A stretch of 64,000 bases of DNA from an uncultured Actinomycetes bacterium (GTDB lineage Bacteria > Actinomycetota > Coriobacteriia > Coriobacteriales > Atopobiaceae), in NCBI GenBank assembly GCA_900314645.1, contig OMWB01000006.1:1-64000 (forward strand). Direction: 5' to 3'. The position numbers were made by a program, and so were the translations under genes. Below the pieces are notes generated by a model. The model was not told the origin of the DNA. It made no database searches and saw only the letters and a list, made by a program, of their open reading frames with translations. Each line of letters begins with the position of its first letter. The stretch's first letter is position 1. Below are positions 1 to 64,000 of the stretch, piece by piece.

Positions 1-249
1 GCGGCCATACCGGGCCCGCCGACAGCCGGCGCCACGGCTGCTCCCGATCACGGATGCCGTGGTGTGTTCATCATATGCAGCTCCGATAAATAAAGTCCGA
101 TTGCGCTCCGTACGCGCCGCGGCATTTGGAATTGCGTGAGAGTTGTCAAAAACATCGAGAATCACAAGACAAAAGGTGCTGTCTGTACATACTACTTTTT
201 AGCGCAGTTGGAAGCGCATGTCTGTAAAGACAAATGAGAGGAGTAAGTC
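1..249. other. Left edge of window, no assignable gene; leader of the first gene
   Basis: The first reading frame stays open from the edge to a TAA at 91-93, so the last 30 codons of a truncated gene could lie here. The translation (proline- and glycine-rich, then FIICSSDK) matches nothing I recognise. The rest is less GC-rich and looks like a promoter/leader region. A GAGGAG ribosome binding site at about 238-242 serves the gene starting at 250. Confidence 0.3.
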
Positions 250-1053
250 ATGGAGAACATCGTTACCGCTATTTTTAGCGTCGAGAGCGAGGCTTATCAG
301 GCCTTTACGCAGATTCGTCAGAAGCCGTATGGCGAGGGCTACGTCGTGGCCGAGCTTGCTCAGCTGAAGCGCGAAGGCGACGCCATTACGGTGGTTGAGG
401 CCTGCGACACCGCCGCCGTTACCTCCAACGATACGGCTGCTGGCATGGCCGTTGGCGCGCTCGCCGGCATCCTCGGCGGCCCGCTTGGCGTTCTGCTCGG
501 CGCTTACACGGGCACCGTTGCCGGAGCAGCGTTTGACGCAGCCGATACCGTTGACAGCATGGCGCTGCTCGAGGCCACCGCTGCAAAACTGATGGACGGC
601 GACGTGGCCATCATCGCGCTCGTGCAGGAGGAGGAGCCCGCGTTTGACGCCGCTCTCGAGGGCTTTGACGTGCAGATCGTCCGCCACTTTGCCATCGACG
701 TCATGGACGAAGTTGACCGCGCCCTCGAGGAAGCTGCTCAGGACGCCAACCTCGCCAAGCAGGAGGAGCGTGCCGCTCGCAAGGCTTCCGTGAAGAAGTA
801 CTTCGAGGAGCTCAAGCAGCAGTATGAGGACAACAAGGCCGAGCGTGAGGCCAAGCGTGAGGCTTATCTCGACGAGCTCGCCGACAAGGCCAACGAGCTC
901 AACGCGAAGCTCGCTGAGGCTGACAAGGCAGCTGGCGAGAAGATCAAGGAGATGGCTGCCGGGCAGGAGGCTTTTGACAAGGCCATGGATGAGGCCGTTG
1001 CTGACGCCAACGCCGCATTTGTCTCCGAGACCAAGCAGATTATGGGCGAGTAG
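250..1053 (+). CDS. Glycine-zipper / coiled-coil protein of DUF1269-like type
   Basis: This is a 267-residue protein. Residues 1-60 form a small alpha/beta-like region. Residues 64-97 are a glycine- and alanine-rich hydrophobic stretch of glycine-zipper type. Residues 150-260 are a long, highly charged helix rich in Glu, Lys and Ala, probably a coiled coil. This layout resembles DUF1269-type proteins, which are described as membrane-associated or stress-related; no enzymatic motif is visible. An AGGAG motif sits about 8 bases before the ATG, and a T-tailed hairpin follows the stop. It appears to be transcribed alone. The function is unknown and the family assignment is by general resemblance only. 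Confidence 0.75.
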   Translation: MENIVTAIFSVESEAYQAFTQIRQKPYGEGYVVAELAQLKREGDAITVVEACDTAAVTSNDTAAGMAVGALAGILGGPLGVLLGAYTGTVAGAAFDAADTVDSMALLEATAAKLMDGDVAIIALVQEEEPAFDAALEGFDVQIVRHFAIDVMDEVDRALEEAAQDANLAKQEERAARKASVKKYFEELKQQYEDNKAEREAKREAYLDELADKANELNAKLAEADKAAGEKIKEMAAGQEAFDKAMDEAVADANAAFVSETKQIMGE

Positions 1054-1078
1054 AGCCTGTTTCCGTTTTATGCTTATA

Positions 1079-1116
1079 GGCGCGTACGGCTATTCTGGTC
1101 GTGCGCGCCATTTTTT
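1079..1116 (+). terminator. Rho-independent terminator
   Basis: A 10-bp stem (GGCGCGTACG pairing with CGTGCGCGCC, one wobble) at 1079-1088 and 1100-1109 is followed by A and six T residues. It lies 25 bases after the stop of the gene ending at 1053. Confidence 0.8.
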
Positions 1117-1139
1117 GAGAGTCTGAGATTGGAGTAACC

Positions 1140-1625
1140 GTGCGACTCAAGACGAAGCTTCTGCTTGTGGCAGTTCCCACCGCCGCTGTCATCTCTACCG
1201 GAGCCCTGGTCGTTCTTGGCCTGCATTTCCGCAAGCTCCGTCGTAAGCAGGAATCGAGCTTCCTTCCCAACGAGGTGCGCGGGTCACTTGAGGAGCTGTG
1301 CCTCATGAAGGCGGAGGATTTCGCACCAGACAAGTTTGGTTCGTCGCGCTATCAGCGCAAACTGGAGTCCCTCACTGACCGCCAGCTCATTGGGGTATAC
1401 GTGATCATCAATGCGGCGAAGGTCCTGCGCGATCGCGGAGTTGACCCCCGACAGCTCTCCAAGGAAGACGTCATTCATGAGGTGAGTCAGCTGCGCAATG
1501 CGGTGCATGGCAAGCACGACCGCAGAGAGCTGATCAAGCGCCTTGGGTCGTTTGGGGTTGATACTGCGCGCAGCATGCTTGATGACGGGCTCCTCCTTGC
1601 GGGCATGGCCATGCAGGCGGCATAG
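1140..1625 (+). CDS. Hypothetical protein with one N-terminal membrane segment
   Basis: This 161-residue protein starts at GTG, with GGAG 6 bases upstream. Residues 5-27 are a hydrophobic helix preceded by Lys and Arg and followed by a basic RKLRRK stretch, so the protein is probably anchored with its C-terminal part in the cytosol. The soluble part is helical and charged, with a second mildly hydrophobic stretch at the very end (LLLAGMAMQAA). I do not recognise the family. It lies between a terminator and alanine dehydrogenase, on the same strand as both neighbours. Confidence 0.65.
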   Translation: MRLKTKLLLVAVPTAAVISTGALVVLGLHFRKLRRKQESSFLPNEVRGSLEELCLMKAEDFAPDKFGSSRYQRKLESLTDRQLIGVYVIINAAKVLRDRGVDPRQLSKEDVIHEVSQLRNAVHGKHDRRELIKRLGSFGVDTARSMLDDGLLLAGMAMQAA

Positions 1626-1707
1626 GCGCTGGCGCGCGTCGCTGCTTCGAAACAATCGATTGGTACCATAGCCCAGTCATTTGTAAACGGACTGGAAGAG
1701 GCTATCC

Positions 1708-2823
1708 ATGAAGATCGGTTGCGTCAAAGAGATCAAGAACAACGAGTTCCGCGTTGGCCTTACGCCTGATAACGTCAAGAGCTACGTCGCCGCTGGCCAT
1801 CACGTCTATATCGAGATGGGCGCAGGTGTGGGCTCGGGCTTTTCTGATGAGGAGTACGTGGCGGCGGGCGCGAGCCTGCTCGAGGACCCCGCGGAGATTT
1901 GGCAGCTCGTTGACATGATGGTCAAGGTCAAGGAGCCGCTGCCTGAGGAGTACCCGCTCTTCCGCGAGGGGCTCATCCTGTATACCTACCTGCACCTGGC
2001 GGCAGACAAGGAGCAGATGGACGCGCTTCTGGACGGCAAGATCAAGGCTGTCGCTTACGAGACCCTGCAGGAGGCCGACGGCAGCCTGCCGCTGCTTGCT
2101 CCTATGAGCCAGATTGCGGGCCGTCTTGCCGTGCAGGAGGGCGCCAAGTACCTCGAGAAGACCTTTGGCGGCCGCGGCGTGCTGCTGGCGGGCGTTCCGG
2201 GCACTCCCAAGGCCAACGTCACCATCCTGGGCGGCGGCACCGTGGGCGCCAACGCGGCGAAGATCGCCGTGGGCATGGGCGCCAACGTCACGGTGCTCGA
2301 CATCAACCTGCGCCGTCTCGAGCAGCTCGACGACATGTTTGGTGCTCGCATCCAGACGCTCGTCTCCAACGACGCAAACGTCGAGCGCTCCGTCAAGGAC
2401 GCTGACTTGGTCATCGGCGCCGTGCTGATCCCCGGCGGCTCGACGCCCAAGCTCTTCAAGCGCGCGTATCTGCCCGAGATGAAGCCCGGCGCGGTGTTTG
2501 TGGACGTCGCTATCGACCAGGGCGGCTGCGGCGAGAGCTCGCATGTCACCACCCACGATGACCCCGTCTACATCGAGCAGGGCGTCGTGCACTATGCGGT
2601 GGGTAACATGCCGGGTGCCGTGGCTCGTACCTCCACCATCGCACTGACCAACGCTACGCTGCGCTACGGCCTCGAGATCGCCAACAAGGGCCTCGAGCAG
2701 GCCGTCGCCGACAACGCGGCCATCGCTCTGGGCGTCAACTGCTACGACGGCAAGATTACCTGCAAGAACCTCGCTGACAGCTACGAGGACTACGACTACG
2801 TGGACATCCACACGCTGGTCTAG
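1708..2823 (+). CDS. ald: Alanine dehydrogenase
   Basis: This 371-residue enzyme reversibly deaminates L-alanine to pyruvate and ammonia with NAD+. The length and landmarks match the family. Lys75 (VKVKEPL) and His96 (TYLHLA) sit at the substrate-binding and catalytic positions. A Rossmann GGGTVG motif is at 175-180, and Asp270 lies in DVAIDQGG. It is cytoplasmic and links alanine to the pyruvate pool. The start is the ATG at 1708 with a purine-rich AAGAGG upstream. It appears monocistronic, since a strong hairpin follows the stop. Nothing is missing from the active site. Confidence 0.96.
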   Translation: MKIGCVKEIKNNEFRVGLTPDNVKSYVAAGHHVYIEMGAGVGSGFSDEEYVAAGASLLEDPAEIWQLVDMMVKVKEPLPEEYPLFREGLILYTYLHLAADKEQMDALLDGKIKAVAYETLQEADGSLPLLAPMSQIAGRLAVQEGAKYLEKTFGGRGVLLAGVPGTPKANVTILGGGTVGANAAKIAVGMGANVTVLDINLRRLEQLDDMFGARIQTLVSNDANVERSVKDADLVIGAVLIPGGSTPKLFKRAYLPEMKPGAVFVDVAIDQGGCGESSHVTTHDDPVYIEQGVVHYAVGNMPGAVARTSTIALTNATLRYGLEIANKGLEQAVADNAAIALGVNCYDGKITCKNLADSYEDYDYVDIHTLV

Positions 2824-2844
2824 CTCTATCCACAGAGGTGCACA

Positions 2845-2879
2845 AGGCGGCCCGCTCTCTCTGAGGGAGCGGGCCGCCT
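2845..2879. terminator. Strong hairpin terminator after ald, shared with the convergent gene
   Basis: A perfect 13-bp GC-rich stem (2845-2857 and 2867-2879) has a 9-base loop. It lies between the ald stop and the convergent gene ending at 2910, so it could end transcripts from both sides. Confidence 0.75.
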
Positions 2880-2909
2880 CCCGTGCAGGGGGTCTGATAT
2901 CGCGTGGCG

Positions 2910-3566
2910 TCACAGAGATCTGACGGTGTCGTCCACAAGACCTGACTCAAGGAGCGTCCCGTTGTAGAGTCCGTCGTAGCCGAGCACAGACTGCACGTGG
3001 CTAATAAAGGCGGAGGGGTTCTGGATGCCAAGGCCATCACCCTTCTCGTTGTGGGGAAGCGGGTGCGACTCCGCGTTGTCATGCAGGTGGACCTGGCCAG
3101 CAAGACGCCAGACACCATCCACGCGGGCAATGCGTGAGCCCAACAAGCCGTTCGCCCAACGGGTGTTTCGCGCGAGCATGGGGTCCTGTACAAGAAAGTC
3201 CTCACAGGTGACAATGTCGCGAAGACGTGTGACGTTGGTCCTCCGGTCCTGCGAGATGACCCAGAACACCGAGTAGAACTGCGTGTCGGAGAACTCGGTG
3301 AGGGAGGGGTCTTGGCGCGCCGCTCGCTTGAGAGGCGTCATCTCGTTGCCCATGTCAAAGTCAAAGAGCGTCCACTCCGAGAAGGCCATGTTGCACTGCA
3401 CGATTTCTGCCTCGCTGGCATCACGGTGGTAGGCTTCTGGGTCAACGGTGTCCTCGAAGATGATACGGGCAATGTCAAAAAGATAGGGGGTGCCGTACTT
3501 GATGTCTGCCAGGATCTCGGCGAGCTCCTCAGGCTCGGGCCAACGCTGCTTTGTGTGCTTGCTCAT
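2910..3566 (-). CDS. Hypothetical protein, 218 aa
   Basis: The ATG at 3566 is preceded by GGGAGG, so this start is well supported. The protein is soluble and acidic with many aromatic residues and no signal peptide or membrane helix. A few conserved-looking stretches (CNMAFSEWTLFDFD, RWANGLLGSRIARVDG, HLHDNAESHPL) suggest a compact globular fold. I do not recognise the family. It is transcribed alone, convergent with ald. The 269 bases upstream, as far as mgtC, hold no convincing gene. Confidence 0.7.
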   Translation of the reverse strand: MSKHTKQRWPEPEELAEILADIKYGTPYLFDIARIIFEDTVDPEAYHRDASEAEIVQCNMAFSEWTLFDFDMGNEMTPLKRAARQDPSLTEFSDTQFYSVFWVISQDRRTNVTRLRDIVTCEDFLVQDPMLARNTRWANGLLGSRIARVDGVWRLAGQVHLHDNAESHPLPHNEKGDGLGIQNPSAFISHVQSVLGYDGLYNGTLLESGLVDDTVRSL

Positions 3567-3810
3567 GCATGCCTCCCAAGGTCGGTTTATCGGGGATAGC
3601 TATGATGGCAAGCGCTGCTTGCAGCAAACTCGCATAGGTCTGCAGGAAACTGGCGGGAAGCTGCGCGTACGTCCACCCGCCACAAAGGAGGGACAGGTCA
3701 GCATGCAAGCCCACGGGACAAAACCAAGCTGGCTAAGCGCGTCGCGCCGTTTTTCGAGAATTGGGGTTTCCACAACCTACACACAACGGGTATTGCATGC
3801 GGGTGTTGCG

Positions 3811-3830
3811 GCGCTCATGCGCCGCATGAG
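3811..3830 (-). terminator. Short hairpin downstream of the mgtC-like gene
   Basis: TGCGGCG and CGCCGCA form a 7-bp stem with a 6-base loop just beyond the stop of the minus-strand gene ending at 3836. No T run is obvious, so termination is only likely. Confidence 0.4.
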
Positions 3831-3835
3831 AGACA

Positions 3836-4528
3836 TCAGTAGTCTTCGAGATAGCGGACGTAGTCCAGGTCCCTTAGGTGCTCGACAATTAGCTCGCGCT
3901 GCGCAATCCTTGGCGCGGTTGCCGAAAGCATGAGGATGGGCCCATCCCCGGGAGCGTTGCTCTTGGTGAAGCGGACGTTGGAGTAGGTGACGTCCATGCG
4001 GCGCAGCTCATGCAGGAAGTGCTTCACATTGTGGTTCTCGTCAATCTCGACGTAGAGATCGAAATCCTTGGAGAGTCGAAGCAGCGCCTTGTCAAAGTGG
4101 CGAAGCACCAGGAGCGTGAAGAGAACGTAGACAAGTGTCACGAGCACGCCCTCGATGTATCCGGCTCCGGCGGCCAAGCCAATGCAGGCGCAGGCCCAGA
4201 GGCCCGCTGCGGTGGTGAGTCCGCGCACTTCGCGGTTGCCGGTGACCATGATGGTGCCGACGCCCAAGAAGCCGACGCCCGAGACAACGCTCGAGCCTAT
4301 GCGTGTGATATCGGCCCCTCCAGGAAACTGCAGGTATACGTACTGACCCACAATCAAGCAGAGCGCAGAGCCGACGCAGACAAGCACGTGCGTCTTGATG
4401 CCCGCGCTCTTGTTCTTTGCCTCACGCTCAAGGCCAACGATGAGACCGGCAAGTGTTGCCACGCCGAGGCGGAGAAAGATTCCGAGCGTGGTGAACTGGC
4501 CAGAGCTAGCAATAAGGTCATGCAGCAT
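3836..4528 (-). CDS. MgtC/SapB family membrane protein
   Basis: This 230-residue protein has four to five hydrophobic segments in its first 150 residues and a soluble C-terminal domain (about 150-230) of ACT-like character. Family landmarks are GLEREAKNKSAGIKTH (about 32-47), SGVGFLGVGTI and VRGLTTAAGLW. MgtC-type proteins act in magnesium homeostasis, and in some species modulate ATP synthase or virulence; the role here is not shown. The ATG at 4528 is preferred over an upstream in-frame ATG at 4657 because AAAGGA lies 6 bases before it and the longer version adds a non-membrane extension. It is divergent from the aminopeptidase gene. Confidence 0.88.
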   Translation of the reverse strand: MLHDLIASSGQFTTLGIFLRLGVATLAGLIVGLEREAKNKSAGIKTHVLVCVGSALCLIVGQYVYLQFPGGADITRIGSSVVSGVGFLGVGTIMVTGNREVRGLTTAAGLWACACIGLAAGAGYIEGVLVTLVYVLFTLLVLRHFDKALLRLSKDFDLYVEIDENHNVKHFLHELRRMDVTYSNVRFTKSNAPGDGPILMLSATAPRIAQRELIVEHLRDLDYVRYLEDY

Positions 4529-4648
4529 GGGGATCCTTTCACCGAGGTGAGCGTCCAGTCCAAGCATACACCGCTTTACAACGTCGGTATCGAGGTCTTC
4601 GGAATGCGGTATTGTTTGATGAAAGTGCCAATTGAGAGGAAAACCCCC

Positions 4649-5968
4649 ATGGATCACCTCGCTGTATCACGCGAGCTCGTCAGCTTCGTCGCCAAGAGCC
4701 CCAGCCCCTTCCATGTTGTCGCATCCATTCGCCAGATGCTTGACGACGCTGGGTTTGCCTATCTTCCCGAGGGCGACGAGTGGCCCGTTGTCCCGGGTGG
4801 CAGCTACTATACCGTTCGCAACGGTTCGAGCCTCGTTGCCTTCAAGGTGGGCGAGCTGCTGGACAACTACCACTTCCAGATGAGCGCCTCGCACACCGAC
4901 TCTCCCACCTATAAGGTGAAGGCCGTTCCCACGCTTGAGGGGCCGGACGACTACGTGCGTCTGAACGTTGAGGGCTACGGCGGCATGATGGACTACACCT
5001 GGTTCGACCGCCCACTGACACTTGCCGGCCGCGTGTTGGTAGAGGAAGACGGCGGCGTCCGTTCGCGCCTGCTCTTCATCGATCGCGACCTGCTCGTCAT
5101 CCCCAGTCTTGCCATCCACATGAACCGCGAGGTCAATGATGGCTACGCGTTCAACCGACAGGTCGACCTGTGTCCGCTCTTCTCTGCTGGGGCACTTACG
5201 GCCGAGGGTTTCACCAAGCTGCTTGCCAACGAGCTGGGCGTCCAGCCTGAACAGGTGCTCTCGTTCGACCTCACGCTGGTCAATCGCCAGGCGGGAAGCG
5301 TCTGGGGCGCTGCGCAGGAGTTTGTGTCCTCACCCAAGCTGGACGATCTGCAGTGCGACTTTGCCTCCCTCAAGGGGTTCCTTGAGAGCAGCAACCCGCA
5401 TGACGTGTCGGTCTGCGCGTTCTTTGACACCGAGGAGGTGGGGTCGGGCTCCAAGCAGGGGGCGCTTTCCACCTTCCTGGACGACACGCTGACGCGCATC
5501 AACGCGGCGCTCGGAAAAGGCGAGCAAGACTATCTGCGCGCCCTGGCTGGGTCCCTCATGCTGAGCTGTGACAACGCTCATGCGGTGCATCCCAACCATC
5601 CAGAGGCCGCTGATCCCCAGAACCGTCCAAAGCTCAACGGAGGAGTGGTCATCAAAGAGCACGCTGGCCAGCTCTATACCACTGACGCCTTCGGTCGAGC
5701 CGCGTTTCTGGCGGTGTGCCGCGCAGCTGGCGTGCCAACGCAGGTCTTTGCAAACCGCAGCGACAAGCGTGGGGGCTCTACGCTCGGGAGGCTCTCCACG
5801 CAACACGTGAGCGTGCATTGCGTCGACATCGGTTTGCCGCAGCTGGCTATGCACTCTTCCTACGAGACGGCCGGCTCCAAGGATACGGCTTGGGGCATTG
5901 CGGCGCTGCGCGCCTTCTTTGACGCAGACCTGAAGATCGAGGGCTTCGAGCGCGTTCTGATTGCGTAG
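4649..5968 (+). CDS. M18 family aminopeptidase
   Basis: This cytosolic zinc aminopeptidase of 439 residues is of the PepB/ApeB/aspartyl-aminopeptidase type and removes N-terminal (often acidic) residues from peptides. Candidate metal and catalytic motifs appear in order: SASHTDSP, SSPKLDDLQ, FFDTEEVGSGS, SCDNAHAVHPN and LAMHSSYET. These are the His, Asp, Glu, Asp and His positions of the family. The ATG at 4649 has GAGAGGA upstream. The reading frame is open further upstream, but that part overlaps mgtC on the other strand and is rejected. A terminator follows at 6018. Substrate preference cannot be read from the sequence. Confidence 0.93.
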   Translation: MDHLAVSRELVSFVAKSPSPFHVVASIRQMLDDAGFAYLPEGDEWPVVPGGSYYTVRNGSSLVAFKVGELLDNYHFQMSASHTDSPTYKVKAVPTLEGPDDYVRLNVEGYGGMMDYTWFDRPLTLAGRVLVEEDGGVRSRLLFIDRDLLVIPSLAIHMNREVNDGYAFNRQVDLCPLFSAGALTAEGFTKLLANELGVQPEQVLSFDLTLVNRQAGSVWGAAQEFVSSPKLDDLQCDFASLKGFLESSNPHDVSVCAFFDTEEVGSGSKQGALSTFLDDTLTRINAALGKGEQDYLRALAGSLMLSCDNAHAVHPNHPEAADPQNRPKLNGGVVIKEHAGQLYTTDAFGRAAFLAVCRAAGVPTQVFANRSDKRGGSTLGRLSTQHVSVHCVDIGLPQLAMHSSYETAGSKDTAWGIAALRAFFDADLKIEGFERVLIA

Positions 5969-6017
5969 GCCAACACCTGCGAAAAAGCAGCTTCAACAAC
6001 CGAAAAAACTCTCAAAT

Positions 6018-6041
6018 GAAGCCCCGCCTCTGCGGGGCTTC
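6018..6041 (+). terminator. Terminator after the M18 aminopeptidase
   Basis: GAAGCCCCGC and GCGGGGCTTC form a perfect 10-bp stem with a CTCT loop, 50 bases after the stop codon. Confidence 0.7.
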
Positions 6042-6053
6042 TGCTATTCTGTC

Positions 6054-6089
6054 TTGCGGAGGGTATTACAAAATCATACTAAGTCATAC
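6054..6089 (+). promoter_or_regulatory. Promoter and repeated hexamer upstream of the DinJ-like gene
   Basis: TTGCGG (6054-6059) and TACTAA (6077-6082) are separated by 17 bases, giving a plausible vegetative promoter. The hexamer TCATAC occurs twice, at 6074-6079 and 6084-6089, over and just after the -10. That is a reasonable place for autorepression by the antitoxin. The operator role is an inference. Confidence 0.5.
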
Positions 6090-6111
6090 CACAAACGCAG
6101 CAAAGGGACTC

Positions 6112-6312
6112 ATGAGCGAGAAAATGACCCCGATCGTGGCCAAGGTGATGCCGGCCGAGAAGGACCGGTTCTTCGAGGCGACAGAGCTTATCGGCACCAC
6201 ACCCTCAAACGCGATACGTATGTTCATTTCGGCGTTTAACAGGGCGGGTACCTTCCCGTTTGAAATAACAGCGCCCAGTGCAAGCGAGGTGGGTGTTCGA
6301 GATGCGAGCTGA
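6112..6312 (+). CDS. RelB/DinJ-family antitoxin, orphan
   Basis: This 66-residue protein has the ribbon-helix-helix character of RelB/DinJ antitoxins. The TPSNAIRMFISAF segment followed by GTFPFEI is the family signature. Such proteins bind their own promoter and neutralise a RelE/YafQ-type ribonuclease toxin. The start is the ATG at 6112, in a frame that is open further upstream. No toxin gene follows: the next 227 bases contain no RelE- or YafQ-like reading frame before the ROK gene. It could act with a distant toxin or be a leftover of a lost pair. Confidence 0.8.
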   Translation: MSEKMTPIVAKVMPAEKDRFFEATELIGTTPSNAIRMFISAFNRAGTFPFEITAPSASEVGVRDAS

Positions 6313-6539
6313 GTTGAGTTGGCGGTTGATGAGATTCGCCTTGTGGCTCTCTCGTGTTGCGCCATGTACGTTTACGGAGCGCCTGCGCGCCGCAAACGTC
6401 AGTCGCTGCATGCGCGGCAACTGGTACTGAGAGCTCACGACGCGGTTTCGGTCATCTGCTTGCTGACAAAGCATCACCATCCTGCACAGCTAGCCTCGGC
6501 TTAGGCCGCAGGCACTCGGTTCATGCGTAAAGGGGAGCT

Positions 6540-7466
6540 ATGAGCGCCAATTACTTCTCTGTCGATGTCGGTGGCACCAGCATCAAGTGGGGGCTTGTCT
6601 CGCCAGAGATGGTTCTGCTTGAGCAGGGGAGTGTTCCCAATGAGGAAAACACTGCGGAAGGCCTGGTGGCAGCCATCGCCTCATTGGTTGCTGCCCATGC
6701 GGGCGTCGTTCAAGGCGTTGGCGTAAGCGTCCCTGGCACGGTGGACGAGGCCGATCCTCAAGGCGTGGTCCTGGGAGGCGGAAGGCTCTCGTATCTTGAC
6801 GGCGTGGCGTTGGGTGCTGAGCTCTCGTTTGCCACCTCGCTTCCGGTGACGATTGAGAACAACGGCAAGGCCTGCGCTCTGGGCGAGTACGCTACCGGCG
6901 CGCTCAAGGGTACCTCACTGGGCGTCGTGCTCGTCATCGGGACGGGCGTCGGCGGCGGCATCATCTCGCAGGGCCGCATCATGCGTGGCGCCCACAACTT
7001 TGCGGGCGAGTTCAGCTTCCTGCGCACTACGCCCTTCGAGGGACGTCTGCGTCTAGAAGACGCGATGGCGGGAACGTGCGGCTGGGAGGCGCTCAAGCGC
7101 GAGATTCTGGCCGCCAAGGGCATGCTCGACATGGGCGATGTTGATGGCTACGCGCTGTTTGACTGGGTCAACCGGGGAGATGCCGACGCGTTACGTGGCC
7201 TGCATGAGTACTCCAAGCAGCTCTGCCTGTGGATTCTCAACCTCCAGTGCATCGTCGATCCCGAAGTCATCGCCATCGGCGGAGGAATCAGCGCGCAGCC
7301 GGCGCTCTTGGAGGCGGTCGTCACCACCATGCGTTCCATGATTGCCGACCTGCCCCATAAGGAGATTCCGCGACCAAAGATTGTCGCCTGCGAGCATGCG
7401 GGAGTGGCAAGTCTCATAGGTGTTGCGTACGAGGCTCAGCGTCGTGCCACAAATATGCAGGTATAA
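6540..7466 (+). CDS. ROK-family sugar kinase-like protein with a degenerate active site
   Basis: This 308-residue protein has the ASKHA fold of the ROK family (glucokinases, N-acetylmannosamine kinases, sugar-sensing repressors). An N-terminal phosphate motif DVGGTSIKWG is at 9-18 and GTGVGGG at 134-140. Two canonical elements are altered. The END motif holding the catalytic Asp reads ENN (106-108), and the zinc-binding CxCGxxGCxE segment is absent. No N-terminal helix-turn-helix is present. It may therefore be a weak or non-standard kinase, or a sugar sensor. GGGGAG precedes the ATG. It stands alone, so its sugar is unknown. Confidence 0.85.
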   Translation: MSANYFSVDVGGTSIKWGLVSPEMVLLEQGSVPNEENTAEGLVAAIASLVAAHAGVVQGVGVSVPGTVDEADPQGVVLGGGRLSYLDGVALGAELSFATSLPVTIENNGKACALGEYATGALKGTSLGVVLVIGTGVGGGIISQGRIMRGAHNFAGEFSFLRTTPFEGRLRLEDAMAGTCGWEALKREILAAKGMLDMGDVDGYALFDWVNRGDADALRGLHEYSKQLCLWILNLQCIVDPEVIAIGGGISAQPALLEAVVTTMRSMIADLPHKEIPRPKIVACEHAGVASLIGVAYEAQRRATNMQV

Positions 7467-7639
7467 GGCACCTTTAAGCTCTATTTCCACTTGAAGCACA
7501 ACAGGTTAATACAAGTTTTCCTTCGGAAACCTTCCCACAGCTGAAACAATGACGCGCTACGATGGCATGCGTTGCGCATCGCCATGCGCACATTTCTGTT
7601 TTTGGGGCATGCGCCCCGCGTGTCGTGAAAGGTCAACCG

Positions 7640-8947
7640 ATGAAGAAGCCGCAGGACATCCTGACGATGCCGCACGAGCAGCTGGAGGCCATCCAGCTCG
7701 AGGGCATCAAGAAGACCGTGATCAAGTGCTATGAGAACGTGGAGTTTTACCACAACCTCTTTGACGAGGCTGGCTTTGATCCTTACGCGGTCGAGACGCT
7801 CGAAGACCTGGCCAAGGCTCCTTTTACCACTAAGCAGGACCTGCGAGACAACTACCCGTACCACATGTTCGCCGTGCCTATGAAGGAGGTCCGCGAGATT
7901 CATATGTCCTCGGGCACTACGGGCATCGCTACCGTGGGTGGCTACACCGAGCACGACATCGACATCTGGGGCGACTGCTTCGCGCGTGGCATCTGGTATG
8001 CCGACGGCGACGAGAATGACGTTGCTCAGATTTGCTACGGCTATGGCCTCTTCACGGGTGGCCTTGGTGCGCACTATGGGTGCCAGCAGGCTGGCTGCAC
8101 CACCATTCCCATCAGCGCCGGCAACACTGAGCGTCAGATTCGCGTCCTGCGCGAGATGGGCTCCACCATCATCTGCTGCACGCCGAGCTACGCCATGTAC
8201 ATCGCAGACACGGCGCTTGCCATGGGAATCGATCCCAAGAAGGACTTCCATCTGCGCGCTGGCATCCATGGCGCCGAGGCGTTCTCCGACAACTTCCGCG
8301 CGGAGCTCGAGGAGAAGTTGGGCTACAAGGTGCTTGACGTGTACGGCCTGACCGAGACCATGGGCCCGGGCGTGGCTATCGAGTGCATGGAGCAGAACGG
8401 CCTGCACCTGGCTGAAGACCACTTCTACGCCGAGATCATCAACCCCGAGACCGGCGAGGTCCTTCCTGACGGCGAGTGGGGCGAGCTCGTGCTCACCACC
8501 GTTGACCGCGAGGCCACCCCGGTCGTGCGCTATCGCACCCGCGACATTACCCGCATCATCCCGGGCGAGTGTGCCTGCGGCCGCACGCATCGCCGCATCG
8601 ACCGCCTGCACGGCCGTACCGACGACATGCTCATCATACGCGGCGTCAACGTCTTCCCGTCCCAGATCGAGGACGTCATGAAGACCTTCCCGCAGGTGGC
8701 CAGCTGGTACCAGATCGAGCTCACCCGCAAGAACCACCTCGACGTCGTCACGCTCAAGGCCGAGGTCAACCCCGATTTCGACTTCGACCAGATCAGTGCT
8801 ATCGAACAGCTGCAGAAGGACATCCAGTCGGCGATGAAGGCTGCGCTTTCGGTGGGCATTCGCGTTAAGCTGGTGGAGCCCAAGACTATCGCACGTAGCG
8901 AGGGCAAGGCCAAGCGCGTCATCGACCTGAGGGGAGACGATAAGTAA
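7640..8947 (+). CDS. Phenylacetate-CoA ligase-like adenylate-forming enzyme
   Basis: This 435-residue member of the PaaK branch activates an aryl (for example phenylacetate-type) carboxylate with ATP and joins it to CoA. Adenylation motifs are visible: HMSSGTTGIATVGGYT, YGLTETMGPGV, YRTRDIT and LIIRGVNVFPSQIE. The ATG at 7640 is chosen because GAAAGG lies 8 bases upstream; a longer in-frame start at 7562 lacks a site. The stop overlaps the ATG of the ACT protein by one base, so translation is coupled. In anaerobes this pair often accompanies indolepyruvate ferredoxin oxidoreductase and aromatic amino acid fermentation, but those genes are not in this window. Confidence 0.93.
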   Translation: MKKPQDILTMPHEQLEAIQLEGIKKTVIKCYENVEFYHNLFDEAGFDPYAVETLEDLAKAPFTTKQDLRDNYPYHMFAVPMKEVREIHMSSGTTGIATVGGYTEHDIDIWGDCFARGIWYADGDENDVAQICYGYGLFTGGLGAHYGCQQAGCTTIPISAGNTERQIRVLREMGSTIICCTPSYAMYIADTALAMGIDPKKDFHLRAGIHGAEAFSDNFRAELEEKLGYKVLDVYGLTETMGPGVAIECMEQNGLHLAEDHFYAEIINPETGEVLPDGEWGELVLTTVDREATPVVRYRTRDITRIIPGECACGRTHRRIDRLHGRTDDMLIIRGVNVFPSQIEDVMKTFPQVASWYQIELTRKNHLDVVTLKAEVNPDFDFDQISAIEQLQKDIQSAMKAALSVGIRVKLVEPKTIARSEGKAKRVIDLRGDDK

Positions 8948-9375
8948 TGATTATGCAGCTCACCGTGTTCCTCGAGAACTCTGAGGGACGCCTCGCGGAC
9001 CTGTGCCGCACGCTGGCTGACGCCAACATCAACATGAGCGCCCTGACCATCGCCGAGACCTCCGATTACGGCATCGTCCGCATCATCTGCAACGACGTCT
9101 TCCGCGCCGTTGACGTGCTCGAGGATGCCGGCTTCCGCGCAACCAAGACCAAGGTTCTGGCCGTTGAGGTCCCTGACCGTCCCGGCGCCCTTGCCGAGCT
9201 TCTCGAGGCGCTCGGCTCGACCAACGTCAACATCGAGTATGGCTACTGCTTCCTCACCGATGGCGACAAGGCCATCGACGTGCTGAAGATCAAGCCGCAG
9301 GACCGTGCGGCCGCCGAGGAGGCCATCTCTGGCGCCGGCTTCAAGCTCCTGCACTGGAACGATATCGCCTCATAG
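8947..9375 (+). CDS. Tandem ACT-domain protein
   Basis: This protein of 142 residues consists of two ACT repeats (about 1-68 and 70-140). Each has the beta-alpha-beta pattern and a ligand-site-like LADLCRTLADANINMSAL or GALAELLEALGSTNVNIEYG stretch. Free-standing double ACT proteins bind amino acids and are commonly encoded next to PaaK-type ligases. Its ATG overlaps the ligase stop (TAATG). I infer that it senses an amino acid, perhaps aromatic, and adjusts the ligase, but nothing in the sequence identifies the ligand. Confidence 0.9.
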   Translation: MIMQLTVFLENSEGRLADLCRTLADANINMSALTIAETSDYGIVRIICNDVFRAVDVLEDAGFRATKTKVLAVEVPDRPGALAELLEALGSTNVNIEYGYCFLTDGDKAIDVLKIKPQDRAAAEEAISGAGFKLLHWNDIAS

Positions 9376-9403
9376 GCGAGCGAATTCAGAACCAAACAGA
9401 CAG

Positions 9404-9435
9404 GCGGCCCGTCCCACAATCGTGAGACGGGCCGC
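9404..9435 (+). terminator. Terminator of the ligase-ACT operon
   Basis: A perfect 10-bp stem (GCGGCCCGTC/GACGGGCCGC) with a further internal CAC/GTG pairing lies 28 bases after the ACT gene. Confidence 0.7.
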
Positions 9436-9464
9436 TTACTTGTCAAACAGTCCCCAGCACAAAA

Positions 9465-9497
9465 GACGGGGGCGGAAGAAAACCTTCCGCCCCCGTC
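9465..9497 (-). terminator. Terminator of the L,D-transpeptidase gene
   Basis: A perfect 14-bp GC-rich stem (9465-9478 and 9484-9497) with a 5-base loop lies 17 bases beyond the stop of the minus-strand gene ending at 9515. Confidence 0.7.
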
Positions 9498-9514
9498 GCG
9501 CTCTCTGAGCGTGT

Positions 9515-10954
9515 TTACTCGTGCACGTAGACCTTCTCGCCGTAATCGGTGAGGTCCCACAGCTCGTGAGCCTTCTCGATGGGCAGGTTCACGCAGCCGT
9601 GGCTGCCCGCATAGAGGTAGGTGTCGCCGCCGAACTCCTCCTCCCAGCGCCAGTCGGCGTCGTGGAAGCCGTCGGAGTTGGCATAGAAGCCCATCCACCA
9701 GCGCACGGGGCTTGCCCACTCGGGCTCGTGGGTTTCGGGATCCTCGGGTCCGTAGAGGGTGATGTCCTCGTCACGCCAGTCCATGGTGAACCAGCCCTGG
9801 GCGGTGCCATAGCCCGTGTTGGGGTTGCCCGAGACGATGGGGGAGCGCCACAGCACCGTCTTGCCGTCGGTGTCATAGAGGCGCGCGTACTGCGTGGTGA
9901 TGTTCACGTCAATATGGCGGCCGTACTGCTCGTGCCCCTCGGACTCGGCGGGACGCTCCTCGATGGTAATGGTGGACACCTCAAGCGGGCTGGAGTCCAG
10001 CGCCTCGATGTGCGGAACGAGGTTGTTTGCGGTCTCCCACGAGTTGACTTCCCAGACGCGAGTCTCGGTCTCGCCGTTGACGAGGTCGTTCAGGGTGGCG
10101 TAGCACCAGTTCCAGAGGGAGTCAAAGTCCACGGTGGGGGTCACGTTGCCATACGAGTAGTCAAAGGTGATGGCGGGCTGAATCTGCTCGGCGGTAACCG
10201 TGCAGACCTCCTTGCCCTCAAAGGTGAGGGGCACGCTCAGCGTGGCCATCTTGTTGGCCTTATCGCAGGCAGAGGCGAGCGCGGGGCTGTCGCTCAGCAC
10301 ATCGGGACGCGCAAGCTGGTCGTCGTTCAGCTCGGTCTTCTCCTCAAGGACGAGTGCGTCGTCGACGATGGCATTGGTGACCGCATCGGCGTCGAGGAGC
10401 GTGCCCAACTGCTCCGGCTCGGTGACGAAGGTCTGCTGATCCTCGTCATAGACCACCTGTGCATTGGTGGGGGAGGTTGCCGTCTGGTTGTGCGTCCACA
10501 CGGCGTCCGCAACGGCGTCGGCAGCCATCTGGCGGTCGACGGAGATGTCCATGCCCGTGGCGATAGCGGTCTTGGAGAAGAGGCCAAGTGGCCAGGCGGA
10601 GGCATTGCTCTTGGCCAGTGCCCTCTGGGCGACGGTGCGTGCATCGATGGACATGCCCAGGTCTGCGGCGCTGAGCGTGAGGTCGATGCCGTCGCCGGTG
10701 ACCTTTGTCTGGTAGGCGGCAACCGAGGACTCAAGCTCGGATGCGAGCTCGTCGGCGGTCATCCACGAGGCGTCGAGGCCACAAACGATGCTTCCTGGGG
10801 GGAAGTGATTGGCACAGTAGGCGCGACCTGTCGCATAGCCGCTCATTGCGAGGACCACGGCCAGCGCCGTGCCGATGATGGCGAGCCTGCGATTGTTGAT
10901 AAGTGGTGTCTTCTCGTCCGTCTTGGTTTCTTCTGAGTTCTTGAAGATACCCAT
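9515..10954 (-). CDS. L,D-transpeptidase with peptidoglycan-binding domain (second of a tandem pair)
   Basis: This 479-residue wall enzyme forms 3-3 peptidoglycan cross-links or attaches proteins to the wall. A membrane anchor lies at about 24-43. Residues 60-300 contain putative peptidoglycan-binding repeats of the PG_binding_4 type. The C-terminal YkuD domain (about 345-479) ends with the active-site motif SHGCVNLP, with His452 and the nucleophile Cys454. The ATG is preceded by GGAGG. Its paralogue lies 66 bases upstream on the same strand, and the two share the same order of domains, so they arose by duplication and may be co-transcribed. Confidence 0.93.
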   Translation of the reverse strand: MGIFKNSEETKTDEKTPLINNRRLAIIGTALAVVLAMSGYATGRAYCANHFPPGSIVCGLDASWMTADELASELESSVAAYQTKVTGDGIDLTLSAADLGMSIDARTVAQRALAKSNASAWPLGLFSKTAIATGMDISVDRQMAADAVADAVWTHNQTATSPTNAQVVYDEDQQTFVTEPEQLGTLLDADAVTNAIVDDALVLEEKTELNDDQLARPDVLSDSPALASACDKANKMATLSVPLTFEGKEVCTVTAEQIQPAITFDYSYGNVTPTVDFDSLWNWCYATLNDLVNGETETRVWEVNSWETANNLVPHIEALDSSPLEVSTITIEERPAESEGHEQYGRHIDVNITTQYARLYDTDGKTVLWRSPIVSGNPNTGYGTAQGWFTMDWRDEDITLYGPEDPETHEPEWASPVRWWMGFYANSDGFHDADWRWEEEFGGDTYLYAGSHGCVNLPIEKAHELWDLTDYGEKVYVHE

Positions 10955-11020
10955 GGTTGCCTTGCCTCCGTACCTGCTTGCCTTGTTGGCCCGCTGAAAT
11001 CCTGTTCGTTAACGCCGTCG

Positions 11021-12544
11021 TTAGTAGTGGATATGTACCTTGTCGCCTACGTGCACCAGGCCGTAGAGTTCCTCTGCGGCGGAGTAGGGAAGATTGATGC
11101 AGCCGTGGCTGCCATTCCATAGATAGGTGTCGCCACCAAACTCCTCGTCGTAGCGCCATGTGGCGTCATGGAAGCCGTACTCGGTTCCTAGCCAGCATAT
11201 CCAGTAGGACACGAAGCTATTGTAGTAGTCTCCGGGCTGGGGTTCCTGGCCCTCCTCGAGCACTACACCATCGTTCAGTCCGGTTAGGGTGACGTCGCGC
11301 TCCATGTTGTTGATCTCGTAGTCGCCCGTGGGGGTGTAGTGGCCCATGGACTCGTTGCCCGAGACGAAGTACGAGCGCCACAGCACCGTCTTGCCGTCCG
11401 TGTCGTACAGACGGGCATACTGCGTGCTGAGGTTCACATCGATATGACGGCCGCGCGTCTCGTGGCCCTCGGACTCGTCAGGGCGCGTCGAGGTGGTGAT
11501 GGTGGGAATCTCCATGGCGCTGCCGTCGGCGCTTTCCAGCCGCGGGGCAAGCTCCGAGGCGACGTCCCAAGAGTTGACCTCCCATGAGCGCGTCTCGTTC
11601 TCGCCATTGACGATGTCGTTGAGCGTGGCGTACGACCACTCGCGGATGGCATCTTCGCTCACCGAGACATAGGTGGTCGCTCCGTCCTCGACGACGCTGA
11701 GCCAACCCTTGATGAGGTCTGGACCCACCGTGATGAGGGTCTTTCCGTCAAGCGTCAGAGGAACGTTGAGCGTGACGATGGTGTTTGCCTTGTCAATGGC
11801 GGCGAGCAGACCCTCGTCCTCGTCGAGGATCTCGGCGCGCTGGAGCTGGTCCTCAGTGAGGGTGGTGGTAGGCTTGAGCGACGCGACGCTACGTGCGATG
11901 ACCTCGGCGGTCGCGTCAACGTCAAGCATGGTGCCCAAGGCGCTGGGCTCAACCACATAGATGCCCTGCTCGCTGTCAAAGACGGCGGTCGCATTGGTGG
12001 GCGGCTCTGCGGTCTGGTTGTACTCCTCGATCATCTTGCTGAGGTTCTCATGCAGAAGCGAGGGGTTGTAGGTGACGCCCACGTCAACCGTGACGTCGTC
12101 GTGCGACCAAAGCTTAAGCGGCCACGCGAGAGGGCTCGTCTCCCGGTGGGCGTCCTCGGCAAGTGCCTTGCCGTTCACCGAAAGTGCGGCATCCTCTGCC
12201 GTTACGGTGAAGTCGACCCCATTGCCCGTGACATGCGTGGAATACGAGCCGATGCTGTCCTCGACCTGTTGCGCGACCTCGTCAATGGTGAGTTCAGAAG
12301 CCTCGATGCCACCAACGGTAACGCCAGGGAGAAAGTGCGTCTGGTAATGGTAGACGCCAAGAATATACGAGACGAGCAAGGCGGCAAGCGCGGCCCCAAC
12401 GGCTATGCCGAAGGCCTTGCCCTTGCCGGGCCTCTGCGTCTGTCCGTCAGCTTCCGTTGCTTTGCCAAGCCAAACCGGAACTACGGGATGTTCCTGCGAG
12501 CGAGCCGAGGCGTCGTTCGCTTCAGTATCTATCAATTGCGCCAA
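11021..12544 (-). CDS. L,D-transpeptidase with peptidoglycan-binding domain (first of a tandem pair)
   Basis: This 507-residue paralogue of the following gene starts at TTG with AAAGGA 6 bases upstream. It has a cytoplasmic tail of about 40 residues, an anchor at about 45-65 and putative PG_binding_4-type repeats. The C-terminal YkuD domain carries SHGCINLP, with the nucleophile Cys482. Both enzymes share the segment GRHIDVNxxTQYARLYDTDGK at the start of the catalytic domain. Non-canonical cross-linking of this sort can confer tolerance to beta-lactams that block D,D-transpeptidases; that is family knowledge and not shown here. The gene is divergent from the MBOAT gene. Confidence 0.92.
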   Translation of the reverse strand: MAQLIDTEANDASARSQEHPVVPVWLGKATEADGQTQRPGKGKAFGIAVGAALAALLVSYILGVYHYQTHFLPGVTVGGIEASELTIDEVAQQVEDSIGSYSTHVTGNGVDFTVTAEDAALSVNGKALAEDAHRETSPLAWPLKLWSHDDVTVDVGVTYNPSLLHENLSKMIEEYNQTAEPPTNATAVFDSEQGIYVVEPSALGTMLDVDATAEVIARSVASLKPTTTLTEDQLQRAEILDEDEGLLAAIDKANTIVTLNVPLTLDGKTLITVGPDLIKGWLSVVEDGATTYVSVSEDAIREWSYATLNDIVNGENETRSWEVNSWDVASELAPRLESADGSAMEIPTITTSTRPDESEGHETRGRHIDVNLSTQYARLYDTDGKTVLWRSYFVSGNESMGHYTPTGDYEINNMERDVTLTGLNDGVVLEEGQEPQPGDYYNSFVSYWICWLGTEYGFHDATWRYDEEFGGDTYLWNGSHGCINLPYSAAEELYGLVHVGDKVHIHY

Positions 12545-12699
12545 ACCGAGTCCTTTGTCGCTGTGTTGCCGACCAACTATTCTAGCCCACCAGATGGTTA
12601 AACGAGCTTATGAGCGGTCTATTTTGGGCATCCTTTGATACCATTGTCACGTTCGCTTCTCGCCATCTCCACAAACATGGAAGAAGGAGGTTTTGACGC

Positions 12700-14121
12700 A
12701 TGGTTTTCTCCAGCTTCATGTTCCTTTTCGTCTTCCTTCCGGTCGTGCTCTGCGTGTACCAGTTTGTACCGGATCGCTATCGAAACCACGTGCTGCTGGC
12801 CTCGTCTCTGGTGTTCTACGCCTGGGGCGGGCCGCGGTATGTCCTGCTCATCGCGTTCGAGGCGCTGGTGAGCTGGGGCACGGCCCGGCTTATTGAGCAG
12901 TCTGAGGAACGGGGCACCAAGCGCCTGTGGCTCATCGTCGACCTTGTGGCGCTGCTGGGCCTTCTGGCCTACTTCAAGTACTGGGGCTTCTTGGTGGGAA
13001 GCATCCAGGCGCTGCTCCACTCATCGGCCGACATCTTCACGCCGGTGCTGCCCATCGGCATCTCGTTCTACACCTTCCAGCTCATCAGCTATGTGGTGGA
13101 CGTATACCGCGGCAAGGTTCACGCGCAGCGTGCCTACTGGAAGCTCTTGCTGTACTGCTCGCTCTTCCACCAGTGCATCGCGGGCCCCATCGTCCGTTAC
13201 GAGACGGTCGCTGACGAGATTGACAACCGCCGAGCCACGCCAGGCGACGTCTACGCGGGTGTCCGTCGCTTCTGTGTTGGCCTCGCCAAGAAGGTCGTGC
13301 TCGCCAACGCCTGCGCGTCCCTTGCCGACACCTTGGTCCCTGCGGGCGTGGGAACCCTCGCTCCCCAGCCCCTGCTCGGCTGGTGGCTGGGTATGCTGGC
13401 CTATACGCTGCAGATTTACCTTGACTTCTCGGCGTACTCCGACATGGCCATTGGTCTCGGACGCATGGTGGGCTTCCATTATCTTGAGAACTTCGACCAC
13501 CCCTACCTCTGCTCTTCCGTGCAGGACTTTTGGCGCAGGTGGCACATCTCGCTGGGCTCGTTCTTCCGCGACTACGTGTACATTCCGTTGGGTGGCAGCC
13601 GATGCAGCACCGCCCAATACGTACGCAACATGGCCGTGGTGTGGCTGCTCACCGGCCTTTGGCACGGCGCCAGCTGGAACTACATCTTCTGGGGCGCCTA
13701 CTACCTCGTGTTCTTGCTGCTCGAGCACTTTGTGCTGACAGACCGTCTTCCCAAGGCCGCTGGCCATGTGCTGACGCTCATCGTTGTCGTCTTGGGATGG
13801 GTGCTCTTCCGCTTCGAGAACTTCGGCGAGATGGGCATGGCCTTCCTGGGGATGTTTGGTATCGGTGCGACGGGCATCACCTCGCTTGCCGTGCGGACGG
13901 CCTTCCTGCAGAACATCTTCCTGCTCATTGTCTCGGTGGTTGCCTGCACGGGCGTTGGCTCATGGCTGCGCCACCAGCTCGCCGTGCGCGCCCGCACGAG
14001 CGATGTGGCTCTTCGCGTCTACGACGCCGAGGAGCTGCTGGTGCCCATCGTGCTGCTCTTGGTCTCCACGGTTGCGCTCGCCGGTGCCAGCTACAACCCG
14101 TTCATCTACTTCCAGTTCTAG
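12700..14121 (+). CDS. MBOAT-family membrane O-acyltransferase (AlgI/DltB-like)
   Basis: This 473-residue polytopic protein transfers acyl groups, usually acetyl, across the membrane onto an extracellular polymer. About ten to eleven hydrophobic segments are visible. The hallmark stretch is DFWRRWHISLGSFFRDYVYIPLGG, followed by the catalytic His in LTGLWHGASWNYIFWG. AAGGAGG lies before the ATG. The next gene starts 17 bases downstream and encodes a DHHW/AlgX-type partner, so the pair is very probably an operon for O-acetylation of a wall or capsular polymer. The polymer itself cannot be identified. Confidence 0.94.
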   Translation: MVFSSFMFLFVFLPVVLCVYQFVPDRYRNHVLLASSLVFYAWGGPRYVLLIAFEALVSWGTARLIEQSEERGTKRLWLIVDLVALLGLLAYFKYWGFLVGSIQALLHSSADIFTPVLPIGISFYTFQLISYVVDVYRGKVHAQRAYWKLLLYCSLFHQCIAGPIVRYETVADEIDNRRATPGDVYAGVRRFCVGLAKKVVLANACASLADTLVPAGVGTLAPQPLLGWWLGMLAYTLQIYLDFSAYSDMAIGLGRMVGFHYLENFDHPYLCSSVQDFWRRWHISLGSFFRDYVYIPLGGSRCSTAQYVRNMAVVWLLTGLWHGASWNYIFWGAYYLVFLLLEHFVLTDRLPKAAGHVLTLIVVVLGWVLFRFENFGEMGMAFLGMFGIGATGITSLAVRTAFLQNIFLLIVSVVACTGVGSWLRHQLAVRARTSDVALRVYDAEELLVPIVLLLVSTVALAGASYNPFIYFQF

Positions 14122-14138
14122 GCTAGGGGGAATCTGAC

Positions 14139-15821
14139 ATGGCAGATCAGGATGGAACCGGCCGGCTCTCCCGAAGCGACGTGATGCGTCGAGCTGCTGC
14201 CCAGAGGTCCGCGTCTGAGACACGGCAGGGCTCAGAGGCATCGCGCAGCGCAGCCCCACGCGCAGCGCGGCGCTCCAACGCGCAGGCTGCGAGGCAGCCG
14301 GCAAGGCAGGGCGCGACGCAGAGGAACGCACAGACCCGTACGACGCGCACGCGTCCTCAGGCGGCGGGGAAGACGGCTCCCACGCAAGATACGCAGGCAC
14401 GACGCGTCAAGGAGCAGCCAGCTTCCCAGGGCAGCAAGCGCTCACCGCAAAGCGTCTCCCCTGCGGAGCGCGAGGAGCTGCGTCGTCGCGGGCGCTCGCT
14501 CGCCAAGGCGCGCAGGATAGGCGTCAAGGGCACCATGGTGACGATGGCGCTCCTCACCATCATCGGACAGTTCTTCTTCCTCAGGCCCATGCACTCCGAC
14601 CTTGAGAAGCGTGACCTGACGCCCTTCCCTGAGATAACCGCCACACGCCTCGTGGACGGGTCGTTCTTCTCTGATCTTGCGCTGTGGTACGGCGACACGT
14701 ACCCGCTGCGCGAGCCGCTGGTAAGGGCCTCGCAGGCTCTGGGCAACCTGTATGGCATCCAGCCCAAGACGCAGATGGTGGGCCGCACCACGGGCGGTGA
14801 CGAGCTTCCGGTTGCTGCCGAGGGCGAGGCGGGGGCAACCCCGGCCCCCGTCGAGGCTGCGTCTGACGACGAGGTCGTCGAGGTGCCGACGGAGCGCTAC
14901 ATGGCCGAAGAGATCCAGAACAAGATCATGGAGGGCCTCTACGTCAACAATGGCGCCGCATACAACATCTACTACTTCGACCAGGAGTCCGTTGAGCAGT
15001 ATGCCCGCGCCATGAACACGTGCGCCCAGAACTTGAAGGGCGAGGCCACGGTCTACTCGATTATCGCTCCCACCAGCGCAGGCGCCCTGTTGGACGAGAA
15101 GACCCTTGAGGACCTCGGTGGAACCGACCAGCAGCAGGCAATCAAGTACTTCTACAGCCTGTACGACCCCATCGTCCACGGCGTCAACGTGTATGACACC
15201 CTGCGTGCCCACAATGACGAGTACATCTACTTCCGTACCGACCATCACTGGACGCAGCTCGGCGCCTACTATGCCTATCAGGAGTTCTGTCGCGAGAAGC
15301 GCGAGCAGCCGTCCAACATCATGGCGCGCGAGAAGGTGACATTCGACAACTTCCTGGGCACGTTCTATGCCGAGCTCGGCAACGCCGACATGGAAGCGAA
15401 CCCCGACTACGTGGACGCCTACATCCCCAACTCCACCAACGACATGGTGATTTGGACCGAGGATGGCGAGGAGGTCGAGACCAACGTGGTGACGGACGTC
15501 TCTGACTGGAACATCTACTCTAAGTACAACTGCTTCATCTCGGGCGACCGTCCGCTTAGCCGCATTGACAACCCCACCAAGGACGACGGCTCATCGTGCC
15601 TCGTCATCAAGGACTCGTTCGGGTGTGCCTTCGTGCCGCTGCTGGTGGATGACTATCAGACGACTTGGGTCATCGACTTCCGCTACAGCGACCGTTCGAT
15701 CCCTGACTTCGTCCGTGAGAACGACATCGACGACGTCATCTTCCTAAACGCCATCGTGCTTGCGGGCACCGACCCGGTCTCCTCCGCTCTGCTGGCCCAG
15801 TCGCAAAACGGCAACTCATAG
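14139..15821 (+). CDS. DHHW-family (AlgX/SGNH-like) acetylation partner
   Basis: This 560-residue protein has three parts. Residues 1-130 are a basic, Ala/Arg/Gln-rich and probably disordered cytoplasmic tail. A single membrane helix follows at about 131-150. The rest is extracellular. The signature FRTDHHWTQLGAYYAY is present, with Asp368, His369, His370 and Trp371, and the late VIKDSFG segment could supply the serine of an SGNH-like site. Proteins of this kind receive acyl groups from an MBOAT partner and place them on a polymer. It is co-transcribed with the MBOAT gene upstream and closed by a terminator. The long basic tail is unusual. Confidence 0.9.
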   Translation: MADQDGTGRLSRSDVMRRAAAQRSASETRQGSEASRSAAPRAARRSNAQAARQPARQGATQRNAQTRTTRTRPQAAGKTAPTQDTQARRVKEQPASQGSKRSPQSVSPAEREELRRRGRSLAKARRIGVKGTMVTMALLTIIGQFFFLRPMHSDLEKRDLTPFPEITATRLVDGSFFSDLALWYGDTYPLREPLVRASQALGNLYGIQPKTQMVGRTTGGDELPVAAEGEAGATPAPVEAASDDEVVEVPTERYMAEEIQNKIMEGLYVNNGAAYNIYYFDQESVEQYARAMNTCAQNLKGEATVYSIIAPTSAGALLDEKTLEDLGGTDQQQAIKYFYSLYDPIVHGVNVYDTLRAHNDEYIYFRTDHHWTQLGAYYAYQEFCREKREQPSNIMAREKVTFDNFLGTFYAELGNADMEANPDYVDAYIPNSTNDMVIWTEDGEEVETNVVTDVSDWNIYSKYNCFISGDRPLSRIDNPTKDDGSSCLVIKDSFGCAFVPLLVDDYQTTWVIDFRYSDRSIPDFVRENDIDDVIFLNAIVLAGTDPVSSALLAQSQNGNS

Positions 15822-15844
15822 AGTCCCCGTTACAGGGTAGTGTT

Positions 15845-15881
15845 GCTGCCGGCATTGTCCTTCAAGGATGATGCCGGCAGC
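15845..15881 (+). terminator. Terminator of the MBOAT-DHHW operon
   Basis: GCTGCCGGCAT and ATGCCGGCAGC pair over 11 bp, with further TCCT/AGGA pairing inside, followed by TTCCTTTG. Confidence 0.75.
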
Positions 15882-15940
15882 TTCCTTTGTGCGTCACGGG
15901 GGGCAACTCCAGGGACTAGGGACGCACCGCGACATGGAAG

Positions 15941-15983
15941 GAGGGGCCGCTTCCAGGACGAAGTGTCTTGGAAGCGGCCCCCT
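15941..15983 (-). terminator. Terminator of the LTA-synthase-like gene
   Basis: An imperfect stem of about 19 bp (15941-15959 with 15965-15983; one bulged C and one wobble) has a 5-base loop. It lies 30 bases beyond the stop of the minus-strand gene ending at 16014. Confidence 0.65.
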
Positions 15984-16013
15984 CTGTACGGTTCGCCTTT
16001 GTGTTTTCAGGGT

Positions 16014-18263
16014 TTACAGGGGAGAGACCTTCGAGCCAAAGTTCAGGTAGTTCAGCATCGCCATATCCTGATAGTTCTGCGCATACGGGGATGCCTCGTC
16101 CGTGCGGGCATACCATACGCCGTCAGCGCCGAGGTACCCGAAGGCGTTCAGGGCAATGATGCCCTCACGCTCGACCATGCGCGCCTTCTGGTAGCTGTTG
16201 AGCGGGGCACCAATGAGGTTGAGCGTCATGGCGCCGAGCATGTCGGCGCTGGCGTTCTCCGTGGCGCTCTTCTGCCCGACTCCGGCGACGTCATAGTTTG
16301 CCCAGATCATGTACTCGGTCTGGTAGACGCGCTCCTGATGAACCACCTCGTCTTCCTCGTCGGCAAAGTAGAGGTCGTTGTAGAGGGGTGTGAACGCGGG
16401 CTGGTGGTCTCCCAAGAAGACGAGGACGACTCTACGGTCGAGCTTGTTGAGCTCGTTGATGAAGTACTTCAGGTCTTGGTCGGAGGCCTCGATGCAGGCG
16501 AGGTATTCGTTGAGGTTATCCGCGTCCTCCTGGGTGACGGATCCGTCTTCCATGCCCTCGGGCTTGTAGGTGAGCTGCTGGTCCTCGGGAATGTTGCCAA
16601 GGTTGTAGCTGCCGTGATTCTGCATGGTCACGTCGAAGATGAACTGCGGGCTGGGGTCAAGCTTGAGGATCTCGAGCACCTTGTCATAGGTTGCCGCGTC
16701 CGTTGCGCCCATGTGCAGCTGGGGAGCCTCCTCGAATGCGGCGATGTCGATGAACTCGTCAAAGCCCATGGCGGCATACACCTCGTCGCGGTTCCAGTTG
16801 GTGGGGAGGTTGGGGTGGATGGCGTGCGTGGTGTAGCCCATGGTCTCGAGCTGTGCGGCAAGGTTGTCTCCCTTCATCTGATAGGTGACGAAGGGGTACT
16901 TTCCGGCCCCGACGAAGGCGTAGGAATTGCCGGTCAGAACCTCAAACTCGGTGTTGCACGTGCCGCCGCCAATGACCGAGACCGCAAGGCTGCCGCGCAC
17001 GAGGGCGTCATCGATGCTCTTGAAGTATGTCGGTCCCTTGTAGTCGCAGCCGAGACCGTTGAACATCGAGAGGTCCGCGAATGACTCGTTCAGCACGACA
17101 ACGATGCTGGGTTGATTGGCAATGAACTGCTCGGCTGCCTTGACGTGCCAGTTGGCGGCCTCGGTGCCGGCGGCGTAGGTGTCGTCAAGCTCGGTCTGCA
17201 GGGCCGCCGCCTTTGCGCGCGTGTAGCCCTTTGGCGGGTTGATGGGGAAGTCCTGCGCCGCAGCGACAAAGCCCGTCAGGAAGCCGTCCTTCTTATAGGA
17301 ATCGAGCGTCTTGCCATAGTCCAGGGTCACGCCAAAGTCATGCATGTAGTTGGGGATGACCATCGCCGCGCACGTCGCGCCCGCGATGGCGCAGCCAATG
17401 ACGAGGTGCGCGAGCACGATGAGGGCCTTCTTGAGCTTGCCGCCACGACGGCTGCGGTCCTCGGGCCCTCCCACCAGCTGCGCGGAGTGAAGGCCGCGAG
17501 ACTCGAATACGGGCACCTCGTCGGGGGCGGGCAGATCGCCGACGAGCGAGAAGGCCAGGAACGAGATGCATGCTGCCATGGGGCCCCACAACCCACGACC
17601 ATCGAGGATAAAGGAGTAGCCTTCCTTCACCTTGAACGCAGTGGGCATGGCCAGAAGATCGCTCGGCAGAATGGCGACACCCTTGAACTTGGCAAGGAAG
17701 TACTGGCAGGTGCCAGCGAAGGCGGCGAGCACCACAGCGGGCCAGATGATCGATGCGGAACGCTGGCCCAGGAAATAGAGGGACAGCACGATGCCGGCGC
17801 ACAGGCCCAGCTCGATAAGGAAACACTTGGGGTCAAGCGCGGGGAAGTTGGTGTTCCACGAGAGCTCGAGGGCGAGCATGGCCCCGAAGATGCCTACGGT
17901 AAGCGCCACCACGTCGCGAACCAGCGAGACCACGAAGTTGCGGTTAGACAGGAGCTTCCGTACCACGCCTCGATTTGCAGCCAGTATGCCGCAGACGGTT
18001 GCCACGACGGTATAGATGATGAGAGGCGCCGACCCATCTGAGTAGTTGCCGAGCGCAACCCAGGCACCCAGCAGACCCAGCGAGAGCGCCATGGGCGCAG
18101 GCCAGGCACCGGACCCCGACGCAGGGCCTTCCTCGCCGTACTCTGAGGTGGAGAGGCCCACCGAGGCGGCTGCGATGATGATGAATCCCAGAATGGGAAC
18201 GGCGGGATACCAATTGGGGGCAACGAGGAAGTTTTTCAGGAAATCGAAGAAGCCTTCGGCCAT
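16014..18263 (-). CDS. LTA-synthase-family sulfatase/phosphoglycerol transferase
   Basis: This 749-residue protein has an N-terminal membrane region of about eight helices (to about residue 330) and an extracellular alkaline-phosphatase-fold domain. Metal and catalytic elements match the LtaS family: VVLNESFADLSMF, the nucleophile Thr435 in GGGTCNTEFEVLTG (LtaS has GKTSDSEF there), and FLGDHQPAFTP. It would move glycerol-phosphate from phosphatidylglycerol onto a glycolipid or glycan. Whether this clade makes true lipoteichoic acid or another polymer is unknown. It is convergent with the O-acylation operon and thus part of the envelope block. Confidence 0.92.
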   Translation of the reverse strand: MAEGFFDFLKNFLVAPNWYPAVPILGFIIIAAASVGLSTSEYGEEGPASGSGAWPAPMALSLGLLGAWVALGNYSDGSAPLIIYTVVATVCGILAANRGVVRKLLSNRNFVVSLVRDVVALTVGIFGAMLALELSWNTNFPALDPKCFLIELGLCAGIVLSLYFLGQRSASIIWPAVVLAAFAGTCQYFLAKFKGVAILPSDLLAMPTAFKVKEGYSFILDGRGLWGPMAACISFLAFSLVGDLPAPDEVPVFESRGLHSAQLVGGPEDRSRRGGKLKKALIVLAHLVIGCAIAGATCAAMVIPNYMHDFGVTLDYGKTLDSYKKDGFLTGFVAAAQDFPINPPKGYTRAKAAALQTELDDTYAAGTEAANWHVKAAEQFIANQPSIVVVLNESFADLSMFNGLGCDYKGPTYFKSIDDALVRGSLAVSVIGGGTCNTEFEVLTGNSYAFVGAGKYPFVTYQMKGDNLAAQLETMGYTTHAIHPNLPTNWNRDEVYAAMGFDEFIDIAAFEEAPQLHMGATDAATYDKVLEILKLDPSPQFIFDVTMQNHGSYNLGNIPEDQQLTYKPEGMEDGSVTQEDADNLNEYLACIEASDQDLKYFINELNKLDRRVVLVFLGDHQPAFTPLYNDLYFADEEDEVVHQERVYQTEYMIWANYDVAGVGQKSATENASADMLGAMTLNLIGAPLNSYQKARMVEREGIIALNAFGYLGADGVWYARTDEASPYAQNYQDMAMLNYLNFGSKVSPL

Positions 18264-18530
18264 GTTTAGGGTCCTTTTCGTCTGCTGTGGCCAGAGTTAT
18301 GTAGCACTGTACCTCATTTGCGACGTTAGCGGGGTGACCTCCTGCTATTCAAGACGAATCCCATACGGAGGTGATTAAATAACAGATGCAAATAACCGAG
18401 AATAGCTCGCCCCGCCCTCAGCTACCGTTTGTCGAAAAAAAGAACAAACCACAGCATAAAGGGGGACTATGGAGTGGCAGTTGTTGGTTACGGGCGCATT
18501 ACGTGCCTGTATGTAGACAGGGAGAAAACC
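18264..18530. other. Divergent promoter region between the LTA-synthase-like gene and the ABC importer
   Basis: These 267 bases hold no convincing gene. ACCTCC and GGAGGT can pair across about 24 bases near 18337-18373, which would hide a Shine-Dalgarno-like sequence, but no start codon uses it. A frame is open from 18429 into the importer gene. The encoded leader lacks a signal peptide and is better read as untranslated. Confidence 0.4.
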
Positions 18531-19658
18531 ATGCATAACGTTTCTCGTAGGGACTTCCTGGGCGCATCCGCCTTGGCTGGTCTCACCCTCGCTGGCTGCG
18601 GTGGCTCCAGCGACTCTGGCTCTGGCGCTGAAGCTTCGGGCGCCAGTGTCGAGGGCTACGATCCCGACCTCGTTGCCGCTGCTCAGGCCGAGGGCGAGCT
18701 CGTTGTCTACGGCACCTGTGAGGAGCCCTACATCATCGCCGCGTGCGACAAGTTCACTGAGCTCTTCGGCATCACCACCAGCTGGCAGCGCCTGGGCGGC
18801 GGCGAGGTCCTCGCCAAGATCCAGGAGGAGAACGGCCATCCCTCCGCGGACGTCTGGTTCGGCGGCGGCTGCACCTCCTATGTCCAGGCCGCGAATGACG
18901 GCCTGCTCATGAAGGCCTCTCCGGCCAACCTGAGCCACATCACAAACTCCAACTTCACCTCCACCGACGGCACCTGGGTGGGCATCTACATGGGCATCCT
19001 GGGCTTCCTCACCAACAACGAGGAGCTTGCGGCCAAGAACATCGAGGGACCGAAGGACTGGCCTGACCTGCTCGACGAGAAGTACAAGGGCCTCATCTGG
19101 AGCTCCAACTACAACACCGCCTCCACGGCCGAGCTGATCCTCAACACCGTCATCCAGAAGTATGGTCACGACGAGGGCATCCAGTTCCTGGTCGATCTCG
19201 ACAAGAACGTCGCGCAGTACACCAAGTCTGGCGGCGGCCCGTCCAAGTCCATCGGCATCGGCGAGTGCACCATCGGCATCAACTTCCTGCACGACGGCAT
19301 CTATCAGATCGTCGACAACGGCTATGACAACATCGGCCTCGTCGCCCCGAGCTCCGGTGCTTCCTACGAGGTTGGCGCCTCCGCTGGCCTCGAGGGCTGC
19401 GCTCACCCGAATGCGGCTCAGCTGTGGCTCGAGTATGTCCTCACGCCCGAGTGCGTCAACCAGGCCAAGAACGTTGGTTCTTACCAGTTCCTCGTTCTCG
19501 ACAACGCCGAGCAGCCGCAGATCGCCATCGACATGGGCGTCGATCCCAACAACGTCATGGAGTTCGACTTCGCCGACATGATGGCCAACACCGCCCAGTA
19601 CAAGGAGGACGTCATGAACGCCCTCGGTGGTGGTGACGACCGCTTCAAGACCGAGTAG
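18531..19658 (+). CDS. ABC transporter substrate-binding lipoprotein (iron/2-AEP type, family 1)
   Basis: This 375-residue protein has a Tat-like SRRDFLG motif at residues 5-11 and a lipobox ending at Cys23 (LTLAGC), so it is an exported, lipid-anchored binding protein. The fold resembles FbpA/PotD-type proteins (YGTCEEPYIIAACDKFTELFGI, then GGGEVLAKIQEE and ADVWFGGG). This family carries Fe3+, 2-aminoethylphosphonate, thiamine or polyamines, and the ligand here is not evident. The ATG at 18531 is chosen because GGGAG lies upstream and it begins the signal peptide. It heads a three-gene operon with permease and ATPase. Confidence 0.92.
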   Translation: MHNVSRRDFLGASALAGLTLAGCGGSSDSGSGAEASGASVEGYDPDLVAAAQAEGELVVYGTCEEPYIIAACDKFTELFGITTSWQRLGGGEVLAKIQEENGHPSADVWFGGGCTSYVQAANDGLLMKASPANLSHITNSNFTSTDGTWVGIYMGILGFLTNNEELAAKNIEGPKDWPDLLDEKYKGLIWSSNYNTASTAELILNTVIQKYGHDEGIQFLVDLDKNVAQYTKSGGGPSKSIGIGECTIGINFLHDGIYQIVDNGYDNIGLVAPSSGASYEVGASAGLEGCAHPNAAQLWLEYVLTPECVNQAKNVGSYQFLVLDNAEQPQIAIDMGVDPNNVMEFDFADMMANTAQYKEDVMNALGGGDDRFKTE

Positions 19659-19768
19659 GCACCTGTAGGGATTGACATCCTGATTGTGTGAGAAGGCGGG
19701 CGGTTGGGTTCGTCCCACCGCCCGCCACTCGTTTTAGGTCATTATCCATCAACGAGAGAGGACGCCCT

Positions 19769-21484
19769 ATGGCAACAGCTCAAGGTGCGTCATTGGATCG
19801 CAAGAAGCTCCTGGCCGACCCGATCATGGTCTCGACCATCGTGGTGCTCGTCACGTTCCTGGCGCTCTTCATCCTCTATCCGCTCGCAATCCTTCTGGTT
19901 GACAGTTTTGTCAGCGACCAAGGCGGCATCACCCTTGATGTCTTCAAGAAGGTGTTGGCAAAGCCCGACTTCAAGAAGGCTATCGTAAATACGCTCGAGA
20001 TCGGTGCCATCACGGGCGTGCTCTCCACACTCATTGGCCTGCTCTTCGCCTATGTCGAGGAGTACGTGCAGCTGCGTACCAAGTTCATGAGCGGACTCTT
20101 CAAGGTGGTCTCGATCCTTCCGGTCGTCTCCCCGCCGTTTGTGCTCTCGCTCTCCATGATCCTGCTCTTCGGTCGCTCGGGCATCATCTCCAAGACGCTT
20201 CTGGGCATCCAGGATTCCAACATCTACGGCATGCGCTCCATCATCCTCATCCAGACCATGACGTTCTTCCCGGTCTGCTACATGATGCTGAGGGGCCTGC
20301 TGAAGAACATCGACCCGTCCCTTGAGGAAGCAGCCCGCGACATGGGTGCCTCCCGCTGGACGGTCTTCACCACGGTGACGTTCCCGCTGCTGCTCCCCGG
20401 CCTGGGCAACGCCTTCCTGGTAACCGTCATGGAGTCCATCGCCGACTTCGCTAATCCCATGATGATCGGCGGCAACATCGACACCCTTGCCACGGCCATC
20501 TACATGCAGATTACCGGCAACTTTGACAAGAAGGGCGCTGCGGCCATGGCCGTCGTGCTCCTCTCCATCACCTTCGTCATGTTCTTCGTACAGAAGTACA
20601 TCCTCGAGGCGAAGGCTACGGCAACGCTTTCCGGCAAGGCGAGCCGCCAGCGCATGCTCATCACGGACGCCTCGGTGCGCATCCCGCTCACCATCATGTG
20701 CAGCGCCATCGCCATCATCGTCATCGCGATGTACGTCTGCGTGCCGTACGGCTCGGTCATCACTACGTGGGGCCGCAACTACACCCTGACCAACAAGTGG
20801 TACCTCAAGGTGTTCAACAACTATCGTGGTGCCGACGCGTTCACCGACTCGTTCATCATGGCGTTCATCGCCAGCCCCATCACCTCGCTGCTCTCCATGA
20901 TCATCTCCTATCTCGTGGTCAAGAAGAAGTTTGCCCTGCGTGGCTTCATCGAGTTCACCTCGATGCTCGCCATGGCAGTGCCCGGCACCGTCTTGGGCGT
21001 CGGCTTCGTCCGCGGCTATTCCAACGGCCTCTTCCACACGGGAATCCTGCAGTGGCTGTACGGTACCGCCGCCATCCTCATCATCGTGTTCGTGGTGCGC
21101 TCGCTTCCCACGGGTACCCGAGCGGGCATCTCGGCGCTCCGCCAGATCGACAAATCCATCGAGGAGTCGGCCTACGACATGGGCGCCAACAGCTTCCAGG
21201 TCTTCATGACCGTCACGCTGCCGCTCATCAAGGACTCGTTCCTCTCTGGTCTGGTCACCGCGTTCGTGCGCTCCATCACGGCAATTTCCGCAGTCATCCT
21301 GGTCGTGAACCCCAAGATCCTGCTCATTACCGTGCAGATCAACGAGTACGCAAACCGCGGCGAGTACGCCGTAGCATGCGCGTTCTCGACGATCTTGATC
21401 CTGATCACCTATACCGCCGTGCTGGGCATGAACATCTTCATCAAGTACTTTGGCACCAGCAAGGCACAAGCTGAGGAGGCATAA
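19769..21484 (+). CDS. ABC importer permease with two fused membrane domains (FbpB-like)
   Basis: This 571-residue protein carries two binding-protein-dependent permease domains in one chain. Each has an EAA loop for docking the ATPase: LEEAARDMGASRWTVF in the first half and IEESAYDMGANSFQVF in the second. About twelve membrane helices are visible. The fused architecture is typical of Fe3+ (FbpB/SfuB) and phosphonate importers and argues against the two-chain polyamine systems. The ATG at 19769 is used; an in-frame open stretch upstream contains the hairpin of the intergenic region. The ATPase gene starts 3 bases after its stop. Confidence 0.93.
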   Translation: MATAQGASLDRKKLLADPIMVSTIVVLVTFLALFILYPLAILLVDSFVSDQGGITLDVFKKVLAKPDFKKAIVNTLEIGAITGVLSTLIGLLFAYVEEYVQLRTKFMSGLFKVVSILPVVSPPFVLSLSMILLFGRSGIISKTLLGIQDSNIYGMRSIILIQTMTFFPVCYMMLRGLLKNIDPSLEEAARDMGASRWTVFTTVTFPLLLPGLGNAFLVTVMESIADFANPMMIGGNIDTLATAIYMQITGNFDKKGAAAMAVVLLSITFVMFFVQKYILEAKATATLSGKASRQRMLITDASVRIPLTIMCSAIAIIVIAMYVCVPYGSVITTWGRNYTLTNKWYLKVFNNYRGADAFTDSFIMAFIASPITSLLSMIISYLVVKKKFALRGFIEFTSMLAMAVPGTVLGVGFVRGYSNGLFHTGILQWLYGTAAILIIVFVVRSLPTGTRAGISALRQIDKSIEESAYDMGANSFQVFMTVTLPLIKDSFLSGLVTAFVRSITAISAVILVVNPKILLITVQINEYANRGEYAVACAFSTILILITYTAVLGMNIFIKYFGTSKAQAEEA

Positions 21485-21487
21485 GAG

Positions 21488-22564
<1,077 letters not shown>

Positions 22565-22575
22565 TCGCTTCATCT

Positions 22576-22670
22576 GCGAATGTTGACGTAGGCGGCCCCC
22601 CGCCGGTCAACATCAGCAAAAGCTCTCAGCTGATGTTGACCGGCGGGGGGCCGCCTACGTCAACATTCGC
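22576..22670. repeat. Perfect 42-bp inverted repeat (GTTGAC-N18-GTCAAC family)
   Basis: The arms 22576-22617 and 22629-22670 are perfectly complementary around an 11-base loop. Each arm itself contains GTTGAC and GTCAAC separated by 18 bases, so alternative smaller hairpins exist. The layout recurs at 31851-31959 with a different spacer. It lies just after the ABC operon and could end its transcript. Confidence 0.9.
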
Positions 22671-22760
22671 CTATTTCTGTACTCAGGAAGCCCTTCCTCT
22701 GCAAAGGCTGAGGCATGACGATACAATGAGCAGCGGACAATGTTTGATGGGAGATGGCTC

Positions 22761-23570
22761 ATGGAAACAGGCGAGGCTCGCTATCGCAAGCACATCATGT
22801 GGTGCAAGCATGATGACAAGAAGGTCTTTGGCATGGCGTGGCTGCCGGTTGGTGCCGAGCAGTCGTTCTTTACGCACGAGACGTTTCCCACGGTAGTTAT
22901 GGCTCACGGACTGGGCTCCGATCACACGCACATGGACGATTACGCTCGGCTTCTCGCTGAGAACGGCTTCGTGGCCTATGCCATTGATTTCTGTGGCGGC
23001 AGCGCCACCACCAAGAGCGATGGAACGACACTCGATATGACGGTCCAGACCGAGAAGGAAGACCTGCTTGCGGCAGTCAACCTGATGCTTGACGAGCCGT
23101 TTGTCAACAAGGATGCCCTCTTCCTGTGGGGCAACAGTCAGGGTGGCTACGTGAGTGCCATGCTTGCAGAGGAGATGCCCGAAACGTTCCGTGCGCTCGT
23201 GCTGCTCTATCCTGGCTTTGTGCTGCGCGACGCCGTGCGTCAGCGCATTCCTGACGGCGCCGAGATGCCCGACAAGATGGAGGCATTTGGCATTGAGCTC
23301 TCTCCTGCCTATGCGCGCGCCATTTTGGCACGCGATCCGTATGCGGACATGGGCGACTTCAAGAAGGACGTCCTCATCGTGCATGGAGACCGCGACCAGG
23401 TGGTTCCCCTCGCATACTCTCAGAAGGCCATCAAGGCGTATCCGTCAGCTCGGATTGAGGTGCTTGACGGTGCAGAGCATGGTTTCAAAGGGGACGAACG
23501 CGACCGATGTGCGCACATCGCACTGGAGTTTCTGAAGGACGAGTTGCAACACGAGGTCAAACAGGCCTAG
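22761..23570 (+). CDS. Alpha/beta hydrolase (esterase/acyl-hydrolase type)
   Basis: This 269-residue cytosolic hydrolase has a complete catalytic triad: Ser126 in GNSQGG, Asp212 in HGDRDQVVP and His240 in GAEHGF. The oxyanion region is VVMAHGLGSDHTH. It resembles the cinnamoyl-esterase/serine aminopeptidase-like branch, but the substrate is unknown. The ATG at 22761 has GGGAG upstream, while an in-frame upstream ATG at 22740 lacks a site. A phosphohistidine phosphatase gene follows 42 bases later on the same strand and may be co-transcribed. Confidence 0.88.
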   Translation: METGEARYRKHIMWCKHDDKKVFGMAWLPVGAEQSFFTHETFPTVVMAHGLGSDHTHMDDYARLLAENGFVAYAIDFCGGSATTKSDGTTLDMTVQTEKEDLLAAVNLMLDEPFVNKDALFLWGNSQGGYVSAMLAEEMPETFRALVLLYPGFVLRDAVRQRIPDGAEMPDKMEAFGIELSPAYARAILARDPYADMGDFKKDVLIVHGDRDQVVPLAYSQKAIKAYPSARIEVLDGAEHGFKGDERDRCAHIALEFLKDELQHEVKQA

Positions 23571-23612
23571 AAGGCGATGGTGTCGGGCGCTGTGCCCGTG
23601 AAGGAGGTTTCT

Positions 23613-24089
23613 ATGCTGCAGAAGTTGGTGCTGGTACGTCACGGCGATGCCGAGTTCTTTGGACCTGAGGGGACCGATGAATCTCGCAGGTTGACAAAAC
23701 GTGGCGCAGAGGTGCTGGCGGCGGAGTATCCCAGTACGTTTGAGCCGCTCAAGGACGTGGATGACATAACCTTCTGGGTGAGCCCCGCCGTGCGTGCCAT
23801 CCAGACTGCCGAGATTGCCGCAGACGTCCTGGATGTCGATCCCGACGAGTTTGACATGCATGTCTCCCTATATGAGCAGGATGACGACGAGTTCCTGGCT
23901 GAGCTTGGTGCGGAAGGCGATGGAACCGTGGTGGCCGTTGGGCACATTCCGTTCATGCACCGGATACTCTGGAAACTCACGGGCGAGGATGCTCCCTTCT
24001 CGAAGGGCAGCGTCGCTTCGGTGGTGTTTGAGAACGGCGACATCGATAAGGCAACGCTGGAGTGGTTTGTGGATGGCCCTGAGGACTAG
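23613..24089 (+). CDS. SixA-like phosphohistidine phosphatase (histidine phosphatase family)
   Basis: This 158-residue protein has the phosphoglycerate-mutase fold. The catalytic RHG triad is at 9-11 (VLVRHGDAEFF), and a second His lies in VVAVGHIPFMHRI. The small size matches SixA, which dephosphorylates phosphohistidine on signalling proteins; other small phosphatases share this form. An ideal AAGGAGG precedes the ATG at 23613, so a longer in-frame version is rejected. A strong terminator follows. Confidence 0.85.
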   Translation: MLQKLVLVRHGDAEFFGPEGTDESRRLTKRGAEVLAAEYPSTFEPLKDVDDITFWVSPAVRAIQTAEIAADVLDVDPDEFDMHVSLYEQDDDEFLAELGAEGDGTVVAVGHIPFMHRILWKLTGEDAPFSKGSVASVVFENGDIDKATLEWFVDGPED

Positions 24090-24109
24090 TGCTTGGAAAG
24101 GGTGCCACT

Positions 24110-24155
24110 AAAGGCGCGCCGCGCATCGGTGAAGCCCGATGCGCGGCGCGCCTTT
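24110..24155. terminator. Bidirectional terminator between the SixA-like gene and larC
   Basis: A perfect 20-bp stem (24110-24129 and 24136-24155), AAAGG at one end and CCTTT at the other, sits between convergent genes with A and T runs suited to both directions. Confidence 0.85.
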
Positions 24156-24171
24156 GTGTTGAACAAGACAA

Positions 24172-25584
24172 CTATGCTTGGGTGACGGCAATCACGGCCT
24201 GGTAGGCGGCTTGGTACGAGATGTCGGCGGCCTTTGCGAGTGCCGCCACCGTGGCGTACTCGGGATAGAGCCTGCGCTCGCCGCCGGGAAGCACAACGGC
24301 CTTTACCTTGGCGGGGCCGTAGGCCGTCTCTACGTCGAGGATCTCGCGCGGGAGCGCCGTGCGCCAGAGCGGGGAGCGCCGAATGCCGATGGTGGTGGTG
24401 TCCTCAAAGATGACCTGCTCAAGGGCGGGTATGCCAGCCTCCGAGCACAGCACCTCAAGCTGATAGCCTGGGCGGCCCTTCTTCATGAACGTCGGCAGGA
24501 AGTGCGCCTCGAGGGCGCCTGCATCATACAGGCGGTCAAGTGTGTGGGCAAGCGCCTCGCCGGTGCAGTCGTCGACCTCGGTCTCGAGTTTCCACAAGTG
24601 GGGACGCTCGAAGGCATAGCTTGACGGCGCCGCAACCGTCTTCGCCTCCTCCACGATGGTGGCACGGACGGTGCTTACCGGATGGTAGTCACGCTTTCCC
24701 GAGCCCGTGCCCGTGGCAACGATGCGATAGGTCTGCGGCAGGGCATCTGCGTTCTTGAGCGCGGCGGCGATGGCAGCCCCAGTGGGGGTGACGAGTTCTC
24801 CCGCAACGTCGCACTGCGAAAGCGTGAGGCTGTGGGCGGCAACGATGTTGGCGACAGCCGGAACTGGAATGGGAAGCACGCCGTGAGCGGAGCGTATGCG
24901 GCCGTGTCCCTCGCCGAGGGCCGAGACGACGACGTTGTCAATGTTGAGGTCATCGATGCAGAAGGCGGCGGCAACTACGTCGACGATGGAGTCAACAGCG
25001 CCGACCTCGTGGAAATGCACCCGCTCGAGAGGCACGCCATGGGCCTTCGCCTCGGCCTCGGCAACGATATCAAAGATGCGGTGCGCGATTTCACGCGTGC
25101 GGTTGCTGAGGGTGCCGGCGTCGATGATGGCCTTTACCTCGGCGGGGCCGCGATGTTCGTGGTGGTGGTTGTGGGCGTGGTCATGTTCGTGATCGTGATG
25201 GTGGTCATGGTCATGCTCATGATGGTGGTCATGGTCATGCTCATGATGGTGGTCATGGTCATGCTCATGATGGTGGTGATGGTCATGCTCATGATGGTGG
25301 TGATGGTCATGCTCGTGCTCATGCTCGTCACCATCGAGGTTGCCGTAGAGCCACTGCATGTCGTGGTCGTGCCCATCGTGCTCGGCATCAAGCACCACAT
25401 CAAAGTCGCAGGCGTCGAGCGAAGAGACGCTCTTGCGACTCACCTTAATCTCAAAACCGCCCACTCCAAGGCTGCTCAGCGCCTCGCGGAGGCGCTCCTC
25501 GCTTGCGCCGGCATCCAAGAGTGCGCCAACCACCATGTCTCCGCTGATGCCACGCGCGCAATCGAGGTAGAGCGTCCTTCCCAT
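24172..25584 (-). CDS. larC: Nickel-pincer nucleotide cyclometallase LarC
   Basis: This 470-residue enzyme inserts nickel into the pincer cofactor of lactate racemase (CTP-dependent cyclometallation). The start TLYLDCARGISGDMVVGALLDAGA and the segment FHEVGAVDSIVDVVAA are family hallmarks. An extreme His/Asp/Glu-rich stretch (about residues 85-145) encoded by 24-bp tandem repeats probably binds or stores nickel. In Lactiplantibacillus plantarum larC is made by ribosomal frameshifting from two frames; here it is one continuous frame. GGAAGGAG precedes the ATG. larB lies upstream on the same strand, 42 bases away. No larA is in the window. Confidence 0.95.
   Translation of the reverse strand: MGRTLYLDCARGISGDMVVGALLDAGASEERLREALSSLGVGGFEIKVSRKSVSSLDACDFDVVLDAEHDGHDHDMQWLYGNLDGDEHEHEHDHHHHHEHDHHHHHEHDHDHHHEHDHDHHHEHDHDHHHDHEHDHAHNHHHEHRGPAEVKAIIDAGTLSNRTREIAHRIFDIVAEAEAKAHGVPLERVHFHEVGAVDSIVDVVAAAFCIDDLNIDNVVVSALGEGHGRIRSAHGVLPIPVPAVANIVAAHSLTLSQCDVAGELVTPTGAAIAAALKNADALPQTYRIVATGTGSGKRDYHPVSTVRATIVEEAKTVAAPSSYAFERPHLWKLETEVDDCTGEALAHTLDRLYDAGALEAHFLPTFMKKGRPGYQLEVLCSEAGIPALEQVIFEDTTTIGIRRSPLWRTALPREILDVETAYGPAKVKAVVLPGGERRLYPEYATVAALAKAADISYQAAYQAVIAVTQA
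25201..25320 (-). repeat. Five tandem 24-bp repeats encoding the LarC histidine tract
   Basis: Units begin at 25201, 25225, 25249, 25273 and 25297. The first three are identical; the fourth changes one base and the fifth three more. Each encodes eight residues (His, Asp and Glu pattern of HHEHDHDH type), so copy-number change would keep the frame. This is a coding microsatellite, not a CRISPR array. Confidence 0.9.
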
Positions 25585-25626
25585 ATGTGGCTCCTTCCCG
25601 CGTGCATAGCACGCAGCCTGTGATTC

Positions 25627-26406
25627 CTATGCTTGCCAACGGCCCACGTGGTCAATGAGCGCGGCCTGATATCCAGCCCCAAAACCGTTGTCGATGTTTA
25701 CCACCGAGACCCCGCTTGCGCACGAGTTGAGCATCGAGAGCAGCGCGGCGATGCCACCCAATGACGCCCCGTATCCCACGCTGGTGGGACAGGCGATGAC
25801 GGGGCAGGGGACGAGGCCGCCTACCACACTCGCGAGCGCACCCTCCATGCCTGCGATGGCTACCACCGCGCTTGCGCCACGAAGCTCGTCGGTGTGGACA
25901 AGCAGCCGATGCAGGCCCGCAACGCCAACGTCATACAGACGCACCACGCGGCTGCCCAGCATCTCGGCCGTCAGAGCGGCCTCCTCCGCACAGTACAGAT
26001 CGCTGGTGCCTGCGGCGGCAACCACGACATAGCCAATGCCATCTGCCTGGGGTTTATTGCCCACAATGCCAACGCGCGGCAGCTCATGGTAGGTGAAGGC
26101 CGCTGCGTTTTCAGGGCTCAGCCCAGCAGCGACGTCGCGGGCCTTCTCTGTGTCAAGCCTCGTCACCATGATGTGCCGGTCTCCTGCGGCGCGCAGTGCG
26201 CCGACGATGCCTACGATCTGCTCGGCCGTCTTGCCCGCACCGTAGACTACCTCGGACACGCCCTGACGTCTGCTGCGGTCAAGATCCGGCTTGGCATACC
26301 CAAGATCCTCAAATGAGCGCTGGCTGAGGCGTTGACTCGCCTCTTCAACCGCAACGGTGCCATCCGCGACCGCAGACAGCAGCTCCCGCAGCTCTCGCTT
26401 CTCCAC
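25627..26406 (-). CDS. larB: Pyridinium-3,5-biscarboxylate mononucleotide synthase LarB
   Basis: This 259-residue enzyme carboxylates nicotinic acid adenine dinucleotide and hydrolyses it to the dicarboxylated pyridinium mononucleotide, the first step of nickel-pincer cofactor synthesis. The C-terminal half is PurE-like. Signature stretches are GMEGALASVVGGLV, CPTSVGYGASLGG and LNSCASGVSVVNIDNGFGAG. It starts at GTG 26406 with GGGAGG 5 bases upstream. It is followed by larC on the same strand and is divergent from larE, with 94 bases between the starts. Confidence 0.95.
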   Translation of the reverse strand: MEKRELRELLSAVADGTVAVEEASQRLSQRSFEDLGYAKPDLDRSRRQGVSEVVYGAGKTAEQIVGIVGALRAAGDRHIMVTRLDTEKARDVAAGLSPENAAAFTYHELPRVGIVGNKPQADGIGYVVVAAAGTSDLYCAEEAALTAEMLGSRVVRLYDVGVAGLHRLLVHTDELRGASAVVAIAGMEGALASVVGGLVPCPVIACPTSVGYGASLGGIAALLSMLNSCASGVSVVNIDNGFGAGYQAALIDHVGRWQA

Positions 26407-26500
26407 AAAGTCCTCCCTCTCATGTATTTCCCACTATTGTGGCACGAATGCTCACGCTTGTCATACAATGTCACGAACACCAATCGAACAGGTAGGAATT
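26407..26500. promoter_or_regulatory. Divergent larB / larE control region
   Basis: The 94 bases between the larB GTG and the larE ATG must hold both promoters. A good -10 hexamer TACAAT (26464-26469) points toward larE, but no matching -35 is clear at 17 bases. No dyad of regulator type stands out. Confidence 0.45.
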
Positions 26501-27325
26501 ATGACTAACGAGATTCGCCTTGAAGACAAGCTTGATACCCTCAGGAGCATCCTGTGCGACATGGGCACGGTCGCGGTTGCCTACTCGGGCGGCGTGGACT
26601 CAACGTTGCTGGCAAAGGTGGCGCACGACGTGCTGGGAGACCATATGATCGCCGTTACGTCGGCGGGACGTTCCATACCCTCCCGCGACATCGAGCGCAC
26701 GCAGCAGTTTTGTGCAGAGCAGGGTATCCCACAGGTGGTCATGCGCTTCAATGAGCTTGAGGTCGCGGGCTTCCGCGAGAACCCCAAGGACCGCTGTTAT
26801 CACTGCAAGAAGGAGCTCTTCCAGCACATGCGTGACGTAGCGCATGACCGTGGCATGGCTCACCTGGTGGACGGCTCAAACGTCGATGACCAGGGCGACT
26901 ATCGTCCGGGGCTGAGGGCGCTGGCCGAGCTGGGCATCAGAAGTCCGCTTCAGGAGGCCGGCTTTTCCAAGGCGGAAATCCGCGAGCTTTCCCGTCAGAT
27001 GGGACTTCCCACCTGGAATATGCCATCGGCCGCGTGCCTCGCGTCACGCTTTGCCTACGGCGATGAGATTACCGAGAAGAAGCTCGCCATGGTTGAGCAG
27101 GCGGAGGATTACCTGCACGATCTCGGGTTCGTACAGCTTCGCGTGCGGGTCCACGGGGCCAACGGAGAGCTCGCGCGCATCGAGGTGGCGTCGGATTCGG
27201 TTGCGCGCTTGGCCGCTGACGACGTGCGCCAACAGGTGGTTGAGCAGCTCAAACACATCGGGTTTACCTACGTTGCCCTTGACCTTGCGGGCTTCCGTTC
27301 CGGAGCGATGAACGAGGTCCTGTAG
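26501..27325 (+). CDS. larE: Pyridinium-bisthiocarboxylate synthase LarE (sulfur transferase)
   Basis: This 274-residue ATP-dependent sulfur transferase converts the pyridinium dicarboxylate to the dithiocarboxylate for the lactate racemase cofactor. The PP-loop SGGVDS is at 29-34. Cys179 in MPSAACLASRF corresponds, as far as I can align by eye, to Cys176 of the L. plantarum enzyme, which gives up its own sulfur. Whether this is a sacrificial or an iron-sulfur type LarE cannot be settled by eye. The ATG at 26501 with TAGGAA upstream is chosen over an in-frame upstream start that would overlap larB. Confidence 0.93.
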   Translation: MTNEIRLEDKLDTLRSILCDMGTVAVAYSGGVDSTLLAKVAHDVLGDHMIAVTSAGRSIPSRDIERTQQFCAEQGIPQVVMRFNELEVAGFRENPKDRCYHCKKELFQHMRDVAHDRGMAHLVDGSNVDDQGDYRPGLRALAELGIRSPLQEAGFSKAEIRELSRQMGLPTWNMPSAACLASRFAYGDEITEKKLAMVEQAEDYLHDLGFVQLRVRVHGANGELARIEVASDSVARLAADDVRQQVVEQLKHIGFTYVALDLAGFRSGAMNEVL

Positions 27326-27575
27326 AGAGGCTCGACGGTCCGCCAACGCCTTTCAAGTTCTTGTGCTCGCGGTGGAGGCCTTGGGCACAATTGGTGAGAT
27401 TTGGGCGTATCCGCGAAAGGGTGGGTAGCCTAAAACACCTAGGCTGTGCAGTTGGCTACTCGCGAGGTGCGTGCCGTCGGTGGCGTGTTACCATACTGAC
27501 TACGCACACGGGCCTATGCCCTCATGCGGGGAACTCGACAGCCCGAAGCAGACCTTCAACGAACTAGGGGATGAC
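27326..27575 (+). other. 250-base leader with competing stems upstream of the CHAP hydrolase gene
   Basis: No gene is seen. TTGTGC (27361-27366) can pair with GCACAA (27385-27390). AGCCTA (27427-27432) can pair with TAGGCT (27440-27445), or the overlapping GTAGCC (27425-27430) can pair instead with GGCTAC (27454-27459), so two alternatives exclude each other. This may be a regulatory leader. I could not match it to a known riboswitch class. Confidence 0.35.
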
Positions 27576-28805
27576 GTGGAACCCAAGAAGACTGAGAAGC
27601 TATTGACGCGTCGCGAGGCACTTAAGCTATTGGCTGGTGCTGGGGCGCTTCTTGCCGCGACGCCCGCATTTGCCGAAACCGAGGAAGAGCTTCGCGCCAA
27701 GGCAGACCAGACGCAGGCAGAGATTGATGAGGTCCAGGGCCAGTATGATGCGGCCATGGGACAACTCAGCGCGCTTGCCGCTGAGGTCGAGGAGCTTTCC
27801 ATCGCGCAGGCACAGACGCTCGACCAGATCTACGCGACTGAGGAAGAGATCTACATCACCAAGGGGCAGATTGAGGAGACCGAGGAGGCCATTGCGTCGC
27901 GCGAGCGTGAGCTCGAGCGCAAGCAGGAGCGCCTCTCACGGCGCATCTCGAGTGCCTACAAGTCAGGTGGCACGGATTTCCTGGACATCCTGCTTTCGTC
28001 CTCAAGCTTTGAGGAGCTCGAGTCCAACATCTACTACCTGGATAAGATCAGCCAAAGCGATGCGCAGCTGATCGCGGACGTCAGACAGATCAAGGCCGAG
28101 CTTGAGGAGCACAAGGTGGCGCTCGAAGAGCAGAAGGCCTCCCTTGAAGAGCGCCGCGCTGAGCTCGAGGAGCTCAACGCCATTCAGCAGGCCCAGATTG
28201 AGGACCTCCGTGCCGCGCAAGCCGAGGTCTCATCGCTCCTCTCGAGCCTCGATGCAAAGGTCCAAGAGCTCATCGCCCAGCGTGACGAGGAACTCCTTGC
28301 CGCCGAGAGGGAGGCGGAGCGCGCACGCGAGGCCGAGGCCGCCGCGGCCGCTGCGGCAGCAGCAAGTGGTGGCAGCTCCGGCGGCAGTTCACGCGTGTAT
28401 CCTGACCAGATCGTCGCCGGTGCGAGCGGCTCTCAACAGGCTGTCATCAACGCGTGCTATACCACGCCTTCCCCTGGCGGCGGACTCTGCGCCTGGTGGG
28501 TTGAGGACGTCTTCGAGCGCGCTGGCGTGGGCTCGTGGGGCGGCAACGCTTGCGACCTCTACAACTACTATTGCTTCAGCTCTGATACCAGTGCCATCCA
28601 GCCAGGCATGATCGTGGCCGTCTCCACCTACCCGTCTGGTGGACTCGGCGCCATCTATGGCCACGTGGGGATCTACATCGGCAACGGCCTGGTGATGGAG
28701 AACATCGGCTTCATCAACACCCAGGGGCTCGACACGTGGATTGCCAGCTATAGCGGCTCGGTTACGCCACGTTGGGGCTGGATGGGTGGCGTGGCCCTGT
28801 CCTAA
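27576..28805 (+). CDS. Secreted coiled-coil CHAP/NlpC-type peptidoglycan hydrolase
   Basis: This 409-residue protein has a Tat-like TRREALKLLAG signal peptide ending near ATPAFA. A long coiled coil (about 35-255, rich in Glu, Ala and Gln) is followed by an Ala/Gly/Ser linker and a C-terminal cysteine hydrolase domain (about 280-409). Cys305 (GGGLCAWWV) and His363 (YGHVGIYIG) are the likely catalytic pair. PcsB-like and FtsX-dependent hydrolases share this order of parts, suggesting a role in cell separation. A GTG start at 27576 is chosen, with AGGGG upstream; the ATG 5 bases earlier is in another frame. Confidence 0.88.
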   Translation: MEPKKTEKLLTRREALKLLAGAGALLAATPAFAETEEELRAKADQTQAEIDEVQGQYDAAMGQLSALAAEVEELSIAQAQTLDQIYATEEEIYITKGQIEETEEAIASRERELERKQERLSRRISSAYKSGGTDFLDILLSSSSFEELESNIYYLDKISQSDAQLIADVRQIKAELEEHKVALEEQKASLEERRAELEELNAIQQAQIEDLRAAQAEVSSLLSSLDAKVQELIAQRDEELLAAEREAERAREAEAAAAAAAAASGGSSGGSSRVYPDQIVAGASGSQQAVINACYTTPSPGGGLCAWWVEDVFERAGVGSWGGNACDLYNYYCFSSDTSAIQPGMIVAVSTYPSGGLGAIYGHVGIYIGNGLVMENIGFINTQGLDTWIASYSGSVTPRWGWMGGVALS

Positions 28806-28829
28806 GCAAGCATTCGAAAGGAGTCATGT

Positions 28830-29393
28830 ATGGCGCTCGACAAGGCAAAGACCGCGGTGTTGGTCATCGACGTGCTGGTCACCGAGGGTGACGACACACT
28901 CTACAATCCGAGCCCCGAAGAGGAGCGCGTTGTGGTGAACTCCGCGCGCGTGGTTGACGCGGCACGCGCGGCAGGTATGCCCGTCATCTTCTGCGATGAC
29001 GCACATATCCTTGGTGTCGACCGCGAGCTTGACCTGTGGGGTGAGCATGGGGTGCGTGGCAAGGCGGTTCCCAACCCGGCCCTCAAGGCTGGCTCCGGCG
29101 ATCGTGACTTCATCATTCCCAAGCGTCGTTACAGCGGCTTCTTTGGGACCGACCTCGACCTCACCCTGCGTGAGTTGGGCGTAGACACCGTCATTGCGGT
29201 GGGCGAGGACACCAACATCTGCGTGCTTCACACGCTGGCAGACGCCTACTTCCTGGGCTATGCCTCTGTGGTGGTCGAGGATGCTACGCGCACGTTCCTG
29301 TGCGGAACGCAGGAGGCGGGCATCGAGCACTTTGTGAAGTGCTACGGCTCTCGCATCGTGAGCACTGACGAGATCGTGGCTGAGCTGGCATAA
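28830..29393 (+). CDS. Isochorismatase-like cysteine hydrolase
   Basis: This 187-residue cytosolic hydrolase carries the Asp-Lys-Cys triad of the family: Asp14 in VLVIDVLV, Lys98 in FIIPKRRYSGFFGTDLD and Cys131 in EDTNICVLHT. Close relatives act on nicotinamide, carbamoylated amines or similar amides; the exact substrate is unknown. GAAAGGAG precedes the ATG. It lies 24 bases after the CHAP hydrolase gene and could be co-transcribed with it. A T-tailed hairpin follows. Confidence 0.9.
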   Translation: MALDKAKTAVLVIDVLVTEGDDTLYNPSPEEERVVVNSARVVDAARAAGMPVIFCDDAHILGVDRELDLWGEHGVRGKAVPNPALKAGSGDRDFIIPKRRYSGFFGTDLDLTLRELGVDTVIAVGEDTNICVLHTLADAYFLGYASVVVEDATRTFLCGTQEAGIEHFVKCYGSRIVSTDEIVAELA

Positions 29394-29414
29394 GAAGCCA
29401 GAAAGCGGTAATTG

Positions 29415-29463
29415 GCCGCCCGCCATCTTGGTACACTCCATACCAAGATGGCGGGCGGCTTTG
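29415..29463 (+). terminator. Rho-independent terminator
   Basis: A perfect 19-bp stem (29415-29433 and 29441-29459) with a 7-base loop is followed by TTTGTTTG. It ends the CHAP/isochorismatase transcript just before the GH2 gene. Confidence 0.85.
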
Positions 29464-29490
29464 TTTGTGCATGAGACGGAGGGACGCAGG

Positions 29491-31857
29491 ATGCGCCAAG
29501 TTATCGAGCTGACGGATGGTTGGCAACTATACCGCGGTGACTCAGAGGTGTGCGAACACGTGAGGGTTCCGCACGACGCGATGCTATCGGAGCCACGCTC
29601 GGCCGATGCCGTGACCGGAAACGCGGGGGCTTACTTCCCAGGTGGCACCTACCGTTACCAGCGGATCATTGACGTTCCTGCGACATGGGAAGGAAAGTGC
29701 ATCACGCTCGAGCTCGAGGGCGTGTACCAAAAGGCCATCGTGCTTGTCGATGGCGTGGAGGTGGCTCGCAACACCTACGGCTACACGGGGTTCATGGTCA
29801 ACCTCTCGCCAGTCTTGAAACCTGGTGTGGCGTCTGAGCTCACCGTGGTTGCCGATAACGCACATCAGCCCAACTCTCGGTGGTACTCGGGCAGCGGTCT
29901 GTACCGCCCCGTGCGGCTGTACGTGCAAGAGGCCAATCATCTTGCGCTTGGTGGCGTGCGGGTGACGACGGAGTCGCTGGATCCTGCGAGCATACGCGTG
30001 CAGAGCGATGTCGTAGGTGAAGGCGAGATACAGGTTGACCTGCAGTGGGATGGCGAGGTCGTGGCATCTGCCGCAGGCGTTGACGTATGCCTTGAAGTGC
30101 CCGATGCCCGCCTGTGGAGTGCCGATGAGCCCAATCTCTACACCTGTCGCGTGAGGCTGGTGTCAGGTGGTGCGGTTGTGGATGAGGAGTACGTAGACGT
30201 TGGCATCCGGCAGGTTACCTGGGGTTCGTTTGGCCTGCGCATCAATGGGCGGGAGACTTTGCTTCGGGGTGGCTGTGTGCACCACACCAAGGGGATACTC
30301 GGAGCGGCAGAGCCGGCGGAGGCGGCATGGCGTGAGGTGGCCGTGATGAAAAGCCATGGCTTCAACGCCATTCGCTCGGCGCATAACCCCATATCAAAGA
30401 ACATGCTTGCGGCTTGTGACCACCTCGGCATGTATGTGATGGACGAGTTTGCGGACATGTGGTACCGCCACAAGAACCCTGCGGACTATGCGAGCGACTT
30501 CGAGACGTGTTGGGAGGCGGACCTCGCTGCAATGGTGGAGAAGGACCGCAACCATCCAAGCGTGATCATGTACTCCATTGGCAACGAGAACGCGGAGCCA
30601 CATGAGGAACGCGGCGTGGCGTGTGCGCGCCAGCTGGCAGAGCGTGTCCGTAGCCTTGACGTGACGCGTCCGGTGACGGCAGGGGTCAACCCCACCATTC
30701 TCTTTGCGTCAAGCCTCGGCATCGATTCGTTCAATGGCGATGGCGAGGAGGGCGAGGCGGCCTCCAACGCAGACGGTGGCATGGGGGAGCAGAACGCGAG
30801 CCTTCTGTACAACACGTACGTGACCAAGATGGGCGACGTGATGTCGCTTATCGCACGCATGCCGCAGGTCGGCCGCATCAATGCGCCGTTCTTTGATCAG
30901 CTCGACTTGGCTGGCTACAACTATGCCACGGGACGCTATCTGCCCGACGTGCGGCGCGTTCCAAAGCGTCCGGTATTTGGTGCCGAGACCATGCCTTACG
31001 ACATTGCACGCAATTGGAGGCTCGTTGAGTCAATCCCACAGGTGGTGGGGGACTTCATGTGGACATCGTGGGACTATCTGGGCGAGTGCAGCCTCGCGGG
31101 CTGGTCCTCTGACCCCGAGATGGTCAACAAGCCGTTCCCGTGGCTGTGTGCCGACACCGGCGCGCTTGATTTGGTGGGCAACCCAAACGGCGAGTGTGCG
31201 ATGGCAGAGGTGGTCTGGGACGTTGCCGATCCGCTGGTCTATGTGCGGCCCTGCACGCTGCCCAATCCCGTGATGGCGCCATGGCGTGGAACCAACTCCA
31301 TTCCCAGCTGGAGCTGGGCGGGGTGCGAGGGCGTGAGGACCACCGTTGAGGTGTATACCAAGGCGCCCATCGTCAAGCTCTACCTTAACGGGCGCAATGT
31401 GGCCGTAAAGCGCACGCATGAGTGTCATGCGGACTTTCTCGTGCGATATACGCCGGGAGAGCTGGTCGCGCTTGCGTGCACGGCGCGTGGCGAGGTGTTG
31501 GGCAAGGCAACGCTGCAGAGTGCCGCTGGCCCCTTGCGGCTTGCGCTGACGCGTGAGCCACGACGCCTACCAGGCACTGATGGTGCGGGTGACCTGGTGT
31601 TTGTTGATGTGGCGGCGACCGATGCTGACGGCGTTGTGGAGGCAAGCTGCGACCAAGAGGTAAGCATCACCGTTTCTGGAGGCGAGCTGGTTGCCTTTGG
31701 CAGCGCCGCCCAGAAGTCCGAGCGTTCGTACCTCGAGGGTTGCTTCCCGCTTCGTTACGGGCGAGGCCTTGCCGTGGTACGTCTGGGCGAAGGGCCCTGC
31801 ACCATCACCGCAGAGGCCGAGGGCATCGAGACTGCCTGCTTGACTTGCGGTTGTTGA
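29491..31857 (+). CDS. Glycoside hydrolase family 2 (beta-galactosidase/glucuronidase type)
   Basis: This 788-residue intracellular glycosidase has an N-terminal sugar-binding jelly roll (about 1-170), an immunoglobulin-like domain (about 170-270), the TIM barrel and extra beta domains at the end. The acid/base Glu366 lies in MYSIGNENAEP and the nucleophile Glu499 in FGAETMPYD. No signal peptide is present. Specificity within GH2 is not decided by these motifs. The ATG at 29491 with GGAGGG upstream is chosen over an in-frame upstream GTG that lies within the preceding terminator. Its stop codon sits inside the following inverted repeat. Confidence 0.92.
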   Translation: MRQVIELTDGWQLYRGDSEVCEHVRVPHDAMLSEPRSADAVTGNAGAYFPGGTYRYQRIIDVPATWEGKCITLELEGVYQKAIVLVDGVEVARNTYGYTGFMVNLSPVLKPGVASELTVVADNAHQPNSRWYSGSGLYRPVRLYVQEANHLALGGVRVTTESLDPASIRVQSDVVGEGEIQVDLQWDGEVVASAAGVDVCLEVPDARLWSADEPNLYTCRVRLVSGGAVVDEEYVDVGIRQVTWGSFGLRINGRETLLRGGCVHHTKGILGAAEPAEAAWREVAVMKSHGFNAIRSAHNPISKNMLAACDHLGMYVMDEFADMWYRHKNPADYASDFETCWEADLAAMVEKDRNHPSVIMYSIGNENAEPHEERGVACARQLAERVRSLDVTRPVTAGVNPTILFASSLGIDSFNGDGEEGEAASNADGGMGEQNASLLYNTYVTKMGDVMSLIARMPQVGRINAPFFDQLDLAGYNYATGRYLPDVRRVPKRPVFGAETMPYDIARNWRLVESIPQVVGDFMWTSWDYLGECSLAGWSSDPEMVNKPFPWLCADTGALDLVGNPNGECAMAEVVWDVADPLVYVRPCTLPNPVMAPWRGTNSIPSWSWAGCEGVRTTVEVYTKAPIVKLYLNGRNVAVKRTHECHADFLVRYTPGELVALACTARGEVLGKATLQSAAGPLRLALTREPRRLPGTDGAGDLVFVDVAATDADGVVEASCDQEVSITVSGGELVAFGSAAQKSERSYLEGCFPLRYGRGLAVVRLGEGPCTITAEAEGIETACLTCGC

Positions 31858-31959
31858 CGGAAACGGGGCTTGCCATGTCAACATGCGCTTGAGGTTGCTG
31901 CAAATCACAGAGCAACCTCAAGCGCGTGTTGACATGGCAAGCCCCGTTTCCGTCAACAA
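31851..31959. repeat. 49-bp inverted repeat (GTTGAC-N18-GTCAAC family)
   Basis: The arms 31851-31899 and 31911-31959 pair along 49 bp with one wobble and an 11-base loop. As at 22576, each arm holds GTTGAC and GTCAAC exactly 18 bases apart, while the 18-base spacer differs. The GH2 stop codon lies within the left arm. It separates two convergent genes and probably terminates both. Confidence 0.9.
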
Positions 31960-31972
31960 TCGCTTTTGGTGG

Positions 31973-33466
31973 TTAGCCGTCAGAGCGAGCAAAGCGGTTC
32001 TGCATGCCCATGCTGGCGATGTAGAGCACCTTGGAGAGCAGCGCATCGGTCTCGCGACGCAGCATGTCGGCGATGCGCTGGTTGGCTGCCGCAAGCTCGC
32101 TCGCCGGGCCATCCGTCACCTCATTGACGACGACACCTGCTTGCGCACCGACCTTCATCTGGTAACGCTCGATGTCAGCGACACAATCTCCGAAGTGGGC
32201 GTCGGCCATGGCCGCGATGAGGCGGTTTGTCCAGTAGAAGCTCTCGGTAGTGACCTGCGCATCCGTGTTGGCCAGGTAGTCGGGCACCTCGTCAACGTTG
32301 GCGAAGAAGGGGACAAGCGCGTTGAAGGCGTTGGAGCCGTAGGCCATCCACTGCAGCGCGCGCGTCTCGGAGCTGGCGTAGGGCCGCAGTTGCATGGCGG
32401 CAAGCTGTCCGTTGCGGTTGATGCCGATGGGACGATACAGCCCGCGGGTCGCTTCAGTGCCGCGACGGCTGTATGGGTCGAACGGCGTACCCTGATAGTG
32501 CAGCGAGAGCGCATACTTGACGTCTTCCATGGTGATCTTGCGCTCGGGCATGCGACACCAGGGGATGTCGTTGTCCTCGGGGCGGAAGTCGGCGTCGGGG
32601 CCGTCCCAGGTGTTGCTTCGCGGGTTGAGGAAGCGCTGCATGGACCAAGCGCGCGGGGTGTTGTACACGTGGTCAGCGTCGCTTGCGCTGCCAAAGGCCT
32701 CACGGGGGTTGAAGATGTCGGGGGAATCTCCCTCCTCGCGCAGGGTGAGGTCAAGGTGGAAGCGCGCCATCCAGGCGCGCAGGTCCGCGCTCGCCATGCA
32801 CTCGTGCTGGGGTCCTTCGGCATCACTGAGGTCAAACGCGTCAATTCCCAGCTGGTTGGGCATGGTGACGTAGCAGTCGTCCGGCACGCGGCGGGCAATC
32901 CAGTGATGTCCGCCCACTGTCTCCATCCACCAGATCTCGTCAACGTCAGAGAAGGCGATGCCGTTCATCTCGTAGGTGCCATAGTGCTCGAGGAGGGCGC
33001 CAAGCCGACGTACGCCGTCGCGCGCGGAGGTGGCGTAGGGGAGGACGAGGGTGACCATATCCTCCTCGCCGATGCCGCCGGCAACTTCTTGCTGGTAGCT
33101 GGGCTCACCTGGCGTTCCTACGGCCTTCTGCAACCTGACGAGTGGGTCGGCGGCGAGCACGCGCTCGTTTGAGGTGAGGGTCTCGGTGGCCGACATGGCC
33201 ACGTTCAGGGTATTGACGCCCGCCTCGGCCCAGATGCCCTCGTCGAGCAGTGCGTTAGGCACCGACGTATAGCGCATGGGCTCTTCGTCAAGCTCGATCT
33301 CCACATGAGAGAGCACGCTGCGGTAGTGCCTAGGCTGATCCTCAGGCTTGACCACGACCATCTTTTTTGGCGTGAACTCGCCGTTCGGAGAGTCCTCATT
33401 GCGGGCGATGATGGTTGATCCGTCGTAGCTTGCGAGCTTTCCAACGAGCAGGGTGGTGCAGGGCAT
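31973..33466 (-). CDS. C69-family dipeptidase (PepD/U34)
   Basis: This 497-residue peptidase belongs to the N-terminal nucleophile family that cleaves dipeptides of broad specificity. Cys3 in MPCTTLLVGKLASYDGSTIIARNEDS is the expected catalytic residue, exposed by removal of the first residues. Internal WWMETVGGHHWIARRVPDDCY fits the family. No secretion signal is seen, so it is probably cytosolic. The gene is convergent with GH2 and lies next to the lactate permease gene, which is read in the opposite direction. Confidence 0.92.
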   Translation of the reverse strand: MPCTTLLVGKLASYDGSTIIARNEDSPNGEFTPKKMVVVKPEDQPRHYRSVLSHVEIELDEEPMRYTSVPNALLDEGIWAEAGVNTLNVAMSATETLTSNERVLAADPLVRLQKAVGTPGEPSYQQEVAGGIGEEDMVTLVLPYATSARDGVRRLGALLEHYGTYEMNGIAFSDVDEIWWMETVGGHHWIARRVPDDCYVTMPNQLGIDAFDLSDAEGPQHECMASADLRAWMARFHLDLTLREEGDSPDIFNPREAFGSASDADHVYNTPRAWSMQRFLNPRSNTWDGPDADFRPEDNDIPWCRMPERKITMEDVKYALSLHYQGTPFDPYSRRGTEATRGLYRPIGINRNGQLAAMQLRPYASSETRALQWMAYGSNAFNALVPFFANVDEVPDYLANTDAQVTTESFYWTNRLIAAMADAHFGDCVADIERYQMKVGAQAGVVVNEVTDGPASELAAANQRIADMLRRETDALLSKVLYIASMGMQNRFARSDG

Positions 33467-33638
33467 GGCCGCTCCTTCTTATGGTGGTGGTGACGTGCTC
33501 ATTGTAGACGGAACCCCGGATGGGAGAGCTCCGTTTACAGGAAGCATCGAGCGCCTACAAAACTGCTGCTCCAAGGCTCCCTTTGTCTTGTTACCATAGA
33601 CGGGTATGGCGTTCTAGTCCGTGAGCAAAGGAGCACTT

Positions 33639-35186
33639 ATGGGACAGCTCTTCCTCATGTTCGTCCTCGCACTCTCGCCCATCATCTGCCTCATCATCGC
33701 GCTTATCGCGCTCAAGCAGCAGGCGTGGATCGCCAGCTTCGAGGCGCTTGCCGTGGCGGTGGTGGTGTCTATGGTTGTCTGGCACATGAAGCCGCTTGAG
33801 GTCGTCACTGCCGCGCTGGAGGGCTGTCTCTTTGCACTCTGGCCCATCGTCATCGTGATCATCGCGGCGGTCTACACCTACAACTTGGCGGTCTGCACGC
33901 ACGCAATGGATAAGATCAAGCAGATGCTGACCTCGGTCTCGTCGGACCGCCGCGTGCTGACCCTTCTCATCGTCTGGTGCTTCGGCAACTTCATGGAAGG
34001 CATGGCTGGCTTTGGCACCGCTGTGGCCATCCCCGCATCCATGATGATGGCCTTGGGCGTTGACCCCATCACGTCCATCCTCGCCTGCCTCATCGCCAAC
34101 GGCACGCCCACCATGTTCGGCTCCATCGGCATCCCCACCACCACGCTCGCTTCCATCACGGGCATCGTGGAGACCGACCTTGCCTTTACGCAGGCACTGC
34201 AGGTGTTCCCCTTTGTCATCGCGTGCCCGTTCCTCATGGTCATGCTGGTGGGCGACGGCTTCAAGGCGCTCAAGGGTGTCGTCCCCATCACGCTGGTTGC
34301 GGGTCTCTCCTTTGCCATTCCTGAGATCATTGCCGCGCGCTTCATTGGTGCCGCTCTGCCTGACGTGGTCGGCGCGGTCTGCTCGCTGGCTTGCACGTTC
34401 CTCATGGCGTTGCGCATGAAGGGCACGCCCGTTCCGGAGGAGGAGCGCCTGAAGGTTGCTGCTGGCCGCGGAAAGCTCACCGTTCACGACGCGTTGGTGG
34501 CGTGGTCCCCGTTCATCCTCATCTTTGTGGTGCTCCTGCTCACGAGCTCGCTCGTTCCCTTCATCTCCAAGCCGCTCTCGGCCATCAAGACGCAGGTTCA
34601 GGTGTATGCGGGCGAGAACCCTGCCACACTCACCTTCTCGTGGATCAATACGCCGGGCGTCCTCATTCTGCTGTGCGGCATTGCGGGCGGTTTCATTCAG
34701 GGCTGCCCCATCAGGCAGATGCTCTCGGTGCTTGCCGCTACCATCAAGCAGATGTCCAAGACCATCCTCACCATGCTCGGCGTGCTGTCAGTGGCCAAGA
34801 TCATGGGCTACTCGGGCATGATCGCGAGTATCGCCGCCTTCTTCGTAGGCTCGCTGGGCAACCTCTATCCGCTGGTTGCTCCCGCGCTCGGTGCACTGGG
34901 CACCTTCGTGACGGGCTCTGGCACCTCGTCTGAGGTTCTCTTCGGTAACGTCCAGCTGCAGGCCGCGCAGTCCATCGGCGTCAACGAGACCTGGCTCGTG
35001 GCATCCAACTCGCTGGGCATCTCCGCCGGCAAGATGCTCTCTCCGCAGAACGTGGCCATCGGCTGCGCCGCATGCGACCTCTCCGGCAAGGACGGCGAGA
35101 TCATCTCCAAGATCGCGCCGTATGCCTTTGGCTTCCTGATTCTGATGATGGCCATGACCTACGCTGGCGTGATGGTTGGCCTGTAA
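33639..35186 (+). CDS. L-lactate permease (LctP family)
   Basis: This 515-residue transporter has about thirteen membrane helices. Typical LctP segments are visible: NFMEGMAGFGTAVAIPASMM near residue 120, NGTPTMFGSIGIPTTTLA, FVTGSGTSSEVLFGNVQ near 425 and NSLGISAGKMLSPQNVAIG near 460. It moves lactate (sometimes glycolate) with protons across the membrane. Together with larB, larC and larE it suggests handling of both lactate enantiomers. The ATG at 33639 is preceded by AAAGGAG; an in-frame GTG at 33621 is less likely. Confidence 0.93.
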   Translation: MGQLFLMFVLALSPIICLIIALIALKQQAWIASFEALAVAVVVSMVVWHMKPLEVVTAALEGCLFALWPIVIVIIAAVYTYNLAVCTHAMDKIKQMLTSVSSDRRVLTLLIVWCFGNFMEGMAGFGTAVAIPASMMMALGVDPITSILACLIANGTPTMFGSIGIPTTTLASITGIVETDLAFTQALQVFPFVIACPFLMVMLVGDGFKALKGVVPITLVAGLSFAIPEIIAARFIGAALPDVVGAVCSLACTFLMALRMKGTPVPEEERLKVAAGRGKLTVHDALVAWSPFILIFVVLLLTSSLVPFISKPLSAIKTQVQVYAGENPATLTFSWINTPGVLILLCGIAGGFIQGCPIRQMLSVLAATIKQMSKTILTMLGVLSVAKIMGYSGMIASIAAFFVGSLGNLYPLVAPALGALGTFVTGSGTSSEVLFGNVQLQAAQSIGVNETWLVASNSLGISAGKMLSPQNVAIGCAACDLSGKDGEIISKIAPYAFGFLILMMAMTYAGVMVGL

Positions 35187-35230
35187 AGTTGCAAAGGACA
35201 TCGAGTCCTCGCTATGCCCATTAGCTCAAC

Positions 35231-35265
35231 GGCGAGCGTCGCCCCCTCTCTGGGCGGCGCTCGCC
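35231..35265 (+). terminator. Terminator after the lactate permease gene
   Basis: A 14-bp stem with one wobble (35231-35244 and 35252-35265) and a 7-base loop lies 44 bases after the stop. Confidence 0.7.
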
Positions 35266-35349
35266 GCATTGGTACACGCGACATGGACGCGGATGTCAGC
35301 TCACATAGTAAAATGAAGGCGTCTCCCTGTATGGCTGATGGGAGTCGAT

Positions 35350-36234
35350 ATGGACAATCGTCTGAGGCAGCAAACCAAAGCATTAGCTGACAAGGCAACG
35401 AGCCTTGCTAGTGATGCGCTGACGAATGCAGCGTCCGCTGCGACAGACTTCGGGGAGTCGGTGAGCGCCGCGGTAAACAGCACGGCCTCTGCATACAAAG
35501 AGGCCGTTGACGAGGTTCGCGACTCCCTTCCAGCATTCAAGGACATCGTGGCCCAGGCGGCACGTATGCCAGGCGTCTCCGTCGACCGTACAACCTATCT
35601 GTCGGTGGCCTTGGGAAGGCGTCGTGACCAGCGCATCATTCAGGCGGCTATCAAGACAACGCCGGCGTATGCGGGAATATCGGACCGTGACATCGAGCTT
35701 GCGGCGCGCAAGTCGATCGCAAAGGAGCGACGGCGTACCACGCTCATCTCCGCAGCCGCAGGTATTCCCGGAGGGGCAGCGATGGCGGCGACGGTGCCAG
35801 CCGACCTCGTGCAGTTCTGGATGCATCTGCTGCGTGTCCTTCAGAAGCTTTCGTACCTCTATGGCTGGGGAGACTTGGTGTCTCTTGACGGTCGCGAGCC
35901 AGATGTTCCCAAACGCGCTGCCGTCGTGCTGTTCCTGGCAACGATGGCTGGGATCGAGGAGGCAGACGGCGCCTTGCGGTCACTGGCGATTCTCAGAGTA
36001 TCTGGTGCCCAAGAGAGCGACTTGCGCGCGGCTCTGCTTCGGGAGCCCTACAGCTCGGCTGTCGCTGCCTCGTCCGCGGCGCTGAGCACGCGTTTGACGA
36101 CGAGGCTGACTGGACAGGTGGCCGAGAAAGCCATTCCCGTCGTCGGCGGTCTCATATCCGGCAAGGTCAGCAACGCCAGCTTCAACGATATGGCCAAGCG
36201 TCTGCACAAGCAGCTTAAGACTTACGGTGGGTAA
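35350..36234 (+). CDS. EcsC-family protein
   Basis: This 294-residue protein has a charged, Ala-rich amphipathic N-terminus and a core typical of EcsC: AAGIPGGAAMAATVPADLVQFWMHLLRVLQKLSYLYGW at about 140-178. EcsC was named from the B. subtilis ecs locus, but the molecular role is not established. The ATG at 35350 is chosen because GGGAG lies 5 bases upstream; an in-frame ATG at 35338 has no site. It appears to be transcribed alone and has no membrane helices of clear strength. Confidence 0.82.
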   Translation: MDNRLRQQTKALADKATSLASDALTNAASAATDFGESVSAAVNSTASAYKEAVDEVRDSLPAFKDIVAQAARMPGVSVDRTTYLSVALGRRRDQRIIQAAIKTTPAYAGISDRDIELAARKSIAKERRRTTLISAAAGIPGGAAMAATVPADLVQFWMHLLRVLQKLSYLYGWGDLVSLDGREPDVPKRAAVVLFLATMAGIEEADGALRSLAILRVSGAQESDLRAALLREPYSSAVAASSAALSTRLTTRLTGQVAEKAIPVVGGLISGKVSNASFNDMAKRLHKQLKTYGG

Positions 36235-36340
36235 GTCAAAAAGGCCAACATGAGAAGCCTGGCGATTTGTCGTATGTCATCGATTGCGAAGACTTACGCC
36301 TATCATGGGATGAGTGACATGCGATGAAGGGGAGTCAACC

Positions 36341-36931
36341 ATGGACGAGCGCCTCACCAAACAGCTTGGCTTTGCGTTGGAGCTGGACAAAGAGAAGAGC
36401 ATCTTGCGGCAAACGCATCTCTCGGGACGGGGCCGGCGTGAGAACGATGCGGAGCACGCGTGGCACATGGCCATCATGAGCTACCTGCTGCGCGAGTACG
36501 CCAACGAGGAGGTCGACATCGCCCACGTCATGCTCATGTGCCTCATTCATGACGTCGTGGAGATTGATGCGGGGGATACCTACGCCTACGACGCGGAGGG
36601 GCTGAAGACGCAGGCTGCGCGCGAGGAGGCTGCCAAGCAGCGCATCTTTGGCCTGCTGCCGGATGACCAGGCGGCAGAGCTTATGGCGCTCTTTGACGAG
36701 TTCGAGGCGTACGAGACGCCCGAGTCGAAGTTCGCGCATGCGATGGACAACCTGCAGCCGCTGATGCTGAACACCAGCAACGGTGGGGGAGACTGGGCAG
36801 AGCACGGCGTCAATGCCGAGCAGGTGTACGGGCGGCAACGAAAGACGGCCCTTGGCTCCCAGCGCATCTTTGACGAGGTCATCGACCCAGCCATTAAGGA
36901 GCACATCGCGCTCGGCAACATCAAGCCATAA
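36341..36931 (+). CDS. HD-domain hydrolase (YfbR/5'-nucleotidase-like)
   Basis: This 196-residue protein has the metal-binding HD pattern. The first His lies in ENDAEHAWHMAIMSY, the HD pair in MLMCLIHDVVEIDAGDTYAYD, and a later Asp in FAHAMDNLQPL. Its best-known relatives dephosphorylate deoxynucleoside monophosphates. GGGGAG precedes the ATG at 36341. The RAYT gene is convergent downstream, with the 27-bp repeat units in between. Confidence 0.88.
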   Translation: MDERLTKQLGFALELDKEKSILRQTHLSGRGRRENDAEHAWHMAIMSYLLREYANEEVDIAHVMLMCLIHDVVEIDAGDTYAYDAEGLKTQAAREEAAKQRIFGLLPDDQAAELMALFDEFEAYETPESKFAHAMDNLQPLMLNTSNGGGDWAEHGVNAEQVYGRQRKTALGSQRIFDEVIDPAIKEHIALGNIKP

Positions 36932-36961
36932 ATGAACCGCACCACGAGGGTTGGACCTCGT

Positions 36962-37056
36962 GTGAACAGGGGACGTGTGAACAGGGGACGTGTTACTGTT
37001 CACGCTCGCCGCGCTCGTGAACAGGGGACGTGTTACTGTTCACGCTCGCCGCGCTC
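36962..37056. repeat. Tandem copies of the RAYT-associated palindromic unit
   Basis: Two directly adjacent 40-bp copies occupy 36977-37016 and 37017-37056, preceded by a 15-base partial copy (36962-36976). Each full copy begins with the 27-base palindromic unit GTGAAC-N15-GTTCAC (36977-37003 and 37017-37043). The second copy contains the stop codon and last seven codons of the transposase gene, so the first is a duplicate of the gene's own 3' end. Confidence 0.92.
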
Positions 37057-37809
37057 CTTGCATGCTTTTGAGATGACACCCAGTGAAAGCCCCGTCAGTC
37101 TTTGAATCTGCCGTACGCTAAGCCCGCGTTGCTTCAGCTTTGCAATAGCGGCATCTCTCTGCTCTCGTTCAAGCCCTTTGACGCCTAGGACGCTTTCTCC
37201 GCCAAGCACCTCGCGTGCGATTGACTGTGCGTGCTCGTCCGTGAGCCTGGACGTCGGTTTGTCGACAATCTCAAGACAATTGTCGTCCGGGTGCTCTGCG
37301 TGGTGAAACGCAACGAGTTGGTCCTTCCCGCCGAATGTTTCAAGCACAAGACTAGGAGAGATGTGTTTCGGCTTAAGCATGTATTCCGAATAGCTGCTCC
37401 ATTGGTATTCCAAGCCGCCAGGCAGCTTTGCCTTAACGGGATTCTCGTGGATGTATCTCACCACCGTCATGAGGTATCCCTCGGTCTCAACGGGTTCGCT
37501 TCTATAGCGCGTTCCAAAGAGAGAACCTACTCCACCATGAACTCGATTGAAGTAACCTGCGTAACTTGTCTGCAGCCTGTGCATGATGCGTGGGAGTTCT
37601 TCAAATGGTGTGTCGAGCAGAAGGTGGAAGTGGTTGTCCATTAGACACCATGCGAGTAGCTTTGCATGGTGTTCATCGAGCAGTGCGTCGAGACGGCGCA
37701 TGAAGAAAGAACGGTCGCTATCGTCTTCAAAGATGATCTGCTTTCCGAATCCACGATTAACGACGTGATACAAAGACGTACTGCTCTCTCTTCGCGCGAC
37801 TCTTGGCAT
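37033..37809 (-). CDS. REP-associated tyrosine transposase (RAYT, Y1/HUH)
   Basis: This 258-residue protein belongs to the Y1 transposase family that acts on single-stranded REP hairpins. His60 and His62 form the HUH metal site (CLMDNHFHLLLDT), and the tyrosine in VVRYIHENPVKA (Tyr119) is the probable nucleophile. The C-terminal third (about 130-258) has a helical DNA-binding character, ending in RGLSVRQIQRLTGLSLGVIS. The ATG at 37809 with GGGAG upstream is preferred over an upstream GTG/ATG. Both ends carry 27-bp palindromic units in opposite orientation. It appears intact, with no second insertion-sequence gene. Confidence 0.92.
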   Translation of the reverse strand: MPRVARRESSTSLYHVVNRGFGKQIIFEDDSDRSFFMRRLDALLDEHHAKLLAWCLMDNHFHLLLDTPFEELPRIMHRLQTSYAGYFNRVHGGVGSLFGTRYRSEPVETEGYLMTVVRYIHENPVKAKLPGGLEYQWSSYSEYMLKPKHISPSLVLETFGGKDQLVAFHHAEHPDDNCLEIVDKPTSRLTDEHAQSIAREVLGGESVLGVKGLEREQRDAAIAKLKQRGLSVRQIQRLTGLSLGVISKACKERGEREQ

Positions 37810-37892
37810 ATCGCTCCCATCGTTAGCTCGGTCGGTCTTTTTGTTATGCCCACCCGTCATGCCGTCCATTCAATGAGATTCGAATAGAGATG

Positions 37893-37919
37893 GTGAACAG
37901 GTACCCGTCCCCTGTTCAC
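37893..37919. repeat. RAYT-associated palindromic unit, right flank
   Basis: This 27-base unit runs opposite to the left-flank copies. Read on the minus strand it is GTGAAC followed by AGGGGACGGG and closes with GTTCAC, so it differs from the left copies only in the centre. It lies 84 bases before the RAYT start codon. Confidence 0.9.
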
Positions 37920-38048
37920 GGGACACGGACAGAAGCCTCCGTCCGGGGTGCCAAACGTGACGCGGTGTTGACCGATTGCGCCAAGATTGACGCGTAGGCC
38001 ACCATCTGTCGTACATTCATCCTGTCAACAATTCGGCAGGAGGAACCT

Positions 38049-40604
38049 ATGGCAGACCAGGAACTGAACGATCGCATCGAGTCCGTGCTCTCGCAGATGA
38101 CGCTCGAGGAGAAGTGCGCCCTGCTCTCCGGTAACACCGCGTTCACCACGCTGCCCATCATGCGCTTGGGCGTGCCCGCACTATGCTTCTCTGATGGCCC
38201 TCACGGCATGCGCCATCAGGGCGAGGGCGCCAACCATCTAGGCATTGGTGGCTCTGATCCCGCAACCTGCTTCCCAACGGCTGTAACCGTTGCCAGCAGC
38301 TGGGACCCCTCCCTCGGTGAGGAGCTTGGTCAGGCGCTCGGCGAGGAAGCTGCCTCCATGGGCGTCAACTGCGTGCTCGGGCCCGGGCTCAACATCAAGC
38401 GCAGCCCGCTCTGCGGCCGCAACTTCGAGTACTTCTCCGAGGATCCTTACCTTGCCGGCAAGATGGCGGCGGGCTATGTGAACGGCATCCAGAGCACGGG
38501 CCTCTCTGCCTGCCCCAAGCATTTCGCGGTGAACAGCCAGGAGACTCGTCGACAGGCCTCTGACTCCATCGTCGATGAACGCACCATGCGTGAGATTTAC
38601 CTCACCGGATTCGAGATTGCCGTCAAGGAGAGCGCTCCCAAGACTATCATGACCAGCTACAACCTGGTCAACGGCACCTATGCGAACGAGAACCGCCATC
38701 TCCTGACTGATATCCTGCGTGACGAATGGGGCTACCAGGGCTCCGTCGTCACCGACTGGGGCGGCTCAAACGATCACGTCGCTGGCGTCGCCGCTGGCTC
38801 CACGTTCGAGATGCCCGGGCCCGTGCCCGACGCCGTCTTGGAACTCGCGACTGCTGTGCAGTCGGGAAAGCTCTCGCAGGCGGACCTTGATGCCCGTGTG
38901 CGTGAGGCGCTGACGCTCATCCTTTCCACCCAGCCTACCGTCGAGGAGCGCCGTGGCAAGGGCTTTGATATCGAAAGCCATCATGAGCTGGCTCGTGAGA
39001 TTGCCTCGCAGGGCTACGTGCTGCTGAAGAACGACGCGACACGCGAGGGGGAGCCGCTGCTCCCGCTTGCGGCTGGCACGCGCGTGGCTCTTATCGGCGA
39101 CTTTGGCGAGAACCCGCGCTATCAGGGTGCCGGCTCCTCGCTCGTCAACTGCACAAAGCTTGAGACGCTGAAGGGCGCTCTGGAGAACGGCACCTTTGAC
39201 CTCGACTTTATTGGATACGCTCAGGGCTTCCAGCGTGGAGGCACTACGACGACCGAGCTCGTGAACCAGGCAACGAGCCTTGCCCATGACGCCGACGTCG
39301 TCATCATGGCGATGGGTCTGGACGAGGCAGCAGAAAGCGAGGGCCTCGATCGCTCCAACATGAAGCTCGATGACAGCCAGACGCAGCTGTTGGCTGCCGT
39401 TCACGAAGTGAATCCCAACGTGGTCGTGGTGCTTCACGCCGGCAGTCAGGTTGAGACCGACTGGACGAAGGATGCCTGCTCGGTGCTGTACGTCGCCCTT
39501 GGTGGTCAGGCGGGCGCGCTTGCCACGCTGGACGTGCTGACCGGAAAGGTGAACCCCTCCGGTCACCTGGCGGAGACTTGGGTGCGCAAGCTCGAGGATA
39601 CCGTGACAGCCGGCCGTTTCCCCTCGGATGACTTTGCCTCTCAGTATCGCGAGGGAATCTACGTGGGTTATCGCTACCACCAGAAGGCGGGCGTGCCCGT
39701 TGCGTATCCCTTCGGCTTTGGCCTCTCCTACACCACCTTTGAGCTGGATGGCATTGCGGTTGCTCAGGCGACCGACGGTATGCCTTCCGCCGTTACCTTC
39801 ACGCTCACCAACACGGGCACGCGCGACGGCGCGCAGGTCTGCCAGCTCTACGTGAGCAAGCGTGACGCGCGGGTGTTCCGCCCGGTGCGGGAGCTCAAGG
39901 GCTTCAAGAAGGTCTTCGTCAAGGCCGGCGAGCAAGCCAAGGTCACCATTGAGCTTGATGACAAGGCCTTCCGCTATTGGAACGTGAAGACAGCCGCGTG
40001 GGAGATCGAGGCGGGTACCTATGACCTACTCGTTGGCACGTCGTGCGAGGACCTGCCACTTGTGGCAACCGTGCAGCTCGCGGGTACGGGCGCTCCCAAC
40101 CCCTACGAGGGCCTGAACCTCTCTGCCTATGAGAGCGGGCAGGTGAAGAGCCTCAACGATGCCCAGTTCAAAGCGCTGTTTGGTCGCGAGCTTCCGGTGG
40201 ACAAGGTCCAGCTCGATCGCAACCTTTGCTTCCGCGACTTCACGCGCACGCGTAGTCCGCTCCTGGCCCTCATTGGCCTTGTGGTATCGAAGGTTGTCAA
40301 GAGCTCTGAGGCCAAGGGTACGCCCAACCTCAACGCGCTCTTCGTGTACAACATGCCGCTGCGAGCACTTGCCAAAAACGCCGGGCAGTTCTTCTCGATG
40401 GGTGTGGTTGACGCCTTCGTGCGCGAAGCTCAGGGCTGGGGCGTGGCCGGTATCATCCCAGCGCTTCTGGTCAAGTTCCTGACGGGCAAGTTCTTCGTGC
40501 TCACTTGGGCGCTTTGGACGCTTCTGCCCATCGTGGGCTCTATGGTTGCTCATCGGGTCAAGAGCTCGCAGCTGAACAAGCGCATCGCCAAGGCAGGGAG
40601 ATAG
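38049..40604 (+). CDS. Glycoside hydrolase family 3 with C-terminal membrane-like extension
   Basis: This 851-residue enzyme has a GH3 N-terminal barrel with the nucleophile Asp236 in VVTDWGGSNDH, a C-terminal GH3 domain with ESEGLDR, and a fibronectin-type III-like domain at about 590-685. Together they indicate a beta-glucosidase-type exo-glycosidase. Residues 690-851 are extra and include two hydrophobic stretches (about 738-752 and 798-831). This suggests membrane attachment of an enzyme lacking a signal peptide, with the barrel in the cytosol. AGGAGG precedes the ATG. The GtrA gene follows after 35 bases. Confidence 0.92.
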   Translation: MADQELNDRIESVLSQMTLEEKCALLSGNTAFTTLPIMRLGVPALCFSDGPHGMRHQGEGANHLGIGGSDPATCFPTAVTVASSWDPSLGEELGQALGEEAASMGVNCVLGPGLNIKRSPLCGRNFEYFSEDPYLAGKMAAGYVNGIQSTGLSACPKHFAVNSQETRRQASDSIVDERTMREIYLTGFEIAVKESAPKTIMTSYNLVNGTYANENRHLLTDILRDEWGYQGSVVTDWGGSNDHVAGVAAGSTFEMPGPVPDAVLELATAVQSGKLSQADLDARVREALTLILSTQPTVEERRGKGFDIESHHELAREIASQGYVLLKNDATREGEPLLPLAAGTRVALIGDFGENPRYQGAGSSLVNCTKLETLKGALENGTFDLDFIGYAQGFQRGGTTTTELVNQATSLAHDADVVIMAMGLDEAAESEGLDRSNMKLDDSQTQLLAAVHEVNPNVVVVLHAGSQVETDWTKDACSVLYVALGGQAGALATLDVLTGKVNPSGHLAETWVRKLEDTVTAGRFPSDDFASQYREGIYVGYRYHQKAGVPVAYPFGFGLSYTTFELDGIAVAQATDGMPSAVTFTLTNTGTRDGAQVCQLYVSKRDARVFRPVRELKGFKKVFVKAGEQAKVTIELDDKAFRYWNVKTAAWEIEAGTYDLLVGTSCEDLPLVATVQLAGTGAPNPYEGLNLSAYESGQVKSLNDAQFKALFGRELPVDKVQLDRNLCFRDFTRTRSPLLALIGLVVSKVVKSSEAKGTPNLNALFVYNMPLRALAKNAGQFFSMGVVDAFVREAQGWGVAGIIPALLVKFLTGKFFVLTWALWTLLPIVGSMVAHRVKSSQLNKRIAKAGR

Positions 40605-40639
40605 CGCGGGGTCTCCTGCAATAAAGAAAGGTACGCATC

Positions 40640-41077
40640 ATGGCATTTCAGCAGTGGAAAGAAGAGCACCAGGCGCTCTGGGAGTTCATCCTGTTCAACG
40701 TGTTGTCCAACGTCTCGACCGTCTCGCGTTTTGTGGTCACGTGGATCGGAACGGCACTCACGGGTGGTGCCGGAACCGTCGTGGTGTTTCTGGCCGAGTT
40801 CATCACGCAGGTGGTGAACTACTTCGTCCAGATGAAGTTCGTGTTCAAGTCCACGGCCGACTTCTCTAAGTCCGCGCCCAAGTACGCGGTGCTCGCGCTC
40901 ATCATCATCGTGATGAACTCGTTCATCGTGCCCAAGGTGGGCGAGTTGCTCATCAGCATGGGTGTGGCGGCAACGGCAGTCAACGGCGTCATCGTCCCGG
41001 TTGCCGGCACACTGCTCGCCGTGATCATCAGCTTCCCGCTCCTCAAGTTCTGGATTGCTCCCGACGACAAGAAGTGA
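40640..41077 (+). CDS. GtrA-family small membrane protein
   Basis: This 145-residue protein has four hydrophobic segments and the NVLSNVSTVSRFVVTWI and TQVVNYFVQMKFVFKS stretches typical of GtrA. Relatives help move lipid-linked sugars across the membrane during polymer glycosylation. It follows the GH3 gene by 35 bases with GAAAGG upstream and is probably co-transcribed. Its stop codon is part of the first palindromic unit of the following repeat pair. Confidence 0.88.
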   Translation: MAFQQWKEEHQALWEFILFNVLSNVSTVSRFVVTWIGTALTGGAGTVVVFLAEFITQVVNYFVQMKFVFKSTADFSKSAPKYAVLALIIIVMNSFIVPKVGELLISMGVAATAVNGVIVPVAGTLLAVIISFPLLKFWIAPDDKK

Positions 41078-41179
41078 ACAGGGGACGGGTTAGTGTTCAC
41101 CGTGAACAAGGGCGTTCACGGTGAACACTAACCCGTCCCCTGTTCACACACGGTGAACACTAACCCGTCCCCTGTTCAC
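41074..41179. repeat. Inverted pair plus extra copy of the 27-bp RAYT-type unit
   Basis: Three 27-base units lie at 41074-41100 (forward), 41121-41147 and 41153-41179 (reverse). The first two form perfect 34-bp arms (41074-41107 and 41114-41147) around a 6-base loop. They differ from the units beside the transposase at 2 of 27 positions. The GtrA stop codon TGA lies within the first GTGAAC. Confidence 0.93.
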
Positions 41180-41203
41180 TCCCACACTCTGTATGGGTGA
41201 CGG

Positions 41204-41869
41204 CTATTGCAGAGCGTTGCTGCCGTCGTAATGCCAGACGGTGTAGTGCTGTGGCCAGTCGTAGACGCGCACCCTTCGGCCCTGTGCGTCTCGATAGTCC
41301 TGAAACTCTCCCGATGCGACCTCGCTCCAGCCGCTTCGTCCCACGTAGCGCCAGGTGTCACCATTGTCAGACATGTGGATGAGCGTCACGGGATGTGCCA
41401 CCTGTGCCTCGACCTGCTCGATGAACTGCTGAAGGACGCCCTGGTCAAAGGGGTTGAAGAGATAGAAGCCTGTGTAAGGGGACAGGTCGAGGTCAAGGAC
41501 GCTTCCCAGCAGCACCTCGACGCGTGGCTTCTTTGCGGTCCACGATTGCGCGAACGACGCAAGCCACGGATCAAGCTCAATACCGGTGATTCTCCCTGGC
41601 AGACCAGCATGCAAAAAGTACGCCAGCACACGTCCTGTCGCGCACCCCACGTCAAGCAGATGGGAACGCTCGTCCAGCTCAAAGTGCCCAAAAAGCTCCT
41701 CAAGGACAAAGTACGGCGTGGGAGTCGGGTCATGAGCACCATCGTCCGCAAGACGCGAACGATACGGCTCTTCGAGCGACTGGCCACAGACCGACTTATC
41801 GATCTGCTCCTCTTGCCCGAGGAAGTCATCGTAGGTAAGCACGCCGTGTCCAGCCATGCGTCGGCCCAT
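41204..41869 (-). CDS. SAM-dependent methyltransferase, class I
   Basis: This 221-residue protein has a Rossmann-fold motif I, LLDVGCATGR, at 71-80 and an acidic motif II in ITGIELDPWL. The later segment FYLFNPFDQGVLQQFIEQ replaces a clear motif IV, so the methyl acceptor is unknown. The start ATG at 41869 has AAGGGGAAAG upstream. It lies next to another minus-strand gene (start 42639), 35 bases after it, and may be co-transcribed. Its 3' end faces the palindromic repeat units. Confidence 0.85.
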   Translation of the reverse strand: MGRRMAGHGVLTYDDFLGQEEQIDKSVCGQSLEEPYRSRLADDGAHDPTPTPYFVLEELFGHFELDERSHLLDVGCATGRVLAYFLHAGLPGRITGIELDPWLASFAQSWTAKKPRVEVLLGSVLDLDLSPYTGFYLFNPFDQGVLQQFIEQVEAQVAHPVTLIHMSDNGDTWRYVGRSGWSEVASGEFQDYRDAQGRRVRVYDWPQHYTVWHYDGSNALQ

Positions 41870-41904
41870 GAGTCTTTCCCCTTAGCTCTCGGTTGGGCTG
41901 GAGG

Positions 41905-42639
41905 CTACTTCAGCGGCATGTTGTACGAGTCAAGCGCACCGAGCACCTCAATGAGGGCGTTCTGGCGGTACTTAAGCTCGTCGGCGGGGCAACTGAAGAT
42001 GTAGATGACCACATTCTGCTTGTACTTGATGTCTGCGTAGATGTCCGGGCAGCCGGCTCGAGAGATAGCCCATGCGATGCCGTCGCCCACGACTTCGTCC
42101 TTGCCCACATAGACGCCGTGGTAGTCGGTGAGGTCCTTGTCGATGTCGAACTTGCCATAGGTGGCCATGACATAGCAGCCCGGCGCGTCGAGCGTCTGCA
42201 TGAAGAGCTTGAGTGCCTCGTCGTCGCTTGTGTCCAGCTTCTCCACCAGCTTGGGCAGCGTGGTGCGTACGTCTGCGCTCTCAAGCACGGCCTGCCGTGC
42301 CTGCTGGATGACCTTGGCGGCTTCTGCCTCGGCCTTCTCAATCTCTGCCTGGGCCTTCTTTGACTCGGTGTTGCCCGTGCGACCGGCCCTGATGGCAAGC
42401 GCGGTGTCGGCAGCAAACTGGCGGGCCTTGTCTGCGGCACCGCGTGCCTTGCCCATGTGCTCATCAACGGATAGGTAGTCCATGGCGTCGCCAGCGAGCT
42501 TCTTGGCGGCATTGGCCGCCTTGGTAGCCTCATCCATAGCGGCCTGAACCTCGTCCGGGTGCTCCTTGACAAAGACGTAGCCGTCTTTGAGCATGCTGGC
42601 AACCTTGATGGCCACGGGTATGGCAGTTGCAAAACTCAT
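41905..42639 (-). CDS. Hypothetical protein with a possible GIY-YIG-like C-terminal domain
   Basis: This 244-residue protein has a helical, Ala- and Lys-rich N-terminal region (about 20-130), probably a coiled coil. It ends in a compact domain (about 148-244) with GCYVMATYGKF, YHGVYVGKDEVVGDGIAWAISRAG and VVIYIFSCP. The layout of the short strands and the YVG element resembles a GIY-YIG fold, but the canonical catalytic Arg and Glu cannot be placed with confidence. GGAGG lies before the ATG. The function is unknown, and the fold suggestion is tentative. Confidence 0.7.
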   Translation of the reverse strand: MSFATAIPVAIKVASMLKDGYVFVKEHPDEVQAAMDEATKAANAAKKLAGDAMDYLSVDEHMGKARGAADKARQFAADTALAIRAGRTGNTESKKAQAEIEKAEAEAAKVIQQARQAVLESADVRTTLPKLVEKLDTSDDEALKLFMQTLDAPGCYVMATYGKFDIDKDLTDYHGVYVGKDEVVGDGIAWAISRAGCPDIYADIKYKQNVVIYIFSCPADELKYRQNALIEVLGALDSYNMPLK

Positions 42640-42815
42640 GGGGCGCCTCCTTTGGTCACATCTTCACACGTTGAGGGTAGCACCAGCGGGTATACGACGT
42701 GGGCTAGAGGGGTAAACGGTTATCAGTTACGTTACCACCTGCCAGCTGGCTCATCGTGACATCAAGCCTAACTGGCAGACAAGCAGAAGACAGCCCCTTT
42801 CGAAAAGGAGACAAC

Positions 42816-43469
42816 ATGGGAAAGGGCAAGAAGATCGCCATTGGTGTGGGCGTGGTCATGACTTTGGTGGCTGCGATTGCGCTGGTGTTTGTTCTGCAGA
42901 CGCCAGGCTGCATGCACCCCATCAAGGAGCTGCGCGGTGACCTCATCGGCAACTCCTTTGTGATCACTACCTACGACAACTATGGCAAGCAGACCATGCA
43001 GACGTCCGGTAAGCGCATCAACGTGAGCGGCAACAAGGTGAAGACCTCAGGCTACACCGAGACCGGCGTTGCCTTCGAGTCTTGGGAGCTCTCGAGCGTG
43101 ATCACCATCACTATCGATGGGCGCGAGATGGAGTCATGCGGTGACACCTGCATCTTTGCGGAGAAGGGCCTGAGCCCTGACTTGGATTTCTCTGCGCCAG
43201 AGTTTATCGAGAGCCACGATGACTCGCCGCTTTCCATCACGTCACTTTCGTACAAGCTCAACCAGTACAAGAACTTCTTCGGCAAGCGACGCGTCGTGGT
43301 CATCAAGAGCCAGACCGGTCAGCCCATCGTGGCGTACTCGGGGAACAACGTATATTGGGAGGTAGAGACTGACCTGCCCAAGACCACGAAGCTCATGATC
43401 GACAACAAGGCGCTCTATATCCACCGCGCCAACTTCCAGATCATCGACCGCGACCTGCTGGACAAGTAG
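42816..43469 (+). CDS. Exported or membrane-anchored hypothetical protein
   Basis: This 217-residue protein starts at ATG 42816, with AAAAGGAG upstream. Residues 6-28 are a hydrophobic helix after a basic GKGKK start, followed by a Cys-containing LQTPGC. The remaining 185 residues are a beta-rich domain with no recognised motif (repeated Thr/Lys/Ser strands). I do not recognise a family. A perfect 41-bp inverted repeat begins 6 bases after the stop and separates it from the convergent flavodoxin gene. Confidence 0.65.
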   Translation: MGKGKKIAIGVGVVMTLVAAIALVFVLQTPGCMHPIKELRGDLIGNSFVITTYDNYGKQTMQTSGKRINVSGNKVKTSGYTETGVAFESWELSSVITITIDGREMESCGDTCIFAEKGLSPDLDFSAPEFIESHDDSPLSITSLSYKLNQYKNFFGKRRVVVIKSQTGQPIVAYSGNNVYWEVETDLPKTTKLMIDNKALYIHRANFQIIDRDLLDK

Positions 43470-43474
43470 CCAGC

Positions 43475-43560
43475 TAGCGCCGACCCGTACAAATGGGACA
43501 GGCACCGTAGTTCGGAAACCCGAACTACGGTGCCTGTCCCATTTGTACGGGTCGGCGCTA
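43475..43560. repeat. Perfect 41-bp inverted repeat with GGGACAGGCACC core
   Basis: The arms 43475-43515 and 43520-43560 are exactly complementary around a 4-base loop. The outer three bases of the right arm are the stop codon of the convergent flavodoxin gene. The core GGGACAGGCACC resembles dispersed palindromes in other bacteria that are mobilised by RAYT proteins. It is not related in sequence to the GTGAAC units. Confidence 0.93.
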
Positions 43561-44280
43561 GGCGATGCCGAGGCCCGTTGCCCAGGCTACGACCTCGTCG
43601 CGCGCGCCATCAACGGCGGTGCCCGCAACGGCGTGGGCCTCAAGGAACGTCGAATCGGGGAGTGCGGCTTGCAGGTTGCCCGGTACGGCACCTAGGCCAG
43701 AGCCGCCGTGCGTGGTGAAGGGGACAATGGTCTTGCCAGCGAGGTTGACGCCCTCGATGAACGTGCGCACGATCATCGGCTCGTTGCCCCACCAGATGGG
43801 GCATCCAATAAACACCACGTCATAGGGGGTGATATCGGGAAGCTCGCCTGCAATGGCGGGACGCGCGTCGTCGCGCAGCTCTTGGCCCGCTACGTCGCAG
43901 CAGTCGTCATAGCCTTCGGGATATGCTGTGGCGGGAACAATCTCATATGTGTCAGCTCCGAGGGCTTCAGCGATGTATCCAGCCATGACCTTGGTGTGGC
44001 CAACCTCGAGCCACTCCTTGCCACCGTCCCCGTAGTTCTCGTCGGCGCGCGAGTAGAAGACGACGAGCGTCTTGCTGGCGGCTGGGCTTTCTTCCGCCTG
44101 CTCTGGCTCTGGTTGTGCGGCACCCTCTTCAGGCTGGGGCGCCTCCGCTTCCTGGGCTTCGGTCTCTGCGGGCTCTGGCTCCGCAGCGTTACGGCTGCTG
44201 CACGCAGCAAGGACGCTCGCCCCAACGAGCCCTCCCGCCATCACAAAGGACCGCCGACTCATGCGCGATTGCTTATTCAC
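43558..44280 (-). CDS. Tat-type lipoprotein flavodoxin
   Basis: This 240-residue protein starts at GTG 44280. A Tat-like SRRSFVMAGG at 8-17 and a lipobox ending at Cys27 (VLAAC) indicate an extracytoplasmic lipid-anchored protein. A Glu/Pro/Ala-rich linker (about 30-66) leads to a long-chain flavodoxin-like domain (TLVVFYSRADENYG, then IGCPIWWGNEP and TTHGGSGLG). It would bind FMN and carry electrons or reduce a substrate outside the membrane. The GTG is favoured over the in-frame ATG at 44262, which lacks a ribosome site. A related cytosolic flavodoxin gene lies just upstream. Confidence 0.88.
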   Translation of the reverse strand: MNKQSRMSRRSFVMAGGLVGASVLAACSSRNAAEPEPAETEAQEAEAPQPEEGAAQPEPEQAEESPAASKTLVVFYSRADENYGDGGKEWLEVGHTKVMAGYIAEALGADTYEIVPATAYPEGYDDCCDVAGQELRDDARPAIAGELPDITPYDVVFIGCPIWWGNEPMIVRTFIEGVNLAGKTIVPFTTHGGSGLGAVPGNLQAALPDSTFLEAHAVAGTAVDGARDEVVAWATGLGIA

Positions 44281-44419
44281 GGCTCTACCTGCCTTTCGCT
44301 TCCAAAGAGACTGCAGACAGTGTACGGCGCCAGACGTCCTCGCGCTAATGCGCCTTGCGAATGAATTCCATGAGCCAAGCTTATGCTGCACCAAAAGGTC
44401 GGACCTCTTGGTCCGTTGG

Positions 44420-44938
44420 TTAGGCCTTGATGGACTTGCGGGCCCAGGCGACGGTCTTGGCTGTGGCGCCCTTGGCGTCGGTGCCGCGGACAGAGAGGCC
44501 GCTGACTACGTTGGCTGCTGGGTACGTACGCTTGAGGTCGTTCACGGAGCCACCGAGGCCTGAGCCCTCGTTGGTGCAGAACGGCACGATGGTGACCCCG
44601 CTTAGGTCAACCGAATCAAGGAAGGTCTTGACGGCCATGGGCACGGTTCCCCACCAGTTGGGGTATCCCAGCACGATGTGGTCAACGCCGTCCATGGAGG
44701 GCAGGGGGCCTTGGATGGCGGGACGTGCGTTCTCGCGAAGCTCGCGCTTGGCCACGTCAGTAGTGGCGTAGTAGTCCGTGGGGTAGGGTTGGACGGTGTC
44801 AATCTTGAAGAGGTCGGCTCCGAGGTCTGCGGCAATGGCTTCGGCAAGAATCTCGGTGTTGCCCTTGGGCAGGTCGATGATGCCGCCGTGTCCGTAGTTC
44901 TGACCGGCACGAGAGAAGTAGGCGACGAGCGTAGACAT
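44420..44938 (-). CDS. Flavodoxin
   Basis: This 172-residue cytosolic flavodoxin-like protein has LVAYFSRAGQNYG, LGYPNWWGTVP and CTNEGSGLGGS. It is closely related in layout to the domain of the lipoprotein flavodoxin 140 bases further on. The gene is divergent from a LysR regulator and has a good promoter overlapped by a LysR-type dyad, so it is probably controlled by that regulator. Its redox partner is unknown. Confidence 0.9.
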   Translation of the reverse strand: MSTLVAYFSRAGQNYGHGGIIDLPKGNTEILAEAIAADLGADLFKIDTVQPYPTDYYATTDVAKRELRENARPAIQGPLPSMDGVDHIVLGYPNWWGTVPMAVKTFLDSVDLSGVTIVPFCTNEGSGLGGSVNDLKRTYPAANVVSGLSVRGTDAKGATAKTVAWARKSIKA

Positions 44939-44974
44939 GTGGCACTCCTTTGGTTGTTCTGATTCGCTGACCTT

Positions 44975-45032
44975 ACTATAGGAGCCATGTACCTAATGAA
45001 CAATTCATCTTCATTACGGTAACTATTAGAAT
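44975..45032. promoter_or_regulatory. Divergent flavodoxin / LysR promoters with operator dyad
   Basis: On the minus strand TTGTTC (44998-45003) and TATAGT (44975-44980) are 17 bases apart and drive the flavodoxin gene. On the plus strand TTCATC (45004-45009) and TAGAAT (45027-45032) are also 17 apart and drive the LysR gene. The dyad TAATGA-N11-TCATTA (44994-45016), with a nested ATGAA-N3-TTCAT, covers both -35 elements, as expected for a LysR-type operator. Confidence 0.7.
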
Positions 45033-45071
45033 GACTAATGAAAGATTCTTGCAGGGAAGGAATGGACTTCC

Positions 45072-45965
45072 ATGGAGCTTCGGCAGCTGCAGTACTTTCG
45101 CGCGGTGTGCGAGACCAAATCCTTCACCAAGGCGGCCGAGGCATGCTTTGTGTCACAGTCGGCGGTCTCGCAGCAGATCAAGGCGCTGGAGGCTGAGCTG
45201 GGTTTCCCGCTGACGGAGCGCCACGGCCGCAGCTTCGCGCTCACCGCGGCGGGTAAGCTCTTTGGTCGCAAGGTAGCCGAGATTCTCGACGCCCTCGAAG
45301 ACCTCTGCTTTGAGGCGGAGGGCGTGGCCAAGGGCTATGCCACCACGCTCTCGGTGGGCTACCTCAATCGCTACGATGGCTGGGAGATCCAGGGTGCCGT
45401 GGCGGCGTTTGTGGCGCGTCATCCGCACATCCCCATCCACGTGACCGCGGGTAGCCATGACACGCTCTACCATCTGATGCGCGAGGGCAAGGTGGACATG
45501 CTCTTCTCAGACCGCCGGCGTGCACTCAACGATGCCTACGTTAACCTGCATCTTATTGACGGTTGGCAGTATGTTGAGGTCTCCGAGGCGAGTGATGTGG
45601 CATGGTCCGCGGAACTGAGGATTAGCGACCTGCAAAACCTCCCCTGCATCCTCATCGCTGCGGAAGACCAAGAGACGGTTGAGGCGGACTACTACCATGA
45701 CGTGCTGGGCTTTTCCAACGACTTCCTCTTTGTGCGGTCACGCGAGGAGGGGCGGATGATGGTGGCAGGCAACCGCGGCTTCATGCCTATCGAGGCACGC
45801 GAACAGATGGGCCGCACGGGTTCTATCGTACGGCGCATTCCGCTGGTGGGACAAAATGGGCAGCTCAAGAGCGAGTACTATGCCTATTGGCCAAAAGACC
45901 GAGAGAATGTGCTCATCAGGGAGTTTGCCGATATCCTGACCGGATTGTTTGAAGTCGAAAAGTAG
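45072..45965 (+). CDS. LysR-family transcriptional regulator
   Basis: This 297-residue regulator has an N-terminal winged helix (about 1-60: MELRQLQYFRAVCETKSFTKAAEACFVSQSAVSQQIKALE pattern) and a substrate-binding-like effector domain. The adjacent divergent flavodoxin gene and the shared operator suggest it controls that gene and itself. The inducer is not evident. A second LysR gene starts 9 bases after its stop, an unusual pairing of two paralogous regulators in one transcript. Confidence 0.93.
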   Translation: MELRQLQYFRAVCETKSFTKAAEACFVSQSAVSQQIKALEAELGFPLTERHGRSFALTAAGKLFGRKVAEILDALEDLCFEAEGVAKGYATTLSVGYLNRYDGWEIQGAVAAFVARHPHIPIHVTAGSHDTLYHLMREGKVDMLFSDRRRALNDAYVNLHLIDGWQYVEVSEASDVAWSAELRISDLQNLPCILIAAEDQETVEADYYHDVLGFSNDFLFVRSREEGRMMVAGNRGFMPIEAREQMGRTGSIVRRIPLVGQNGQLKSEYYAYWPKDRENVLIREFADILTGLFEVEK

Positions 45966-45974
45966 GGTGCGCGT

Positions 45975-46829
45975 ATGGAGCTTGAACAGCTACGACAGTT
46001 GGATGTCATTGCACGCTATGGCACGCTGCAGGCGGCCGCAGACCGCCTGCATATCTCCCAATCTGCTCTGTCGAGGTCGCTCAAGCGCTTGGAGGATGAT
46101 CTTGGGCAGCAGCTCTTTGATCGCACACGTAACTCCCTGCAGATCAACACGAGCGGCCGTCTGGCACTCGAACATGCTCAGCTCATCCTTGCGGAGGAGC
46201 GGCGCATGCGGGATGACTTTAACGCCCTCGCCAAGCGCGCAAGGACCGTGCGTGTGGCGAGCATCGCGCCAGCACCTACGTGGCGCTTGAGCTCCATCAT
46301 CCTCGAACAGCACCCGACGACCATCATTGAGCCCGACGTGCTTGACGAGGCGGAAGTTGAGGCTCGCCTGCTCAATGGGACGTGCGACTTCGGCGTGACC
46401 TCCACGGCGCCGCGCATTCCCACGTTGACCTCGTATGAGTTGATGACGGAGTCACTCTACGCCAACGTGCCCGAGGGGCATGTGCTCTACAACCGCGAGT
46501 CGCTGACGTTTGCCGAACTGGATGGCCTTACCTTCTTGGTATACGGAGGCATTGGCTTCTGGCATGGCGTGCATGAGCGCATGCTGCCCTTCGCACAGTT
46601 TGTGGTACAACCCGACCGCACGATCTTTCTGCAGCAGGTGCGCACGTCCCAGTTGCTCACGTTTACGACAAACGCGCCAGAGAACACGAGTAGGCATGAG
46701 TCGCGCCGCGCCATTCCCATCACAGACGCCGAGGCGCACGTGACGTATCACCTCTGCATGCGGACCGACGCACAGAAGCACGTGAGCGACCTCTTCGCAC
46801 TGGTTCGTAGCTACTGCGCACAGCAGTAA
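45975..46829 (+). CDS. LysR-family transcriptional regulator (second of a pair)
   Basis: This 284-residue LysR protein has a clear helix-turn-helix start (LEQLRQLDVIARYGTLQAAADRLHISQSALSRSLKRLE pattern) and an effector domain beginning near residue 90. It differs strongly from its upstream neighbour, so it is not a recent duplicate. It is probably co-transcribed with that gene. Its target is not evident, since the next gene is convergent. Confidence 0.92.
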   Translation: MELEQLRQLDVIARYGTLQAAADRLHISQSALSRSLKRLEDDLGQQLFDRTRNSLQINTSGRLALEHAQLILAEERRMRDDFNALAKRARTVRVASIAPAPTWRLSSIILEQHPTTIIEPDVLDEAEVEARLLNGTCDFGVTSTAPRIPTLTSYELMTESLYANVPEGHVLYNRESLTFAELDGLTFLVYGGIGFWHGVHERMLPFAQFVVQPDRTIFLQQVRTSQLLTFTTNAPENTSRHESRRAIPITDAEAHVTYHLCMRTDAQKHVSDLFALVRSYCAQQ

Positions 46830-46860
46830 TGTGGTGCACAGGTTCCGAACCCGCGTTGCG

Positions 46861-47511
46861 CTAGGCGCGGACGCTCTCCACGGCCACGGGGAACGAGAAG
46901 TACGTGTCAGGGAATGGTTCGTCAGCCATGGTGAAGTGCCACCACTCGCACTCGTAGGGCTCAAAGCCGCCGCGAATCATGGTCTTCTGCAGCAACATGC
47001 GCATGGCGTATTGCTCGTCGGTGATGCCGCGGTAGGTCGGGTGCGACTCCTCGCCAAAATGGTCAAACGGCGTGCCCATATCAACCTCGCGGCCAGTCGC
47101 CATGTCAAACAGCGTGAGGTCGACGGTTGACCCACGACTGTGGCTCGAGCGGGAGGCAATGTATCCCAGCTTGAAGGTGTCGGTCTTGTCGATGTCGGGG
47201 TAGAAGTACGGCTTCATGCGCTGGTCGGCATCCTCGATGCCCCAGAGCACAAAGTGCTTGACCGCTGTGGTGGGCCGGTATGCGTCAAACACCTTCAGGC
47301 GATATCCCTGCACAAAGAGCTCGGCAGCGATGCCCTTCAGTGCCCGAGCGCACTCGCGTGTGCAGAGTGCCACCGGGTCCTCATAGCCATCGATGCGCTC
47401 GCCAATGAAGTTGTACGTCGAGTGATAGCGAATCTCCTGAATGATGCTGGGGACGAAGTCTGCCAAGAGGACGAAGTCAGAAGCGTCCAGCTCGGGTATG
47501 GGCTTGCGCAT
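46861..47511 (-). CDS. D-alanyl-D-alanine dipeptidase (VanX/DdpX-like)
   Basis: This 216-residue zinc peptidase has the metal ligands His124 (SSHSRGSTVDLTL), Asp131 and His192 (ECEWWHF), and the catalytic base Glu189. It would hydrolyse D-Ala-D-Ala or similar dipeptides and recycle wall peptides. No signal peptide is seen, so it acts in the cytoplasm. The ATG at 47511 has GAGAGGAAA upstream. There is no vanH, vanA or vanRS gene nearby, so this is not a glycopeptide resistance cluster. Confidence 0.9.
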   Translation of the reverse strand: MRKPIPELDASDFVLLADFVPSIIQEIRYHSTYNFIGERIDGYEDPVALCTRECARALKGIAAELFVQGYRLKVFDAYRPTTAVKHFVLWGIEDADQRMKPYFYPDIDKTDTFKLGYIASRSSHSRGSTVDLTLFDMATGREVDMGTPFDHFGEESHPTYRGITDEQYAMRMLLQKTMIRGGFEPYECEWWHFTMADEPFPDTYFSFPVAVESVRA

Positions 47512-47671
47512 TATGGGTTTCCTCTCTTCTGAAAGAACCAGCAAATAGACGGCGCGATTCAAGGGCATTTCGATAATAGCAGCCGAAGCACGGTGCGGCG
47601 GAGCCTTTGATTACTGATGGGCGAGTAATGCGGTTAGAGGACCATCGATTGTGGTGTCGGTCGTGAGAGTG

Positions 47672-48229
47672 CTAGATGCTTGATAGGCCGTTGCAGACAA
47701 GCTGCACGGCAAGCTCCGCCACTTCCTTGATATCGATAGCCTTTCCATCCGCCACCCACGCCCGGTACATGCTGAGCACCGCGCCAGACTGCCAGGCATA
47801 CACGAGGTGCCAGCGCTCGGGAGTGTATCCTGCGGGCACGTTCTCTACATGCTCGCCTGAGGCATCGTCTTGCAGGCTTCGCTGTATGGCATCCCAGACG
47901 GGATCGCAGGTAATGGCGTCATAGAGTGCGTCCTGCTCTGCGCCAAACAGGAAGAACTCGCGTGTGATCTCTGCCATGTCCTCAGGCATGTGGAGGTGTC
48001 CGGTGCGTCTGCGCCATGAGGCGGCATAGGTTGCCATGACCTCAGCGAGCAAATCCTCGAGCGTCTCGTAGTAGCGGTAGAAGGTCTTCTTGTTGATACG
48101 GGCGCGGTCGCAGAGCTCCTTGACGGTGATGGCGGCAAAGCCTTTCTCGAGCATCATGGTGCGGAAGGTGGTGTCGATAGCCTCGAGCGTCTTCGTGACG
48201 CGAAGGTCGTTTGCCGGCGTGGTGCGCAT
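47672..48229 (-). CDS. TetR-family transcriptional regulator
   Basis: This 185-residue regulator has an N-terminal helix-turn-helix (about 10-58: AIDTTFRTMMLEKGFAAITVKELCDRARINKKTFYRYYETLEDL pattern) and a helical ligand domain. It starts at ATG 48229 with GGAGG upstream. It is divergent from the aldo/keto reductase gene with 158 bases in between, which carry a dyad near 48345, so it probably represses that gene. The ligand is unknown. Confidence 0.92.
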   Translation of the reverse strand: MRTTPANDLRVTKTLEAIDTTFRTMMLEKGFAAITVKELCDRARINKKTFYRYYETLEDLLAEVMATYAASWRRRTGHLHMPEDMAEITREFFLFGAEQDALYDAITCDPVWDAIQRSLQDDASGEHVENVPAGYTPERWHLVYAWQSGAVLSMYRAWVADGKAIDIKEVAELAVQLVCNGLSSI

Positions 48230-48344
48230 GATTCCTCCAGGGATAGGCAACGTTTTTGCGAAAAGCGTGGCATAAGTCACCCGCTCTGCAAAACCGCCCA
48301 TTGAGCTGTGCTTTGTTGCACTTAATACTATAGCCAGCGAATAA

Positions 48345-48358
48345 GCAACTCAAGTTGC
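48345..48358. promoter_or_regulatory. Candidate TetR operator upstream of the aldo/keto reductase
   Basis: GCAACT-N2-AGTTGC is a perfect 6-bp dyad 30 bases before the reductase ATG. A -10-like TACTAT lies at 48326-48331, just upstream. A further GTTGCA half site is near 48315. This suits repression by the divergent TetR protein. Confidence 0.5.
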
Positions 48359-48387
48359 ATAAAGGAAGTAGAGGGAGGAAACCGGCC

Positions 48388-49236
48388 ATGGAGTATTTCG
48401 AGCTTAACGACGGCAACAGGATTCCAGTTATCGGCTTTGGCGTGTTCATGATCCCGAACGATGGCCCCACCTACGAGGCGGTGCTTGCCGCGCTTGAGGC
48501 TGGCTATCGTCACATCGACACGGCGGCCGCCTACATGAACGAGCAGGATGTGGGCCGTGCCGTGCGCGACTCTGGCATTCCGCGCGAAGAGGTCTTCGTC
48601 ACCTCCAAGCTGTGGCCGCAGGACTATGCCGCGGCCGACGCTCCGGCTGGCATCAAGCGCACCCTCGACAACCTCGGTCTTGACTACATCGATCTCATGC
48701 TGCTGCACCAGCCCTACGGTCCGGTGGACGAAGCATGGGCCGCGCTCGAGGAGGCCAAGGAGCAGGGGCTCATTCGCTCCATCGGCGTCTCCAACATGAC
48801 TCCCAAGATCTGGAACCAGTGGATTCCGGGATTCAAGACCGTACCCGCCGTCAACCAGGTGGAATGCAATCCCACCTTCCAGCAGCGTGCACTGCGTGAG
48901 GTGTTGGACCCGCTCGGCGTGGTTATCGAGTGCTGGTATCCGCTGGGCCACGGCAACGCTGAGCTGCTGGGCAACCCGGCCATCACCGGTCCCGCGGCCA
49001 AGTACGGCAAGGATGCCGGCCAGATCGTGCTGCGCTTCGAGGTGCAGGAGGGCCTGGTCGTGCTGCCCAAGTCCACGAAGCCCGCACGCATCAAATCCAA
49101 TCTCGACATCTTTGGCTTCGAGCTGACGGACGAGGAGATGGATGCCATCTGCGCGCTGGACACTGGCAAGGGCACGCATGATCCCGAGGACATGAGCAAC
49201 GTCGATCGCTTGCTTGCCTTCCGCGTGCACGACTAA
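48388..49236 (+). CDS. Aldo/keto reductase
   Basis: This 282-residue NADPH-dependent oxidoreductase has the TIM-barrel family tetrad: Asp and Tyr in HIDTAAAYMNEQDVG, Lys in VTSKLWPQ and His in LMLLHQPYG. It fits the 2,5-diketo-gluconate reductase-like branch and reduces aldehydes or ketones. GGGAGG precedes the ATG at 48388. A small SnoaL-like gene follows after 10 bases, probably in the same transcript under TetR control. Confidence 0.92.
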   Translation: MEYFELNDGNRIPVIGFGVFMIPNDGPTYEAVLAALEAGYRHIDTAAAYMNEQDVGRAVRDSGIPREEVFVTSKLWPQDYAAADAPAGIKRTLDNLGLDYIDLMLLHQPYGPVDEAWAALEEAKEQGLIRSIGVSNMTPKIWNQWIPGFKTVPAVNQVECNPTFQQRALREVLDPLGVVIECWYPLGHGNAELLGNPAITGPAAKYGKDAGQIVLRFEVQEGLVVLPKSTKPARIKSNLDIFGFELTDEEMDAICALDTGKGTHDPEDMSNVDRLLAFRVHD

Positions 49237-49246
49237 GGGGCTGTGC

Positions 49247-49663
49247 ATGTTCACGCCATTTGATATCCGCGACGGCAAAGCCGTGGTGACGGCCGACACG
49301 TCGCATCTGAACGAAGAGCAGCTAGAGGTGCTTGCTGCGTACCAGGCAATGCAACAGGCCATGGTGGATGCCGATCACGCCGCCATGCGCGACATCGTTG
49401 AGGACGGTACCACCTTCACGCATATGAGCAGCTACACCCAGACCAAGGAGGAGTTCATCGCGGAGGTGGGCGGCCCGCTCACGTACTTCCACTCGGACGT
49501 GCGTGACGTGGACGTGACCATCGATGGCGACTGGGCGACGCTAACCGGCACGGTTGCCCTCACGGCGCGCGCCTACGGGTCCGAGGGCACCTTCCCGCTG
49601 AAGGTGAGCCAGATGCTGCATCGTGTGAACGGTCGCTGGCTGTACTCCAAACGCACTTGCTAA
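49247..49663 (+). CDS. SnoaL/NTF2-like (DUF4440-type) protein
   Basis: This 138-residue protein has an N-terminal helix (EEQLEVLAAYQAMQQAMVDADHAAMRDIV pattern) and the curved sheet of the NTF2-like fold ending with LKVSQMLHRVNGRWLYSKRTC. DUF4440 proteins are small-molecule-binding or isomerase-like; the role here is unknown. It starts 10 bases after the reductase stop with AAGGGG upstream, so it is co-transcribed. Confidence 0.85.
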   Translation: MFTPFDIRDGKAVVTADTSHLNEEQLEVLAAYQAMQQAMVDADHAAMRDIVEDGTTFTHMSSYTQTKEEFIAEVGGPLTYFHSDVRDVDVTIDGDWATLTGTVALTARAYGSEGTFPLKVSQMLHRVNGRWLYSKRTC

Positions 49664-49774
49664 CGAAAACTACCGACCAAGGGCGTTTCCGCTTCAGCTC
49701 AACTGGGCTTTTGCGAGACGAAATGCCCTTGGTCGATAATTCTACTCCAGGATTACTCAATCTCCTGTCGCTCT

Positions 49775-49814
49775 CTCCCACGCTGTTTATGCGTACGCAT
49801 AAACAGCGTGGGAG
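49775..49814. repeat. Perfect 40-bp palindrome containing the first hipBA operator-like site
   Basis: The two 20-base halves (49775-49794 and 49795-49814) are exact complements with no loop. The centre holds TTATGCG-TA-CGCATAA. It sits between the SnoaL-like gene and hipB and could act both as a terminator and as a protein-binding site. Confidence 0.85.
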
Positions 49815-49878
49815 CATTCTTGATTTATGCGAACGCATAATTTAAGCTGAGACGGTGTTGTTTTATGCGAACGCATAG
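49787..49878 (+). promoter_or_regulatory. Three evenly spaced operator-like palindromes upstream of hipBA
   Basis: Sites TTATGCG-N2-CGCATAA at 49787-49802 and 49825-49840, and TTATGCG-N2-CGCATAG at 49863-49878, start exactly 38 bases apart. The last one ends 12 bases before the hipB ATG. HipB is a helix-turn-helix protein and HipBA complexes are known to repress their own operon, so these are the probable autoregulatory sites. Confidence 0.75.
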
Positions 49879-49890
49879 ATTGGTCTCAAC

Positions 49891-50106
49891 ATGACTGCAA
49901 TTCATTCCACGGCAGACATAGGTTTGCTCATTAGGGCGCGACGACGAGAGCTTGGCTACACGCAGATGGAACTCGCCGATCGGGTGGGAGTTGGCATCAC
50001 CTACCTCTCTAACCTTGAGAACGGCAAAGAGACGGCCGAGATTGGAAAGGCCCTGCATGTTCTTAAGATGCTGGGATTGGATTTGTATGTGGAAGTGAGA
50101 GCCTGA
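49891..50106 (+). CDS. hipB: HipB-like antitoxin, XRE helix-turn-helix protein
   Basis: This 71-residue protein consists almost entirely of a Cro/C1-type helix-turn-helix (about 8-66: LGYTQMELADRVGVGITYLSNLENGK). It binds operator DNA and holds the HipA kinase inactive. It is shorter than the E. coli protein (88 residues) and lacks an extended C-terminal tail. The stop TGA overlaps the ATG of hipA by one base, so translation is coupled. Three regularly spaced palindromes upstream are the likely operators. Confidence 0.9.
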   Translation: MTAIHSTADIGLLIRARRRELGYTQMELADRVGVGITYLSNLENGKETAEIGKALHVLKMLGLDLYVEVRA

Positions 50107-51401
50107 TGCTATCGCTTGAGGTTGCGCGCACAGTGGATGACGAACTCATATGCGTGGGCGCCATCAAACGAGCAGGGCGTGGTATGCATGAGAGCTTCGC
50201 GTATCACGAGTCGTACCTCGAACGTGCTGACGCATGCCCTCTGTCCTCGTCTTTACCGCTCTCGCAGAGGGAGTACTTGGCATACGAGATTCGCCCGTAC
50301 TTTGAGGGACTTTTGCCTGAGGGCCCCACGCGAGAGGCTCTTGTCGGCCAGCTTGGTCTTCCGCAGGATGATTATCTTGCCATCCTTGAGGCAATTGGCC
50401 TCGACTGTATTGGTGATGTAGTCATCTTTCCTTCAGAAGAATTTGACATCTTATCCAGCTCGATGTGGGACGAAGGATCCTATGAGCCCTTGGACGAAGG
50501 GGACATGCGACACGTGCTCTCGGATCTTTCATCGCTTGCCTGGTCAAATGGCCAGTCACGTCTTTCGCTCGCGGGAACACAGGGCAAGGTGGGCCTGGCA
50601 CATATCCCAGATTCTCCCATGGAAGAGGGCTGGTTGAGGCCCCTTGGGGGAGCCGCCTCCACTCACATTCTCAAGACGGGCAATCTCACACGTATTGCGG
50701 AGTTCGAGATCATCTGCATGCAGGCTGCTCGTGCGTGTGGCGTGGATGTTGCGTCCCTTGACACGCTCTCGTTTGGGCGGCCAGTCGCCTGCGTCGAACG
50801 CTTCGACAGGGTGGTAAGCGCTAATGGCCACGGCCTGCATGTCAAACGTCTTCACCAAGAGGATCTAGCGCAAGCTTTTGGCGTGACTTCACAAGCAAAG
50901 TATCTCGAGCTTGAAAACGGGACGTGCCGGCGTATCGCCCGCCTCATCGAGAATCATTCCCTCGACCCTCTGAAGGATATCGATACATTTGCTCGGGTCT
51001 CCGTGTTCAACTATCTGGTGGGAAACTGCGACAACCATCTCAAGAACCTCTCAGTCATATACGAAGGGTCTCATATGCGGCTTGCGCCGGCGTATGACAT
51101 CGTATGCACGACTTTCTTTGAGCGGTTCTCGCGTGAGATGGGGATGCGCCTTGGATCAAGTCGGTTCATCGACTACGTGAGACCCGCCGATTTCGAACTG
51201 CTCGCAAAGGATCTTGGCGTTGGGGTTCGACGTATGAGGCGTGTTTGCTCCGACTTGGTGGAACGTCTCCCCGATGCATTGCTTGAGGCGGGTGAGGCAG
51301 GGTCAGACGTCATCGAGACTCTGCCATACTCTGCGGAAGATGTCTTGAATGATGCCGAATCGCGTCTTGGGGTGGTCTCGGCTTTTGCACGGGGTGCGTA
51401 G
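50106..51401 (+). CDS. hipA: HipA-family serine/threonine kinase toxin
   Basis: This 431-residue kinase has the HipA_N coupling region (1-120), the phosphate-loop segment LSLAGTQGK (153-161), THILK (186-190), ERFDR (231-235), the catalytic loop NCDNHLKN (307-314; Asp309) and the metal-binding Asp331 in PAYDIV. All kinase residues appear intact. E. coli HipA phosphorylates glutamyl-tRNA synthetase and halts growth; relatives have other targets, so the substrate here is open. It is followed by a T-tailed terminator, so hipBA is a complete two-gene operon. Confidence 0.93.
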   Translation: MLSLEVARTVDDELICVGAIKRAGRGMHESFAYHESYLERADACPLSSSLPLSQREYLAYEIRPYFEGLLPEGPTREALVGQLGLPQDDYLAILEAIGLDCIGDVVIFPSEEFDILSSSMWDEGSYEPLDEGDMRHVLSDLSSLAWSNGQSRLSLAGTQGKVGLAHIPDSPMEEGWLRPLGGAASTHILKTGNLTRIAEFEIICMQAARACGVDVASLDTLSFGRPVACVERFDRVVSANGHGLHVKRLHQEDLAQAFGVTSQAKYLELENGTCRRIARLIENHSLDPLKDIDTFARVSVFNYLVGNCDNHLKNLSVIYEGSHMRLAPAYDIVCTTFFERFSREMGMRLGSSRFIDYVRPADFELLAKDLGVGVRRMRRVCSDLVERLPDALLEAGEAGSDVIETLPYSAEDVLNDAESRLGVVSAFARGA

Positions 51402-51476
51402 AGCGCCACCTCTTGTTAGATGTAGAAATCGCGGGGATGGCGGCTACCCATGCCATCCGAGATATGCAACGCTAAC

Positions 51477-51514
51477 TGCCTTGGGGTGGCATATGTCACC
51501 CCAAGGCATCTTTT
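51477..51514 (+). terminator. Terminator of hipBA
   Basis: TGCCTTGGGGTG and CACCCCAAGGCA form a perfect 12-bp stem with an 8-base loop, followed by TCTTTTG. Confidence 0.8.
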
Positions 51515-51600
51515 GCCCATTGAGCGCTTAGCTCACAGGTTGGATACTCTAGCCAACGTTAAATGACGCCAGTGGCGTAGGGCGTGGGAAGGGGAACGTC

Positions 51601-52452
51601 ATGATTCTGGACTTCAACGAGAACAAGCCGGTGGCGGTGGTGCTTGGCGCGGGCGCGATGGCTATGGCCATCGTCCGTCGCGTTGCCGCTGGTGCGAAGG
51701 TCCTGCTGGGCGACGTGAGCGAGCAGAACCTCGAGCGCGCGGCCGAGGCCATGCGCTTCAACGGCTATGACGTCGAGACCATGGTTGTGAACGCCCTCGA
51801 CAAGGACCAGGTCTACGCATTCGCGGCCAAGGCGGCCGAGCTGGGCGACGTCATGTGGTTCGTGGACACGGCCGGTGCGAGTCCCAGCCAGGCGACGCCG
51901 CAGTTCATCATTGATCTCGACCTCATTGGTACTTCCTACGCGCTTGATGCCTTCGGACCCGTCATGGCCAAGGGTGGCGCCGGCCTCGTGGTGAGCAGCC
52001 AGGCTGGCTGGATGGGCCACTTTACCGAGGAAGAGGAGAACATCCTCGCCACCACGCCCACCGACGAGCTGCGCGACCTGCCGATGCTCCAGCCTGACGT
52101 GGTGACCCGCTCAGGTCAGGCTTACATTGTTGCCAAGCGCGCCAACCACCTGCGCGTGCGCACCGCTGCCGCAACCACGTGGGCGGCAAGCCATGCTCGT
52201 GTGAACACCATCAGCCCGGGCATCGTGATGACGCCGGTTGCCTACGACGAGTTCAACGCGCCGGGCAACACCTACCAGCACATGATCGAGGCGGGCGCCT
52301 GCCAGCGCGTGGCCACGCCTGACGAGATTGCCGCGGCAGCCGAGTTCATGTTGAGCGCGCCGTTCGTCACCGGTACTGACCTGCTCATTGACGGCGGTAC
52401 CATTGCTGCCATGAAGAGCGGCGCCTACGAGGGACGCCGCGATCAGCGCTAG
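51601..52452 (+). CDS. Short-chain dehydrogenase/reductase
   Basis: This 283-residue NAD(P)-dependent oxidoreductase has a Rossmann start VAVVLGAGAMAMAIVRRVA, an active-site serine region VVSSQAGWMGH, the Tyr-x3-Lys pair in GQAYIVAKRANHL and a C-terminal TGTDLLIDGG typical of the classical SDR family. The coenzyme loop GAGAMAMA differs slightly from the usual TGxxxGxG. The substrate is unknown. GGGAAGGGG lies before the ATG. It appears alone; the neighbouring isomerase gene is convergent. Confidence 0.9.
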   Translation: MILDFNENKPVAVVLGAGAMAMAIVRRVAAGAKVLLGDVSEQNLERAAEAMRFNGYDVETMVVNALDKDQVYAFAAKAAELGDVMWFVDTAGASPSQATPQFIIDLDLIGTSYALDAFGPVMAKGGAGLVVSSQAGWMGHFTEEEENILATTPTDELRDLPMLQPDVVTRSGQAYIVAKRANHLRVRTAAATTWAASHARVNTISPGIVMTPVAYDEFNAPGNTYQHMIEAGACQRVATPDEIAAAAEFMLSAPFVTGTDLLIDGGTIAAMKSGAYEGRRDQR

Positions 52453-52468
52453 CGACCATAGTGGTTAT

Positions 52469-52495
52469 GGGACAGGGGTTCGGGACCCTTGTCCC
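52469..52495. terminator. Terminator between the SDR gene and the convergent isomerase
   Basis: A 9-bp imperfect stem (GGGACAGGG with CCCTTGTCCC, one bulged T) lies 17 bases after the SDR stop and 23 bases from the isomerase stop on the other strand. Confidence 0.55.
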
Positions 52496-52517
52496 AGGCC
52501 CCGACGCCGCACTAGGC

Positions 52518-54239
52518 CTATCGCTGGCGGACGTAGGCCTTAACGAACATGATCTGCTCGCCTTCGGCTTCCGGGCGGATGGTGTAGCAGCCAGCTGCTG
52601 CGGGGACGATGAACGTCTCGGCGTAGTGTACGGTGAACGGTTCGAAGGCGTCCGTGGGGCTTTCAACCACGGCAGAAGTGCCGTCCACAAGATTGAGCAT
52701 GTGAAATCCCTCGGTCGCATCATGTTCCGTCTTGCCGCGTGAGGTGAAACGCCTCGTTTCAATAAACTCCAGCTCATGCAGGCCAGTGTGCTCTTCGCGA
52801 TAGTCATCCTCATCATGGATGACCTCGATGGCGTTCACGAGGTTCTCACGCACCCAGTCAGTGGTGCGGCCCCATTGGATGTTGGCAAGGCCGTCGTCAA
52901 TGTGGATGGGCCTCGGCAGGCCGTCAAGACCCAGGCGGTCCCAGTCCCACATCTTGAAGGTGAAGTTATACGGTGTGGCGGATATCTCCAGCACCATGGC
53001 GTTGGCCGCCGAGCAGTGGAGGGTTCCCGCAGGGATGAGGAAGTGGTCATGCTTCTTGGCGGGGAAGTAGTTGACGTGCTTCTCGGCTGGGAAGCTCGGT
53101 CCGCCTTCCTGTGCCCAACGCAGGTCATGCTCAAAGGCGTCCTTGTCCACGCCCTCCTTGAGCCCGAGGAACACCCCGCCGCCCTCGCTGGCATCCAAGA
53201 TGTAGTAGCTCTCGTCCTGCGTGTAGGTCATGCCAAAGTGGCTGCGGATGTACTCGGTCAAAGGATGAACCTGAAGGCTCAGATTCTGGCCACCCATGGT
53301 GTCGAGGAAGTCAAAACGAATGGGGAACTCGGCGCCAAAGCGACAGTAGTATTTCATGCCAAGCAGCCCAACAGGCTGGTAGAGCACCAGATCCTGCGCG
53401 GGAATTTCGACGCGTACGTCATCGAAGCGCAGGTAGAGGCTGTTCTCCTCGGGTACGCCGTCAAAGCTCCAGGCGTAGTTGTCAGCCGTTGGGTCAAGCC
53501 CACAAACCTGCTTCATCCACTGACCGCCCCAGACGCCTGGGTCAAAGTAGGGGACAAGGCGGAACGGCGTGCTGGTCATCTGCAGCAGTCCGTCGCGCAA
53601 CGCTGAGCCGGTGAGCAGCTTCGGGTTGCCCGCGACATTGGAGTCGAGGAAGTAATCGACGCGGTCGAACACTTCCATCTTCCGCTTGTCGGCGATGCGC
53701 CATTCCACAAAGTACCCGCGCTTGATCTTGCGGAGTGAGTCCTCGTCCTCGTTATGCGCGCGGAAGTTGGGCATGCCGGCGCGGTACCGCAGCTCGATCT
53801 CCCAGCGTGCGAGGTCGCAATACACGAGCGTGTCACCAGTGGCTACCAAACCTGCGCCTACGCCGTACACCAACGTGCGCCTACCCTGTGGTACGGCGGC
53901 TTGAGCTGCGGCAAGAGCCGCGGGGTCCACGAAATCCTCCATGCGCCCGTAGTACATGACGCCGCGCACGCGGTCATCGGTGAGATGTGGCTGCATGCGT
54001 TGCGTAAGCTCGTCGCCGTCATAGAAGATGCCGTCGGAAAGGATAACCGCATTTGGTTTGAACGCTCCGCGCACCAGCTCGAGCACCTCATCACTCACGC
54101 CTGGGTAGCATTCCACCACCAAGACGTGGTTCTCTTGATGAGAGAGCTCGTCCAGCTTTGCCGTGACACTGCCCACGCCTTCCCACGCCTCACCCTCGTG
54201 GCCAACAATGCGTGTCTCTGGGTACTTGTCGTAGTTCAT
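52518..54239 (-). CDS. Mannose-6-phosphate isomerase (class I-like) with N-terminal extension
   Basis: This 573-residue protein carries a C-terminal type I phosphomannose isomerase half (about 240-573) with LSLQVHPL and the zinc-site segment LIPAGTLHCSA. The N-terminal part (about 1-210) is an additional domain. It has a nucleotide-binding-like character (LVVECYPGVSDEVLELV, then VIYDGD-type acidic residues) that may act as a kinase-like module. It interconverts mannose 6-phosphate and fructose 6-phosphate. The ATG at 54239 has GAGGAG upstream, while the TTG at 54254 is less likely. Confidence 0.88.
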   Translation of the reverse strand: MNYDKYPETRIVGHEGEAWEGVGSVTAKLDELSHQENHVLVVECYPGVSDEVLELVRGAFKPNAVILSDGIFYDGDELTQRMQPHLTDDRVRGVMYYGRMEDFVDPAALAAAQAAVPQGRRTLVYGVGAGLVATGDTLVYCDLARWEIELRYRAGMPNFRAHNEDEDSLRKIKRGYFVEWRIADKRKMEVFDRVDYFLDSNVAGNPKLLTGSALRDGLLQMTSTPFRLVPYFDPGVWGGQWMKQVCGLDPTADNYAWSFDGVPEENSLYLRFDDVRVEIPAQDLVLYQPVGLLGMKYYCRFGAEFPIRFDFLDTMGGQNLSLQVHPLTEYIRSHFGMTYTQDESYYILDASEGGGVFLGLKEGVDKDAFEHDLRWAQEGGPSFPAEKHVNYFPAKKHDHFLIPAGTLHCSAANAMVLEISATPYNFTFKMWDWDRLGLDGLPRPIHIDDGLANIQWGRTTDWVRENLVNAIEVIHDEDDYREEHTGLHELEFIETRRFTSRGKTEHDATEGFHMLNLVDGTSAVVESPTDAFEPFTVHYAETFIVPAAAGCYTIRPEAEGEQIMFVKAYVRQR

Positions 54240-54476
54240 CTGCGCGCTCCTCAAGCATTAGCCAAAGCTAGGCAATGGCGGCAAGTCATCGGTACCTTGT
54301 GGTGTTCAAACTTAGTTAAATGAATGGTATAACGAAGAGAGCTTGTCAAGTGGTTTACGCGGGAACGTGAACGAAACCCAATGAGTGGGTTGCACCCACG
54401 CTGAACCGCGGTCCACCTTCTTATCTGGCATATACTCGACCTCGTGTTTCTTGAACTCGCGAACGGAAGGGTTCCG
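54240..54476. other. Divergent promoter region between isomerase and acetyltransferase
   Basis: These 237 AT-richer bases contain no gene. A perfect -35 hexamer TTGACA lies on the minus strand at 54344-54349, but the matching -10 for the isomerase is poor. TATACT near 54432 could serve the acetyltransferase. GGGTTGCACCCACG, near 54388, may be a small hairpin. Confidence 0.4.
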
Positions 54477-55067
54477 ATGACCGAAAAAGAGAAACTAGAC
54501 GCAGGGCAATGGTACAACCCGGGTGACGGTGGGGAGCTCTCCGCGCGTCGCAAGCTTGCTCGTAGACTCTACTTCGCCTTCAATCATGCCGATCCCAACG
54601 ATCGCGTGGAGCATCGTCGCATTCTGAACGAGCTCTTGGGTTCTTATGCCGAGACAGCCACGATCATGCCCAACTTTGCCTGCGACTATGGTTGGAACAT
54701 CAGCATGGGGGAGGGCAGCTTCATCAACTGCAACTCATACCTTATGGACTGCGCTCGCATCACCATCGGTGAGCACGTGTTTATTGGTCCTAACTGCGCA
54801 ATGTACACAGCCATCCATCCGCTGCTGCCCGAGGAGCGCAATACCGAGTATGAGCGGGCCGAGCCGATAGCCATTGGCGACGACTGCTGGCTGGGTGGCA
54901 ATGTCACCATCTGCCCCGGTGTGACCATAGGGAGGGGAACCGTGATTGGGGCGGGGAGCGTGGTCACGCGCGACATTCCAGCCGGCGTTGTGGCCGTGGG
55001 CAATCCCTGTCGTCCGCTGCGTCAGCTCACTGAGGCTGATCGCATGCTGCCTCACAAAGACGAGTAA
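54477..55067 (+). CDS. Sugar O-acetyltransferase (maltose/galactoside acetyltransferase type)
   Basis: This 196-residue protein has an N-terminal helical cap (MTEKEKLDAGQWYNPGDGGELSARRKLARRL) and a left-handed beta-helix of hexapeptide repeats. The catalytic His is in MYTAIHPLLPEER and the repeats end with PGVTIGRGTVIGAGSVVTRDIPAGVVAVGNPCRPLR. It acetylates sugar hydroxyls with acetyl-CoA. The ATG at 54477 is used, with GGAAGG upstream. No operon partner is evident. Confidence 0.92.
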   Translation: MTEKEKLDAGQWYNPGDGGELSARRKLARRLYFAFNHADPNDRVEHRRILNELLGSYAETATIMPNFACDYGWNISMGEGSFINCNSYLMDCARITIGEHVFIGPNCAMYTAIHPLLPEERNTEYERAEPIAIGDDCWLGGNVTICPGVTIGRGTVIGAGSVVTRDIPAGVVAVGNPCRPLRQLTEADRMLPHKDE

Positions 55068-55123
55068 GGCTACATTTTGGCGGTGACTTCGGCTCAAACT
55101 AGCCAACAGCGGCGGAGTACACA

Positions 55124-55151
55124 TTGCGTGGTTCTTTTTGTTAGGTAAGAT
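55124..55151 (+). promoter_or_regulatory. Candidate promoter of the small-protein/sigma-factor operon
   Basis: TTGCGT (55124-55129) and TAAGAT (55146-55151) are 16 bases apart, 62 bases before the first start codon. Both are recognisable vegetative elements rather than the AAC/GTC pattern of many ECF promoters. Confidence 0.45.
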
Positions 55152-55213
55152 GGAGCGCAACTCGGCGGCATATAAAGCAACAGGTACCGCACCGCGAGTT
55201 GATGGGAGCTGTG

Positions 55214-55429
55214 ATGCTGGAGCAGGAGATTCGTCGTATTCTGGGTCAAGATCTGTCAGTGGGCACTGAGGCCTTCCGGGACTCACTGCTGAAGCGCTGC
55301 CTTTCAGTGCTCGATTCCAGCGTCGAGGACGGTGTAGAGCTGGACGATGACGAGCTAGAGCTGCTTGCTGCTGCTGGGTCACCAGAAGTTATGTTTTCCC
55401 CTGAGGACATGGGAGGTGCCGACTTGTGA
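55214..55429 (+). CDS. Small acidic protein coupled to an ECF sigma factor
   Basis: This 71-residue acidic protein starts at ATG 55214, with GGGAG upstream. It is helical, and its middle reads VELDDDELELLAAAG. Leaders of many ribosomally made peptides share that kind of acidic, LxxxELExxAG-like sequence. A short tail (SPEVMFSPEDMGGADL) follows. The stop overlaps the sigma-factor start by four bases (GTGA), so the two are translated together. It could be a regulator of the sigma factor or a sensor peptide. I recognise no annotated family and do not assign a function. Confidence 0.7.
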   Translation: MLEQEIRRILGQDLSVGTEAFRDSLLKRCLSVLDSSVEDGVELDDDELELLAAAGSPEVMFSPEDMGGADL

Positions 55430-55977
55430 GATCGCATGCGGTCGATGGCGGTGCAAGATTGCGGCGTTCCCGCGGTCGCGTGACCACATGCGAACAGGAG
55501 TTTACAGAGCTGTACCTGGAGAGCTACCCGTTCGTTTACAACTATGTGCGCTATCGCATGGCAAATGATTCCGAGGCAGAAGACATTGTTTCAGAAGCCT
55601 ATTTGTTAGCCGCGCGCTCATTTGAGCGCTTTGATCCTTCTCGTGCAAAGTTCTCGACATGGGTCATAACGATTGCGATTAACTGCATGCGGGGATACTG
55701 GCGCAAGCAGCGGCCGACGGTGGACTTGGAGGAAGTTCCCCAAGTTGTCTTCTCGGTCGTTGGCGATGAGTCGCAAGTGGATGACCGTGATGAAGTCGAC
55801 ATGCTTCTGGGCGTTCTTGACCAAGAAGAGCGTGAGCTGGTGCTCATGAAGTATCGCGATGGCAAACGCAACGTTGACATCGCCGATGAGCTGGGCATGA
55901 ATCAATCGACGGTATCGACCAAGCTTTTCAAAGCGATAGGTAAGATGCGTGCCGTAAGGGAAGGGTATGGTCTTTGA
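55426..55977 (+). CDS. ECF-type RNA polymerase sigma factor
   Basis: This 183-residue protein has sigma region 2 (about 30-95: ESYPFVYNYVRYRM, SEAEDIVSEAYLLAARSFERFDPSRAKFSTW pattern) and region 4 (about 125-178: QEERELVLMKYRDGKRNVDIADELGMNQSTVSTKLFKAIGKM). It starts at GTG 55426, overlapping the previous stop, with GGGAGG 9 bases upstream; an alternative GTG start at 55480 would omit a basic leader. The GNAT gene overlaps its end by 11 bases. No membrane anti-sigma factor is present. Confidence 0.9.
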   Translation: MRSHAVDGGARLRRSRGRVTTCEQEFTELYLESYPFVYNYVRYRMANDSEAEDIVSEAYLLAARSFERFDPSRAKFSTWVITIAINCMRGYWRKQRPTVDLEEVPQVVFSVVGDESQVDDRDEVDMLLGVLDQEERELVLMKYRDGKRNVDIADELGMNQSTVSTKLFKAIGKMRAVREGYGL

Positions 55978-56539
55978 CGAGTTGCCCCGCTTGGTAGGGG
56001 AACGCGTGGTCCTGCGCGAGATGGTGCCGTCCGACGCGCCTGCGCTGGAGACCCTTGCGTCGGACGACGAGATATATCGGTTTGAGCCAACCTTCCTGTA
56101 CGAGCGAAAGTATCCGGATGCTGCCGAGGTCATCGCTCGCATGCACGCAGAGTGCTTTGACACGAAGGAATCGCTGCTGTGGGCTGTATGTTTGAAGGAC
56201 CAGCCATACGAACTGGTTGGTATTGCGGAGGCGTACGGACTTGAACCGCAAAAGCCCAAGATGTCGATTGGCTATCGCCTGCGCAGGCAGTGGTGGGGCC
56301 AGGGCATTGCGACCGAGGTTACGGGCCTGGTGAAAGGCTACCTGAGAAACCAGTGCGGTATGCGTACGATTACGGCTCACGTCCTGCCCGAGAACATCGG
56401 CTCGGCGCGCGTCTTGGAGAAGAACGGGTTCAGGCGACTCTTTACGAACATTCCCGAGGACTGGGGCTGGAGCAAGCCTCTTTTGGTCGACAAGTGGGTG
56501 TACAAGCGACGCTGGGACGAGGGATATCCAGAGGACTAA
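55967..56539 (+). CDS. GNAT-family N-acetyltransferase (RimJ-like)
   Basis: This 190-residue acetyltransferase overlaps the sigma gene by 11 bases. It shows LVGERVVLREMVPSDAPALETLA at the start and a coenzyme A pattern IGYRLRRQWWGQGIATEVTGLV, and ends with ITAHVLPENIGSARVLEKNGF, as in ribosomal-protein acetyltransferases. The substrate is unknown. The overlap suggests expression together with the sigma factor, so it may modify a component of that response. A perfect 11-bp terminator follows. Confidence 0.88.
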   Translation: MVFDELPRLVGERVVLREMVPSDAPALETLASDDEIYRFEPTFLYERKYPDAAEVIARMHAECFDTKESLLWAVCLKDQPYELVGIAEAYGLEPQKPKMSIGYRLRRQWWGQGIATEVTGLVKGYLRNQCGMRTITAHVLPENIGSARVLEKNGFRRLFTNIPEDWGWSKPLLVDKWVYKRRWDEGYPED

Positions 56540-56541
56540 TC

Positions 56542-56567
56542 GAGGGGCCGGCATACGCCGGCCCCTC
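56542..56567 (+). terminator. Terminator of the sigma/GNAT operon
   Basis: GAGGGGCCGGC and GCCGGCCCCTC form a perfect 11-bp stem with a 4-base loop, 3 bases after the GNAT stop. Confidence 0.75.
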
Positions 56568-56603
56568 CGCTTACCTGTGCTTTGTTGCTATCGACGCAAG
56601 AGC

Positions 56604-57071
56604 TTACGCTTGGCCGGCTTCAGCGGCGCGCCAGTGGCCAAGCGTCGGAAGCAGCGCGCCCATGAACGAGACGGCCTCGTCTAGCGTCATCCCTGACGCC
56701 TCTGCGAGATAGGGGGCAGAGGTCTCGATGACGTCGTCCATGGTCTGGTATGCGAAGGTGCCCTCGTCGTAGCACCACTTGCAGTAATCGGGGTTCTCGT
56801 GGCCGTCGGCGTCGTGGCCGCGGTCCATGTCAGGCACGGAGAAGGGCGTTCCGCAGCACTGACACGAAGGCTCCTGCGGAAGATCGAGCAGCTGCATGAC
56901 GGGTACGTCGAGCACCGAGGCAAGGAGCTTGGTCATGTCGATGCCAGGCGTGGTCTCTCCGTTTTCCCAACGGCTTATGGCTTGGCGGGTTACGAAGACC
57001 TTGCCTGCGAGCTCTTCCTGCGTCATTCCCTTTGCCTTGCGAGCTTGAACGAGCATGTCTTTCAGTGCCAT
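56604..57071 (-). CDS. XRE helix-turn-helix regulator with zinc-ribbon domain
   Basis: This 155-residue protein has a Cro/C1-type helix-turn-helix (about 1-62: GMTQEELAGKVFVTRQAISRWENGE) followed by a putative zinc-ribbon domain. The metal-binding Cys residues are Cys70, Cys72, Cys73, Cys97 and Cys100 (SCQCCG and DYCKWCY). This combination is found in Gram-positive regulators of unknown effector. The ATG at 57071 has AAAGGA upstream. A dyad and promoter lie upstream at 57112-57155, so it probably controls itself. It is divergent from a GNAT gene. Confidence 0.88.
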   Translation of the reverse strand: MALKDMLVQARKAKGMTQEELAGKVFVTRQAISRWENGETTPGIDMTKLLASVLDVPVMQLLDLPQEPSCQCCGTPFSVPDMDRGHDADGHENPDYCKWCYDEGTFAYQTMDDVIETSAPYLAEASGMTLDEAVSFMGALLPTLGHWRAAEAGQA

Positions 57072-57111
57072 GATTGGTCCTTTCTGAGGTGTGTTCTTCC
57101 TCTCTAGGGTG

Positions 57112-57155
57112 ACTATATGACCATCGTGTCGGTACGTCACGCAACAATGTGTTGC
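57112..57155 (-). promoter_or_regulatory. Promoter and dyad upstream of the XRE/zinc-ribbon gene
   Basis: On the minus strand a -35-like GTGACG (57135-57140) and TATAGT (57112-57117) are 17 bases apart. The dyad GCAACA-N3-TGTTGC (57141-57155) adjoins the -35 element and could be an autoregulatory site that also affects the divergent GNAT gene. Confidence 0.5.
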
Positions 57156-57231
57156 ACGTCTCTCCAAATGCATCTGGCCTGCATACCCAAAGACCGTTAC
57201 CATGAATAAACCCAAGGTGAAAGGGGATGAG

Positions 57232-57786
57232 ATGCAGTACCGCAAGACAGTGACCCTCAAGGATGGAAGCCGTTGTCTCTTGCGCAACGGAACTGCTGCA
57301 GATGGGCAAGCGTTGCTCGACATCTTTATCCGTACGCATGCGGAGACGGACTATCTGCTGACCTATGCCGACGAATGCACCATGACTGCTGAGGATGAGG
57401 CCAAGTACCTTGCGGAAAAGACCGAAGATCCCCGCAGCATTGAGATTCTCGCAGAGCGCGACGGACAACTTGTTGGCTCTGCGGGCATCGAAGTGGTGAG
57501 AGACCGAGAGAAGCTGCGGCATCGGGCTGAGTTTGGCATCAGCGTGGTGCGTGCATGCTGGGGCCTGGGCATTGGGCGGGCTTTGGCGGACGCGTGCATC
57601 GAGTGTGCCAGGGAGGCAGGCTACGTGCAGCTTGAGCTGGACGTGGTTGCCGAGAATGTGCGCGCGATTGCCCTGTACCAGAGCCTGGGCTTTGTGGAGT
57701 GGGGGCGTAACCCCAAGGGCTTTCGCACGCGTGACGGTAGGTGGCAGGAGCTCGTGCTCATGCGGCTTGAACTCAGTGAGGAGTAA
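57232..57786 (+). CDS. GNAT-family N-acetyltransferase
   Basis: This 184-residue acetyltransferase shows LRNGTAADGQALLDIFIRTHAETDY and the acetyl-CoA loop VRACWGLGIGRALADACIE, ending in the ELDVVAENVRAIALYQSLGFVEWGRNPKGF pattern. The substrate is unknown. The ATG at 57232 with AAAGGGG upstream is chosen over an in-frame ATG at 57202. A RibD-like gene follows 5 bases after its stop, so both are on one transcript. Confidence 0.88.
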   Translation: MQYRKTVTLKDGSRCLLRNGTAADGQALLDIFIRTHAETDYLLTYADECTMTAEDEAKYLAEKTEDPRSIEILAERDGQLVGSAGIEVVRDREKLRHRAEFGISVVRACWGLGIGRALADACIECAREAGYVQLELDVVAENVRAIALYQSLGFVEWGRNPKGFRTRDGRWQELVLMRLELSEE

Positions 57787-57791
57787 CCGTT

Positions 57792-58484
57792 ATGGATCGG
57801 CCCGTAACCACGCTCTTCATGCTTATGTCACTGGACGGCAAGATCAGTACGGGCGCGAGTGACGCTCTTGATTTTGACCGCGACTTGCCGCACGTGCCTA
57901 GCGTCGCCGAGGGCTTGTACCAGTACTACGAGCTTGAGCAGCAGACGGACCTGTGGTCACTGAACACGGGGCGCGTGATGGCAAAGATCGGTGCCAACGA
58001 GCTGCCGCTGCCGCAAAAGACCCCTGTCTCGTTTGTCATTCTGGACAATACGCACCTGCTAGAGGCGGGTGTTCGCTGGCTCTGTGCCAAGTGCCAGCAG
58101 GTCGTTATTGTCACCTCCAATGCGGAGCATCCGGCCTTTGAGGTGAGGGAAAAGAACCTCTCGGTCATCTTTCAGGAAAAGGCCTCGATGGCTGACGCGC
58201 TCCGCCAGCTGAAGAGAGATTATGGCTGCGAGCGGCTGACCGTCCAGTCTGGCGGCACGGTGAACGCTGCGCTGGTACGCGAGGGACTCATCGACTGTGT
58301 GGACATCGTTGTGGCACCGCTCTTGGTGGGCGGACGCGACACGCCGACGCTCGTGGGCGGCCCGTCGTTGGCCTCTGTAGACGAGTTGTCCCAACTGTGT
58401 GCGCTCGAATTGGTGTCGTGTGAGGTGTTGAAGGACTCATACGTGCGTCTACGCTACAAGGCGCAGAGTGACTTCGGTCATTAG
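57792..58484 (+). CDS. RibD-C/dihydrofolate reductase-like protein
   Basis: This 230-residue protein begins with RPVTTLFMLMSLDGKISTGAS, which matches the start of the RibD C-terminal reductase domain. It contains SGGTVNAALVREGLIDCVDIVVAPLLVGG, also typical. Relatives reduce pyrimidine intermediates of riboflavin synthesis or act as general reductases; the substrate is not determined here. It overlaps no neighbour but starts 5 bases after the GNAT gene. No riboflavin genes are nearby, so a biosynthetic role is not implied. Confidence 0.85.
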   Translation: MDRPVTTLFMLMSLDGKISTGASDALDFDRDLPHVPSVAEGLYQYYELEQQTDLWSLNTGRVMAKIGANELPLPQKTPVSFVILDNTHLLEAGVRWLCAKCQQVVIVTSNAEHPAFEVREKNLSVIFQEKASMADALRQLKRDYGCERLTVQSGGTVNAALVREGLIDCVDIVVAPLLVGGRDTPTLVGGPSLASVDELSQLCALELVSCEVLKDSYVRLRYKAQSDFGH

Positions 58485-58857
58485 TACCAGCTTTTGGCGG
58501 TTTGGGAATGATACATTTTTAAGGCGTTTTTATGCAAAACCGTCTGGCACAAAATCGCAGGTAAACGATGTAGGCCAGATTTGCCTTGCTGATGGAAGTG
58601 CGCAGTACCGTAAGAGCATGAGTTTCGACCTTACCAAAACCGCAAAAAAGCGGTAGCAATTCGCGATGCGGGCCCCTGCTGAGGGTCAAACGGGCGTCGA
58701 TTAGTGCATAAAGGTCTCTGGTTCGTGTCCGCGGGGTCCGTGTTGGCGTCCAGAGCCGCGCAACCGTTAGAGGGGTTGCATATCTATGCACTTTTGTGGA
58801 AGGGCCGCACATTTTGGGCGGCCCTTCCGTTGTAGTAGGCGAGGGAGGTGATAAGGC
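58485..58857 (+). other. 373-base intergenic region with candidate structured RNA
   Basis: No convincing gene is seen. ACCGC and GCGGT form a small A-looped hairpin at 58639-58654. From 58703 to 58792 an outer stem AGTGCATA/TATGCACT encloses two hairpins: GGTCTCTGG with CCAGAGCC (58713-58721 and 58750-58757, one bulge) and GCAACC with GGTTGC (58760-58765 and 58774-58779). An 11-bp hairpin follows at 58798-58828, then the sigma-gene ribosome site. A 62-codon frame at 58468-58656 is open but lacks coding features. Confidence 0.5.
58798..58828 (+). terminator. Hairpin just upstream of the second ECF sigma gene
   Basis: GGAAGGGCCGC and GCGGCCCTTCC form a perfect 11-bp stem with a 9-base loop. 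No T run follows, so it could be a terminator, an attenuator, or the closing stem of the upstream structure. Confidence 0.5.
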
Positions 58858-59367
58858 TTGCCGAGGAACGACGACAGGCGCCTGAGTCCGGACCGGGCGC
58901 GAAAGATTGCCGAGGAATGCTACGGCGAGGTGCTGGCGTACTGCAGACGCCATGCACCCGCAGGGCATGAACCGGCTGATCTTGCACAGGAGACGTTCCT
59001 GCGCTTTGTGCGTGCCCAAGGGTATCGCGAACGCGGCAAGCCCATTGCCTATCTCATGCGGATAGCGAGAAGCGTCTGTGTTGACGCAAGCCGTGAGCGT
59101 CGGCTTGAAACGGTGAGCTTGGACTTTGATGTACCTGCCGAAGAAGGCGGCGAGTGCGACGCGGAACTGACTGGCGCGCTTGCACGGCTACCGGACGACC
59201 TGCGCGAGACCGTGGAGCTGCGTTATGGCTCGGGGCTTGGTGTGGGTGAGGTGGCTCGTGCGCTGGGCATCAGCCGGTTTGCGGCACGTAGACGCATCAA
59301 TGCGGCGCTGAAGCTGCTTCAGGAAGACCTGGAGGAAGGTGATGTGAATGAGCGAACAGAGCTTTGA
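58858..59367 (+). CDS. ECF-type RNA polymerase sigma factor (ABC-exporter operon)
   Basis: This 169-residue sigma factor starts at TTG 58858 behind an unusually strong GGAGGTGATAAGG. Region 2 (about 15-85) has HEPADLAQETFLRFVRAQGY, and region 4 (about 105-158) has LPDDLRETVELRYGSGLGVGEVARALGISRFAARRRINAAL. It heads an operon with a membrane protein, an ABC ATPase and a permease. The next gene overlaps its end by 20 bases. Sigma factors in such operons often respond to envelope-active compounds and drive their own exporter; that is inferred from context only. Confidence 0.9.
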   Translation: MPRNDDRRLSPDRARKIAEECYGEVLAYCRRHAPAGHEPADLAQETFLRFVRAQGYRERGKPIAYLMRIARSVCVDASRERRLETVSLDFDVPAEEGGECDAELTGALARLPDDLRETVELRYGSGLGVGEVARALGISRFAARRRINAALKLLQEDLEEGDVNERTEL

Positions 59368-60148
59368 GGGGCTAGAGCTGCGGCTGGAGCGACACTACGC
59401 CTCGCAGCGTGAGGCGGTGAGCCCCAGCGCGATTGATGACCTTGCCCTTGCTCTGGTGGCCGAAGACGCTTGGGTGACACGTATGGCATCGCGCGACACA
59501 GGCCTCATCTCGTTTGTCGTGGCGCAGGTACGCTTCATTCCCCTGTGGACGTGGGTGGCGCAGGCCCTGCTTGTTGTGCTCATGTTCTTTGTGGCAACTG
59601 CCTCGGGGAGCGCGGAGGCAACGAAACTCTCCGTGGGCATCCTTTCGGCCATGATGGTGCTCGTTGGTGTGCCCACCGTGCACGCGAGTAAGCTTCACGG
59701 CATGGCCGAGCTGGAGTATTCGTGTCTCCATAACGCCGCAAGCGTGCTGGCGGCGCGGCTCATCGTGCTGGGCTGCTCGTCGGCGCTGGCGGTTGCCCTG
59801 ATGGTTGGCGCGGTCGCATCGTCGCTCGAGGTAAGCGCGTTCACGGTCGCCCTTTGGGCCTGCCCTCCGTTCTTTGGCTCGTGCGCAACCGCGCTGACGG
59901 TGCTTCGAAAGGCCTCACCAGACACGGCTGTTCCGCTAACCGTGTCGTGGGTGATGGGGTGCTGCATGGCACTGCTGGCGTTCGCTATCGTCTTCCCAGA
60001 GATGTATGGCAATGCGGCGCTGGTCGTATGGGCTGTTGCTGCGTCGTTGGCATTGGTATGGCTCATGCGTGAGGTCACTATGACCATACGCTCTGCTGCC
60101 GCAGGGCTCGACGCGTGGTATCCGCAGATGGCAAAGACCTACCACTAG
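59348..60148 (+). CDS. Six-helix membrane protein linked to the sigma factor
   Basis: This 266-residue protein has a cytosolic N-terminal part of about 70 residues and about six hydrophobic helices. It overlaps the sigma gene by 20 bases and precedes the ABC ATPase by 14 bases. The N-terminal region (ERHYASQREAVSPSAIDDLALALVAEDAW) lacks the HxxxCxxC zinc motif of common anti-sigma factors. It may still be the anti-sigma factor that holds the sigma factor until a signal arrives, or an accessory part of the exporter. I do not recognise a named family. Confidence 0.75.
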   Translation: MSEQSFEGLELRLERHYASQREAVSPSAIDDLALALVAEDAWVTRMASRDTGLISFVVAQVRFIPLWTWVAQALLVVLMFFVATASGSAEATKLSVGILSAMMVLVGVPTVHASKLHGMAELEYSCLHNAASVLAARLIVLGCSSALAVALMVGAVASSLEVSAFTVALWACPPFFGSCATALTVLRKASPDTAVPLTVSWVMGCCMALLAFAIVFPEMYGNAALVVWAVAASLALVWLMREVTMTIRSAAAGLDAWYPQMAKTYH

Positions 60149-60162
60149 AGAAGGATTGATGT

Positions 60163-61038
60163 ATGGAACTGACATTGGACCGCCTGACCAAGCAGTTTGG
60201 GTCCAAGATCGCCGTCGACCGCGTGTCTGCGACGCTGACGCCAGGGGTCACGGGACTCTCGGGTGCCAACGGTGCAGGTAAGACCACCCTTATGCGCATG
60301 GTCTGTGATGTGCTGAGGCCCACAAGTGGGCAGGTGCTGCTTGACGGGCAGGATACGGTTGAGATGGGCGATGACTACCGGGCGCTTCTTGGGTATCTGC
60401 CGCAGGACTTCGGTTGTTACCCCGACTTCTCGGCCCTCGACTTCATGCGCTACATGGCCACACTCAAGGGCTTTGGCAACCGCGACGGACGTGCTCGCAG
60501 CATGCAGCTATTGGAGGAGGTGGGCCTCGCCGATGAGGCGCGCCGAAAGGTGAAGACATACTCTGGTGGCATGAGGCAACGGCTGGGAATTGCGCAGGCC
60601 ATGTTGAACGACCCCGCGATTCTTGTTCTCGACGAACCGACGGCCGGTCTCGACCCCAAGGAGCGCGTGCACTTCCGCAACCTGATTGCGGGCTTTGCTC
60701 AAAACAAGATTGTGATCCTCTCCACACACATAGTCTCTGACGTGGAGTTTATTGCCAACCGCATCCTCGTGATGCGGCAAGGGGCGTTCGTGCTGGACGA
60801 CTCGCCGGAACTTGTGGTGGCTCAGGCAGCTGGCAAGGTATGGGAGTGCCACGTGGATGCTCATCGCGCAGAGGAGATGGCGTCCGGCATGACCGTAGCC
60901 AACGTACGCTACGCCGCAGACGGTCACGCGGTCGTGCGGGTGGTCGCCGACGAGCTCCCGATGGGTGGCGCTACGCCCGTAGAGCCAACGCTGGAAGACC
61001 TATACCTGTACGTATTCCGCGACCAGGTGGAGAGGTGA
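60163..61038 (+). CDS. ABC exporter ATPase
   Basis: This 291-residue ATPase has the Walker A motif GANGAGKTT (34-42), the signature YSGGM (133-137), the Walker B segment LVLDEPTAGLDP and the His of LSTHIVSD. The drug- and bacteriocin-exporter branch (CcmA/BcrA-like) is the best match. The C-terminal 80 residues form a small additional domain. Its stop overlaps an in-frame GTG (61035) of the permease gene. Confidence 0.93.
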   Translation: MELTLDRLTKQFGSKIAVDRVSATLTPGVTGLSGANGAGKTTLMRMVCDVLRPTSGQVLLDGQDTVEMGDDYRALLGYLPQDFGCYPDFSALDFMRYMATLKGFGNRDGRARSMQLLEEVGLADEARRKVKTYSGGMRQRLGIAQAMLNDPAILVLDEPTAGLDPKERVHFRNLIAGFAQNKIVILSTHIVSDVEFIANRILVMRQGAFVLDDSPELVVAQAAGKVWECHVDAHRAEEMASGMTVANVRYAADGHAVVRVVADELPMGGATPVEPTLEDLYLYVFRDQVER

Positions 61039-61043
61039 GCAAC

Positions 61044-62267
61044 ATGGGATCGCTCATACGCTTTGAGCTGCGAAAGATTCTGAACAACCGGGCGGGCATG
61101 GTTGCCTGTGCGCTGGCTCTCGTCATGCTTGTGGGAATCACGGTTCTCGACGTGTTCACGACGGAGACGTATGACCAGAGCGGCAGGACGTGCGCGGGCC
61201 TCGAGGCTTTGGATGCGTACCGTGCCCGACAGGAATCGCATGCGGGAAACTTGGATGCTGCGCGCGTCGCCGCCGATCTGACTATCTACGATCGGGCATC
61301 CGAGCTGGCAAAGAGCGAGGAACCGGCCTACTCGAGCATGTCGAGCGAGCAGGTTTTGGATGTGTACGGTTTTGAGTTTTGGCGTGATACCTATGCGGTG
61401 CTTCAGGACACGTATTTTCGGAGGCTCCACCAGGTGATGCTCACCAGCGACGAGACCTATGCGAAAGACCTAGGCCAGGGCATGGCTGCGCGCGCAAATC
61501 TTGACCTTGACCATGGTTTTCGTGGACGCTATTCCTACAGCCCTTCTGAGCGGGCCCTTTGGCAAGAGAAGCTTGCAGGAATAGAATCACCACTTGAGTG
61601 GGGCTATGCCGATGGATGGGTGTCGGCTTTCAACTGGACGACGTTTCTCGGCTTTGCGGTTGCGGCCCTCTGCGTTGCGCTTTCTGGGGTGTTTAGCAGC
61701 GAATACCAAAACAGAACAGACTCGATCGTACTGCCCACCAAGCTCGGCAAAAGGGCTCTGCCCCGTGCCAAAGTCGTGGCGTCGCTCGTTTTCACGACAG
61801 TGTATTGGTGGATAGTCGTCGCTGCGATGATGGGCGGCATCTTTGCCTTCTTTGGAACGGAAGGTGCCAGCTTGCCTGTGCAAGTCGCTGGCTTTACGAA
61901 TCTGTACCCGCTTACCATCGGAAAGGCCACGCTGCTTCGTTGCGTGCTGGGGTATGTGGTCGCGCTCGGTATGGCAGCGCTGACACTATTGCTCTCGTCA
62001 AAGGTGCGTTCCGCAGTGGTTCCCGCCATCGTACCAGTGAGTCTCATGCTGCTTGGTCTTGTCGGCATCTTTTTCAACCCGACTGCAAAGCTAGCAGGGT
62101 TGTTACCGCTTGGGGGCATGACCTGGTCATATATGCAGACGGTGTCATATGCGGTTGGTCCGTTGGCTCTGGACCTGCCTAAGGTGCTTCTTCTTCTCTA
62201 TGGCGCCATGCTGCTTGCGCTCACACCGCTGGCAATGCGAGCGTTCACGAGACACCAAGTGGCGTAG
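61044..62267 (+). CDS. ABC exporter permease (ABC-2-like)
   Basis: This 407-residue membrane protein has one helix at about 18-38, a large extracellular loop (about 45-200) and five to six helices in the second half. Such a layout is seen in permeases that work with antimicrobial-peptide exporters. The ATG at 61044 with GAGAGG upstream is chosen, but the in-frame GTG at 61035 overlapping the ATPase stop is also possible. It ends the sigma/ABC operon and is followed by a terminator. Confidence 0.88.
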   Translation: MGSLIRFELRKILNNRAGMVACALALVMLVGITVLDVFTTETYDQSGRTCAGLEALDAYRARQESHAGNLDAARVAADLTIYDRASELAKSEEPAYSSMSSEQVLDVYGFEFWRDTYAVLQDTYFRRLHQVMLTSDETYAKDLGQGMAARANLDLDHGFRGRYSYSPSERALWQEKLAGIESPLEWGYADGWVSAFNWTTFLGFAVAALCVALSGVFSSEYQNRTDSIVLPTKLGKRALPRAKVVASLVFTTVYWWIVVAAMMGGIFAFFGTEGASLPVQVAGFTNLYPLTIGKATLLRCVLGYVVALGMAALTLLLSSKVRSAVVPAIVPVSLMLLGLVGIFFNPTAKLAGLLPLGGMTWSYMQTVSYAVGPLALDLPKVLLLLYGAMLLALTPLAMRAFTRHQVA

Positions 62268-62301
62268 GGCAGGCCGCCCCCGACGGCCAGCCGCAATATA
62301 A

Positions 62302-62323
62302 GGGGGCTGCCGCAGCAGCCCCC
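62302..62323. terminator. Terminator of the sigma/ABC operon
   Basis: GGGGGCTGC and GCAGCCCCC form a perfect 9-bp stem with a CGCA loop. It lies between convergent genes and may serve both directions. Confidence 0.7.
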
Positions 62324-62353
62324 TGTCCGTGTGACGCGATGTTGCCCGATTCG

Positions 62354-62713
62354 TTACAGCACCGGACGCCCGTGCTTGGCGAGCAGCTCGTGAGTGGCGG
62401 TGCAGGCGGCGCAGTCGCAGTACTTGGCACCCTTCTCCTTGATCTCGAGTGCGTGGGCAAGCATGCCAGCCGCCACTTCCTCGCCCATGATCTGCTTCGC
62501 GGCACCAGAAGCAAAGCCGATGAGCTCGTCGATGGTGGTGTGGTGCTGGTCGATGGCGTCGAGCAGCGCCTTGGTTGCCTCGTCGGCATCCTTTCCGGCG
62601 GCGATGGCGTCCTTCCAGCCTTGGGCGGCCTCGAGCGTGGTCTGCGAGCTGGACGGAGCAGCCAGCAGCTCCTCTACCTTCTGTGCGGTGTAGTCAAACA
62701 GTTCCTTGTCCAT
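62354..62713 (-). CDS. Small helical protein with a CxCxxC motif
   Basis: This 119-residue soluble protein is almost entirely helical. Near the end Cys99, Cys101 and Cys104 (KYCDCAACTATHELL) form a CxCxxC cluster that could bind a metal such as zinc, copper or an iron-sulfur cluster. A His pair occurs at 57-58. I do not recognise the family. It lies between two convergent neighbours and is transcribed alone. Confidence 0.7.
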   Translation of the reverse strand: MDKELFDYTAQKVEELLAAPSSSQTTLEAAQGWKDAIAAGKDADEATKALLDAIDQHHTTIDELIGFASGAAKQIMGEEVAAGMLAHALEIKEKGAKYCDCAACTATHELLAKHGRPVL

Positions 62714-62839
62714 ACGTTGCCCCCTTACGGTTGTGATGCAGCCTTACGGCTGCAAGTGTCCTGACTTCATTCTCGCATATGCCGCCCATATGCGAGAATG
62801 GCGGGTGCTGATTCATGCCAATATCGGGGGTGTTGCGTC

Positions 62840-63085
62840 ATGGGTTCGATTCTTGAGAAGTTGGGCTTCAAGCACCACAAGCAAACGCTCGCAGATGTGG
62901 TTCCGTACGACCCCGAGACGCAGTATCCCGTCATCCGCGCCTCCATCTGCACGGGCGAGCGTGTGGCTGGCTTCAAAGACAAGGCCACAGGACACTTCAC
63001 TGAGGTCATGCTCCTGCGCTCGGCGGCGGACGAGCAGCAGTTCAAGGATGCCTATCACATTGATACGCTGAAGACGGAGTACTGA
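62840..63085 (+). CDS. Small hypothetical protein, 81 aa
   Basis: This protein starts at ATG 62840, preceded by GGGGGTG. It is soluble, with strand-rich character (VIRASICTGERVAGFKDKATGHFTEVMLLRSAADEQQFKDAYHI). No motif or family is recognised. A codon pattern of high third-position GC supports it as coding. It is convergent with the membrane protein at the right edge. Confidence 0.6.
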   Translation: MGSILEKLGFKHHKQTLADVVPYDPETQYPVIRASICTGERVAGFKDKATGHFTEVMLLRSAADEQQFKDAYHIDTLKTEY

Positions 63086-63091
63086 GCCTCC

Positions 63092-64000
63092 CTAGCCTTG
63101 CGCCACGTGTGCGGGGTACCAGCGCTGGAATACCACCGTGAAGATGGCTGCGGGAATGGGCAGCAGCTGGCTGATGAGCGGTGTGGCCGTGGGCCACACA
63201 AAGGAAGCTGCAGCAGCGGCAAGGTAGGTCACACCCCACACCAGGCAGATGATGCGGTTCGTATCGATAAAGATGACGTTGTTAAGCGCGCCGTCACCTC
63301 CGTAGCTGCCCTTCACGTAATACGAGCTCAGAGGCACAAACCGAAGCGCCGACACCAGCCACATGAGGCCAAAGCCCACAAACGAGAGGGGAGTGAGCAC
63401 CGCTTGGGGAACTCCTGCCGCGGCTGCTGCAACGAGGCCGAGCACGCCAGCAAGCGAGAGGCAGTCGTACACCGTGTGCTCGTGACGGCAAAATGCGAGC
63501 GTGGTCACGGCGCACGCGACTACGGTTCCCGCGACGCCTACCTGCAAGCCAAATGACATGCAGGTCCAGAAGGCAATCCAGGGGATGAGCAAGGCGAGCA
63601 TCGTGGGAGGCTTAAGCGCGCTGACCGACGCTGGCTGCTTGGCCTGCTCGCTTTCCGGTCCACCAAAGAACTTGCCCCAATGAATCATGAGGTCAAAGTC
63701 GCCTGTCACGCGGTACAGGTGCTGCGCCAGGGCGTCGGTGCCCGAGACCTTGCCCTGGGCAATGTCTTGCCACACGACAAAGGGAGTATGGATGCTCGTG
63801 GTGGGAGCGACAGACCCATCGGTCACGACGGTCGCCCCGTCCTTCTCCAGCACGACGCAGCAGCTCACTCCGCGGTCGGTATAGTCCATCTCGAGTACCC
63901 GCACGGTGCCGTCAAACGATGCGGGGTTATACAGGGCCGCCATCTGTCGCGTGAACGAGATGGCCTCGTCCTCCGTGGTTCCCGTCTCCTTCGAGATGCC
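63092..64000 (-). CDS. Membrane protein with SCP2-like N-terminal domain (5' end outside the window)
   Basis: The frame is open from 63092 to the window edge (302 codons seen), so the true start lies beyond it; the ATG at 63943 is internal. The first part (DGTVRVLEMDYTDRGVSCCVVLEKDG, then VVWQDIAQGKVSGTDALAQHLYRVTGDFDLMIHWGKFF) resembles a sterol-carrier-protein-2-like lipid-binding domain. The last 180 residues hold five to six membrane helices. In related bacteria such proteins carry a flavodoxin-like domain ahead; that cannot be seen here. Confidence 0.75.
   Translation of the reverse strand, partial: GISKETGTTEDEAISFTRQMAALYNPASFDGTVRVLEMDYTDRGVSCCVVLEKDGATVVTDGSVAPTTSIHTPFVVWQDIAQGKVSGTDALAQHLYRVTGDFDLMIHWGKFFGGPESEQAKQPASVSALKPPTMLALLIPWIAFWTCMSFGLQVGVAGTVVACAVTTLAFCRHEHTVYDCLSLAGVLGLVAAAAAGVPQAVLTPLSFVGFGLMWLVSALRFVPLSSYYVKGSYGGDGALNNVIFIDTNRIICLVWGVTYLAAAAASFVWPTATPLISQLLPIPAAIFTVVFQRWYPAHVAQG

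Follow-up and report, generated by a model that had tools for sequence, protein, structure and literature searches.

The window, a 64,000-nucleotide stretch from the genome of an uncultured bacterium of the Atopobiaceae, carries a RAYT gene (REP-associated tyrosine transposase-like, Y1/HUH) whose stop codon lies inside a palindrome and whose 3' end is duplicated. This arrangement raises the question of whether the coding end of the gene generates new copies of the palindrome, as an earlier note on this DNA had proposed, or whether the gene end is one of the places at which a mobile hairpin has settled. Sequence comparison, a structural model and analogy with known transposases together make it highly probable that the locus is a REPtron/TIRtron, that is, a single-copy RAYT, a HUH/Y1 single-strand transposase, placed between inverted copies of the putative hairpin that it recognises. 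The other copies of the hairpin in the genome would be non-autonomous and mostly arranged as inverted pairs.

The RAYT locus and its protein

The RAYT open frame spans 37033-37869 on the minus strand. Its start is most likely the ATG at 37809, which gives a gene at 37033-37809 (minus strand) and a protein of 258 aa, judging from the MPR.. start conserved in relatives and the probable ribosome-binding site GGGAG in front of it (37814-37818, minus strand, assigned by its sequence). The stop codon TAA (37033-37035) and the last codons lie within a 27-nt hairpin unit (37017-37043, minus strand) that reads GTGAACAGTAACACGTCCCCTGTTCAC on the coding strand, just as the earlier note had described. Together with the 13 bp of RAYT coding tail that precede it (37044-37056, minus strand), this unit forms a 40-bp segment that is present twice in tandem. 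The second copy, at 36977-37016 (minus strand), is identical to 37017-37056, and GTGAACAGGGGACGTGTTACTGTTCAC is found at both 36977-37003 and 37017-37043. To this duplication, already recognised, our analysis adds a third, truncated copy of the unit (15 nt, 36962-36976, minus strand), and the tandem array at the RAYT 3' end measures 95 bp in all. The unit of opposite orientation reported before the gene is also present. It reads GTGAACAGGTACCCGTCCCCTGTTCAC at 37893-37919 (plus strand), is separated by 83 nt from the start codon and belongs to the GGTACC subtype, as do the copies on contigs C34 and C43.

Profile searches and a predicted fold support the assignment of the window protein as a RAYT-type Y1 transposase. 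Pfam Y1_Tnp matches it, and NCBIfam REP_Tyr_transpos (NF047646), which is matched by 50 of 50 relatives at E < 0.001, gives it 57.7 bits, under the cut-off of 80. The catalytic pattern consists of H60-F-H62 and Y119; in the sequences of the 50 relatives, H60, Y119, H121 and N123 are invariant, and H62 and P124 are kept in at least 90%. Searched against the PDB, a profile of these 50 relatives found one sequence, TnpAREP (4er8, E 4e-4), with the HUH motif and the tyrosine aligned. This structure, in which a REP transposase is complexed with a REP hairpin, is the best PDB match both by profile and by fold. With the AF2 model of the RAYT (pLDDT 90.8), Foldseek places it at the top (E 6e-6), followed by the IS200/IS608/ISDra2 transposases. 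The galactosyltransferase matches from a single-protein phmmer search against the PDB were chance, and the profile search was used instead. In the model, three C-terminal helices (215-227, 232-239 and 243-257) follow the core. Matches to HTH profiles are weak, with HTH_23 found in 3 of the 50 relatives. The genome holds four Y1 genes, and those aligned to the window RAYT are 36-42% identical to it. A second RAYT of the genome (L016, G000:C13:119587-120369) has a unit of its own, GTGGGACAAAGGGGAGTATCC, with 27 dispersed copies, mostly in inverted pairs.

Dispersed units and their tie to RAYT genes

In the 3.04-Mb genome there are 13 matches to the full pattern GTGAAC-N15-GTTCAC and 29 to the exact half-unit GTGAACAGGGGACG. 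Since the reversed controls, exact in the case of the half-unit, gave 0 for both, these units are not chance matches, and the palindrome is not confined to the RAYT gene. The copies lie on contigs C5, C18, C27, C34, C38 and C43, where they frequently form inverted pairs or short arrays. They fall into two subtypes, GGTACC and GGTTAG. The family is modest, with about 11 dispersed sites. Either single strand of the unit folds into a stem of 7-9 bp with a loop, and this fold beats all or nearly all dinucleotide shuffles. In the flanks of the window-family units no common head was found, and the GT[AG]G tetranucleotide is absent. Just one dispersed site shares the contig of the RAYT, so no local enrichment near the gene can be claimed. 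This site comprises a unit of the GGTTAG subtype (41074-41100, plus strand), its inverted partner (41121-41147, minus strand) and another unit in tandem with the partner (41153-41179, minus strand). Two candidates were set aside. The pattern GTGAACNNNGGGACG had the wrong spacing and gave background matches only, and GCTCGCCGCGC, near the half-unit at C5:55940, resembles the RAYT coding tail but lies on the wrong side, shows no further match and was judged a chance likeness.

Three of the dispersed loci have features of their own. On C18 (L051:1482-1808 = G000:C18:46148-46474), head-to-tail 19-bp repeats of GTGAACAGGGGACGGGTTA, with a run of N inside, are enclosed by an inverted repeat. On C38 (L073:1465-1607 = G000:C38:51079-51221), an inverted unit pair sits within a longer palindrome, in which the left flank has gained an inverted copy of ~35 nt from the end of the right-hand gene. 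This copy now forms the C-terminus of the left gene, and the sequence of the palindrome suggests fold-back synthesis or template switching. On C34 (L072, ~1380-1490), another repeated palindrome-like sequence, CTGCAGGGGAATC..CCGTAG, adjoins the units and is also present in a related genome, G128.

Among 140 genomes of the family, a RAYT of this sort is present in 83. At least two window-type half-units were found in 11 of these 83 genomes versus 0 of the 57 without a RAYT (Fisher p 0.003). The units are thus not equally common in relatives that lack the gene, an outcome that the earlier note had set against a RAYT substrate. Half-units without a detected flanking RAYT occur in G060 (10, one contig), G075 (10) and G125 (9), and these orphans weaken strict RAYT dependence. 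The clearest link between a RAYT and its unit, as far as sequence comparison goes, is an all-or-none case. The RAYTs of loci L119 and L122 are 86% identical to each other, and the other collected RAYTs reach at most 53%. The exact 20-mer of their unit has 99 and 78 copies in their two genomes (G065 and G077) and 0 in the other 138. In these Coriobacteriia genomes (loci L290-L319), the unit is a 27-nt REP-like sequence with an AAAAG head.

The same layout recurs among relatives. We collected 127 RAYT loci, of which 126 were analysable (one is truncated); a few loci are represented twice, having come from two sources. In 99 of the 126, the 5' side has an inverted copy of a hairpin located at the RAYT stop or downstream of it. 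This hairpin lies after the stop in 63 and overlaps it in 36, the latter being a minimum under strict criteria, and further hairpins abut the stop. The stem sequence varies from RAYT to RAYT, and GTCCCC beside the 3' arm is constant in the 27-nt class. Across eight units of this class, 7 of 7 stem pairs are kept in all sequences and 6 of the 7 have changed on both sides, as was the case in 0 of 500 shuffles. In L170, L172, L175, L179, L189 and others, the RAYT 3' hairpin is followed directly by a conserved start of the downstream gene, ATGAGGGACGGGTTCGT; RAYTs of different genomes therefore precede the same gene. Taken together, the Y1_Tnp and 4er8 matches, the inverted flanks, the dispersed units and the RAYT-linked occurrence argue for the proposal of the earlier note that the gene is a RAYT with its own REP-type unit.

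Units at gene ends and the origin of the duplication

At 9 of the 11 dispersed sites the unit starts no more than 7 nt from the stop codon of a long frame, where random positions that do not fall wholly within a gene would give 20%, with genes called as mechanical ORFs (p 2e-5). At 3 of these 9 sites the unit itself provides the stop. The foot of the unit at 41074 gives the TGA stop (41075-41077) of a 145-aa gene (40640-41077). Relatives of this gene end in ..DDK followed by TAA or TAG; the window frame continues to ..DDKK, with the TGA of GTGAAC as its stop. Most relatives are without this unit at the 41 kb site, and the same holds for the other site compared. Of 21 distinct sites sampled in G065 and G077 (duplicates removed by eye), about 11 have a long frame that takes its stop from the unit, and the frame ends made in this way, ..KADK-stop or ..KS-stop, are like the end of the RAYT itself. 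Since host genes too end in units, the position of the RAYT stop inside one is not special. A unit at a frame end may be tolerated, as stop codons are present in its foot or loop (GTGA, AACAGTAA), and the RAYT stop would therefore be one case of a general placement rule.

According to the reading that we favor, a RAYT between inverted copies of its hairpin, the 40-bp duplication would be a later local tandem event, produced by replication slippage or by RAYT-assisted strand transfer at the hairpin, rather than the master from which the genomic copies were made. L107, L122, L166, L202 and L210 likewise have coding bases within direct duplications of their RAYT 3' ends, so the tandem in the window is of a recurrent type. 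In the alternative that builds on the suggestion of the earlier note, the RAYT 3' end is the master instead: its coding sequence would have evolved the palindrome and would spin off REP copies, among which the 40-bp tandem would be a recent one. This would account for the recurrence of such tandems in the five loci and for the AAAAG ahead of the dispersed units in G065 and G077, which matches the RAYT coding tail base for base. We nevertheless consider it unlikely. The dispersed units of the window genome do not carry the 13-bp tail. The AAAAG in G065 and G077 has sharp boundaries, with 82-93% per column and nearly random bases beyond -7. It also fronts units that end other host genes (KADK-stop) and therefore belongs to the unit and not to the RAYT. 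In addition, the hairpin meets the RAYT stop in varying frames among relatives, or lies tens of bases downstream of it.

Long near-perfect hairpins of species-specific sequence stand at the same gene ends in L253, L255, L271, L276 and L280, which are orthologous to the C38 and 41 kb sites; these are possibly fast-changing bidirectional terminators. The units themselves might likewise be transcription terminators or mRNA 3'-end hairpins that are kept for the host, with an incidental link to RAYT, as their positions at stop codons and between convergent genes and the unrelated hairpins, long and perfect, that relatives carry at these intergenic positions would suggest. This is quite unlikely, given that most RAYT loci have their own unit on both sides, that the unit of L119 and L122 shows all-or-none co-occurrence with its RAYT (2 genomes of 140), and that the two sites compared are without the window unit in most relatives. 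Least of all do we expect an assembly artefact behind the tandem copy, a very improbable reading that could appeal to the 52 contigs of this draft genome and to the N gap within the C18 unit array, but that meets a whole tandem of 95 bp, under the usual read length, and like duplications in other assemblies.

A 96% identical block common to the window genome and G128 includes a gene end with two units here and one in G128. G128 lacks the RAYT at the corresponding locus, where the two genes that flank it here are adjacent. Like the 41 kb comparison, these alignments show gain or loss, though not the mechanism. For the RAYT and its flanking hairpins, the inverted arrangement, the covariation of the stems, the dispersal, the cognate pairing of RAYT and unit and the placement at gene 3' ends are established at the level of sequence. 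By analogy with the biochemistry of TnpAREP and of IS200/IS605, the protein would fold out, nick and rejoin the single-stranded hairpin.

Relation to known REP and TIR systems

The rayt genes described by Nunvar et al. (2010, PMC2817692) are always flanked by inverted REPs, some REPs lie at or right after the rayt stop, and in four cases the rayt 3' end has turned into part of a BIME. TIRYT genes are accompanied by GGGGWSAS repeats, some of which overlap the gene 3' end (3'ov), and REPs that provide the stop codons of neighbours have been reported (Di Nocera et al. 2013, PMC3733652). Given these precedents, the arrangement extends beyond this gene and beyond actinobacteria.

Like REPtrons (Nunvar 2010, PMC2817692; NAR 2021, PMC8266576), the locus combines a single-copy HUH/Y1 protein with inverted units on both sides that are repeated in the genome and often lie near the rayt stop. 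Unlike REPtrons, it has a unit without the GT[AG]G head and with an invariant GTCCCC in the loop beside the 3' arm, its protein has a C-terminal helical extension, and its host belongs to the Coriobacteriia. With TIRtrons it shares a RAYT-like protein, flanking inverted repeats with a GGGG-type motif, some overlap with the gene 3' end and moderately abundant families, but its unit is a true short palindrome and one related family has ~100 copies. The window unit reads GGGGACGT/GGGGACGG and therefore departs from the GGGGWSAS of TIRtrons: GGGGAC is kept, and a G stands where GGGGWSAS has A. The relatives L078 and L083 read GGGGACAG. TnpAY1 subclass 2.1 has been described as probably the TIRYT group, and no REP-like sequences were found for it in the survey of Quentin et al. 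(2018, PMC6006769), whereas clear REP-like hairpins are present here. With its core followed by C-terminal helices that may be HTH-like, the window protein may resemble this subclass. IS200/IS605 elements (IS608, ISDra2) share the Y1 fold and the single-strand hairpin logic but differ from the present case, which shows no multiple near-identical copies of a whole element. Literature searches on RAYT with Collinsella, or with Actinobacteria and TIRs, found no papers, and one on trans-translation and REPs close to stop codons yielded nothing of use.

In sequence terms, the present case appears to fit between REPtrons and TIRtrons, with a TIRYT-like protein and true REP-like hairpins. REP/RAYT units are elements of a known kind, and this one belongs to a lineage in which they have barely been described and has a variant unit. 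What sets it apart from published systems is this unit, with no GTAG head, the invariant GTCCCC, the covarying stems and, in one lineage, the sharp AAAAG head. The chances seem even to us that Coriobacteriia harbor a distinct GTAG-less REP class that is mobilised by HTH-bearing TIRYT-like RAYTs. The unit would then act as a mobile stop-codon cassette, with AAAAGCTGACAAGTGACC... ending the RAYT of G065 and G077 as well as roughly half of the host genes at the sampled sites, many of them as KADK-stop or KS-stop.

The spread of REPs and the role of RAYTs for the host have been studied mostly in Proteobacteria. Small, recent, all-or-none families, with ~80-100 copies in two sister genomes and 0 in 138 others, and with a clear non-GTAG unit, would therefore make the recognition rules testable outside the known groups. 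In addition, the overlap with the stop codon would make it possible to test directly if a hairpin in this position reduces expression of the RAYT itself.
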